Below, in pieces: positions 1-36,641 of a stretch of 36,641 bases of DNA (its first letter is position 1; every line of letters begins with the position of its first letter). Both the position numbers and the translations under genes were made by a program. Under the pieces are notes generated by a model. That model ran no database searches. It was not told the origin of the DNA and saw only the letters and a program-made list of their open reading frames with translations. Origin of the DNA: Lachnospiraceae bacterium (lineage in GTDB: Bacteria; Bacillota; Clostridia; Lachnospirales; Lachnospiraceae); the NCBI GenBank assembly GCA_017387565.1, contig JAFOEY010000001.1:1-36641 (forward strand), read 5' to 3'.

Positions 1-153
1 AGAGAAGAATTGAGAAAACTAAGAGAAAGTACTGGCATGAATAGAAAAGAATTTTGTGAGTACTTTGAAATCCCTTATATGACGGAAACAGACTGGGAAT
101 TAGGAAATAGAAGGGTTCCACAGTATCTTTTGCGGTTGATGAGAAATATATAA
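1..153 (+). CDS. HTH-domain protein, C-terminal part (5' end outside window)
   Basis: The reading frame is open from the first base and ends at TAA 151-153, giving 50 residues. It contains a small helix-turn-helix with the pattern LRxxxGMNRKEFCEYF, a short turn, then DWELGNRRVP, which is characteristic of the short Xre-like or antitoxin-like DNA-binding proteins common in Lachnospiraceae. The last residues (YLLRLMRNI) stop earlier than relatives usually do, and the stop lies exactly where the next, headless KilA-N frame becomes open. The C-terminus may therefore be cut by the same deletion. Target DNA and partner are unknown. The family call is moderately sure. Confidence 0.55.
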   Translation, partial: REELRKLRESTGMNRKEFCEYFEIPYMTETDWELGNRRVPQYLLRLMRNI

Positions 154-805
154 CCCCGATTTTAAAGTGTTCGAATCTGAACACTTTAAAAAAGAAGCAG
201 GTCTAGTTACATTTACTCCAAGTGTGTCAGAATGGGTAGAAAAGACAAATGCAGTAGGTCTTTATGTTAAGCGTGGAAAATATGGCGGAACATATGCGCA
301 TAAAGATATTGCTTTTGAATTTGCATCTGCAATTAGTCCCGTATTTAAACTGTATCTTATTAAAGAGTTTCAAAGATTAAAAGAGAAAGAAAATGAACTA
401 CAGAAATTGGAATGGGATGCGAAGAGATTTCTTTCCAAGAATAATTATTTGATACAGACAGACGCTGTAAAAAATTATTTAATTCCGGTGTGCAATTACC
501 GAGAAGATTTACAATGGATTCCTTATGCAGAAGAGGCAGATTTACTAAATGTAGCATTGTTTGGTTTCACTGCAAAAGCATGGAGAGATGCTAATCCGGA
601 GCTCGCTAGGAAAAGCAATGTTAGAGATTATGCAACTATAAATGAATTGACTGTTTTATCAAACCTTGAATCTCATAATGCACAGATGATTCGTGAGGGG
701 AAAGAAAAAAAGGATAGATTTATGACTTTAAAGAAAATTGCAGAATATCAGCTTCGAGTTTTGAATGAAGCTGAAAAAATTAATAATAGAATAAAGGAAC
801 AATAA
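143..805 (+). pseudogene. KilA-N domain protein, 5'-truncated
   Basis: The frame is open from base 143 after a TGA at 140-142. It reads EIYNPDFKVFES, then a segment with SVSEWVEKTNAVGLYVKRGKYGGTYAHKDIAFEFASAIS, split here only by description, and later YATINEL and SNLESHNA. This order matches the C-terminal two thirds of KilA-N proteins, DNA-binding proteins of phages and mobile islands. The normal N-terminal part (about 50 residues with the domain start and the ATG) is missing. The only possible start is GTG 167, inside the domain and without a ribosome site. The lost 5' end coincides with the end of the upstream HTH gene, so a deletion fused two genes. Probably not functional. Confidence 0.7.
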
Positions 806-933
806 AGCCTTTTGCTAATGGCTGCATTTATTCCAAGGATGATTGGGAAAAATCACAGGAAACTGCTATTGAAGCTGTAGAGACAAGAACGTATAATATT
901 ATGCAGGAAAAGATATCCGGTGATAATGTGTAA
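790..933 (+). pseudogene. unrecognised gene fragment
   Basis: Directly after the KilA-N remnant, another frame is open for 47 codons and ends at TAA 931-933. It reads like coding sequence (for example IYSKDDWEKSQ and AVETRTYNIMQEK) but has no usable start codon or ribosome site at its head. I do not recognise the family. It is most simply the 3' end of another deleted gene in this eroded region, though a chance open frame cannot be excluded. Confidence 0.3.
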
Positions 934-1024
934 CAGTTTTTATAATTTTTACACAATTCACCGGGCTATGACGAATTGGTATATGCGGATAAACACCATA
1001 CGAGAGTGAGAGATATAAATTTAT

Positions 1025-1366
1025 ATGAGAAGAATTTGGGAATGGGCAAAGCAAAATGATAAAACTGCCATAGGAATACCCTTGGGAATAATGTCAATAA
1101 TGTGTTTTGTGTGGGGCAGATATTATATATTAGCATTTCTGTTTTCATTATGGGAAATAGTTGCAATACATGATATGATTACGTATTTAAAAGAGGGAAA
1201 AGATGAGGAAGAGAATCAAAATCTGGTTTCCAAGACAGATGAAATAGATCTGGATAGATTAATGAGTGCTAAGATACAGTTTGATAAAAAGAATATAGTG
1301 AGAATATTGGGGATTATAGTTATAGGCGTGCTATGTATTATAGTATTGTGTCATTTTATTTCTTAA
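1025..1366 (+). CDS. small membrane protein, unknown function
   Basis: The 113-residue protein has three hydrophobic stretches: about residues 16-34, 35-55 and a strongly hydrophobic C-terminal helix at about 91-112. A charged cytoplasmic loop (KEGKDEEENQN, then KTDEIDLDRL) lies between the second and third. A purine-rich GAGAGTGAGAG upstream is a weak ribosome site. No catalytic motif is visible and I do not recognise the family. It lies between prophage or island debris and two further unknown genes on the same strand, so a role in the accessory island is possible but unproven. Confidence 0.55.
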   Translation: MRRIWEWAKQNDKTAIGIPLGIMSIMCFVWGRYYILAFLFSLWEIVAIHDMITYLKEGKDEEENQNLVSKTDEIDLDRLMSAKIQFDKKNIVRILGIIVIGVLCIIVLCHFIS

Positions 1367-1424
1367 ATTATTTTGATACCGCTGACCAATATGCGTTATA
1401 AAGTTTCTAGAGGATGTCTATACT

Positions 1425-2018
1425 ATGAGTTTTTTTGAAAAAGAATATGATGGGGAAAAAATTAGTCCTAAAACAGTTTTGAATGCACAGCCAAATAATG
1501 GTAAATTACAGTCTCGTTTTTCCACCTATGTTAAGAATGGAGAAGAATGTCAATTTACGACAGAGCAAAAGAAGATCTTTGCTGATTTATTTACATTAAA
1601 AAATGGGAAATCGAAGTCAAATATGGCTCTTTTAGCTATTTTTTTTCTTTTTTTATTTTCATTGGATTTATTTTTTAATCGGAATAAAACAGCAATATTA
1701 ATATCTGTTTTGTTTATCGCCATTATTATTGTACTTTATTTGGCATGGAAAAAAAGAGAGAATGCTTTGTCAGAGGCAGTAGAAAATGGACATTATAAAA
1801 TGTATATGCATGTTGTTGATGAAAAGAAATGGTCTGTTAGTTTTTCTGCGGAAGAAGGCAGATTTTATGAATTTTACATACATGCAGGAGATGTGTATTT
1901 TAGGATAGATTCAGACTTTTACTGCAAAGCTGCGATTGGTGAATCTGTTTATGCAGCTGTTATTTCAACAAATAGCGGGGAATATTTACATTTGTTTACA
2001 TCTTCTGATTTTATCTAG
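1425..2018 (+). CDS. two-helix membrane protein, unknown function
   Basis: The protein has 197 residues. An N-terminal soluble part of about 65 residues is followed by two adjacent transmembrane segments (about 67-84 and 88-107) and a C-terminal soluble domain of about 85 residues rich in alternating beta-type sequence (WSVSFSAEEGRFYEFYIHAGDVYF). The start ATG follows AGAGGA at a suitable distance. This layout, a double-pass hairpin with a small beta domain, occurs in YcxB-like and other uncharacterised Firmicute proteins, but no signature is strong enough to name one. It sits 58 bp after the other membrane protein and 26 bp before the next small gene, so the three may be one transcript. Confidence 0.6.
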   Translation: MSFFEKEYDGEKISPKTVLNAQPNNGKLQSRFSTYVKNGEECQFTTEQKKIFADLFTLKNGKSKSNMALLAIFFLFLFSLDLFFNRNKTAILISVLFIAIIIVLYLAWKKRENALSEAVENGHYKMYMHVVDEKKWSVSFSAEEGRFYEFYIHAGDVYFRIDSDFYCKAAIGESVYAAVISTNSGEYLHLFTSSDFI

Positions 2019-2044
2019 GTCATGGTAAATGATGTTCTTTTAAT

Positions 2045-2272
2045 ATGACGTTATCAAAGACTGATTATTCCGCAATGTTAATTTTTCAGTCTGTTCCAGC
2101 ACAGATTGCCAATGAGGTACTTTTGGGTGATCTGATTCCTTTATTAAGTGATGAAATAATAGCAGAATACTGGGAGGATTTAGCACGACCTAAATTTCAG
2201 TTTGATCAAAATACTGTGGAGATATTGATTGACGGGATCGTTGATAGAGGAATATATGTGGATGTCCAGTAG
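2045..2272 (+). CDS. small acidic protein, unknown function
   Basis: The 75-residue, acidic, mostly helical sequence begins MTLSKTDYSAMLIFQ and ends EILIDGIVDRGIYVDVQ. The ribosome site is weak, and the gene follows the two-helix membrane protein by 26 bp. I see no membrane segment, cysteine cluster or known motif. Small acidic proteins in such islands are often immunity or anti-toxin proteins, but nothing here proves that. It could also be the surviving tail of a longer gene. Confidence 0.4.
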   Translation: MTLSKTDYSAMLIFQSVPAQIANEVLLGDLIPLLSDEIIAEYWEDLARPKFQFDQNTVEILIDGIVDRGIYVDVQ

Positions 2273-2414
2273 AAGAAATACAGTTTAGTAACAGGGCATC
2301 GGAAAAATCCGGTGCTCTTCAAACATATGATGTTAGAACATGAACAGGAAGGCAAAACAATTGATTTTTGCTTGTGTGTAGATGATATGAGATGATATTT
2401 CAGGAGAAAAAGCT

Positions 2415-2882
2415 ATGGCAATAGATAGAGTTAGAGAGTATTTTAAAAAGTGGAATATGGAAGATCGTATTATGGAATTTAATGTATCCAGTGCAACGGT
2501 TGAGCTTGCGGCAGCAGCACTTCACTGTGAAGGTGCCCGCATTGCAAAAACTTTATCCTTTCATGTGGGTGAGCAGGTAATTCTGATAGTAACAGCCGGT
2601 GATACTAAAATCGATAATGCAAAATATAAGGCAACCTTTGGCACCAAAGCTAAAATGCTTTCATTTGAAGAAGTAGAGCCGTTAATCGGACATGGTGTAG
2701 GAGGAGTGTGCCCCTTTGGGATAAACGATGGGGTTAAAGTGTATCTGGATGAAAGCATGAAGAGATTTCAAACAATCTTTCCTGCCTGTGGGAGTTCTAA
2801 TAGTGCAATTGAACTTACCATTTCGGAGTTGGAACAGTATTCCGGATATGAAAAATGGGTTGATGTCTGCAAGCTTGTATAA
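2415..2882 (+). CDS. ybaK: YbaK/ProX-type aminoacyl-tRNA deacylase
   Basis: The 155-residue length fits the free-standing prolyl-tRNA editing domain family (YbaK, EbsC, ProX). These cytoplasmic proteins hydrolyse mischarged aminoacyl-tRNA such as Cys-tRNA-Pro or Ala-tRNA-Pro. The conserved lysine lies in RIAKTLSF (Lys45), and the family signature GHGVGGVCPFG is at residues 92-102. The C-terminal FPACGSSNSAIELT is also typical of the family. CAGGAG lies 9 bases before the ATG. It stands alone between unknown genes, so the sequence does not show which amino acid it edits. The family call is very sure; the exact substrate is not. Confidence 0.9.
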   Translation: MAIDRVREYFKKWNMEDRIMEFNVSSATVELAAAALHCEGARIAKTLSFHVGEQVILIVTAGDTKIDNAKYKATFGTKAKMLSFEEVEPLIGHGVGGVCPFGINDGVKVYLDESMKRFQTIFPACGSSNSAIELTISELEQYSGYEKWVDVCKLV

Positions 2883-2944
2883 GTTTATGAGAGTGGTGAG
2901 GTACAATATGAAGGTTTAGTTTTTATAAAAGAGAAGGTGATAAT

Positions 2945-3103
2945 ATGAAATTGATTATTCCGGAAGATAAAAGAAGACTTGAAAGACTATTTGAACCATA
3001 TTTAGACGGAATGAAATTGAAAGAAGATGCACCGGAGGAAGCAAAAAAAGCGTTTGAAGAATATTATACATGGTTCAAAAAAGAAATTGAATATCAACAT
3101 TAG
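2945..3103 (+). CDS. 52-residue small protein, unknown
   Basis: This short gene has ATG 2945, stop TAG 3101-3103, and a strong GAAGGTGAT ribosome site just upstream. The product is highly charged and helical (MKLIIPEDKRRLERLFEPYL, then a run rich in Lys and Glu, ending WFKKEIEYQH). No membrane segment or known domain is visible. The good translation signal and coding-like composition suggest a real gene. I do not recognise its function. Confidence 0.6.
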   Translation: MKLIIPEDKRRLERLFEPYLDGMKLKEDAPEEAKKAFEEYYTWFKKEIEYQH

Positions 3104-3163
3104 TATATATTAGATGGACAGTATTTAGGGCAGTCGAACAAATAACATGCATAGGAGAAGCAA

Positions 3164-3434
3164 ATGAATCAATATATTGCCTTACTAAGAGGGATTAATA
3201 TATGACAATCTGATTTTTATTCTATCCGGTGATAATCCTGAAAAGATATGTGATTTGGTTGGTGCTCCTTCACAAGGCCTTGAAACGATTGAGATTTATA
3301 AAAATGTGATTTTTTGGACTTTTGACAGAAAATCATATCAGAAATGTAACTGGTGGAAAAAGACAGCCGGTGCCGGTATTGCAGAGAAGCTTACCATTCG
3401 AACGGCAAATACGATAAAGAAAGTGGTGAATTAA
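3164..3434 (+). pseudogene. DUF1697 family gene with internal deletion
   Basis: An intact start with AGGAG upstream encodes MNQYIALLRGINI and then meets TGA at 3203-3205. This is the conserved N-terminus of DUF1697 proteins. From 3201 another frame reads YDNLIFILSGDNPEKICDL, then KNVIFWTFDRKSYQKCNWW and LTIRTANTIKKVVN before TAA 3432-3434, which is the conserved C-terminus of the same family. About 80 middle codons are missing and the junction shifts the frame, so the gene is dead. The intact family is about 180 residues and of unknown function. Confidence 0.85.
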
Positions 3435-3530
3435 TCATGGCGTCAAGTACGCCAAAGGTTCGACAATGATTAGAAACAGTCAGGGTAGCGACCGGGAAAC
3501 CAAGATTATGAAAGAAAAGAAAGAATTGTG

Positions 3531-3559
3531 TTAACCGGTAAGATGAAATGTGTTATAAT
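3531..3559 (+). promoter_or_regulatory. extended -10 promoter of the diguanylate cyclase gene
   Basis: A perfect TATAAT (3554-3559) is preceded by the extended -10 TGT. TTAACC lies at 3531-3536 with a 17-base spacer. It is 73 bases before the gene start and no other gene lies between. Confidence 0.5.
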
Positions 3560-3631
3560 AAATTAACTGATTGTGTGTAAAAGCCACATCAGCAACAGAT
3601 GTAAATACAGTCGATAGAAGTGGAAAAACGT

Positions 3632-4705
3632 ATGGAAAAAATAACTTTAAAAGCCCTCTCAAAAGAGGAAAGAAAAAAGTTTTATCAATCAAAGTATGAT
3701 TATTATCGAACATTTAATACAGGATTAATTATCGTTTCCGTAATTGCATATCTTTCTTTCTTTTTTACGGATTGTGAGATATTTGGCAGATTTGCTTATG
3801 AAACTGTTTTGCCGCGCAGTATCATTCTCATTCCATTCATTGTATTTCTGGTGATGGAAAAAAAAATCAGGGATTACCGGATTATGGTTTTGGCATATTA
3901 TCTGATAATACATTTGATTATTTGGTGTACAGACTGGGCCACCTATCTGTTGCCGGACCGGCAGTTTGCGATACCCGGTATGATCATCATGAATCTGATT
4001 TTTGTATGCGCGGGATTTGCCGCGCCGTTCCATTATAGTCTGACTGCACATGTATTGCTTATATTCGATATCACGATTGCAAATTTGTTCATTCATTATG
4101 ATAATCTGCAGATGATGTATATGTTTAATCTTCCCTGTGTGTGTGCTGTATGTGTGATGCATTACATGATGCAGAATGTTTATCTTGAGCAGTATATCAC
4201 AAAACACAAACTGCAAGATATGGTTGTGCTCGACCAGCTTACGGGGGTTAGTAATCGTAACCGATTAAAGGAAATCTGTGACCCTGTAACCGCAGAGTTG
4301 TGTTTTCCGGCAGGAATGGATCTTAGTGTATTGTTGATGGACATCGATTACTTTAAAAGAGTTAATGATGAATTTGGGCATGAGGCCGGTGATAAAGTAT
4401 TGGTGTATCTTGCACAACAACTAAAGGGGCTTGTGCGCTCTACAGATTATGTAATTCGATGGGGCGGAGAGGAATTTTTAATCCTGATGCCGGGATGTAG
4501 AATAGATCAGGCAGTTTGTGTTGCCGAAAAAATTCGCGAGAATGTAGAAAACAGTGATAATGGAGTTTGTAAAATTACAATCTCCATAGGGGTGGCTCCA
4601 TACAAAGGCGGCGATTATCATGAAGTTATCAAAAATGCGGATGATGCGATGTACCAGGCAAAAAAGAATGGAAGAAATCAGGTTGTTTTGTATAAAGAGA
4701 ACTAA
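3632..4705 (+). CDS. membrane-bound diguanylate cyclase (GGDEF)
   Basis: The protein makes cyclic di-GMP from two GTP. The N-terminal ~190 residues form about six hydrophobic helices with no recognised sensor fold, followed by a GGDEF domain. GGEEF is at residues 278-282 and the RxxD feedback-inhibition site (RSTD, 269-272) stands exactly five residues before it, so both activity and product inhibition are predicted. MDIDYFKRVNDEFGHEAGDK is the conserved GTP- and metal-binding segment. I chose ATG 3632 over the in-frame GTG 3620 because AGAAGTGG then sits at correct distance. Length is 357 residues. No EAL or HD-GYP partner is in the window. Confidence 0.92.
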   Translation: MEKITLKALSKEERKKFYQSKYDYYRTFNTGLIIVSVIAYLSFFFTDCEIFGRFAYETVLPRSIILIPFIVFLVMEKKIRDYRIMVLAYYLIIHLIIWCTDWATYLLPDRQFAIPGMIIMNLIFVCAGFAAPFHYSLTAHVLLIFDITIANLFIHYDNLQMMYMFNLPCVCAVCVMHYMMQNVYLEQYITKHKLQDMVVLDQLTGVSNRNRLKEICDPVTAELCFPAGMDLSVLLMDIDYFKRVNDEFGHEAGDKVLVYLAQQLKGLVRSTDYVIRWGGEEFLILMPGCRIDQAVCVAEKIRENVENSDNGVCKITISIGVAPYKGGDYHEVIKNADDAMYQAKKNGRNQVVLYKEN

Positions 4706-4794
4706 AGGTATAGGTTTCTTAAAAAGAAACACACTTTTAGAAAAGATATATAAAATATAAAGAATACTATATAGAAAAATAGGAGGAATGTTAC

Positions 4795-6834
4795 TTGAAT
4801 CATTTACCATTAAATGTTCGTGTTCCAATCGAAGAAGATAATCCGAGTATTGTTCGTTTGGAAGAAAAGTGTATTAAATGTGGAATGTGTAAGGATGTAT
4901 GTACAAATCAGATTGGTGTACATGGAACATACACATTCGAGCAGACCTGTGGTGAGGCAGTATGTATCAATTGCGGGCAGTGCGCCAATGTATGCCCGGT
5001 AGACAGCATAACGGAAAGGTATGAATATCCTGATGTAAAGGCTGCAATTAAAGATCCTGAGAAGGTTGTAATTGTCAGTACATCACCTTCTGTAAGAGCG
5101 GCTCTTGGAGAAGAATTCGGTATGACGGATGGCAGCTTTGTACAGGGAAAGATGGTGGCTTTACTTAGAAGACTTGGAGTGGATTTCGTTCTTGATACAA
5201 ACTTTTCTGCTGATTTAACTATCACGGAAGAGGCGAGCGAGTTAATCGAACGAGTAACCAAGAATACTGCTCCGTTGCCACAGTTTACAAGCTGTTGTCC
5301 CGCATGGATTAAATTTGTAGAGACATATTATCCGGAGATGATTCCGAATATTTCAACGGCAAAGAGCCCGATTGGAATGCAGGGACCAACCATTAAGACG
5401 TTTTTTGCTCAAAAGAAAGGGCTTAAGCCGGAGAATATTGTTAATGTAGCTCTTACACCATGTACGGCCAAGAAGTTTGAAATACGCAGGGATGAAATGA
5501 ATGCGGCAGCAAAGTTCCTGAAAAAAGATGGTATCCGGGATATGGATTACGTTATCACGACAAGAGAATTGGCAAAATGGGCAAAGGAAGAACAAATTGA
5601 TTTTGCCGGTCTCGCAGACAGTGATTATGACGATTTCATGGGAGAAGCATCCGGAGCCGGTGTTATTTTCGGTAATACCGGTGGTGTTATGGAAGCGGCA
5701 CTCAGGACGGCATATGAATTCATCACCAAAGAGAAAGCACCGGAACAACTATTTAATCTTACCCCTGTCAGAGGATATGAAGGTGTCAGAGAGGCAACTA
5801 TAACAATAGGCGATTTAGATGTAAATGTTGCTGTTGTCTATGGTACTGCGAATGCTGGAAAACTAATAGAGCAGATAAAAAACGGAAACAAACAGTATCA
5901 TTTTATTGAAGTCATGACTTGTCCCGGAGGCTGTATCGGAGGCGGTGGACAACCTAAGGATATTATGAAGGACAAGGATGAAGTCAGAAAAGCAAGAATT
6001 CAGAGTTTGTATACGAAGGATGAAGCGATGACTGTCAGAAAGAGCCATGAAAATCCTGATATTACAAGAATATATGAAGAGTTCTACGGTGAACCCTTAA
6101 GTGATTTGGCAGAACAAATGTTACATACCTCGTATGAGGATAAGAGTGGAATATTAAGCAAAAAAGGAGAAAAAGAAATGAGTAAATGGGTTTGTAGTGT
6201 ATGTGGATATGTTCATGAAGGAGATCAGCCACCCGAACAGTGTCCTTTGTGTAAGCAACCCGCATCGGCGTTCAAAAAGGAAGAGGCAGTAGCATCCAAG
6301 AGTAAATATGCAGGAACAAAGACAGAGAAAAATCTTTGGGAAGCATTTGCAGGTGAATCACAGGCTAGAAATAAATATACATATTTTGCATCGGTTGCAA
6401 AGAAAGCAGGATATGAGCAGATTGCAGCATTATTCTTGCAGACGGCTGAAAACGAGAAAGAACATGCCAAGCTTTGGTTCAAGGCTCTTGGCGAGTTGGG
6501 TGATACAGCAGAAAATCTTTTGCATGCGGCTGAAGGCGAAAATGCTGAGTGGACAGATATGTACGAGAGAATGGCAAAAGATGCAGAGGAAGAAGGATTC
6601 CCTGAGTTAGCGGCTCAGTTTAGAGGTGTTGGAGCAATTGAAAAACTCCATGAAGAGAGATATCGTGCATTACTCAAGAATGTAGAAGCAATGGAAGTGT
6701 TCAAAAAGAGTGGAGTAACAATGTGGGAATGCCGTAACTGTGGTCATGTCGTTGTAGGGCTTGAGGCACCGGAGGTTTGTCCGGTATGTAATCATCCACA
6801 GGCTTACTTTGAAGTTAGAAAAGAAAATTATTAG
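4795..6834 (+). CDS. [FeFe] hydrogenase-rubredoxin-rubrerythrin fusion
   Basis: The protein has 679 residues. Residues 26-67 hold two 4Fe-4S ferredoxin motifs (CxxCxxCxxxC). The H-cluster domain follows, with TSCCPAW (165-171), TPCTAKK (221-227) and [16 protein letters not shown] (Cys376 and Cys380). From residue 462 there is a rubredoxin-like CxxC pair of motifs, then a ferritin-like di-iron domain ([27 protein letters not shown]) and a second rubredoxin at the C-terminus. It should couple H2 to reduction of peroxide or another oxidant through the rubredoxins. TPC and TCPGGC replace the usual MPC and ACPGGC, as I recall for group B enzymes. Translation starts at TTG, 8 bases after AGGAGG 4781-4786; the nearby ATG 4788 is out of frame. 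Confidence 0.93.
6164..6180 (+). promoter_or_regulatory. internal ribosome site and ATG at the rubrerythrin boundary
   Basis: AAGGAG at 6164-6169 stands 8 bases before an in-frame ATG (6178) that begins [13 protein letters not shown], exactly the first residue of a complete rubredoxin-rubrerythrin. It would give a free 218-residue rubrerythrin in addition to the fusion. Confidence 0.6.
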
Positions 6835-6846
6835 TTAGTCTGATGA

Positions 6847-6880
6847 GAGCAGTGTAAGGTTCGATACACTGCTCTTTTAG
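6847..6880 (+). terminator. intrinsic terminator of the hydrogenase fusion gene
   Basis: A perfect 10-bp stem (GAGCAGTGTA with TACACTGCTC), an 8-base loop and TTTTAGTTT lie 12 bases after the stop codon. Confidence 0.9.
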
Positions 6881-6881
6881 T

Positions 6882-7298
6882 TTGTGGAAAAAAGCAATCG
6901 AATACTTTGAAGAAGTATTAGAATATGCAGATACCTATCGAAATGCCTGTACCATTGTAAAGGATTATTATTTGGATTTATATTGCAGTGAATATGATCC
7001 GGTGTATTTTGAGAAAGCGATTGCTGCAATATCTAGAGAGATTGATGTAAATCCGAATTGTGTTTTTTATAGAGACCGCGGTCTTGTTTATTTGAGAGCA
7101 TACAAATTGGAACTGGCGATTGCGGATTTTGAGGCGGCGATTTCTTGTGATCCGGATTTCTGGTCACCGTACAACAACCTGGGATGCTGCTATAAATACC
7201 TGGGCGATTACGACAAGGCTATTGAGTATGGACAAAAGGCTTTGGAATGTCTTAGAAATGCCGGACAGAAAGCATCCAATCCATATACGAATGTATGA
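6882..7298 (+). pseudogene. TPR protein, truncated at both ends
   Basis: The frame encodes about 138 residues with tetratricopeptide helices: FYRDRGLVYLRAYKLELAIADFEAAI and YNNLGCCYKYLGDYDKAIEYGQKAL are two clear repeats with the usual G, Y, A and P-spaced positions. The only candidate start is a TTG inside the tail of the preceding terminator, with no ribosome site, so the 5' end is missing. The stop TGA (7296-7298) falls within a dispersed repeat, so the 3' end was probably replaced by it. TPR proteins are protein-binding scaffolds; the partner is unknown. Confidence 0.65.
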
Positions 7299-7368
7299 AA
7301 AAGTATGACTTTGGGACCCGCAAAACATGAGAAAGTAGCCGGATTAGGGCGGATTTAGAATGTTTTAG
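7295..7368 (-). repeat. fragment of the palindromic dispersed element
   Basis: These 74 bases match the reverse complement of 36538-36611 with only two mismatches by eye (G/C and A/C). It is the right-hand part of the MITE-like element at the window end, in opposite orientation, and it supplies the stop codon of the TPR remnant. Confidence 0.9.
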
Positions 7369-7381
7369 ATAGCATAAATAT

Positions 7382-8302
7382 TTACGGTAAAATATGACCG
7401 GCAGCAAGATAGAGCTGATACCATTCTTCTCTGGTAAGTGTGATATCAGATGCCGCAGCGATTTCTTTTATACGCTGTGGACTGGTTGAGCCTGAAATTA
7501 ACTGCATCTTTGCCGGATGGCGTAAAATCCATGCAGAGGCAATGGTTGTGGGAGTAACATTATATTTTTCAGCCAGTTTATCAAGAAGTGCATTTAACGT
7601 CGGATATTTATCACTTCCGATAAATACACCTTCAAAAAATCCATATTGAAACGGTGACCAGGTCTGAATGGTAATATCATGCAGGCGGCAGTAGTCAAGA
7701 ATGCTTCCGTCTCTGTCTATAGCGCCATCTGTCTGCATATTTACTTCCATACCGCTTGCAATCATATTGGAAACCGGAATGCTAAACTGCAGTTGATTGA
7801 TAATCAGCTTTTGTTTGGTATATTTTTGTAAAAGTTCTATCTGCATCGGTTTTTGATTGGAAACGCCGAAGTGTAATACTTTACCGGAAGTTTCAAGAAT
7901 ATCAAATGCCGCAGCAACTTCTTCCGGCTCCATCAGTGCATCGGGGCGGTGCAAAAGTAAAATGTCCAGATAATCCATCTGAAGTCTTTGCAAGATTGAA
8001 TCTACGGATTTTAAAATATAATCCTTGGAAAAATCATACATAACGCCCGGAACAATTCCGCATTTCGATTGAATTATCACATCTTCTCGTTTGATACCTG
8101 TCTTTAAAAATGCTTTACCAAATAACTCTTCACAGATTCCGCCACCATATATATCCGCATGATCAAAGAAGTTGATACCTGCTTCCATATAAGTTTCGAT
8201 ATATTGACAGAGTGCGTCCAAAGAAAGAGAATCAATGCGCATGCAACCGGCTGCAATGACGGGGATTTCTTTTTGTGTAGTACTTAACGGGATTTTTTTC
8301 AT
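7382..8302 (-). CDS. aldo/keto reductase, YdhF-like
   Basis: The 306-residue NADPH-dependent TIM-barrel oxidoreductase carries the AKR tetrad: FDHADIYGGG (Asp47 and Tyr52), the lysine in IQSKCGI and the histidine in LLHRPD. The C-terminal LISGSTSPQRIKE is the cofactor-phosphate binding loop. AAAGGAG lies 9 bases before ATG 8302; an upstream in-frame TTG is not needed. A truncated TetR gene lies upstream on the same strand and might have been its regulator. The substrate is not predictable. It is close to full family length and looks intact. Confidence 0.9.
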   Translation of the reverse strand: MKKIPLSTTQKEIPVIAAGCMRIDSLSLDALCQYIETYMEAGINFFDHADIYGGGICEELFGKAFLKTGIKREDVIIQSKCGIVPGVMYDFSKDYILKSVDSILQRLQMDYLDILLLHRPDALMEPEEVAAAFDILETSGKVLHFGVSNQKPMQIELLQKYTKQKLIINQLQFSIPVSNMIASGMEVNMQTDGAIDRDGSILDYCRLHDITIQTWSPFQYGFFEGVFIGSDKYPTLNALLDKLAEKYNVTPTTIASAWILRHPAKMQLISGSTSPQRIKEIAAASDITLTREEWYQLYLAAGHILP

Positions 8303-8370
8303 AAAAAGTGCTCCTTTTTTGTATTGCAAATGATTTATTCGTATGAATGAAATGAATTATATTCTTCAAG

Positions 8371-8405
8371 TAGACAGTCTAAATTAGGACTGTCTATTTT
8401 ATTTT
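8371..8405 (+). terminator. terminator-like hairpin, plus strand
   Basis: TAGACAGTC (8371-8379) pairs with GACTGTCTA (8388-8396) and is followed by TTTTATTTTT on the plus strand, although no plus-strand gene ends here. The same hairpin sequence ends the sugar cassette at 12971. It may be left over from a lost gene. Confidence 0.5.
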
Positions 8406-8445
8406 TCCCTTCCAATGCGTATGTATGATAAATGGTTTTATGCAA

Positions 8446-8724
8446 TCATATTATCTTATTGACTAAACGAGCTATCTCTTCCGAAGTTTCGTAGAATCCC
8501 CGTTTTATCCATTCGTCCAGAAGTACCAGTTTAAAGGTCAGTGCTTCATTTTTTGTATCAAAATTCCGAAAACATGAAGAGCGGTTGACACCGGCGATGT
8601 CAGATATTTCTTTGATCGTGATTTTGGAGAACTGCTTCTCCCTCATAAGTTGAAGAAGAGCATCGGCCATACATTCGAAGGCCAATAGTATATCGCGTCT
8701 TACGGAATAGCTATATGAAAGAGA
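8446..8724 (-). pseudogene. TetR/AcrR regulator remnant
   Basis: The minus-strand frame contains the TetR DNA-binding helix-turn-helix (LMREKQFSKITIKEISDIAG, then VNRSSCFRNFDTKNEAL). It stops after about 80-90 codons, whereas TetR proteins have about 190. No ATG and no ribosome site precede it. The frame runs directly from the stop codon of the AraC gene upstream, so its own 5' end is gone. The last 25 residues (IKRGFYETSEEIARLVNKII) do not look like TetR and may come from another gene. Without a ligand-binding domain it should not work as a regulator. Confidence 0.65.
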
Positions 8725-9648
8725 TTATGAGGAATAACGCTCTAATGTAATTAGGCTGGAGGAATCTGACAAGAATTCCTGTGTGGATAAAAGATGATTT
8801 TGCTGGTTAGGAAAGTCTTCTTTTTTGAAATTTTTTCGATATTCCTTTGGCGAATATCCATATTGCTGCTGAAACCCTTTATTGAAATATTTGGGATCGG
8901 AAAATCCGCAGGAAACACTAATATCTAAAAGAGAATAGTCTGATAAAATGAGAAGATGTCTGGCTCTCTCACAACGGATTTTCAATACATAATTTTGAAA
9001 AGACATACCAAAACAGTCTTTAAAAAAATGTGACAAGTAGTAAAGATCCATATTTTCGTATTTGGCAATATCAGACAATAAAAGCTTTTCAGAATAATGC
9101 TCATCAATATATTGGGTGATATTTTGCATCCTCTTTCCGCGTGCCTTAGATGAAATCCGCTCCTTATCAGAGATTTCATGGAAAGGAAGATGGTTCAATA
9201 GATAAAAAAATAGTTGATTAACGAGAGAAGCACACTTTAATTCATATATCGCTTCCCTGTTAAAATAAGAGTATGCCGTATCCATCACATAGTTATGGAT
9301 ATTCTGGCATTCTGACGGATTGTCTGTACTACAAAGGTGTGTCCGGTCAAAATGAATGTATTTTATTTGAGGATAATAGGTCGAAAAAAAGGAAGGCGAT
9401 ACTTGTAGAGAGAGTATCAAGGCGGGATTTATCGCTTTGATTTCATGACTTTCAAAAGGGTTGATAATAAAAATATCATCTTTCCGGAGAGAAACACTAA
9501 AATCCTGAATTGTCAGGGAGATTTCTCCGTCAATGATCAGACAAATCTCATAATCTCTATGGATATGAGGAGAGCGATAAAGTATTTTCACAAGAAACAA
9601 ATGAAAATTGGTATTATTGTGAGAGATAACTTCATATTCTTCGTGCAT
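8725..9648 (-). CDS. AraC-family regulator of the adjacent sugar cassette
   Basis: The 307-residue protein has an N-terminal cupin sugar-sensing domain (residues ~20-110; SPHIHRDYEICLIIDGEI) and a C-terminal double helix-turn-helix. LLLSDIAKYENMDLYYLSHFFK is helix pair one and ISVSCGFSDPKYFNKGFQQQ, followed by GYSPKEYRKNF, is the AraC signature. I prefer ATG 9648 because GAGG lies 8 bases upstream; upstream in-frame starts lack one. The gene is divergent from the isomerase-kinase-aldolase operon and probably activates it when the sugar is present. About 30 residues beyond the normal AraC end are low in similarity. Confidence 0.88.
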   Translation of the reverse strand: MHEEYEVISHNNTNFHLFLVKILYRSPHIHRDYEICLIIDGEISLTIQDFSVSLRKDDIFIINPFESHEIKAINPALILSLQVSPSFFSTYYPQIKYIHFDRTHLCSTDNPSECQNIHNYVMDTAYSYFNREAIYELKCASLVNQLFFYLLNHLPFHEISDKERISSKARGKRMQNITQYIDEHYSEKLLLSDIAKYENMDLYYLSHFFKDCFGMSFQNYVLKIRCERARHLLILSDYSLLDISVSCGFSDPKYFNKGFQQQYGYSPKEYRKNFKKEDFPNQQNHLLSTQEFLSDSSSLITLERYSS

Positions 9649-9721
9649 TTTATATACCTCGTCAATAATCAAATAGCAAATTTGTATGGTTTTGAAAGTC
9701 CAATTAGTCAGAGAAAGCAAT

Positions 9722-9743
9722 ACTTATAAATGTTAATATAAGT
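9722..9743. promoter_or_regulatory. inverted repeat in divergent intergenic region
   Basis: ACTTATA and TATAAGT are perfect inverted arms 8 bases apart, midway between the araC-type gene and the isomerase gene. They may be a regulator site or overlapping -10 boxes of the two divergent promoters. The arms are AT-rich, so chance is possible. Confidence 0.3.
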
Positions 9744-9800
9744 TTATCACAGAGAAATGTGAAATAACAAGAATAAGAAAAAAAGAAAAGGAGAAAAAAG

Positions 9801-10838
9801 ATGGCAGAGTTTAAGTTTTCAGTAGGACCATGGAATGTTCATTCAGGAGCAGATTCATATGGACCGGCGACAAGAAAAGAAATTGATTTTGATGAGAAAC
9901 TTGCAAAGTTTGCAGAAATGGGCTTTTCCGCAATTCAGTTCCATGATGATGACGCGGTTCCAAACATTAATGATTACACAGAAGAAGAAATCAAAGAGAA
10001 AGCAAGAGAGTTGAAGAAAAAACTGGACAAATATGGTTTGGTTGCTGAATTCGTTGCACCTCGCCTCTGGATGGATGGGCATACAACAGATGGAGGTTTC
10101 ATGAGTACATCAAAAGAGGATCGCGATTATGCAATGTGGAGAGCTTACAGATCTATTGACATAGCAAATGAGTTGGGTTGTGATATGGTTGTATTATGGC
10201 TCGCTAGAGAAGGAACACTATGTGCGGAAAGTAAATCTCCTGTATGGGCTACTCGGATGTTAATCGAGGCAATTAACAAGATGCTTGAGTATGACCCTAA
10301 GATTCGTGTTTGTATCGAGCCGAAACCAAACGAGCCGATTGACAGAAGTATTTGCGGAACAATGGGACATGTGATGGCTATTTCCGCAGCGACAATTGAT
10401 CCGGCCAGAGTTGGTGGAAACTTAGAAAGTGCACATGCGATTTTGGCAGGTTTGGATCCGGCACATGAAATCGGATTTGCAATGGCAATGGGCAAGCTGA
10501 TGACAGTTCATCTGAATGACCAGAATGGAATTAAATACGACCAGGACAAATCTTTTGGCGTTGAAAATCTCCGTTCAGCATTTAACCAGGTAAAGGTGCT
10601 GAAAGAAAACAATTATGGCGCTAATGGAGAATTTGTTGGCTTGGACGTTAAGGCTATGCGAACCACAAAGGATGAAGATGGTTATAAACACCTTGAAAAT
10701 AGCTTAAAGATTTTTAAGGCATTGGAAAAAAAGGTGGAGAAATTTGATTATGATTTTCAGAAAAAGTGTGTAGATAACAGAGACTTTGAAAGCTTGGAAA
10801 TGTATGTAATGAGCCTATTAATGGGGATTGAGTATTGA
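9801..10838 (+). CDS. xylose-isomerase-family sugar isomerase
   Basis: The 345-residue TIM-barrel protein resembles short class I xylose isomerases. FHDDDAVP (His48, Asp51), EPKPNEP (Glu173, Lys175), ESAH (Glu209, His212), YDQD (Asp247, Asp249) and LDVK (Asp282) align with the known catalytic and metal residues at the same spacing. One metal ligand, Asp245 in the Streptomyces enzyme, is His237 here. It probably interconverts an aldose and ketose before the next gene phosphorylates the sugar. AAAGGAG precedes the ATG. Which sugar is not visible; ordinary xylose metabolism is unlikely because an aldolase follows rather than a pentulose route. Confidence 0.85.
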   Translation: MAEFKFSVGPWNVHSGADSYGPATRKEIDFDEKLAKFAEMGFSAIQFHDDDAVPNINDYTEEEIKEKARELKKKLDKYGLVAEFVAPRLWMDGHTTDGGFMSTSKEDRDYAMWRAYRSIDIANELGCDMVVLWLAREGTLCAESKSPVWATRMLIEAINKMLEYDPKIRVCIEPKPNEPIDRSICGTMGHVMAISAATIDPARVGGNLESAHAILAGLDPAHEIGFAMAMGKLMTVHLNDQNGIKYDQDKSFGVENLRSAFNQVKVLKENNYGANGEFVGLDVKAMRTTKDEDGYKHLENSLKIFKALEKKVEKFDYDFQKKCVDNRDFESLEMYVMSLLMGIEY

Positions 10839-10843
10839 TGAAG

Positions 10844-10868
10844 AGGGAGATGTTCCATCTCCCTTTTG
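10844..10868 (+). terminator. terminator or attenuator between isomerase and kinase
   Basis: A perfect 9-bp stem AGGGAGATG/CATCTCCCT has a 3-base loop and is followed by TTTTG. It stands 5 bases after the isomerase stop and 32 before the kinase start. The short T tract suggests partial read-through, giving less kinase than isomerase. Confidence 0.6.
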
Positions 10869-10899
10869 TCGATAAAAGTAAGAGAGAAGGAGGCGCAAA

Positions 10900-12024
10900 G
10901 TGAAAAAGAAAGTTATTGTTGCAGGACATATTTGTTTAGATATAACACCATTGTTTCCGTCTAAAGAAATTGAAAAGGTAGCAGATATCATGCTTCCGGG
11001 TAAATTAATTGAAATGGAAGGTGTGGATGTACACACCGGAGGTGCTGTGGCAAACACAGGACTTGCTATGAAGATTCTGGGTGCAGATGTTTCTCTCATG
11101 GGAAAAGTGGGAAATGATGCATTTGGCGAAATCGTTTTGAGCATATTAAGCAAATATGATGCGAAGTCAGGGATGCTCGTGGCAGAAAACGCGTCTACTT
11201 CCTATTCGGTGGTTCTGGCAATGCCGGGTATTGACCGCATCTTTCTTCATAATCCGGGAGCAAATAATACGTTTTGTGCGGGAGATATTTCGGAGGAAGA
11301 ATTAAAGGATACGGCACTTCTTCATTTTGGCTATCCGCCATTGATGGCAGCAATGTATGCGGATGACGGAAGGGAATTAGTCTGCCTTATGAAAAAAGCG
11401 AAGAAGGAAGGCGTTGCTACATCATTGGATTTGGCTGCGGTGGATGAAAATGCAGGAGCAGGAAAGGCAGATTGGAAAAAGATTCTTCAAAATGTTATGC
11501 CGTATGTGGACTTCTTTGTTCCAAGTGTAGAAGAATTATGCTTTATGCTGGATAAGGAACGGTTCAAAGATTGGTGTGACAGAGCAAGAGGAAGGGATAT
11601 CACAGAGATACTTGATATTGAGAAGGATATTAAACCTCTTGCCGATATTTGTATGTCGTATGGTGCAAAAATTCTTTTAATAAAATGTGGTGCATCCGGA
11701 ATGTATTATCGTACCGGAAAACCGGACTTGCTCAAAAAAGTTGGACCAGGGGTTGGGCTGAACCCGGAGCTGTGGGCAGACAAAGAGGGCTTTGAAAAGA
11801 GTTATGTCCCGGATCAAATTATGTCAGGAACCGGAGCAGGAGACACTAGCATAGCGGCATTTTTAATGGCAATGCTAGAGGGTTGTCCCATAGAAGAGGC
11901 AATGCATCTTGCAACAGCAGAAGGAGCATCCTGTGTAGCTGCTTTTGATGCGCTTGGTGGAATAAAAAAATTGGATGAACTGCGTCATAAAATTGAGGCA
12001 GGATGGAAAAAATGTGATGAGTAG
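10900..12024 (+). CDS. PfkB-family sugar kinase
   Basis: The 374-residue ribokinase-fold kinase transfers phosphate from ATP to a sugar. The N-terminal HTGGAVANTGLAMKILGADV is PfkB signature 1. The C-terminal SGTGAGDTSIAAF holds the anion hole and catalytic base Asp315. Translation begins at GTG 10900, 6 bases after GGAGG. The length is above the usual 300-330 because of an insertion around residues 220-305. It lies between an isomerase and a class II aldolase, so it likely phosphorylates the ketose that the aldolase then splits. Confidence 0.88.
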   Translation: MKKKVIVAGHICLDITPLFPSKEIEKVADIMLPGKLIEMEGVDVHTGGAVANTGLAMKILGADVSLMGKVGNDAFGEIVLSILSKYDAKSGMLVAENASTSYSVVLAMPGIDRIFLHNPGANNTFCAGDISEEELKDTALLHFGYPPLMAAMYADDGRELVCLMKKAKKEGVATSLDLAAVDENAGAGKADWKKILQNVMPYVDFFVPSVEELCFMLDKERFKDWCDRARGRDITEILDIEKDIKPLADICMSYGAKILLIKCGASGMYYRTGKPDLLKKVGPGVGLNPELWADKEGFEKSYVPDQIMSGTGAGDTSIAAFLMAMLEGCPIEEAMHLATAEGASCVAAFDALGGIKKLDELRHKIEAGWKKCDE

Positions 12025-12041
12025 GGAACAGAGGTGCGATT

Positions 12042-12890
12042 ATGTTAGTTTCAATGAATGAAATTTTAAAGCCTGCAAAGGAAAATGGATATGGGGTCGG
12101 CTTTTTTAATGCGGTGAATGTGGAAATGGCAAGAGCTGTAATCGAGACAGCGGAAGAACTTCGTGCACCTGTAATTGTAGGTACGGCAGAAGTTTTGCTC
12201 CCTGCAATGGAGCTCAAACGAGTCGCGGATTATCTTATACCACTTGCGAAGGAAGCTTCAGTACCTGTGTGTGTACACTATGACCATGGGCTGACGTTTG
12301 AAAGATGTATGGAGGCAATTAAGTTGGGGTTTACTTCTATCATGTATGATTGTTCAACATTAAGCTACGAAGAAAACGTAAAAAAAGTTTCGGAAATGGT
12401 AAAAATATGTCATGCGCTTGGGGTAACAGTAGAGGGGGAACTGGGACATGTGGGAGACAATGATGGTGTAGGAAGGCTCAAAAATCCGAGTGATTATTAT
12501 ACTGTTCCGGAAGTTGCCAAAGATTATGTGGTACAAACCGGAGTAGATGCCTTGGCAGTTGCAGTAGGAAATGCTCATGGTGATTATAAGTTTCCTCCGG
12601 AACTGGATTTTGAAAGAATTGAAAGGATAGCTGAGATTACGAAACTTCCTTTAGTTCTTCATGGAGGTAGCGGACTCGCAGACAGTGATTTTAAAACGGC
12701 GGTACAGAAGGGAATTTGTAAGGTAAATATTTTTACGGATATAGACAAAGCAGGAAAGGCGGGAATCGAAGCCGGTCTTGCAGCAGGAGCAAAGTCCATG
12801 ATGGCTCTGATACCATATGAAATTCAGGCTATGCGAGAAGTTGTCGCAGAAAAAATAAGGTTATTTGGGTCAGATAACATAATAATATGA
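12042..12890 (+). CDS. class II (zinc) ketose-bisphosphate aldolase
   Basis: The 282-residue protein belongs to the FbaA/GatY/KbaY family, which cleaves fructose- or tagatose-type (bis)phosphates to dihydroxyacetone phosphate and an aldehyde. HYDHG holds the catalytic Asp81 and zinc ligand His82. EGELGHVGD (Glu133), NAHGDYK (His179) and LHGGSG (His207) are the other metal and phosphate residues. It starts 18 bases after the kinase stop, with GAGGTG as ribosome site, so it is in one operon with isomerase and kinase. The product of the kinase is the probable substrate; substrate stereochemistry cannot be read from sequence. Confidence 0.9.
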   Translation: MLVSMNEILKPAKENGYGVGFFNAVNVEMARAVIETAEELRAPVIVGTAEVLLPAMELKRVADYLIPLAKEASVPVCVHYDHGLTFERCMEAIKLGFTSIMYDCSTLSYEENVKKVSEMVKICHALGVTVEGELGHVGDNDGVGRLKNPSDYYTVPEVAKDYVVQTGVDALAVAVGNAHGDYKFPPELDFERIERIAEITKLPLVLHGGSGLADSDFKTAVQKGICKVNIFTDIDKAGKAGIEAGLAAGAKSMMALIPYEIQAMREVVAEKIRLFGSDNIII

Positions 12891-12892
12891 CA

Positions 12893-12988
12893 ATGTCAGA
12901 TGTGATAAATCCCGAACAGGAGTCTCTTGCTAAAGAAGCGGAAGCGACCATTTCAGAATGGATTAGAATGATAGACAGTCAGAATTAA
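12893..12988 (+). pseudogene. short coding-like ORF after the aldolase
   Basis: Three bases past the aldolase stop an ATG opens a 31-codon frame (MSDVINPEQESLAKEAEATI, ending RMIDSQN). It looks coding and acidic but has no ribosome site of its own, and its end lies inside the terminator hairpin. It is probably the leftover of a lost fourth gene of the operon. I do not recognise it. Confidence 0.3.
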
Positions 12989-13006
12989 TGGCTGTCTATT
13001 TTTTTA
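12971..13006 (+). terminator. terminator of the isomerase-kinase-aldolase operon
   Basis: ATAGACAGTC pairs with GGCTGTCTAT (10 bp with one G-T), loop of 9, then seven T. The stem is nearly identical to the hairpin at 8371. Confidence 0.85.
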
Positions 13007-13077
13007 TTGAAATACAGTGGGAAGAGTGGTAAAAAATATGTTGTTGGACTTCAAATATATAACAACAAAGAAAATGG

Positions 13078-13106
13078 TTTACATAATATTTTTGATGATA
13101 TATAAC
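13078..13106 (+). promoter_or_regulatory. sigma-A promoter of the first EamA gene
   Basis: TTTACA (13078-13083), a 17-base spacer and TATAAC (13101-13106) lie 24 bases before the EamA ATG and after the preceding operon's terminator. Confidence 0.6.
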
Positions 13107-13129
13107 AGAGAGGATTTAAGTTCGAAAAG

Positions 13130-14047
13130 ATGGAAAAAATATTTCAGGATAGTAAATATAAATCGATACTGGCAATTTTTTGTGCTTTAGGCTGGTCATT
13201 GGCATATCCACTGATAAAAATCGGCTATCAGGAATTTCAGGTTATATCGACGGATCTGGGAGGAAAAATCATTTTTGCAGGTATTCGTTTTTTCTTTGCC
13301 GGACTTGTGGTTCTATTGTTCTGCCTGTTTCAAAAAAGAGAAATCGAAATAAAAAGTAAGAAGGATATATTGTGGCTATTTCTTTTGGCGGTTGTTAATA
13401 CAACACTTCATTATATGTTTGCCTATATCGGCCTGGGCTATAATGCCAGTGCCAGGTCGACCATATTGGATTCGATGGGAGGATTTTTTCTGATTATTCT
13501 CTCAACATTGATATTTTCAGATGATAAAATATCGACATATAAGATTTTAGGATGTGTACTGGGAATTGCTGGTATCGTTGCCATCAATATACAGCCCGGT
13601 GAACCGTTTTTATCAGATATTACTTTTTTTGGCGATGGAATGATTTTGTTAAATGCGGTATGTTCGGCATTGGGTGGAATCATTACCCGGGTGGTTTCTA
13701 AGAAAATGAATATCATGCAGGCGACAGGACAAAGCATGTTGGTTGGAGGTATTTTACTCTTGTTAATCGGATTTGTCATTGGAACGGAAAGTGTGTGGAA
13801 ATTTACGATGAAAGGAATGCTTGTCTTAATGGCATTGATTATGATATCGGCAGTGTGTTTTGCCGTGTATAATGAGTTGCTTGCCTATCATCCGATCAGC
13901 AAGATTGCTATCTACAATGCGTTGATACCGGTGCTGGGTGTGATTTTTGCGGCTTTTTTATTAAAAGAAGAATTGAAGTGGCAGTATTTAATAGCGGTAT
14001 TGCTGGTGGCTTTGGGAATTTATATGGTAAATATGAAAAAAGAGTAG
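13130..14047 (+). CDS. EamA/DMT-family permease (first of two)
   Basis: The 305-residue inner-membrane protein has ten predicted hydrophobic helices in two EamA halves. The C-terminal half carries the usual LNAVCSALGGIITR and YNALIPVLGVIFAAFLLKEEL segments. EamA proteins export or import small metabolites such as amino acids, and the substrate is not predictable. The ribosome site (AGAGAGG) is about 16 bases before the ATG, longer than normal, but no better start exists. A second EamA gene begins 121 bases downstream; the two are only distantly alike and are not an obvious recent duplication. Confidence 0.88.
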   Translation: MEKIFQDSKYKSILAIFCALGWSLAYPLIKIGYQEFQVISTDLGGKIIFAGIRFFFAGLVVLLFCLFQKREIEIKSKKDILWLFLLAVVNTTLHYMFAYIGLGYNASARSTILDSMGGFFLIILSTLIFSDDKISTYKILGCVLGIAGIVAINIQPGEPFLSDITFFGDGMILLNAVCSALGGIITRVVSKKMNIMQATGQSMLVGGILLLLIGFVIGTESVWKFTMKGMLVLMALIMISAVCFAVYNELLAYHPISKIAIYNALIPVLGVIFAAFLLKEELKWQYLIAVLLVALGIYMVNMKKE

Positions 14048-14168
14048 GGCAGAAAATGAGATGGTATTATAAAATAAAAAGGAGCTTGTTTTGGAGAGAT
14101 TTTCTATATAAAAATATATTTGTATAAATTGGTAGTAAATAGAAAAATGACAGAAAGGAGACATCCGG

Positions 14169-15062
14169 GTGAGTGCGCAAAAGAAAGGAATTCTGTTTTC
14201 TATTTTAGGAGGAGTTTTTTGGGGAATATCAGGTGTATGCGGACAATATTTGTTTGATGTGAAGGGATTAAATGCAAAATGGATGGTGAACATCCGGCTT
14301 ATCATTGCCGGAATATTGATGTTGGTGCTTGTATATCGGAAAGCTGAAAACAGGAAAAAATGGGAATATTTATTTTTAGATTGGAAGAATTTATGGAGAT
14401 TATTGTTGTTTAGTTTGTTCGGGATGACATTATGTCAACTTTCTTACTTTTCCACGATTGAATGTTCCAATGCAGGAACGGCAACGGTATTACAATATAC
14501 TTCTCCGGTCTTGATTATGGTATATGTGGCATTCAGAGATTGGAAAAAACCTACATATTTCGATATTTTAGCCTTGATTTTGGCTCTTATGGGTACTTTT
14601 CTGCTAGCTACACATGGTAATGTTGGTACGCTGGCGATTTCCAAACAGGCACTTTTTTGGGGAGCAGTGGCATCTGTGACAATGGCATTATATAATCTTC
14701 TTCCGATAAAACTAATGGAAACGTTTGGAATTGGAACCATTATTGGCTGGAGTATGCTGATTGGTGGAATATGCATGGTTCCGGTTACAAAGCCGTGGAT
14801 AGTTCCGGGAGAATGGGATATCAAGACGATGGTGGCATTATTTGCTGTTATCCTGGTTGGAACGATTATGGCATTTGGTGTTTATTTTAAAGGTTCTCGG
14901 GCAATCGGCGCAGCAAAAGCGAGCTTGTATGCAGCTTCCGAGCCTTTGACGGCAACGGTTGCGGCTGCGGTATTTATGCATGTGAACTTTCGGACTATGG
15001 ATGTTGTAGGGATTGCGTGTATTGTACTGGCAGTTTCAATTTTGTCATTGCAAAAGATCTGA
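14169..15062 (+). CDS. EamA/DMT-family permease (second of two)
   Basis: The 297-residue protein has ten hydrophobic helices. ISGVCGQYLF is in the first half and MAFGVYFKGSRAIGAAKASL, followed by YAASEPLTATVAAAVF, is the typical end of the second EamA repeat. Translation starts at GTG 14169 with AAAGGAG 9 bases before. The protein sits in the membrane as a small-molecule transporter. It is followed by the ketopantoate-reductase-like gene, which could act on a related metabolite, though the 154-base gap weakens that link. Confidence 0.88.
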   Translation: MSAQKKGILFSILGGVFWGISGVCGQYLFDVKGLNAKWMVNIRLIIAGILMLVLVYRKAENRKKWEYLFLDWKNLWRLLLFSLFGMTLCQLSYFSTIECSNAGTATVLQYTSPVLIMVYVAFRDWKKPTYFDILALILALMGTFLLATHGNVGTLAISKQALFWGAVASVTMALYNLLPIKLMETFGIGTIIGWSMLIGGICMVPVTKPWIVPGEWDIKTMVALFAVILVGTIMAFGVYFKGSRAIGAAKASLYAASEPLTATVAAAVFMHVNFRTMDVVGIACIVLAVSILSLQKI

Positions 15063-15216
15063 AATAAATTAGAGTACATGATGTATCAATATGATATCAG
15101 GGTGGTATGTTTGAATGTTTTAGAATTACGATAGCAAAAAGCGCATAGCAATCCATTGGTATCTTTTGATAAAAATATAAAAAGGAATATAAGAAAAGAC
15201 AAGGAGAGAAATACAA

Positions 15217-16140
15217 ATGCAGATTCAAAAAGTTTCAATTGTAGGTATGGGAGCTTTAGGACTTCTATATGCCAATCATATTGCAAAACATGCAGGAAGT
15301 GACACGGTTACTTTTGTCATGGATGAAAAAAGAATTCAAAAATACTGTAATGAAGACTTTTTAATTAATGGTGAAAAAGTGAAATTTCAAATGATCAGTG
15401 ATGCAAAAGCAACTCCGGCGGATTTGCTTATTGTTGCCGTAAAATATACAGGTCTGGAAGCTGCGCTTGATGTCATGAAATCATCCATAGATGAACATAC
15501 CATTATTATGTCCGTAATGAATGGTATTTCAAGTGAAGAAATCATAGGTGAAAAATACGGGATGGATAGGATACTGTATACCGTCGCACAGGGAATGGAT
15601 GCCATGAAATTTGGCAATTCATTAAAGTATACACAAATGGGAAAACTACATATCGGGACTGTAAAAGGCGGTAATCCTGAAATTTTGAATTCTGTGAAAG
15701 CGTATTTTGAAAGAATTGACATGCCGTATTTTGAGGAGGAAGACATTTTATGGCGTATGTGGTTCAAATACATGCTCAATGTCGGAATTAATCAGACATG
15801 CATGGTGTATAACACAACATATTCAGGGGCAATCTCTGAAGGAAGTGAGGCAAACAGAACTTTAATTGCAGCCATGCGTGAGGTGTTAGCGATTGCTAAC
15901 GCAAAAGGGATTGGTCTGACCGAAGCGGATCTTAATAAGTGTATTGAAATTGAAAGCACTCTCGATCCAAACGGAACACCGTCTATGGGACAGGACAGAA
16001 TTAATAAGAAACATTCAGAGGTTGAAATGTTTGCCGGAACCGTGATTCGTCTGGGAGAAGAATTAGGAATCCGTGTACCTGAAAATAAATACATTTATGC
16101 CAGGGTAAAGGAGATTGAAAAGGAATATTGCACTTCATAA
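15217..16140 (+). CDS. panE: ketopantoate reductase family enzyme
   Basis: The 307-residue cytoplasmic enzyme matches 2-dehydropantoate 2-reductase, which uses NADPH to make pantoate for coenzyme A. The Rossmann motif GMGALG is at residues 10-15, the catalytic lysine lies in WFKYMLNVGIN (Lys184) and the signature GTPSMGQD is near residue 257. AAGGAG precedes the ATG. No panB, panC or panD is nearby. Gut Firmicutes often carry several PanE paralogues that reduce other 2-keto acids, so the pantothenate role is likely but not certain. Confidence 0.85.
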   Translation: MQIQKVSIVGMGALGLLYANHIAKHAGSDTVTFVMDEKRIQKYCNEDFLINGEKVKFQMISDAKATPADLLIVAVKYTGLEAALDVMKSSIDEHTIIMSVMNGISSEEIIGEKYGMDRILYTVAQGMDAMKFGNSLKYTQMGKLHIGTVKGGNPEILNSVKAYFERIDMPYFEEEDILWRMWFKYMLNVGINQTCMVYNTTYSGAISEGSEANRTLIAAMREVLAIANAKGIGLTEADLNKCIEIESTLDPNGTPSMGQDRINKKHSEVEMFAGTVIRLGEELGIRVPENKYIYARVKEIEKEYCTS

Positions 16141-16168
16141 ATAGTTTATTTTTATTTTAGAAAAAGTT

Positions 16169-16195
16169 TTAGCACTCGCACTTGACGAGTGCTAA
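16169..16195. promoter_or_regulatory. CIRCE operator (HrcA binding site)
   Basis: TTAGCACTC, nine bases, GAGTGCTAA: a perfect match to the CIRCE consensus. HrcA binding here would block the overlapping promoter until heat shock. Confidence 0.95.
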
Positions 16196-16210
16196 TTTTG
16201 GGTATATAAC
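16182..16210 (+). promoter_or_regulatory. sigma-A promoter overlapped by CIRCE
   Basis: TTGACG (16182-16187) lies in the CIRCE spacer and right arm; a 17-base spacer leads to TATAAC (16205-16210). The transcript would begin near 16217, about 105 bases before hsp20. Confidence 0.8.
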
Positions 16211-16321
16211 GTAGTCAGAACAAAGAAAAGAAGCAAAAATGCTTCCAAACATTCCGGGTTCAAAGTTTCATATTAACAAAAGGTATCGTAAGGTTTTTAA
16301 AAAGGAAAGGAAGGATGACTT

Positions 16322-16795
16322 ATGATGACACCTAGTTTATTTCATGACAACTTTGACTTATTTGATCGCTTTTATCAGGATCCGTTTGACGATCGCGATT
16401 TCAAAAACATGGAAAAGAAATTATATGGCCACAGAGCCAAAAATGTAATGAATACGGATATTAAAGAATCCGACTCTGAATATGAAATGACCATTGATCT
16501 TCCGGGCTTTAAAAAAGATGAAGTCAGCGTAGCATTGGAAAACGGTTATCTGACAATCAGTGCGACAAAAGGTCTTGAAAAAGACGAAGCCGAAAACGAA
16601 GAAGAGAAGAAGAAAGGCAACTATATCAGACGAGAACGTTATAGTGGTTCCTGCCAGAGAAGCTTTTATGTAGGTGATGCTCTTTGTGTGGATGATATCA
16701 AGGCAAACTTCAAGCATGGTATTTTAAATCTGACAATCCCGAAAAAGGATACCAAAGAAATTGAAAACAATAAGTATATTGCAATTGAGGGATAA
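16322..16795 (+). CDS. hsp20: small heat shock protein Hsp20
   Basis: The 157-residue ATP-independent chaperone holds unfolding proteins during stress. The alpha-crystallin domain covers about residues 40-150: IDLPGFKKDEVSVALENGYL is its first half and HGILNLTIPKKD, the conserved GxLxxxxPK end motif, is near its close. A lysine- and glutamate-rich loop sits at 82-100. AGGAAGG precedes two consecutive ATG codons; either could start. The gene has a perfect CIRCE site at its promoter, so it is very likely repressed by HrcA and induced by heat. Confidence 0.95.
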   Translation: MMTPSLFHDNFDLFDRFYQDPFDDRDFKNMEKKLYGHRAKNVMNTDIKESDSEYEMTIDLPGFKKDEVSVALENGYLTISATKGLEKDEAENEEEKKKGNYIRRERYSGSCQRSFYVGDALCVDDIKANFKHGILNLTIPKKDTKEIENNKYIAIEG

Positions 16796-16810
16796 AAGGA
16801 GGATGAAGTC

Positions 16811-17095
16811 ATGAATGAAGTTATTAATGCATATGCCAGAAATCCACATGTAGTCAGAAAGCTGATCCGTTTCAATGATTTTATTCCTGCAAATATCATT
16901 TGTGAGGATAAAAAGACAGTGATTCCGGTAAAACTGGAAAAAGTCAAACCGGATGAACTGCTTAAGAAAAATGGCGGCAATACGATTTTTGATATCTGTT
17001 ACGAAGGAAAGCATTACAATACAAAGATTGCAAAGATTCGTATGGATGCTGCAAATAAAGATATTGATGAAGTTGAGTTAGCTGTTGTGAGTTAA
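16811..17095 (+). CDS. unknown protein co-transcribed with hsp20
   Basis: The 94-residue, lysine-rich, soluble protein begins 15 bases after hsp20 with a strong AAAAGGAGG site, and a terminator follows it. It is therefore in the CIRCE-controlled operon. It shows alternating beta-like strands (IIPANIICEDKKTVIPVKL is similar in style to small beta-barrel proteins) and ends IDEVELAVVS. No cysteine pair, membrane helix or known chaperone motif is seen. By position it is a heat-shock protein of unknown activity, perhaps an Hsp20 helper. Confidence 0.75.
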   Translation: MNEVINAYARNPHVVRKLIRFNDFIPANIICEDKKTVIPVKLEKVKPDELLKKNGGNTIFDICYEGKHYNTKIAKIRMDAANKDIDEVELAVVS

Positions 17096-17162
17096 GGAGA
17101 GGATACCGTACCAGCGAAGGGCGTACAATCAAATTTGTTAAGGCGGAAGCCTTTCAAAGAGA

Positions 17163-17206
17163 ATAGCTTAAATCATTCCAATGATGGGTGGTTTGAGCTA
17201 TTTTTG
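17163..17206 (+). terminator. terminator of the hsp20 operon
   Basis: A 13-bp stem (ATAGCTTAAATCA with TGGTTTGAGCTAT, two G-T pairs) and TTTTTG follow the operon. Confidence 0.85.
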
Positions 17207-17245
17207 TTCTTGCAATGTCCGTAAAAAGGCGATGAAGAAGTAGCT

Positions 17246-17385
17246 CAGGGCATACCCCAAGTAGAAATAAATGAAAAAGGTATGCCCCGAGCAGTAAAAA
17301 ACAAGGAAAATGAGAGTGTCTAGGCATACCCAAAGCAAGAATAAAGGAAAAAGGTATGCCCCGAGCAGTAAAAAAAGTCAAAATT
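17246..17385. repeat. two copies of the 74-bp GGCATACC/GGTATGCC repeat
   Basis: GGCATACC occurs at 17249 and 17323, GGTATGCC at 17279 and 17353: both 74 bases apart. Within a unit the two words are inverted arms about 30 bases apart. GGTATGCCCCGAGCAGTAAA is repeated exactly. It belongs to the same family as the array at 24678-24960. Confidence 0.8.
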
Positions 17386-17472
17386 GTCCATAAAACATGT
17401 CAGATTTTTATCTGTTTTTATTATTATGCTGTTGATAAAATACATTTCGATAAGAGAAAGGAAGTATTTATC

Positions 17473-18882
17473 ATGAGAACAGCAAAAAAAGTGATGGAAA
17501 AAAAGAATATACAGATAGATATGACAAAGGGTTCTGTATTAAAAGCTATTTTGTTTTTTGCAATCCCGTTGTTTTTAAGCAATTTGTTTCAACAGTTTTA
17601 TAATCTGGCAGATACTGCCATTGTCGGACACATTCTGGGAGATCATGCGCTTTCAGCGGTTGGTTCTGTCAGCACCATTTACAGCCTGTTAACGGTATTT
17701 TGCTTTGGAATGTCCAGTGGTTTTTCCATTTTACTTTCCCAGTACTTTGGAAGTGATGACAAAAAAAGCTTAAAAAAGGGAATTGCGGCATCCGTTGAGC
17801 TGGCTTTTCTGGCAGCAGTTACCCTGACTGTTTTTAGTACTGTTTTTATGAAACAGATTATGAGGGCAATCCATGTATCGAATTCTCTGTTTGCGGATGC
17901 GTATGACTATATCCTGATTATTACACTCGGATTGATAGTCAATGTCGCCTATAATTTGTTGTCATCAGTGCTTCGAGCTGTCGGAAATAGTAAGACACCT
18001 CTGCTTTTTTTGACCATTTCCTCTTTTTTGAATATTTTTCTGGATATTTTGTTTATCAAAGGATTCGGACTTGGAATTGCGGGCGCGGCTTATGCTACTG
18101 TGTTAGCACAGGCTATCTCAGCAGTACTTTGTTTTGTATATATTTCCTTATACTGCCGTGAATTGATTCCCGGCAAAGAAGATTTTGTTATTCCGGGTAT
18201 ATACTATAAAAAACTGCTTTCCTATGGAAGTTCCATGGCTTTTATGTATACGATTATCAATATCGGAACTCTGATTTTACAGATTGGTATTAATGGACTT
18301 GGAAATGGAATTGTAGCAGCACATATTACGGCAAGAAAAATTTCCGAGGTGCTCATGATGCCGGTATCAACGGTGTCGGGAACGATGGCAACCTTTACCA
18401 GTCAGAATTACGGAGCCGGAAAGAATGACCGAATCAAAGATGGCGTCCGAATTGGTTGTATCATTTTATTTGTATGGAGCACATTATCCATTGTCATTGT
18501 CTATACATTTGGAAGCAGTCTTGTGAGGGTTTTGACCGGTACTGCAGATGGAGAAATAATAAGGACGGCAGTTCGTTATCTGCGCATTAATCTGCCTTAT
18601 TATTATGCGCTTTCTGTATTGTGTCTGTTTCGAAATGTACTTCAGGGAATTTCCCACAACGGATTTACGTTGTTTGCAAGTTTTCTGGAAATGGCAGGAA
18701 AAGTCATTACGGTTGCTTTTTTCGTAGAACGGTTTGGTTATATCGCAGTTTGCTATTGCGAACCCATTTCCTGGATTATCTGCTGTATTCCTGTTATTGT
18801 TGCTTTAAGGCATTATTTGTACGCAGGGTCTTTCGAAAAGCCGAGGGCGTCATTCCATATTGTTCATAAAAAATCCTGTTAA
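17473..18882 (+). CDS. MATE-family multidrug/metabolite exporter
   Basis: The 469-residue, twelve-helix antiporter exports cations or drugs using Na+ or H+. The start region KAILFFAIPLFLSNLFQQFY, NLADTAIVG and SSVLRAVGNSKTPL are family hallmarks, and the second half repeats the pattern (GTMATFTSQNYGAG). I chose ATG 17473, with AAAGGAAG before it; an in-frame ATG at 17356 lies inside a repeat and would add an unlikely tail. The last ~25 residues (RHYLYAGSFEKPRASFHIVH and beyond) are read from the antisense of the convergent AraC gene, so the natural C-terminus may have been shorter. Confidence 0.92.
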   Translation: MRTAKKVMEKKNIQIDMTKGSVLKAILFFAIPLFLSNLFQQFYNLADTAIVGHILGDHALSAVGSVSTIYSLLTVFCFGMSSGFSILLSQYFGSDDKKSLKKGIAASVELAFLAAVTLTVFSTVFMKQIMRAIHVSNSLFADAYDYILIITLGLIVNVAYNLLSSVLRAVGNSKTPLLFLTISSFLNIFLDILFIKGFGLGIAGAAYATVLAQAISAVLCFVYISLYCRELIPGKEDFVIPGIYYKKLLSYGSSMAFMYTIINIGTLILQIGINGLGNGIVAAHITARKISEVLMMPVSTVSGTMATFTSQNYGAGKNDRIKDGVRIGCIILFVWSTLSIVIVYTFGSSLVRVLTGTADGEIIRTAVRYLRINLPYYYALSVLCLFRNVLQGISHNGFTLFASFLEMAGKVITVAFFVERFGYIAVCYCEPISWIICCIPVIVALRHYLYAGSFEKPRASFHIVHKKSC

Positions 18883-19657
18883 AATGTTTGGGATTAGTAA
18901 AACCGTTTCTTTCCATAATAGATTGAATGGTCAAGTCGGAACTTATGATTTCACGGGCGGCTGCCTTTAGGCGGATTGCATATACGTAATCCATAAAGGT
19001 AACGCCCATATATTTTTTAAAGAAACGGGAAAAATATTCCGGATTTAATGCCAGTAAATCGGCACCCTGCTGCAATGTAATCGGTTCATGATAGTGTTCC
19101 TGAATGAAGGAGGCAATACAGGATAACCGGTCAATATATTTCTGGCTGTGAACAGCTTCTTCTTCGGATAATTCCTGACCGAAATGGCGGAACAATATTT
19201 CCAAAAAGGTAAAAAGAAGGCTGTAATAAGTAAGCTGATAGCCTTTTTTCTTTTCACGGTTTAAAATATAAAGTTTTTCAAGAAGATTCGTCATTTTTTC
19301 CTGAGACGGAATTGATTTTTCTTTGTTTTTGCACACATAAGGCAGTTTGGTCTGATCAATATCGGGAAGATACTGTTTTAAAAATAAATAAGGAATCTGA
19401 ATCAAAAGATAGGAAATGCCCTCCGATGTAGCAGTGGCATGGACCACATTCCTGTCTACGATGCAGAAGTCGCCACTGACCAGTAAATCTGTCTCCTCAC
19501 CGACGATGGATTGGAGGGAGCCTTTCTGGATGAATAAAATTTCCAGACTGTCATGCCAGTGAGGCGGATTGTAGGTAGGACAGGCAAACTCCAGGATGCT
19601 GTATCGCATATTCAGTTCCGGATCGATCTTTATGATTTCATGACTTGGTTGTTTCAT
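18794..19657 (-). CDS. AraC-family regulator
   Basis: The 287-residue protein has an N-terminal cupin (PPHWHDSLEILFIQKGSL, residues 31-48) and a C-terminal AraC helix-turn-helix pair. LLALNPEYFSRFFKKYMGVT is in the first and IQSIMERNGFTNPKHFNRIF, with YGMTPSAFRKTL, in the second. Its 3' end overlaps the MATE gene by 89 bases tail to tail. It is divergent from the AGE-isomerase locus at 20 kb, with a 360-base gap, and is the likely regulator of that sugar locus. Confidence 0.88.
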   Translation of the reverse strand: MKQPSHEIIKIDPELNMRYSILEFACPTYNPPHWHDSLEILFIQKGSLQSIVGEETDLLVSGDFCIVDRNVVHATATSEGISYLLIQIPYLFLKQYLPDIDQTKLPYVCKNKEKSIPSQEKMTNLLEKLYILNREKKKGYQLTYYSLLFTFLEILFRHFGQELSEEEAVHSQKYIDRLSCIASFIQEHYHEPITLQQGADLLALNPEYFSRFFKKYMGVTFMDYVYAIRLKAAAREIISSDLTIQSIMERNGFTNPKHFNRIFYEQYGMTPSAFRKTLRTNNALKQQ

Positions 19658-20023
19658 ATTGGCTCCCTTTTTATTTATAAATAATAGATATTGCAGAAAT
19701 TTTTGTTTTACAATTGTTTGACTGAGAAAAGTTACTATTTACTCACAGATTATAAATCAATGTCAGCACTTAATGAGCAGTTTTTTGCGAATTAAGTACG
19801 GAACAATATCATAGTATACCTGAATGATAATTTATTTCTACCTTTTCTTTGCAGATTTCTTAAATTCTCTGCCGTCATTTCTCTATTATCATTTGTAACT
19901 TCGGGGACATTCGCCCTAACAGAAATATATCTTTGTCCGCGGAATGCCACAAAACGAAGTATGAAGTGACAAAGATATATTTAATATAGGATGATAGGAA
20001 GCTTAACAATGGCTTAACGATGA
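19658..20023. promoter_or_regulatory. intergenic region with long inverted repeat
   Basis: No convincing gene is seen. ATATATCTTTGTC (19925-19937) and GACAAAGATATAT (19968-19980) are perfect 13-base inverted arms around a 30-base loop. The right arm and the bases before it (AAAACGAAGTATGAAGTGAC) resemble 21950-21975. It is probably a dispersed hairpin repeat and possibly also the site of divergent promoters. Confidence 0.5.
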
Positions 20024-20398
20024 AAACCAAATCCGAAAAGGGAGTTCAGAAATAATCAGACTTATGCTAAAATAAAATCATATTTCAGTTTTTCACTTTA
20101 TCAGCTATTTTTCCTGCTTGGAGGAATGTCAGTTGTGCTCCCCTTATTCATTATTTTGACGGTATCATTAGATAGTGACAGATTGCGGGAATTTTGGAAA
20201 AACATAATCTTGGGCGTTGTCTTTGCCGGACTGGGCTTTGGCTTTTGCTTTGGATTGATTGGCACATTAGATTTCAAAGCTGTTATCACGTTTATTCTGG
20301 GGTGCTTTGTATCTATTTTATCGGTTATGGTTTTTATTCTCTGTTTAAAACCGAAGAATGAGATTAAGCCGGAGCGGTACGCTGATATTATGAAATAG
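20024..20398 (+). pseudogene. headless membrane protein fragment
   Basis: The frame opens after TGA 20021-20023 and continues 124 codons. The first ATG (20126) has GGAGG directly against it, too close to act, and about 33 coding-like codons (for example YAKIKSYFSFSLYQLFFLLG) precede it without any start. Three hydrophobic helices are present and the tail is LKPKNEIKPERYADIMK. It is best read as the C-terminal part of a larger membrane protein, perhaps the transporter of the sugar locus, since the isomerase follows by 27 bases. A short real gene starting at 20126 is the alternative. Confidence 0.5.
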
Positions 20399-20425
20399 AA
20401 TTATAAAAGGATGGGATTATACAGG

Positions 20426-21667
20426 ATGACAATGAAAGAAAAATATCAGATTGATACAACAGAAAATAAAGCATTTTTAAAGGAAATGACAGAGGAACTG
20501 CTGACTTTTGGACATCGTTTTCCTTCTCCGGAAGGCGGTGCATACTATCTGGGAGACGATGGAAGTCCCTGGGTTACGAGGCCTCGTGAAACTTGGATTA
20601 CCTGTCGTATGGCACATGTGTACAGCATCGGATGCCTCTTGGGACATAAGGGAAGCGAAGAACTGGCTGATGCAGCATTGCGGGGCCTTTTAGGTGAACT
20701 GAGCGATAATGAAAACGGTGGATGGTTTGCCGGCAGAAAAGCAGACGGTGACATCCTGCCCGACAAACAATGCTATGCACATGCATTTGTGATTTTGGCA
20801 GCAACCTCTCTGATTCTGGCTCACAGACCCGGTGCAGAAGAACTGCTTAATCGGGCACTTAAAGTATACGATGAGCGTTTTTGGGATGAAAAGGAAGGTC
20901 TGGCAGTTGATACCTGGAATACGGAATTTACCAAATTGGACAGCTACCGTGGAATCAATGCCAATATGCATACCGTAGAAGCTTTTTTGGCAGTTGCGGA
21001 TGTGACCGGTAAAGAAGAGTATCGTAAAAGAGCGGGAAGAGTCATTGATCATGTGATTACATGGGCAAAAGAAAATGAATGGCGCATTCCGGAACATTTT
21101 ACATCCGACTGGGTTGCCGACTTAGAATGCAATCGGGATAATCCGGCTGACCAGTTTAAACCCTATGGAGCAACACCGGGACATGGTATTGAATGGGGCC
21201 GTCTGATTACGCAATGGGCAACCTCAACCTACAGAGATGATAGATCGGCTGCGCTTCCTTATATAGAAGCTGCACAGAACTTATATAATCGTGCTATTGC
21301 AGATGCATGGAATGCGGACAAAGCCCCCGGAATTGTCTATACAACGGACTGGAACGGTAAGCCGGTTGTAAGAGACCGGATGCATTGGACTTTGGCTGAA
21401 GCCATCAATACATCAGCTGTTTTATACCGCGTGACGGGAGATGAAAAATACGCTTCGGACTATGCCATGTTTTTAACCTATCTGGATGAAACGGTTAGAG
21501 ATCATGTAAACGGTTCGTGGTTTCACCAGCTGGATGAAAAGAATCAGGTTATCGGAACGGTCTGGCCGGGAAAATCAGATATTTATCATGCGTTACAGGC
21601 AACACTCATTCCGTATGAGCAGGTGGATTTGTCTGTTGCGGTTAGTGTGAAAGAACGTATGAAGTGA
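20426..21667 (+). CDS. AGE-superfamily sugar isomerase/epimerase (YihS-like)
   Basis: The 413-residue (alpha/alpha)6-barrel enzyme belongs to the N-acylglucosamine 2-epimerase superfamily. It resembles YihS, an aldose-ketose isomerase acting on mannose, glucose or sulfoquinovose. TWITCRMAHVYS, GINANMHTVEAFL (active-site His), TPGHGIEWGRL (His) and KSDIYHALQ (His) are the conserved blocks. Candidate starts are ATG 20411, 20426 and 20432; AAAGGATGGG best serves 20426. A fructokinase remnant follows, so mannose to fructose is the most economical guess. The gene is intact, although its neighbours are broken. Confidence 0.8.
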   Translation: MTMKEKYQIDTTENKAFLKEMTEELLTFGHRFPSPEGGAYYLGDDGSPWVTRPRETWITCRMAHVYSIGCLLGHKGSEELADAALRGLLGELSDNENGGWFAGRKADGDILPDKQCYAHAFVILAATSLILAHRPGAEELLNRALKVYDERFWDEKEGLAVDTWNTEFTKLDSYRGINANMHTVEAFLAVADVTGKEEYRKRAGRVIDHVITWAKENEWRIPEHFTSDWVADLECNRDNPADQFKPYGATPGHGIEWGRLITQWATSTYRDDRSAALPYIEAAQNLYNRAIADAWNADKAPGIVYTTDWNGKPVVRDRMHWTLAEAINTSAVLYRVTGDEKYASDYAMFLTYLDETVRDHVNGSWFHQLDEKNQVIGTVWPGKSDIYHALQATLIPYEQVDLSVAVSVKERMK

Positions 21668-21708
21668 AATATCTGTATGCAGAAAAACGCTTGCAGTGAA
21701 TAAAAAAC

Positions 21709-21884
21709 ATATGCGGCGAATCGTTAGAGCTTGTAAAGGAACAGATGCTTAGTGCCATTTCCGAATGTGATATTTTAAAAATTTCGGATAATGAAATTTA
21801 GTTTCTGACCGGAAAAGAGGACTACGATGACGGCATTGCTGTATTAGAGAACAATATGATATTGAAGATCTGATTGCCCGATAA
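21709..21884 (+). pseudogene. PfkB fructokinase remnant
   Basis: The frame reads CGESLELVKEQMLSAISECD, then ILKISDNEI, a TAG stop where relatives have Glu or Asp, FLTGKEDYDDGIAVLE, and after loss of one base QYDIEDLIAR and TAA 21882-21884. ISDNE-x-FLTG is the typical middle of PfkB fructokinases. Both ends are missing and there is one nonsense and one frameshift change. It directly follows the AGE isomerase, suggesting a former isomerase-kinase pathway. Confidence 0.75.
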
Positions 21885-21944
21885 TTTTTGTAACATGTAT
21901 GTCGTTTTTATACTATATTGTGAGCATGGCGTAAAGCCAGAAAA

Positions 21945-21976
21945 CCGAAGTACGAGGCGATAAAAATATATAACGG
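21945..21976. repeat. diverged copy of the 19950-19980 sequence
   Basis: AAAACCGAAGTACGAGGCGA followed by TAAAAATATAT resembles AAAACGAAGTATGAAGTGAC followed by AAAGATATAT at 19950. The similarity is by eye only and short. Confidence 0.35.
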
Positions 21977-22041
21977 GAACACAAATCTGAAAAGGGAAAA
22001 GGGAATTATTAAGAAAGGAAAAGAGAATTAGGAAAAAAGAA

Positions 22042-22069
22042 TTGACAAATAATTTGCTATGTATATAAT
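22042..22069 (+). promoter_or_regulatory. sigma-A promoter of the HPr-like/lrgAB operon
   Basis: TTGACA (22042-22047), a 16-base spacer and TATAAT (22064-22069): a near-consensus strong promoter, with a repressor-type palindrome just downstream. Confidence 0.85.
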
Positions 22070-22071
22070 CA

Positions 22072-22105
22072 ATAACTGGTAGTACCACTTGGTATTACCA
22101 GTTAT
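22072..22105. promoter_or_regulatory. twin FadR-type GntR operator
   Basis: Two 11-base palindromes, TGGTAGTACCA (22077-22087) and TGGTATTACCA (22090-22100), sit within a larger palindrome with ATAACTGGTA and TACCAGTTAT arms. TGGT-N3-ACCA is the known core of FadR-subfamily sites. Position at the transcription start implies repression, probably by the GntR gene at 23748. Confidence 0.8.
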
Positions 22106-22143
22106 TGCTATATAAGTACAAAAGTGATAGGAGGTAGCGCAAG

Positions 22144-22371
22144 ATGTCTAAAATCATTAAATTGCCAAATCTGGAGGCTGTAAAAGAATTTGTCAAGAAT
22201 GCGGAAGAACTCGGCGAAAGTGTACTTGTTTCGAAAGTTGGATTTAAATATCAAATTGATGGTGCATCTATTATGGGTATGATGGCTGTTATGGGCGAAA
22301 AAATTAAAGTGGATTATATGGGAGAGTCCGGGAAATTTCAGGAAATACTAAAAAAGTATAATATAAGTTAA
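22144..22371 (+). CDS. HPr/Crh-like protein without the active histidine
   Basis: The 75-residue protein shows the HPr fold signature around the regulatory serine: DGASIMGMMAVMGEKIKVDY corresponds to KSIMGVMSLG in Bacillus HPr. The helix-1 site that should read GIHARPA is NLEAVKE, and the protein has no histidine at all. It cannot carry the PEP-derived phosphate of the PTS but could still be phosphorylated on serine, as Crh is, and act as a signalling or catabolite-repression partner. AGGAGGT precedes the ATG. It is the first gene after the twin-operator promoter, upstream of lrgAB. Confidence 0.75.
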   Translation: MSKIIKLPNLEAVKEFVKNAEELGESVLVSKVGFKYQIDGASIMGMMAVMGEKIKVDYMGESGKFQEILKKYNIS

Positions 22372-22577
22372 TGGCCATTTTTGCGGATGCTCGAAATGAA
22401 GAGGTTCCCATTTTATGCGAAGTCGGAATTGGTAAAAATACCGGAGAAGAATGGGGATAAGCTGGTAATTATGATTTGAGTATGGATGTCTCCAAACTGG
22501 GAATCCAAGGTGTTGTAATTGTGGTTGATGCTTTTATAACAAGCCGAAAAAATGAAAGAAATTTGAGGAAAGGCTAA
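22371..22577 (+). pseudogene. translationally coupled ORF broken by a stop
   Basis: The ATG overlaps the HPr-like stop (TAATG). It reads MAIFADARNEEVPILCEVGI and then GKNTGEEWG before TAA 22458-22460. The same frame continues open for 38 more codons (AGNYDLSMDVSKLGIQGVVI, VVDAFITSRKNERNLRKG) to TAA 22575. It behaves like a 68-residue gene with one nonsense change (likely GAA or CAA to TAA), or a larger gene shrunk by deletion. I do not recognise the family. Confidence 0.5.
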
Positions 22578-22579
22578 AG

Positions 22580-22939
22580 ATGAAATATATCAGACAGTGC
22601 TTAATTATTCTTGGAATATCCTTAATAGGAGAAATTTTAAAATATATTCTGCCGTTACCAATACCTGCGAGTATATATGGAATGGTATTGTTGTTTGCTG
22701 GACTGATGACAGGGTGGATAAAACTGGAAAACGTTAAGGAAACCGGCACTTTTTTAATTGAGATCATGCCGTTAATGTTTATTCCTGCAGGTGTTGGATT
22801 GATGACGAGTTGGGGAAAATTGAAATCATTAATCATGCCGATAAGTGTCATAACGGTTCTTACGATCATTACGGTTATGGTTGCTACAGGGCTTGTATCA
22901 CAAGTAATAATAAGAAAATCGAAGGAAAAAATAAAATGA
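22580..22939 (+). CDS. lrgA: LrgA/CidA-family membrane protein
   Basis: The 119-residue protein has four transmembrane helices and the family pattern LPLPIPASIYGMVLLF and IMPLMFIPAGVGLM. LrgA pairs with LrgB in the membrane. In other Firmicutes LrgAB/PftAB-type pairs move pyruvate or related acids or influence autolysis. GAGGAAAGG precedes the ATG, and the stop overlaps the lrgB start by ATGA, so the two are translated together. The operator upstream and the GntR gene downstream suggest acid-responsive control. Confidence 0.92.
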   Translation: MKYIRQCLIILGISLIGEILKYILPLPIPASIYGMVLLFAGLMTGWIKLENVKETGTFLIEIMPLMFIPAGVGLMTSWGKLKSLIMPISVITVLTIITVMVATGLVSQVIIRKSKEKIK

Positions 22940-23628
22940 ATACGTTTTTTCAAAATTCCATGTTTGCAGGAGTCACGTTAAGTCTGATTGCCTATTTGAT
23001 TGGAGTAATCCTGAAAAAGAAATTGAAACTGGGTATATTTAATCCATTATTGATATCCATTGTGATTTCAATCGGTGTCCTTTTCATTGGAAAAGTTGAT
23101 TATGATACTTATAATGAAGGAGCAAAAATTTTAAGTTGGCTTCTGACACCGGCTACTGTATGTCTTGCAATTCCTTTGTATGAACAATGGGAATTACTGA
23201 AACAAAATTATAAGGCAGTGCTATCAGGCTTATTAGCCGGTACGATTACAAGCTTGACAACAGTATTTATTTTAGCAAAATTGTTTGGCCTTTCGCATGA
23301 AGAATATGTGACCCTTCTTCCAAAGTCCATTACCACAGCAATCGGAATGGGGGTATCTGAGGAATTAGGTGGATATGTTACCATAACGGTTGCAGTCATA
23401 ATCATAACCGGTGTTTTTGGAAATATGTTTGGGGAACAAATCTGCAAACTGTTCGGGATTACAGAACCCATTTCCAAAGGGCTTGCATTTGGGGCGTCTT
23501 CTCATGCAATTGGCACTGCAAAAGCACTCGAAATCGGCGAAGTAGAAGGTGCTATGAGTGGTCTTGCTATAGCTGTATCAGGTATATTTACAGTGGTGTT
23601 GGCCTCACTATTTGCTGGCTTTATTTAA
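22936..23628 (+). CDS. lrgB: LrgB/CidB-family membrane protein
   Basis: The 230-residue length is exactly that of the family. Hydrophobic helices fill the protein, with [20 protein letters not shown] and [18 protein letters not shown], the most conserved LrgB blocks. The ATG overlaps the lrgA stop; longer in-frame starts upstream would overlap lrgA by 126 bases and are rejected. It acts with LrgA as a membrane transporter or channel. A regulator gene follows after about 120 bases. Confidence 0.95.
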
Positions 23629-23747
23629 ATTGATAACCAGGCATTATTTTCTGGTTTTATGTAAATTAATCATTTGGTGCGGTTTGCTTAATTGGCTAAA
23701 TACGGAAAATAAGAATTGAATCTACAACTTCTGGAATGGGGATTGAT

Positions 23748-24422
23748 ATGTCAAATAATAATACAATGGAGTATCACAAAGCAATTGATTATATTTTTCA
23801 AATGATAAAAGACGGAAAACTGATTATCGGAAGTAAAATTCCTTCAGAACGTTATATTGCGGAAACACTTGGAATTGGAAGAAATTCTACCAGAGAAGCA
23901 ATCAGCATTCTGCGAGGAATGGGATTGATAGAAAGCATTCATGGTTCCGGTAATTATATTGCAAAAGATTCCGGGCATACTATTTGGCAAATTGTTGCGG
24001 TAATGCTTGCTTTGGGAAGTATATCAATGTCGGATATTCTGGAGTTTCGGAGAGTGATGGAAGAAACTGTTGTAAAATTAGTTTTCAGACATGGACTTGC
24101 CGAAGAAGAGAAAGCTGATTTGGAAGAAATCTTAGAAGAGATGAAAACTGCATCAGGGAAGCAATTTGTCATATTAGACCAAAAATTTCATATCACTTTA
24201 ATTCAAGCTACAAAAAATCAACTTTTTATTACGGTTATGGAAGCCATTTCAGAGGTTTATCAGCAGTCTGTTTCAAAGGTAATAGAAGAATCGGACAGAG
24301 AAACAATGATGAAATTTCTTTTGATTCATAGAAATATTTTTAACAGCATCGTAGAGAAAAATGAGGATGCATGCCTGGAATATATCAAAGTACATTATGA
24401 CCTTGCCGAAAGCAGATTGTAA
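23748..24422 (+). CDS. FadR-type GntR transcription regulator
   Basis: The 224-residue protein has an N-terminal winged helix (KIPSERYIAETLGIGRNSTR, EAISILRGMGLIESIHGSG) and a C-terminal all-helical FCD ligand domain with metal-binding-type residues (EFRRVMEE, DQKFHITLIQATKN, HRNIFNSIVEKN). FCD regulators usually sense small carboxylic acids such as lactate, pyruvate or glycolate. GGGGATT favours ATG 23748 over 23736. It follows lrgB and most likely binds the twin TGGTxxxACCA boxes at 22077-22100. Confidence 0.92.
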   Translation: MSNNNTMEYHKAIDYIFQMIKDGKLIIGSKIPSERYIAETLGIGRNSTREAISILRGMGLIESIHGSGNYIAKDSGHTIWQIVAVMLALGSISMSDILEFRRVMEETVVKLVFRHGLAEEEKADLEEILEEMKTASGKQFVILDQKFHITLIQATKNQLFITVMEAISEVYQQSVSKVIEESDRETMMKFLLIHRNIFNSIVEKNEDACLEYIKVHYDLAESRL

Positions 24423-24442
24423 AAGAGATTGTAAATTGGAAA

Positions 24443-24475
24443 GACGTCGGCCAAATTGGCAGGCGCCTTTTTTGA
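24443..24475 (+). terminator. probable terminator after the GntR gene
   Basis: GTCGGCC and GGCAGGC pair with one mismatch around AAATT, followed by GCC and TTTTTT. It is 25 bases after the stop. Confidence 0.5.
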
Positions 24476-24677
24476 CGCCTTTTACTCAGGATGCATTATC
24501 CTATAATTATGCTTTGGATATCAAAATTCGTATCAGGCAGCCATTTTCTAAATATCTTGAATTTTGGTATGCCTTGGGTATCGTTATTTCATGTTTCTGT
24601 TTTGTAATAGGCATACTTTTCTTTAAAACTTGATTTATTGCATGCCTTGGTTGTCTGGAAATCATGTATCGCATTGG

Positions 24678-24960
24678 AAAAAGGCATACCAGTTTTCTGA
24701 ATCAGGGAAAAAAGTATGCTCCGAGCGCGTTGACAGAGCGGAAGAAACAAGAAAAAGGCATACCAGAGAAAGCAAGCAGGGGAAAAAGTATGCCCCGAGC
24801 GCGTTGACAGAGCGGAAGAAACAAGAAAAGGTCATACCAGAGAAAGCAAGCAGATGGAAAAGTATGCCCCGAGCGCGTTGACAGAGCGGAAAAAACAAGA
24901 AAAGGGCATACCAGAGAAAGCAAGCAGGGGAAAAAGTATGCCCGGGGTGCTCCGACCGGA
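24678..24960. repeat. tandem array of a 74-bp unit, nearly four copies
   Basis: Unit starts are at 24678, 24752, 24826 and 24900, each exactly 74 bases apart. The shared core is AAAAAGGCATACC, GAGAAAGCAAGCAGGGG, AAAAAGTATGCCCCGAGCGC and GTTGACAGAGCGGAAGAAAC. The first copy differs in its middle and the last ends early. GGCATAC and GTATGCC are inverted arms in each unit. Reading through on the minus strand gives long cysteine/phenylalanine-rich frames that are artefacts. No gene is seen from 24423 to 25084. Confidence 0.92.
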
Positions 24961-25096
24961 CGTGAGAAACACAAAAAGGATGTACAAAAAACAAAAAATA
25001 GAAATATAACACAATGGGAAATATTTCAAACAAAGATATGTCAAAATAAACATAGCAACTGCGAATTATAGGTATCAGGGAAAGGTGGTGGATATC

Positions 25097-25645
25097 TTGA
25101 AAATCACAGAAGAAAATTTTGTGGATCAGATGAAAAAAAGAAATGAAGATGCACTGGTATATGTCATCAATCAATACGGATGGGTATTAAAGACTGTGGT
25201 AAAACGCCAGATGAGTACACTGCCACATTTGTGGGATGATTGTATGAATGATACATTGCTGGCTGTTTGGGAAAATATTGAAAGTTATCAGCCGGATAAA
25301 ACGGAATTTCAAAACTGGCTTGCTGGCGTGTGCCGTTTCAAAGCGCTGACCTATGTCAGGAAATATATTCAGACATCCAAAGAGGATCCGGTGGAGCAGA
25401 TGCCGGAATGGGAAGATGAAGGAGCAAAAAAAGATTTTTTGATGCAGGAATATAAAGAAGAAGTTGATATTATACTTTCTTTTTTGAAAGAAGAAGATGC
25501 TCAAATATTCCGCATGATTTATTTGGAAGATTTATCTATGGATGAGGTTTCAGAAAGAATGAAGATGAGTAAAACAGTGATTTATGGGCGAATTAGTCGT
25601 GGCAAAAAACAGATAAGGCGAGTTGTAAAAGAAAGCGGGGTGTAA
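25097..25645 (+). CDS. ECF-type RNA polymerase sigma factor
   Basis: The 182-residue sigma factor has sigma2 (INQYGWVLKTVVKRQMSTLP, DDCMNDTLLAVWENI, FQNWLAGVCRFKAL) and sigma4 (FRMIYLEDLSMDEVSERMKM, VIYGRISRGKKQIRR) but no region 3, typical of the extracytoplasmic-function group. I prefer TTG 25097 with AGGTGGTG before it; GTG 25085 is the alternative and has only AGGG. The next gene, 3 bases later, is an RsiV-like membrane anti-sigma factor, so the pair should respond to envelope stress. Confidence 0.9.
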   Translation: MKITEENFVDQMKKRNEDALVYVINQYGWVLKTVVKRQMSTLPHLWDDCMNDTLLAVWENIESYQPDKTEFQNWLAGVCRFKALTYVRKYIQTSKEDPVEQMPEWEDEGAKKDFLMQEYKEEVDIILSFLKEEDAQIFRMIYLEDLSMDEVSERMKMSKTVIYGRISRGKKQIRRVVKESGV

Positions 25646-25648
25646 AAT

Positions 25649-26710
25649 ATGGCAAGATTATATGAAATGTGTAATGAAATTGATTCGGAAGATATTTTGC
25701 TTAATCGGGAAGAATTAACCGATGAGGAAAAAGCAAAGCTTTTTTCTGCAATGAAAGAAGAAGGCGTAATGAAAAAACAGCAATCAAATATAAAACCAAA
25801 ACAAAAACAACAAAACTCGAATCAAAATGAGCATGTATCAAGAAATACAGAAAATAATACAGAAAGAAATACTGAAAAAAAATCAGAGAAAAACACAAGG
25901 AAAAATACAGAAAGAAAACCAAAGCGAAATTCCAAAAGATATATGGCAGGAATTGCAGTGGCAGCAGCTCTTGCAATTATTATTACACCAAATGTTTCCG
26001 CAAATGCGGCTTATGCCATGTCACAGATTCCTATTTTGGGAAATGTCATAAAAATGATTACAGTCAGGGAATATAATTATGACAGTGAACGTTTTGAAGC
26101 AAATATAAAAGAAGCGCAGCTGGTGCAGGAAGATGCAGTGGAACAGGATATGGATTCTGCCGTAAAAGAGCAGACAAAGGAATCGATTCAGACTATTAAT
26201 GAAGATATCGGAGAAATGACAGACCGACTGATTGCACAGTTTGAATCGGATGTGGAGCTTGGGGAAAGCTATGGCGGTATCTATATGGAACCACAGGTGG
26301 TAACGGATACGGATACCTGGTTTACCATCCGGATTGTTGTTACGCAGGTAGCAGGAAGCGGAAGCGAGTATGAGTATTTTTATCATATTGATAAGACTAC
26401 CGGTAAAATTGCATCTTTGAAGGATCTTTTCGTTGATGGTGCGGATTATATGACTCCGATTAGCGAAGATATCAAAAAACAGATGCGTGAAAAGATGGCA
26501 GAAGATGAAAACTTATACTATTGGGTGGATGATGAAATAACGGAACTGAATTTTCAAAAAATAAAGGAAGACCAGAATTTTTATCTCAATGAAGATGGAC
26601 AGATTGTTATCTGCTTTGATGAATATGAAGTTGCTCCCGGCTACATGGGACTGGTGCAGTTTACGATTGATAATTCTGTGGTATCAGATATTTTAAAAGA
26701 CAAAAAATGA
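25649..26710 (+). CDS. RsiV-like membrane anti-sigma factor (DUF3298)
   Basis: The protein has 353 residues. Residues 1-60 would bind the sigma factor. A repetitive basic linker of Asn-Thr-Glu-Lys/Arg units spans about 64-97. One transmembrane helix (about 98-114) follows, and the C-terminal outside part carries the DUF3298 domain (YFYHIDKTTGKIASLKDLF, FYLNEDGQIVICFDEYEVAP), which in Bacillus RsiV binds lysozyme. GGGGTG precedes the ATG. The stop TGA lies at the first bases of a dispersed repeat. Lysozyme sensing is possible in a gut organism but is not shown here. Confidence 0.85.
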   Translation: MARLYEMCNEIDSEDILLNREELTDEEKAKLFSAMKEEGVMKKQQSNIKPKQKQQNSNQNEHVSRNTENNTERNTEKKSEKNTRKNTERKPKRNSKRYMAGIAVAAALAIIITPNVSANAAYAMSQIPILGNVIKMITVREYNYDSERFEANIKEAQLVQEDAVEQDMDSAVKEQTKESIQTINEDIGEMTDRLIAQFESDVELGESYGGIYMEPQVVTDTDTWFTIRIVVTQVAGSGSEYEYFYHIDKTTGKIASLKDLFVDGADYMTPISEDIKKQMREKMAEDENLYYWVDDEITELNFQKIKEDQNFYLNEDGQIVICFDEYEVAPGYMGLVQFTIDNSVVSDILKDKK

Positions 26711-26759
26711 TGTTGGGGTCAAAAGTTATTTTGACCCCATGATACCAACGGATTGCTAC
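26705..26759 (+). repeat. left-end fragment of the palindromic dispersed element
   Basis: AAATGATGTTGGGGTCAAAA to ACGGATTGCTAC matches 36461-36516 with only three or four differences. GGGGTCAAAA and TTTTGACCCC form a perfect 10-bp hairpin that could also end transcription of the anti-sigma gene. Confidence 0.9.
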
Positions 26760-26908
26760 AAAATCTTTTGATCCTGGTATCAAAAATAGCATAATGCCAT
26801 AAGATGAATTGTCCGGCATGATTGTGGAATATGATGATATATTTTGCCATAATTATGTCGGGCACGTTTTTTTATTGATCTACAGTTGGAATTAGGGAAT
26901 AAGCGCAA

Positions 26909-26954
26909 AAGTACCGTGAAAGATATTTTGAAGGTACCGTGAAAGTTATTTCCG
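26909..26954. repeat. two 23-bp direct repeats before the PocR-domain gene
   Basis: AAGTACCGTGAAAGATATTT and AGGTACCGTGAAAGTTATTT are head to tail 23 bases apart, within the 326-base gap before the next gene. They may be tandem regulator sites. The rest of the gap holds repeat debris and no gene. Confidence 0.6.
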
Positions 26955-27036
26955 TGTTGTAAAAACACGAAAAATAATGTAAAATAATTATATTCATGGT
27001 TTTCTATAAAATAAAATGGCAATGGGGGACAGAGCA

Positions 27037-27894
27037 ATGGATATTAAAGATTTTATCGACCTTGAAGAATTAGAAAAAATCCAACTTGCATGGGCACGTG
27101 CAACCGGGCTGGCATCCATTTTTACTGATGGAAACGGCAATTATATTACCGGTGAGCAGAATTTCACCGATTTTTGTACCAAAATGACAAGAGGGACTAC
27201 AGAGGGACTTCGCAGGTGTGTAGATTCTGATCAGCATGGTTTGTGTAAAGCGGGTATAGATGAAGGTAGTTATATGTGCCATGCAGGCTTAATGGATTTT
27301 GCATATCCAATCAGAATTCGTGCCACCGGAGAGGTGGTTATGACAGCTATTGGCGGACAGGCTTTACCAAGTGATACGGAAGTCGATGAAGCAAAGTTTC
27401 GTAAAATAGCAAATGAAATTGGTGTAGATGAAGATTGTTACATTGAGGCACTTCATAAAGTGCCAACCATGCCAAAGGAAAAATTTCAAGCCAGTGCTGA
27501 ATTACTTGGTCTTGTTGTTGATAATTATGTAAACCAGAGATATGATGAATACATCGAACACAAGAAGATGACGGTATTTTCTGCTGATCTGGAAAAGATA
27601 AACGGCGTAATTGACCGTATCGAAGATAATTCTAAAAAACTGACCAAGATAGCATCCAAACAGGGTATTTTAGCATTAAACTCTGCAATTGAAGCTGCCA
27701 GACTTGGTACTGCAGGAGCTTCCTTTAGTATTCTTGCAAAACAGGAAAGTGATTTATCAAAGCAAAGCGGAGAGATTTATGCTCAGATTGGTGATGATAT
27801 TGCTATTATTTCGGAAGCTGTTAATGAGATGAATTATGCTTTCGAAAACAATGGAGAAACTGCCCCTGAAATCAACCTGGAAGAATTGTTATAA
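27037..27894 (+). CDS. soluble PocR-domain chemoreceptor-like protein
   Basis: The 285-residue protein has no membrane helix. The N-terminal PocR sensory domain (residues 5-170) contains four cysteines (47, 61, 70, 81) in the spacing usual for this domain, which may hold a metal or bind small hydrocarbon derivatives. The C-terminal part (about 195-275) has the methyl-accepting signalling hairpin (ILALNSAIEAARLGTAGASF), shortened compared with true chemoreceptors. It may signal to a CheA kinase or act alone. No chemotaxis gene is near. GGGGGA supports ATG 27037 over 27016. Confidence 0.85.
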   Translation: MDIKDFIDLEELEKIQLAWARATGLASIFTDGNGNYITGEQNFTDFCTKMTRGTTEGLRRCVDSDQHGLCKAGIDEGSYMCHAGLMDFAYPIRIRATGEVVMTAIGGQALPSDTEVDEAKFRKIANEIGVDEDCYIEALHKVPTMPKEKFQASAELLGLVVDNYVNQRYDEYIEHKKMTVFSADLEKINGVIDRIEDNSKKLTKIASKQGILALNSAIEAARLGTAGASFSILAKQESDLSKQSGEIYAQIGDDIAIISEAVNEMNYAFENNGETAPEINLEELL

Positions 27895-27982
27895 GATAGT
27901 AAAATGTAATCCATGCATGTTCTGTAAGGCGATATTTTATTGATGAAATAATTGGAGTTTTTCGAAAGGAAGGAAAGGGATT

Positions 27983-28414
27983 ATGAAAAAATTTTTTAAG
28001 GAATTCCGTGAATTTGCTTTAAAAGGTAATGTTATGGATCTTGCAATCGGTGTAATTATCGGTGCTGCTTTTCAGAGTATTGTTGCTGCACTGACAGATA
28101 GTTTCATCAATCCATTAATTGCCGTTTGTACCGGAGGTGCAAATTCGGAAGGTGTTGTTATCGGCGGTACATTTGTAATAAATGGTGTTGTTTTTGATTA
28201 TGGTGCCTTTATTACAGCAGTTGTGAATTTTCTTATTATGGCATTTATTTTGTTTTTGATGATGAAAGGTGTCAACAAAATGATGTCTGTCGGCAAAAAG
28301 CCTGAAGTAAAAGAGAAAACCACAAAAATCTGCCCATATTGTCAGAGTGAAATCTCCATTAAGGCAGTAAAATGTCCTCATTGTACATCAGATCTTTTGG
28401 CAGAGGATAAATAA
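27983..28414 (+). CDS. mscL: MscL mechanosensitive channel with zinc-ribbon tail
   Basis: The 143-residue channel opens on membrane tension to release solutes in osmotic downshock. FFKEFREFALKGNVMDLAIG is the conserved N-terminal helix and first transmembrane segment, and the second helix lies at about 70-95. The tail carries CPYCQSEISIKAVKCPHC, a four-cysteine zinc ribbon not found in the E. coli protein but seen in Clostridia. AAAGGAAGGAAAGG precedes the ATG. The lipoprotein gene follows after 23 bases and may share the transcript. Confidence 0.95.
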   Translation: MKKFFKEFREFALKGNVMDLAIGVIIGAAFQSIVAALTDSFINPLIAVCTGGANSEGVVIGGTFVINGVVFDYGAFITAVVNFLIMAFILFLMMKGVNKMMSVGKKPEVKEKTTKICPYCQSEISIKAVKCPHCTSDLLAEDK

Positions 28415-28437
28415 AAGAATTAGAGGTTATTATTAAA

Positions 28438-29562
28438 ATGAAAAAGAAATTATTGAGTTTAGTACTTATCTGCGCATTATCTTTAGGACTTGTAGCTTGT
28501 GGAAACAAGGATAAAGAAGAAGAAATACAGGTAGAGGAAGAAAACGCTATTGATGATACAGTTGTTGTTGAAGATACAGCAGTAGTAGAACAGGCACCGG
28601 TAGAAGAAGAAAGTCGTCCCGGGTTTTATCGTAGTGAACTTACCAATGAGTGGATTGATGAGTCTTTAGTTAATCAGAGACCACTTGCTATTATGGTTGA
28701 CAATGAAGTTTATGCGCTTGATCATTATGGCACTTCAACTGCAGATATCGTATATGAGATGATGAACAGCACGCAAAATGGAAGAATTACCAGATTTATG
28801 TGTATTGTAAAAGATTGGAAGAATATCGAACGTTTTGGTAGTATCCGAAGCACGCGTACGACCAATTTACAGATTGCACCGGAATACAATGCGGTTGTCA
28901 TTCATGATGGTGGTCCGTTCTATATTGACGCATTCTTAAAGAACCCTTATTTACAGCATATCAGTGGAGGTTTTGCACGTATAGATAATGGCAAGGCGAG
29001 AGAATTTACTGAATATGTGACTAATAGTGGAAGCTCCGGAATTGAAAGCAAAATGGCAGCGGCTGGTATCGATGAAAATTATACACAGTATTATCAGGGC
29101 GGTTCTCATTTCCAGTTTGCGAGCGAAGCTAATCCGGTAGATTTATCTACAGCAGGAGATGCTATTGACTGTAATAATATTGAACTTCCGTTCCCTCACA
29201 ATTCTTCAAAATTGGAATATATGCCTGAGACAGGCACTTATCGTTATTCCGAGTATGGAAAGGAATACAAAGATGCATTAAACGGAAACCATCTGGAGTT
29301 TAAAAATGTTATTCTGCAGGAATGCACATTTGAACAATATGATGATCATGGTTATATGAATTATTTTGTGACAAGATCTGGCGGAATGAGAGGCTATTAT
29401 ATTACCAATGGTAAAGCGATTCCGGTAACATGGACTAAACCGGATGAATGTACAAGGACCCGGTACTTTGATGCAAGCGGAAATGAAATTTTTGTGAATA
29501 CAGGTAAGACTTATATTGCCATTGTTCCGGATGATGCATGGAATGATTTGGTAATAAAATAA
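28438..29562 (+). CDS. DUF3048 lipoprotein (YerB-like)
   Basis: The 374-residue protein has a signal peptide with lipobox LVAC (Cys21), a short Glu-rich spacer and a DUF3048 domain (RPLAIMVDN, ADIVYEMM, ITRFMCIV, FGSIRSTRTT). The usual C-terminal DUF3048_C part with the FVNTGKTYIAIVP end follows. It is anchored outside the cell membrane; function in the family is unknown, although the fold suggests peptidoglycan or ligand binding. The gene follows mscL closely and precedes the polyamine leader. Confidence 0.9.
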   Translation: MKKKLLSLVLICALSLGLVACGNKDKEEEIQVEEENAIDDTVVVEDTAVVEQAPVEEESRPGFYRSELTNEWIDESLVNQRPLAIMVDNEVYALDHYGTSTADIVYEMMNSTQNGRITRFMCIVKDWKNIERFGSIRSTRTTNLQIAPEYNAVVIHDGGPFYIDAFLKNPYLQHISGGFARIDNGKAREFTEYVTNSGSSGIESKMAAAGIDENYTQYYQGGSHFQFASEANPVDLSTAGDAIDCNNIELPFPHNSSKLEYMPETGTYRYSEYGKEYKDALNGNHLEFKNVILQECTFEQYDDHGYMNYFVTRSGGMRGYYITNGKAIPVTWTKPDECTRTRYFDASGNEIFVNTGKTYIAIVPDDAWNDLVIK

Positions 29563-29592
29563 AACACACCTTTTATAATGCATCGAATAATG

Positions 29593-29645
29593 CGCAATAT
29601 TTATGATGTAAAAATTATATACGCAATATTTTTGACGCAATATTT
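29593..29645. repeat. three copies of CGCAATATTT upstream of the leader promoter
   Basis: CGCAATATTT starts at 29593, 29622 and 29636, partly followed by TTGATGTAAAAATT. They lie just upstream of the -35 at 29662 and could be activator sites or simple sequence. Confidence 0.4.
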
Positions 29646-29661
29646 TTGATGTAAAAATTCA

Positions 29662-29692
29662 TTGACAAATAAATAATCTTATGCAATTATAT
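29662..29692 (+). promoter_or_regulatory. probable promoter of the polyamine leader
   Basis: Perfect TTGACA (29662-29667) with TTATAT (29687-29692) at 19-base spacing. The long spacer suggests help from an activator. Confidence 0.5.
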
Positions 29693-29697
29693 GTTTG

Positions 29698-29922
29698 TAT
29701 GAGCGTTATGGATAATTACGCAAATATAAGCCCTTTAATAAGCCAACGGACAGGCGGGGCAATTGCCGAGGGTGGCCTTATGCCACATTATTGATATCAT
29801 TGCTTGTGAATTAGTCAATAAGAAAGACAATATATTTGTTTTAATTATTCCGGATATAATCTCATACCCGAAATGCAAAGAAAGACTACTGGCAGGTATT
29901 GATTTCAATACCTGCTTTTTTT
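29698..29922 (+). ncRNA. candidate structured leader RNA, class unknown
   Basis: A gene-free stretch of about 225 bases runs between the promoter and a strong terminator. It contains GTGGC-CTTAT-GCCAC (29772-29786), GGCAATTGCC (29758-29767), an AGCC/GGC pair around AACGGACA and a further AT-rich hairpin, a GC-rich island in AT-rich surroundings. This is the layout of a riboswitch or attenuator ahead of the polyamine operon. I could not match it to a known class by eye (SAM, guanidine, ydaO, lysine and others compared). Confidence 0.45.
29892..29922 (+). terminator. intrinsic terminator at the end of the speA leader
   Basis: GCAGGTATTGA and TCAATACCTGC pair perfectly (11 bp), followed by seven T. 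The speA start is 130 bases further on and no gene lies upstream of the hairpin for 300 bases. Confidence 0.9.
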
Positions 29923-30052
29923 GTGTGAAATTCAAATTAGAATTAACTTGCCGAAATATACATATCATTAAGTATTTATATGATAATCTGTCTGAAAAGT
30001 ATATGAATTGAAGAAAGCTTAATAAAACAGTTGCATCAGTATTGAGGATAAG

Positions 30053-31504
30053 ATGATGGATTTAGAAAAACAAAAGAAAGCTCCGATTTTTGAAGCATTG
30101 GAAAAATTTAGGAAAAAGAGAGTTGTTCCTTTTGATGTCCCGGGACATAAAAGAGGGCGTGGCAATCCAGAGCTTGTAGAATTGCTGGGAGAAAAATGTG
30201 TCAGCCTGGATGTGAATTCCATGAAGCCTTTGGATAATCTGTGTCACCCGGTTTCGGTCATAAAAGAGGCAGAAGAGCTTGCAGCTGATGCGTTTGGTGC
30301 AGAACATGCTTTTTTGATGATTGGAGGAACGACATCGGCTGTTCAAAGCATGGTATTATCTGTCTGTAAAGCCGGTGATAAAATTATTCTTCCCAGAAAT
30401 GTACATAAAAGTGTGATAAATGCCCTAATTTTGTGCGGGGCGACTCCCATTTACGTTGAACCCAAAGTAAATGAGCATATCGGTATTGCTTTGGGTATCG
30501 AAATTGATGCCCTTGAAAAAACTATAAAGGAAAATCTCGATGCTGTTGCTGTTTTGGTAAATAATCCGACCTATTATGGAATTTGTTCTGATTTAAAAAG
30601 GATTGTTGAAGTAGCACATCGTCACGGATTATTGGTTTTGGCCGATGAAGCGCATGGAACACATTTATATTTTGGAGATAATCTTCCAATCTGTGCGATG
30701 AAAGCCGGAGCTGATTATGCAGCTGTTTCTATGCATAAGTCGGGAGGAAGTCTGACGCAGAGTTCTTTGTTATTAACCAATAATGGAGTTAATGCTGATT
30801 ATGTTCGTCAGATTATTAATCTGACACAGACAACAAGTGCTTCCTATTTATTATTATCGAGTCTGGACATATCAAGAAGAAATCTGGCGCTGCGAGGAAG
30901 AGAATCGTTTGCAGCTGTTGTAAAAATGGCAGAATATGCAAGAAATGAAATTAATGCCATTGGCGGCTATTATGCATACAGTAAAGAACTGATAAACAAT
31001 AGCAGTATCTATGATTATGATGTAACCAAGCTTTCCATTCATACACAGGGAATTGGATTAACAGGAATAGAAGTCTATGATTTGCTTCGTGACGAATATG
31101 ATATTCAGATTGAGTTTGGAGATATTGGAAATATTCTTGCTTATATCTCCATTGGTGATCGTATTCGGGATATTGAGAGATTGGTTGGTGCATTAGCTGA
31201 TATAAAACGTTTATATGCACGGGATGGAAGTGATTTGGTGTCAGGAGAATATATCCAGCCGGATGTTGTGATGAGCCCGCAAAAAGCATTCTATGCAGAA
31301 AAAGTGACTATGCCACTGGAAAAAACGGATGGAAAAATCTGTGCGGAGTTTGTTATGTGTTATCCACCCGGAATTCCGATTTTAGCGCCCGGAGAACGAA
31401 TCACAAAAGAAATCATTGACTATATCCTGTATGCCGGAAAAAAAGGATGTTCCTTGCAGGGAACAGAAGATCCTGAGGTGAAGAATCTAAAAGTGATAAA
31501 ATAA
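30053..31504 (+). CDS. speA: arginine decarboxylase (fold type I, SpeA-like)
   Basis: The 483-residue PLP enzyme probably turns arginine into agmatine, the first step of the pathway encoded here. The aspartate-aminotransferase-fold signature includes PFDVPGHKRGRG, GGTTSAVQSMV and ADEAHGTH, and the PLP-binding lysine is Lys229 in SMHKSGGSLTQSS. The size fits Bacillus SpeA. The family also includes lysine and ornithine decarboxylases, but agmatine deiminase at the end of the operon argues for arginine. GAGGAT serves ATG 30053 or the adjacent ATG 30056. Confidence 0.9.
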   Translation: MMDLEKQKKAPIFEALEKFRKKRVVPFDVPGHKRGRGNPELVELLGEKCVSLDVNSMKPLDNLCHPVSVIKEAEELAADAFGAEHAFLMIGGTTSAVQSMVLSVCKAGDKIILPRNVHKSVINALILCGATPIYVEPKVNEHIGIALGIEIDALEKTIKENLDAVAVLVNNPTYYGICSDLKRIVEVAHRHGLLVLADEAHGTHLYFGDNLPICAMKAGADYAAVSMHKSGGSLTQSSLLLTNNGVNADYVRQIINLTQTTSASYLLLSSLDISRRNLALRGRESFAAVVKMAEYARNEINAIGGYYAYSKELINNSSIYDYDVTKLSIHTQGIGLTGIEVYDLLRDEYDIQIEFGDIGNILAYISIGDRIRDIERLVGALADIKRLYARDGSDLVSGEYIQPDVVMSPQKAFYAEKVTMPLEKTDGKICAEFVMCYPPGIPILAPGERITKEIIDYILYAGKKGCSLQGTEDPEVKNLKVIK

Positions 31505-31573
31505 TTCATTGGATATAGAGGTATTTTTGAGCATTTACATCCAACAGAATAACCGAGGAAAGGAATAACAACT

Positions 31574-32431
31574 ATGGAAATGTGGTTTTCTGAATTACAT
31601 ACGCCGAATGTGAAGATTTCCATTCGTATTGACAGGCAGCTTTACAGTGCGCAAAGTGATTATCAGCGTATTGATGTATTTGATTCGCCGGAGATGGGAA
31701 GATTTGTGACATTGGACGGGGATATCATTTTTTCGCAGGCAGATGAATTTGTCTATAATGAAATGGTTACACATGTGCCTATGAGCGTGCATCCAAATGT
31801 GAAAAAGGTGCTGATCATCGGTGGTGGTGATGGAGGAGTTGCGAGAGAATATTGTCGTTATCCGGAGATAGAGGTAATCGATGTTGTCGAATCGGATGAT
31901 ATGTTTGTGGATGTCTGTAAGCAGTTTTTTCCTGAAACCGCTAAAGGATTTGAAGATCCGCGTGTAAATATCTATTATGAAGACGGATTAAAATTTCTCC
32001 GAAAAAAAATCAATGAATATGATATCATCGTCAATGATTCGACAGACCCTTTTGGTCATACAGAAGGCCTGTTTACCAAAGAATTTTATGGGAATTGCTA
32101 TAAAGCACTAAAAGAAGACGGTATCATGGTTTATCAGCATGGAAGCCCGTTTTACGATGAAGACGAGGTGGCATGCCGCAGTATGCATCGGAAAGCGTAC
32201 CGCAGTTTTCCAATCAGTCGTGTTTATCAGGCACATATTCCCACTTGTCCATCCGGATACTGGTTATTTGGCTTTGCCTCAAAAAAATATCATCCGTTGA
32301 CGGATTTTAAACCGGAACGATTTAACGAAAGAAATATGCACACAGATTATTATACAACCAATTTGCATATGGGAGCATTTATGCTGCCTAAATATGTTGA
32401 AGATTTATTAGAGGAGGAAGAAAATTCATGA
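31574..32431 (+). CDS. speE: spermidine synthase
   Basis: The 285-residue aminopropyltransferase moves the aminopropyl group from decarboxylated SAM to putrescine. The SAM site GGGDGG is at residues 83-88, and NDSTDPFGHTEGLF is the catalytic region with the aspartates that deprotonate putrescine. GAGGAAAGG precedes the ATG. The end overlaps the next gene by ATGA, so the two are translationally coupled. The SAM decarboxylase (speD) that would supply its substrate is not in the window. Confidence 0.92.
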   Translation: MEMWFSELHTPNVKISIRIDRQLYSAQSDYQRIDVFDSPEMGRFVTLDGDIIFSQADEFVYNEMVTHVPMSVHPNVKKVLIIGGGDGGVAREYCRYPEIEVIDVVESDDMFVDVCKQFFPETAKGFEDPRVNIYYEDGLKFLRKKINEYDIIVNDSTDPFGHTEGLFTKEFYGNCYKALKEDGIMVYQHGSPFYDEDEVACRSMHRKAYRSFPISRVYQAHIPTCPSGYWLFGFASKKYHPLTDFKPERFNERNMHTDYYTTNLHMGAFMLPKYVEDLLEEEENS

Positions 32432-33687
32432 GTAGATTACTGATTATCGGATGTGGTGGTGTCGCACAGGTTGCCATTAAAAAATGCTGTCAGAACAGTG
32501 AAGTTTTTACAGAGATTTGCATTGCCAGCCGTACAAAGGAAAAATGTGATGCTGTTAAAGCAGAAGTAGAAGCATGGACTAAGACCAAGGTTACAACTGC
32601 TAAGGTTGATGCGGACAGAACAGACGAGGTCATTGCACTGATAAAGGATTATCAGCCGGATGCGGTTTTAAATGTTGCGCTTCCTTATCAGGATTTGACC
32701 ATTATGGATGCCTGTGTTGCATGTAAAGTTTCCTATATTGATACCGCTAATTATGAAGCTGAAGATACCAATGACAAAGAGTGGCGAAAAAAATATGAGG
32801 AAAGATGTAAAAAACTTGGTTTCACTGCTTATTTTGATTATTCCTGGCAGTGGGCTTATCAGGAAAAGTTTAAGGAAGCCGGTATTACAGCACTCTTGGG
32901 AAGCGGTTTTGATCCCGGCGTGACAAGTGTATTTTCAGCCTATGCCTTAAAACATTATTTTGATGAAATTGAAACGATTGATATTCTGGATTGCAATGGT
33001 GGTGATCACGGTTATCCATTTGCAACTAATTTTAATCCGGAGATCAACTTAAGAGAAGTATCTGCTCCGGGTTCATATTGGGAAAATGGAAAGTGGATTG
33101 AAATTCCTGCTATGTCAATTAAGAGAGAATATGATTTTCCACAGGTTGGACACAAGGATATGTATTTATTGCATCACGAAGAAATTGAATCTCTTGCAAA
33201 AAATATTCCGGGAATAAAAAGAATTCGTTTCTTTATGACATTTGGACAGAGCTATCTGACACATATGAAATGTCTGGAAAATGTTGGAATGCTAAAGACT
33301 GATCCCATTGATTTCGACGGACATAAAATTGTGCCCATCCAGTTTTTAAAAGCTTTGCTTCCGGATCCTGCTTCTTTGGGAGAAAGAACGGTAGGTAAGA
33401 CGAATATCGGATGTATTTTCCATGGTAAAAAAGATGGAAAAGAGAAGACGATTTATATTTACAATGTCTGTGACCATCAGGAATGCTACAAGGAAGTCGG
33501 TTCTCAGGCTATTTCCTATACAACAGGTGTGCCTGCCATGATTGGTGCCATGATGATTGTGACAAAGACATGGGCAAAAGAAGGGGTATTCAATATTGAA
33601 GAGTTTGATCCGGATCCGTTTATGGAAGCACTTAATAAGTGGGGGCTTCCCTGGGTAGTTGAAGAAAATCCTCAGATTGTTGAATAA
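32428..33687 (+). CDS. carboxynorspermidine/carboxyspermidine dehydrogenase
   Basis: The 419-residue saccharopine-dehydrogenase-family enzyme has an N-terminal Rossmann motif (IIGCGGVAQVAIKK) and SRTKEKCD and NVALPYQDLTIMDAC in conserved places. In the NspC pathway this enzyme condenses aspartate semialdehyde with putrescine (or diaminopropane) and reduces the product with NADPH. It sits between speE and nspC. The family also includes lysine-pathway enzymes, but the immediate nspC neighbour makes the polyamine role likely. Confidence 0.9.
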   Translation: MSRLLIIGCGGVAQVAIKKCCQNSEVFTEICIASRTKEKCDAVKAEVEAWTKTKVTTAKVDADRTDEVIALIKDYQPDAVLNVALPYQDLTIMDACVACKVSYIDTANYEAEDTNDKEWRKKYEERCKKLGFTAYFDYSWQWAYQEKFKEAGITALLGSGFDPGVTSVFSAYALKHYFDEIETIDILDCNGGDHGYPFATNFNPEINLREVSAPGSYWENGKWIEIPAMSIKREYDFPQVGHKDMYLLHHEEIESLAKNIPGIKRIRFFMTFGQSYLTHMKCLENVGMLKTDPIDFDGHKIVPIQFLKALLPDPASLGERTVGKTNIGCIFHGKKDGKEKTIYIYNVCDHQECYKEVGSQAISYTTGVPAMIGAMMIVTKTWAKEGVFNIEEFDPDPFMEALNKWGLPWVVEENPQIVE

Positions 33688-33767
33688 GCTGCAATTTAAC
33701 GACTGTTGGGATATATGGATAAAACGATTTCAATGTATAAAATGGATAAATAGGAATGGAATGAAAA

Positions 33768-34916
33768 ATGCGGTTTGAAGAGTTGGAAACACCATGCTAT
33801 GTAATTGATGAAAAGAAATTAAAACACAATTTAACTATTTTGAGCCGGTTGGAAAAAGACACAGGATGCCATATTTTACTTGCTCAAAAAGCATTTTCTT
33901 ATTATCCCGCTTATCCATTAATTGGACAATATATTAGTGGTACTACGGCGAGTGGACTTTTTGAAGCAAAATTAGGCTACGAAGAATTGAAATTAAAAGT
34001 TGAAAATAAAGAAAATCACGTTTTTTGTCCGGGATATAAAGCCTGTGAGATGGATGAACTGGATGAAATTTGTGATCATCTTATTTTTAATTCCCTGACA
34101 CAATATGAAAAATTACATGGATATTGCAAGAAATCAAGTGTGGGACTTCGCATTAATCCGGAATGTTCTACGCAGGATGGACATGCAATTTATGACCCTT
34201 GTGCACCTTTTTCCAGACTGGGAATTCGTGTGGATGAACTGAAACAGAAATTTGGGAAAAAATTGCCAAAAGACATAGAAGGTATGCATTTTCATACTCT
34301 TTGTGAACAGAATTCCGATGATTTGGATAAGACTTTATCTGTTGTAGAAGAAAAGTTTCAGGATTATTTGAAACAAATTAAATGGATAAATTTTGGTGGT
34401 GGACATCATATTACAAGATGTGATTATGACTTAGAGCTTTTAAAAAAATGCATTGTGCGTATGCAGGAAAAATATGGCGTCAATGTCTATCTTGAACCGG
34501 GGGAGGCAATCGCTTTGAATGCAGGATATTTTGTGACACAAGTAGTAGATGTTGTTCATAATGAAATGGATATACTGATTTTAGACGGTTCTGCAGCCTG
34601 CCATATGCCGGATGTGTTGGAAATGCCGTACAGGCCACCTCTTAAAAATAGTGGCGAAGTGGGAGAGAAGAAGTATTTATATCGTCTGGCATCTTCTACA
34701 TGTCTTGCCGGAGATATTATTGGAGACTATTCTTTTGATAAAGAAATAAAAATTGGTGATAAACTTGTCTTTGAAGATATGGCAATATATTCCATGGTAA
34801 AAAATAACACCTTTAACGGAATGCCTTTGCCTGATATTGTTTATATGAATGAATGTGGAGAATGTCATATTCAAAAAGCATTTTGTTATTCTGATTTCAA
34901 GCATAGACTTGGATGA
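33768..34916 (+). CDS. nspC: carboxynorspermidine/carboxyspermidine decarboxylase
   Basis: The 382-residue PLP enzyme of alanine-racemase fold decarboxylates the product of the preceding dehydrogenase to spermidine or norspermidine. The PLP lysine is Lys41 in LLAQKAFSYYP. GLRINPECST, HFHTLCEQ, NFGGGHHIT and EPGEAIALNAG are conserved, and the active cysteine region is NECGECHIQKAFCYSDF. AGGAATGG precedes the ATG. The gene is intact and followed after 20 bases by the agmatine deiminase gene. Confidence 0.93.
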   Translation: MRFEELETPCYVIDEKKLKHNLTILSRLEKDTGCHILLAQKAFSYYPAYPLIGQYISGTTASGLFEAKLGYEELKLKVENKENHVFCPGYKACEMDELDEICDHLIFNSLTQYEKLHGYCKKSSVGLRINPECSTQDGHAIYDPCAPFSRLGIRVDELKQKFGKKLPKDIEGMHFHTLCEQNSDDLDKTLSVVEEKFQDYLKQIKWINFGGGHHITRCDYDLELLKKCIVRMQEKYGVNVYLEPGEAIALNAGYFVTQVVDVVHNEMDILILDGSAACHMPDVLEMPYRPPLKNSGEVGEKKYLYRLASSTCLAGDIIGDYSFDKEIKIGDKLVFEDMAIYSMVKNNTFNGMPLPDIVYMNECGECHIQKAFCYSDFKHRLG

Positions 34917-34936
34917 TTTAAAATGAGGATGGCTTC

Positions 34937-35200
34937 ATGACAACGAATAAGATGACAACGAATAAGATGACAACGGATAAGATAACAACGGATAAGATGA
35001 CAACGGATAAGATAACAACGGATATGACAATAACAGATAAGACAATAACGGATAAGACAATAACAGATAAGATAACAGATAAGACAATAACAGATAAGAT
35101 AACAGTTGAGATAACGGATGAGATAACAGATGAGATAACAGATGAGATAACGGATAATATAACAGCCGAAAAGATAATAACAGATAAGATATCAGATGAT
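34937..35200 (+). repeat. minisatellite of 15- and 12-base units inside aguA
   Basis: Units such as ATGACAACGGATAAG, ACAATAACAGATAAG and ATAACAGATGAG follow one another in frame, coding MTTDK, TITDK and ITDE. All unit lengths seen are multiples of three. The copy closest to the start codon is most regular. Confidence 0.9.
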
Positions 35201-36298
35201 TTTAAAATGAGAATGCCGGGAGAATTTGAGCCTCATGATGGATGTATTATGATATGGCCAACTCGTCCGGGCTCGTGGATCTATGACGGACGTGACGCAA
35301 AACAGACGTTTTCTGAAATAGCAGATGTGATTGCAAAAGATGAACATCTCTATATGCTGACTGATAAAGAACATTATCAAGAGGTAGTGGCAGAATTGTC
35401 ACAAAAACAAAATTATTCTAATATGACAGTTCTGATAGTTGACAGTGATGATGCCTGGGCACGTGATGTTGCACCGACATTTGTGTTGGATTCACCAACC
35501 ACAAGATGCGGAATATCCTGGAAATTCAATGCATGGGGCGGTGATTATAATGGTCTGTATCGACATTATGAAAAGGATGACAGACTTGCCAAAGTGTTCT
35601 GTGATATTACGAAAGAACATGTGATAGAACTGTCAGATTTTGTCCTTGAGGGTGGTTCGATTCATTCGGATGGAGAAGGAACTATCCTGACAACAGAAGC
35701 CTGTCTGTTGAGTCCCGGAAGAAATCCACAGTTGTCACGCAAAGAAATAGAACAAATGTTATGCAAATATCTTGGCGGAGAAAAAGTGATATGGTTGTCA
35801 CATGGTATCTGGCAGGATGAGACGGATGAGCATGTTGATAACATCTGTGCTTTTATAAAACCGGGGGTAGTAGTGCTGGCATGGACAGATGATAAAACAG
35901 ATCCTCAATATCCCTATTCAAAACAAGCGTATGATATTTTATCTAAAGAAAAAGACGCAAAAGGAAGAAGCTTTGAAATAATCAAATTGCCGATTCCCAA
36001 AAAAGCGGTCTGTATTTCCAAATATGAATATGATGGATTCGTGTTTGAAGAAGGAGAAGATGAGCGGGAAGTAGGAGAACGGTTAGCTGCGAGTTATGTT
36101 AATTTTTATATTTCTAACCATAGTGTTCTGGTTCCACAGTTTGAAGATGAGCATGATCAACTTGCTGTCGAAATTTTGCGGGATGCATTTGAGGATAGAG
36201 AGATTGTTCCTATAAAGGCAAGGAGTATTATTGTCGGCGGAGGAAATATTCATTGTATTACCCAGCAGATTCCCAAAGTATTGTGTGACTGCATATAA
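34937..36298 (+). CDS. aguA: agmatine deiminase with repetitive N-terminal extension
   Basis: The enzyme turns agmatine into N-carbamoylputrescine and ammonia. The catalytic domain begins at residue 91 (MRMPGEFEPHDGC). Conserved blocks are DDAWARDVAPTF, EGGSIHSDGEGT, DETDEHVDN and GGGNIHCITQQ, with catalytic Cys440. The first 90 residues are a Thr/Ile/Asp/Lys repeat translated from 15- and 12-base DNA repeats, absent from the ~370-residue family norm. The only good ribosome site (GAGGATGG) is before ATG 34937, so the repeat is probably translated. N-carbamoylputrescine amidase (aguB) is not in the window and may lie beyond it. Confidence 0.92.
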   Translation: MTTNKMTTNKMTTDKITTDKMTTDKITTDMTITDKTITDKTITDKITDKTITDKITVEITDEITDEITDEITDNITAEKIITDKISDDFKMRMPGEFEPHDGCIMIWPTRPGSWIYDGRDAKQTFSEIADVIAKDEHLYMLTDKEHYQEVVAELSQKQNYSNMTVLIVDSDDAWARDVAPTFVLDSPTTRCGISWKFNAWGGDYNGLYRHYEKDDRLAKVFCDITKEHVIELSDFVLEGGSIHSDGEGTILTTEACLLSPGRNPQLSRKEIEQMLCKYLGGEKVIWLSHGIWQDETDEHVDNICAFIKPGVVVLAWTDDKTDPQYPYSKQAYDILSKEKDAKGRSFEIIKLPIPKKAVCISKYEYDGFVFEEGEDEREVGERLAASYVNFYISNHSVLVPQFEDEHDQLAVEILRDAFEDREIVPIKARSIIVGGGNIHCITQQIPKVLCDCI

Positions 36299-36354
36299 CG
36301 AATAATTTCAGACATAAGATTAAGAAGAACGAAATAAACAAAACAATATGAAAA

Positions 36355-36450
36355 GAAATAGAAAAACGCAATAAACAAAAAATAAAACGAGAGAAATAGA
36401 AAAGCGCAATAAACAAAAAATAAAATGAAAGAAATAGAAAAATGCAATTA
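36355..36450. repeat. 38-bp tandem repeat, about 2.5 copies
   Basis: GAAATAGAAAAACGCAATAA at 36355 recurs at 36393 and 36431 (38-base steps), with ACAAAAAATAAAACGA between. A degenerate earlier copy starts near 36329. It lies between aguA and the palindromic element; no gene is seen from 36299 to the window end. Confidence 0.85.
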
Positions 36451-36470
36451 ATGTAATATAAAATGATGTT

Positions 36471-36641
36471 GGGGTCAAAAGGTATTTTGCCCCCCATGAT
36501 ACCAACGGATTGCTACGCACCTTGTGCTCTCGCAATCCTAAAACATTCGAAATCCGCCCTAATCGGGCTACTTTCTCATGTTTTGCGGGTCCCAAAGTCA
36601 TACTTTTTCATGCGAGCATGAAAAGTATGACCTTTTGACCC
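36471..36641. mobile_element. MITE-like palindromic element (right edge of window)
   Basis: GGGTCAAAAGGT (36472-36483) and ACCTTTTGACCC (36630-36641) are perfect 12-base terminal inverted repeats enclosing about 147 bases. Inside, GTCATACTTTTTCATG (36597-36612) pairs with CATGAAAAGTATGAC (36617-36631) around CGAG. Fragments recur at 26705-26759 (same strand) and 7295-7368 (inverted). No transposase is coded; the long minus-strand frame through it is not a credible gene. The element may extend past the window. Confidence 0.75.

Follow-up and report, generated by a model that had tools for sequence, protein, structure and literature searches.

The window, a stretch of 36,641 nucleotides from a Lachnospiraceae bacterium (contig JAFOEY010000001.1 of assembly GCA_017387565.1; genome G000 below), holds a 679-codon open reading frame (ORF) on the + strand. 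It runs from TTG 4795, the first start in frame in a program-made ORF list, to TAG 6834. Over the NCBIfam cut-offs it matches a group A [FeFe] hydrogenase at residues 19–388 and a rubrerythrin at residues 504–679. The hydrogenase (HydA) and rubrerythrin (Rbr) domains share one open frame, and the H-cluster ligand motifs L1, L2 and L3 are all intact (table 1). The name HydR was given to the chimera of C. perfringens (CperHydR, CPF_1076), which was purified and carries out H2-dependent H2O2 reduction (JACS 2025, PMC11926857; here and below, from parts of that article). CperHydR and the window's gene agree in domain order and in the L2 letters TPCTAKKFE. The two rubredoxin centres and one diiron site reported for CperHydR are predicted here too, while the general L3 motif in that article reads MAC where the window has MTC.

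The two halves of the gene meet between the Fe_hyd_SSU domain (residues 395–450) and the first rubredoxin-like domain. The preliminary description had placed AAGGAG, 8 bases and an in-frame ATG at this domain border, opening a 218-residue frame that begins MSKWVC; the sequence and the domain matches bear out both claims to the base. The 8 nt spacer lies at 6170–6177, and the nested 218-codon ORF is in frame with the 679-aa ORF and shares its stop, TAG 6832–6834. The anti-Shine–Dalgarno duplex energy at the border site is −8.9 kcal/mol, against −6.4 for the best of the 17 other internal ATGs. The gene has at its domain border an in-frame start codon with a ribosome site and, as the comparisons below indicate, one that is conserved at the DNA level.

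Two other accounts of the locus were rejected. A frame error or sequencing artefact is contradicted by a 98%-identical open frame in G086 and by more distant ones in further genomes. For a private promoter of the Rbr part, no + strand promoter-like site was found between 4600 and 6600, in a scan of little power because it returned 8 sites where 6.4 are expected.

Table 1. Features of hydR and its borders in the window (positions count from the first letter of the window).
Feature	Position	Strand	Basis
Shine–Dalgarno of the full-length product, AGGAGG	4781..4786	+	sequence reading; 8 nt before TTG 4795
hydR, [FeFe] hydrogenase–rubrerythrin fusion, 679 aa, TTG start	4795..6834	+	ORF list, domain and NCBIfam matches; domain order as CperHydR
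Hydrogenase part, residues 1–450: two 4Fe-4S sites, H-cluster domain, small-subunit domain	4795..6144	+	Fer4, Fe_hyd_lg_C and Fe_hyd_SSU matches
H-cluster motif L1, TSCCPAW	5287..5307	+	sequence reading and alignment
H-cluster motif L2, TPCTAKKFE, letters identical to CperHydR as quoted	5455..5481	+	sequence reading, alignment, PMC11926857 (part of text)
H-cluster motif L3, MTCPGGC	5914..5934	+	sequence reading and alignment
AAGGAG, predicted internal Shine–Dalgarno; in the fused protein part of linker KKGEKE	6164..6169	+	sequence; DNA-level conservation across HydR
Predicted internal start codon ATG, at domain border	6178..6180	+	sequence; start codon in 41/45 HydR clusters
Nested ORF, predicted free rubrerythrin (rubredoxin–diiron–rubredoxin), 218 aa, MSKWVC...	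6178..6834	+	sequence, domains; stand-alone genes L096, L105, L108 alike
N-terminal rubredoxin-like domain, residues 465–494	6187..6276	+	domain match
Rubrerythrin diiron (ferritin-like) domain, residues 512–627	6328..6675	+	domain match
C-terminal rubredoxin-like domain, about residues 644–673	6724..6813	+	RUBY_RBDX; borders set from invariant Cys 646, 649, 662, 665
Intrinsic-terminator-like stem-loop 3' of the gene	6845..6876	+	consensus match only; 2 found vs 1.5 expected in scanned region

The domain border in relatives of hydR

How widely is this border site kept? Relatives were searched in overlapping draws of 397 family, 392 order and 391 class genomes and among the best 80 of 544 loci from a named scan; genes whose HydA was at most 50% identical, or whose Rbr core was less than 45% identical, were left out before counting. 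The 62 HydA–Rbr single-frame ORFs so collected form 45 clusters (single linkage, 93% DNA identity); the cluster statistics ignore kinship, and HydR clusters are related by descent. L018 is the downstream piece only of a frame broken by a TAG in the hydrogenase half, and L062, L065, L120 and L124 are truncated at the end of a contig or locus. G086, of the window's genus, carries two HydR copies, on contigs C21 and C34, which are 98% and 86% identical to the window's.

A start codon stands at the border in 41 of the 45 clusters, as ATG in 40 and as GTG in L050, where the Shine–Dalgarno (SD) is kept. An SD motif lies 7–11 nt upstream in 39 of the 41, with a spacing of 8 nt in 24 of these 39; no listed motif is found in L071 or in L062, which has GGGG at −8.1. 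Four clusters have no usable border start: L064, L119 and L124 lack a start codon (L119 retains AAAAGGAGG), and L068 has GTG with a weak SD. The two Clostridium-labelled fusions differ, C. cadaveris (L076) having TTAGGAGG with ATG and a Clostridium sp. MAG (L064) being one of the four; hydR of C. perfringens itself is absent among the best 80 of the 544 named-scan loci.

The mean anti-SD energy of the 41 border starts is −9.0 kcal/mol, compared with −2.6 for the other internal ATGs of the same genes, and comes near the average of −10.0 for the full-length starts (best-scoring candidate of each cluster, n = 44). An energy of −8.5 or lower is reached by 33 of the 41 border starts but by 16 of 840 other internal ATGs; at −7 or lower the figures are 36 of 41 and 4.5%. 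The five weaker border starts are L015, L021, L022 and L043 at −5.9 and L071 at −2.9. No internal ATG rivals the border site in 31 of the 42 scored clusters (L068 included), and at least one equals it in the other 11.

Fusions of HydA to rubredoxin or other modules without this Rbr served as controls. Five of seven have no border start with SD. In L026 and L027 there is a border Met, preceded by weaker SDs (−7.4 and −5.6), and the linker of L133 contains one GTG, no SD and no ATG. L067, in which a hydrogenase is fused to a different rubrerythrin-like module (about 30% identical), has no border start and forms a natural contrast to HydR. A 962-aa single frame joining hydrogenase, rubredoxin and a glutamate-synthase-like domain occurs in L072 and L027/L153 (Robinsoniella peoriensis and G179).

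Is it the DNA or the encoded linker that is conserved? Over the 41 border starts the SD core falls in codon phase 0 in 29 (with a GGA codon, e.g. AAA GGA GAx) and in phase 2 in 10 (spanning AAG GAG or similar codons). Because the SD is written in two codon phases, the encoded residues vary (KGE, KGD, KGG, LGG, KEE, KED, EKE) while the SD stays, and 35 distinct hexapeptides precede the border start. When the same peptides were shuffled over synonymous codons the mean energy was −6.6 against the observed −9.0, and 0 of 2000 shuffles were as low; the Fisher combination of the per-gene shuffle tests gives p = 7e-5, weaker than the pooled test. Of the 39 glycine codons in the site, 37 are GGA, where 15.6 are expected, and two are GGG; at 38 conserved Gly columns outside the site in these genes the GGA fraction averages 0.38 with a maximum of 0.78. 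RNA folding at the border ATG is weaker than the mean of the other internal ATGs in 40 of 40. Finally, the border Met is followed by A, S, T or G in 33 of 40, as against 194 of 760 for other internal Mets; a small second residue is the pattern of real N-termini that lose their first Met.

These five sequence-based tests agree that the site has been kept at the DNA level. It had been proposed at the outset that a lack of conservation of AAGGAG at positions where the protein tolerates other letters would speak against an internal start. The GGA excess, the two phases and the 35 hexapeptides indicate the opposite, a motif conserved beyond what Lys-Gly-Glu codons need.

Age of the fusion and exchange of partners

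The window's genome has the same arrangement in a second, unrelated gene: at L002:1509-1527 on contig C45 (the same gene as L139) a rubredoxin/glutamate-synthase-like/Rbr fusion of 687 aa has AAAGGAGG, 8 nt and ATG at its Rbr border. Altogether the border site recurs at the Rbr seam of three other, unrelated kinds of fusion. Under a fixed rule, an energy of −7 or lower is found at 11 of 13 distinct borders of rubredoxin/glutamate-synthase-like–Rbr fusions and at 15 of 18 of ferredoxin–Rbr fusions. Among flavin reductase–rubredoxin–Rbr fusions, for which only Mets adjoining the diiron core were considered, a border ATG is present in 12 of 21 (in 11 with an energy of −7 or lower) and absent from 9; the donor parts L007, L112 and L212 are not among the 21. 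These nine have no other start, except a GTG in L192, 11 residues upstream of the core. In the three fused non-HydA classes and the stand-alone class, entries are distinct by border DNA only and not clustered, and four unclassified rows are left out. The counts keep the fixed rule's result in L164 and L090, where it took a later Met than the domain-border sites (−11.1 and −8.9).

If rubrerythrin is found behind so many donors, how did the junctions arise? In the flavin reductase family several stages coexist. In L112, L212, L218 and L219 one or two stop codons ahead of the SD separate flavin reductase–rubredoxin from Rbr; L212 has TAA where the fused L210 has AAA, with SD and ATG downstream identical. 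Two glutamate-synthase-like/Rbr loci are split as well: two TAA codons interrupt L230 without a change of register, and in L149 the gap between the parts is longer. In L220 (G026) the SD and ATG of the Rbr are intact, and all that precedes them in frame is the rubredoxin end of a flavin-reductase donor, a match that holds one TAG; no flavin reductase match was found in the upstream DNA examined, and L220 is possibly a decayed fusion. The stop-loss route is real in this sister family. Separate genes, fusion with an internal start and fusion without it may be taken as snapshots of one path, on which HydR is apparently stable in the middle state. Because 9 of the 21 flavin reductase–Rbr fusions lack a border Met, the second product would be dispensable in some lineages; and because the partners of Rbr modules have been exchanged more than once, some of the sites still present may descend from separate genes without having been maintained.

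These split genes lend weight to the strongest rival reading of the window's gene, namely that it is a recent fusion by stop-codon loss between two operon genes with the old ribosome site left over. On the HydA tree the label 'Rbr fused' requires 15 changes or more, so that gains or losses of Rbr are frequent, which also counts for this reading. The age of the HydR fusions argues the other way. In seven clades (32 members), hand-chosen from the trees, mean HydA fourfold-site identity is 0.35–0.53, where 0.25–0.40 would be random, and despite this divergence all 32 members keep start and SD motif. The Rbr core of the window and that of L098 are 99.4% identical as protein but 39% at fourfold sites; short protein branches are therefore no sign of recent joining. 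A leftover would also not account for GGA in 37 of the 39 glycine codons at the seam.

Of 38 HydA ORFs without an in-frame Rbr (four of which have 36 nt or less of downstream DNA), none has a separate Rbr ORF downstream in the DNA examined, bar the second piece of L018; L077 has a separate Rbr upstream of HydA. No stop codon between HydA and Rbr was found in close relatives among the HydA loci examined. Most of the Rbr has been lost in L024 (G100, about 1445–1495, − strand), where its last 13 codons remain behind the hydrogenase stop. L066, also a near relative, likewise has the hydrogenase alone.

In a tree with many weak branches, the Rbr modules of hydrogenase, flavin reductase, ferredoxin and stand-alone genes are interspersed, and yet HydA and Rbr distances are correlated (Mantel r 0.65, 0 of 2000 permutations, 41 genes). 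Taken with the label changes, this indicates that partners have been swapped and lost while many fusions have long been co-inherited. The preliminary description had offered recent fusion, with the old start still visible, as its alternative; with the site kept in far-diverged clades and no HydA followed directly by a separate Rbr among the loci examined, that alternative fares poorly and we regard it as unlikely.

One gene, probably two products

We conclude that the seam site is probably a working start. Our preferred reading, to which we give a probability of roughly 0.8 on comparative sequence evidence, is that the gene encodes two proteins, fused HydR and free rubrerythrin, through two translation starts on one frame. 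This was the first of the two possibilities raised in the preliminary description, and the comparisons support it well. Ribosomes that start at the TTG would yield the 679-aa fusion; ribosomes that bind the internal AAGGAG would start at ATG 6178 and yield a free 218-aa rubredoxin–diiron–rubredoxin protein. Both products would be made. The shorter one would reduce peroxide as rubrerythrins ordinarily do, with other rubredoxins as donors, and it may also pair with HydR, one donor domain then serving several diiron sites. Rubrerythrins dimerise, which makes a mixed oligomer of HydR and free Rbr attractive; the abstract of PMC11926857 models CperHydR as a homodimer, and parts of the same article report that an engineered Rbr-only deletion of CperHydR reduces H2O2 and that the overpotential of its hydrogenase shifts by 400 mV with oligomeric state. 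The authors' inference that the two halves fold independently also suits a free rubrerythrin.

Could G000 obtain the free protein elsewhere? No stand-alone rubredoxin–diiron–rubredoxin gene was found in this genome. Its other Rbr loci are the second fusion, the stand-alone L003 without an N-terminal rubredoxin, and the distant L005 (200 aa), whose only rubredoxin is N-terminal. The internal start may thus be the sole source of a free protein of this architecture. Stand-alone genes of that architecture do exist: L096 (Eubacterium oxidoreducens), L105 and L108 have both rubredoxins, are 84–87% identical to the window's module and carry their own ATG in the same place, with weak SDs of −5.8 and −6.4 in the unfused L105 and L108.

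A different role for the SD-like stretch would be to slow the elongating ribosome between the domains and so aid folding, with no initiation. The position suits such a pause, since it lies between two domains that the authors of PMC11926857 infer to fold independently (in the parts of the article cited), and L119 has its SD-like stretch and no start codon. A pause, however, needs neither the start codon nor the 7–11 nt spacing, the small second residue and the unstructured start region that are all seen; and such a site is missing from five of the seven HydA fusions that lack this Rbr. A pause without initiation is in our view a decidedly poor prospect.

Might only the free rubrerythrin matter, the fused read-through being incidental and the gene really two cistrons? 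The internal start is an ATG with SD, while the full-length start in the window is TTG. Moreover HydE, HydF and HydG have no match over curated cut-offs in G000 (99.5% complete; the window is its contig C41), and with the maturases missing the hydrogenase half may be poorly active. On the other hand, this two-cistron account predicts that HydA genes with a stopped or out-of-frame Rbr behind them should be common, and the set contains none. The 62 fusions were selected as single frames, so that openness of the frame alone is no proof of selection; it is the absence of stopped or shifted HydA–Rbr junctions, expected to be common if only free Rbr mattered, that makes selection on both readings the simplest account. 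Linker length ranges between 8 and 63 residues, purified HydR is active in its fused form (parts of PMC11926857), and the H-cluster motifs are intact in maturase-less genomes. Two cistrons thus appear a shade less probable even than a pause. Least credible of all is a constraint at the protein level, by which the fused enzyme needs a linker Lys-Gly-Glu-Lys-x-Met and AAGGAG is a codon by-product: KG(E/D)xxM is common to many relatives of the window's gene, but the 35 hexapeptides, the two codon phases, the 37 GGA among 39 Gly codons and the change of ATG to GTG (Val) in L050 all oppose it.

The missing maturases bear on the activity of the hydrogenase half in this host and leave its standing as a HydR by architecture untouched. 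In 34 genomes searched for them, 28 have HydR; at the curated cut-offs, 11 of these 28 have all three maturases, four a partial set (G086 HydE only, G515 HydF only, G671 HydE and HydG, G362 HydF and a partial HydE) and 13 none (G000, G213, G063, G003, G284, G019, G037, G132, G350, G698, G459, G497 and G639). Completeness is 96% or more in nine of the maturase-less HydR genomes besides G000. Genomes with and without maturases alike have intact H-cluster motifs in their aligned HydR genes, the broken L018 of G037, whose hydR has the in-frame TAG in its hydrogenase half, not being among the aligned rows. The gene had been described as encoding an H2-linked peroxidase. The intact motifs speak for this and the absence of HydE, HydF and HydG from the genome against it, so that the H2 linkage is uncertain, and unproven in the window's species because the three maturases are missing at curated cut-offs. 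Either maturation proceeds by unrecognised means, or the hydrogenase half does its work with no organometallic part, e.g. as a ferredoxin-like relay. Nothing on hydrogenase domains in maturase-less genomes was found in a non-exhaustive literature search that included parts of PMC12578642 and PMC10711303. With 13 of 28 HydR genomes lacking maturases and the motifs intact, the question is by what means, if at all, the cofactor reaches these hydrogenase domains. G000 also encodes a 513-aa hydrogenase-like protein (L004, contig C49; TSCCPSW, GPCASKK, MACPGGC) that resembles group B by motif reading, and a 670-aa hydrogenase-like protein (L006, contig C2) whose C-terminal half is chemoreceptor-like by sequence reading.

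Nested starts of this kind have precedents in the CheA short form, IF2 and ClpB. In the parts of PMC11899642 cited here, Cas11b arises by internal in-frame translation within the cas8b gene; like hydR as we read it, cas8b has one gene, two in-frame starts and a C-terminal short product, with mixed complexes of fixed stoichiometry possible. Unlike Cas11b, the predicted short product of hydR is a complete enzyme, also occurs as a separate gene, and stands behind four unrelated donors. The flavin reductase–rubredoxin–Rbr genes (L098, L210 and others) resemble hydR in having SD and ATG at the Rbr border, in frame behind an electron donor, but differ in that split, dual and start-less fused forms coexist. 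The short form of CperHydR is an engineered deletion, whereas that of the window is the predicted native product of an internal start; the words 'start codon', 'ribosome binding' and 'truncat' are absent from the main text of PMC11926857.

The HydR fusion (PMC11926857, in part) and nested in-frame starts that give a C-terminal subunit (PMC11899642, in part) are thus already known. In a mostly open-access literature we found no report of internal translation of rubrerythrin, of an Rbr fusion with a Shine–Dalgarno, or of HydA–rubrerythrin domain work in Lachnospiraceae, and the word rubrerythrin is absent from the part consulted of a paper on accessory domains of [FeFe] hydrogenases. We did not find in print the conserved internal start of HydR, its recurrence at Rbr borders behind unrelated donors, or the series of split, dual and fused forms.

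A broader proposal, which we advance tentatively and at rather less than even odds, is that rubrerythrin acts as an autonomous unit of translation in Lachnospiraceae and related Clostridia. It would stand behind at least four unrelated donors (hydrogenase, glutamate-synthase-like flavoprotein, flavin reductase–rubredoxin and ferredoxin) with its own ribosome site and with both readings selected. Tethered and free Rbr would then meet in mixed oligomers, one donor feeding several peroxidase sites, and the translated ribosome site would double as a protein linker.

What would two products mean for HydR? Work on it so far has treated it as one chimeric enzyme. Should native cells produce free Rbr from this gene as well, the physiology of HydR, its oligomers and the preparations made in E. 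coli from native codons would need re-reading, for E. coli should recognise such an internal site. And since split genes, fusions with an internal start and fusions without it can all be found among rubrerythrin loci, the origin of multidomain proteins by loss of a stop codon becomes testable.
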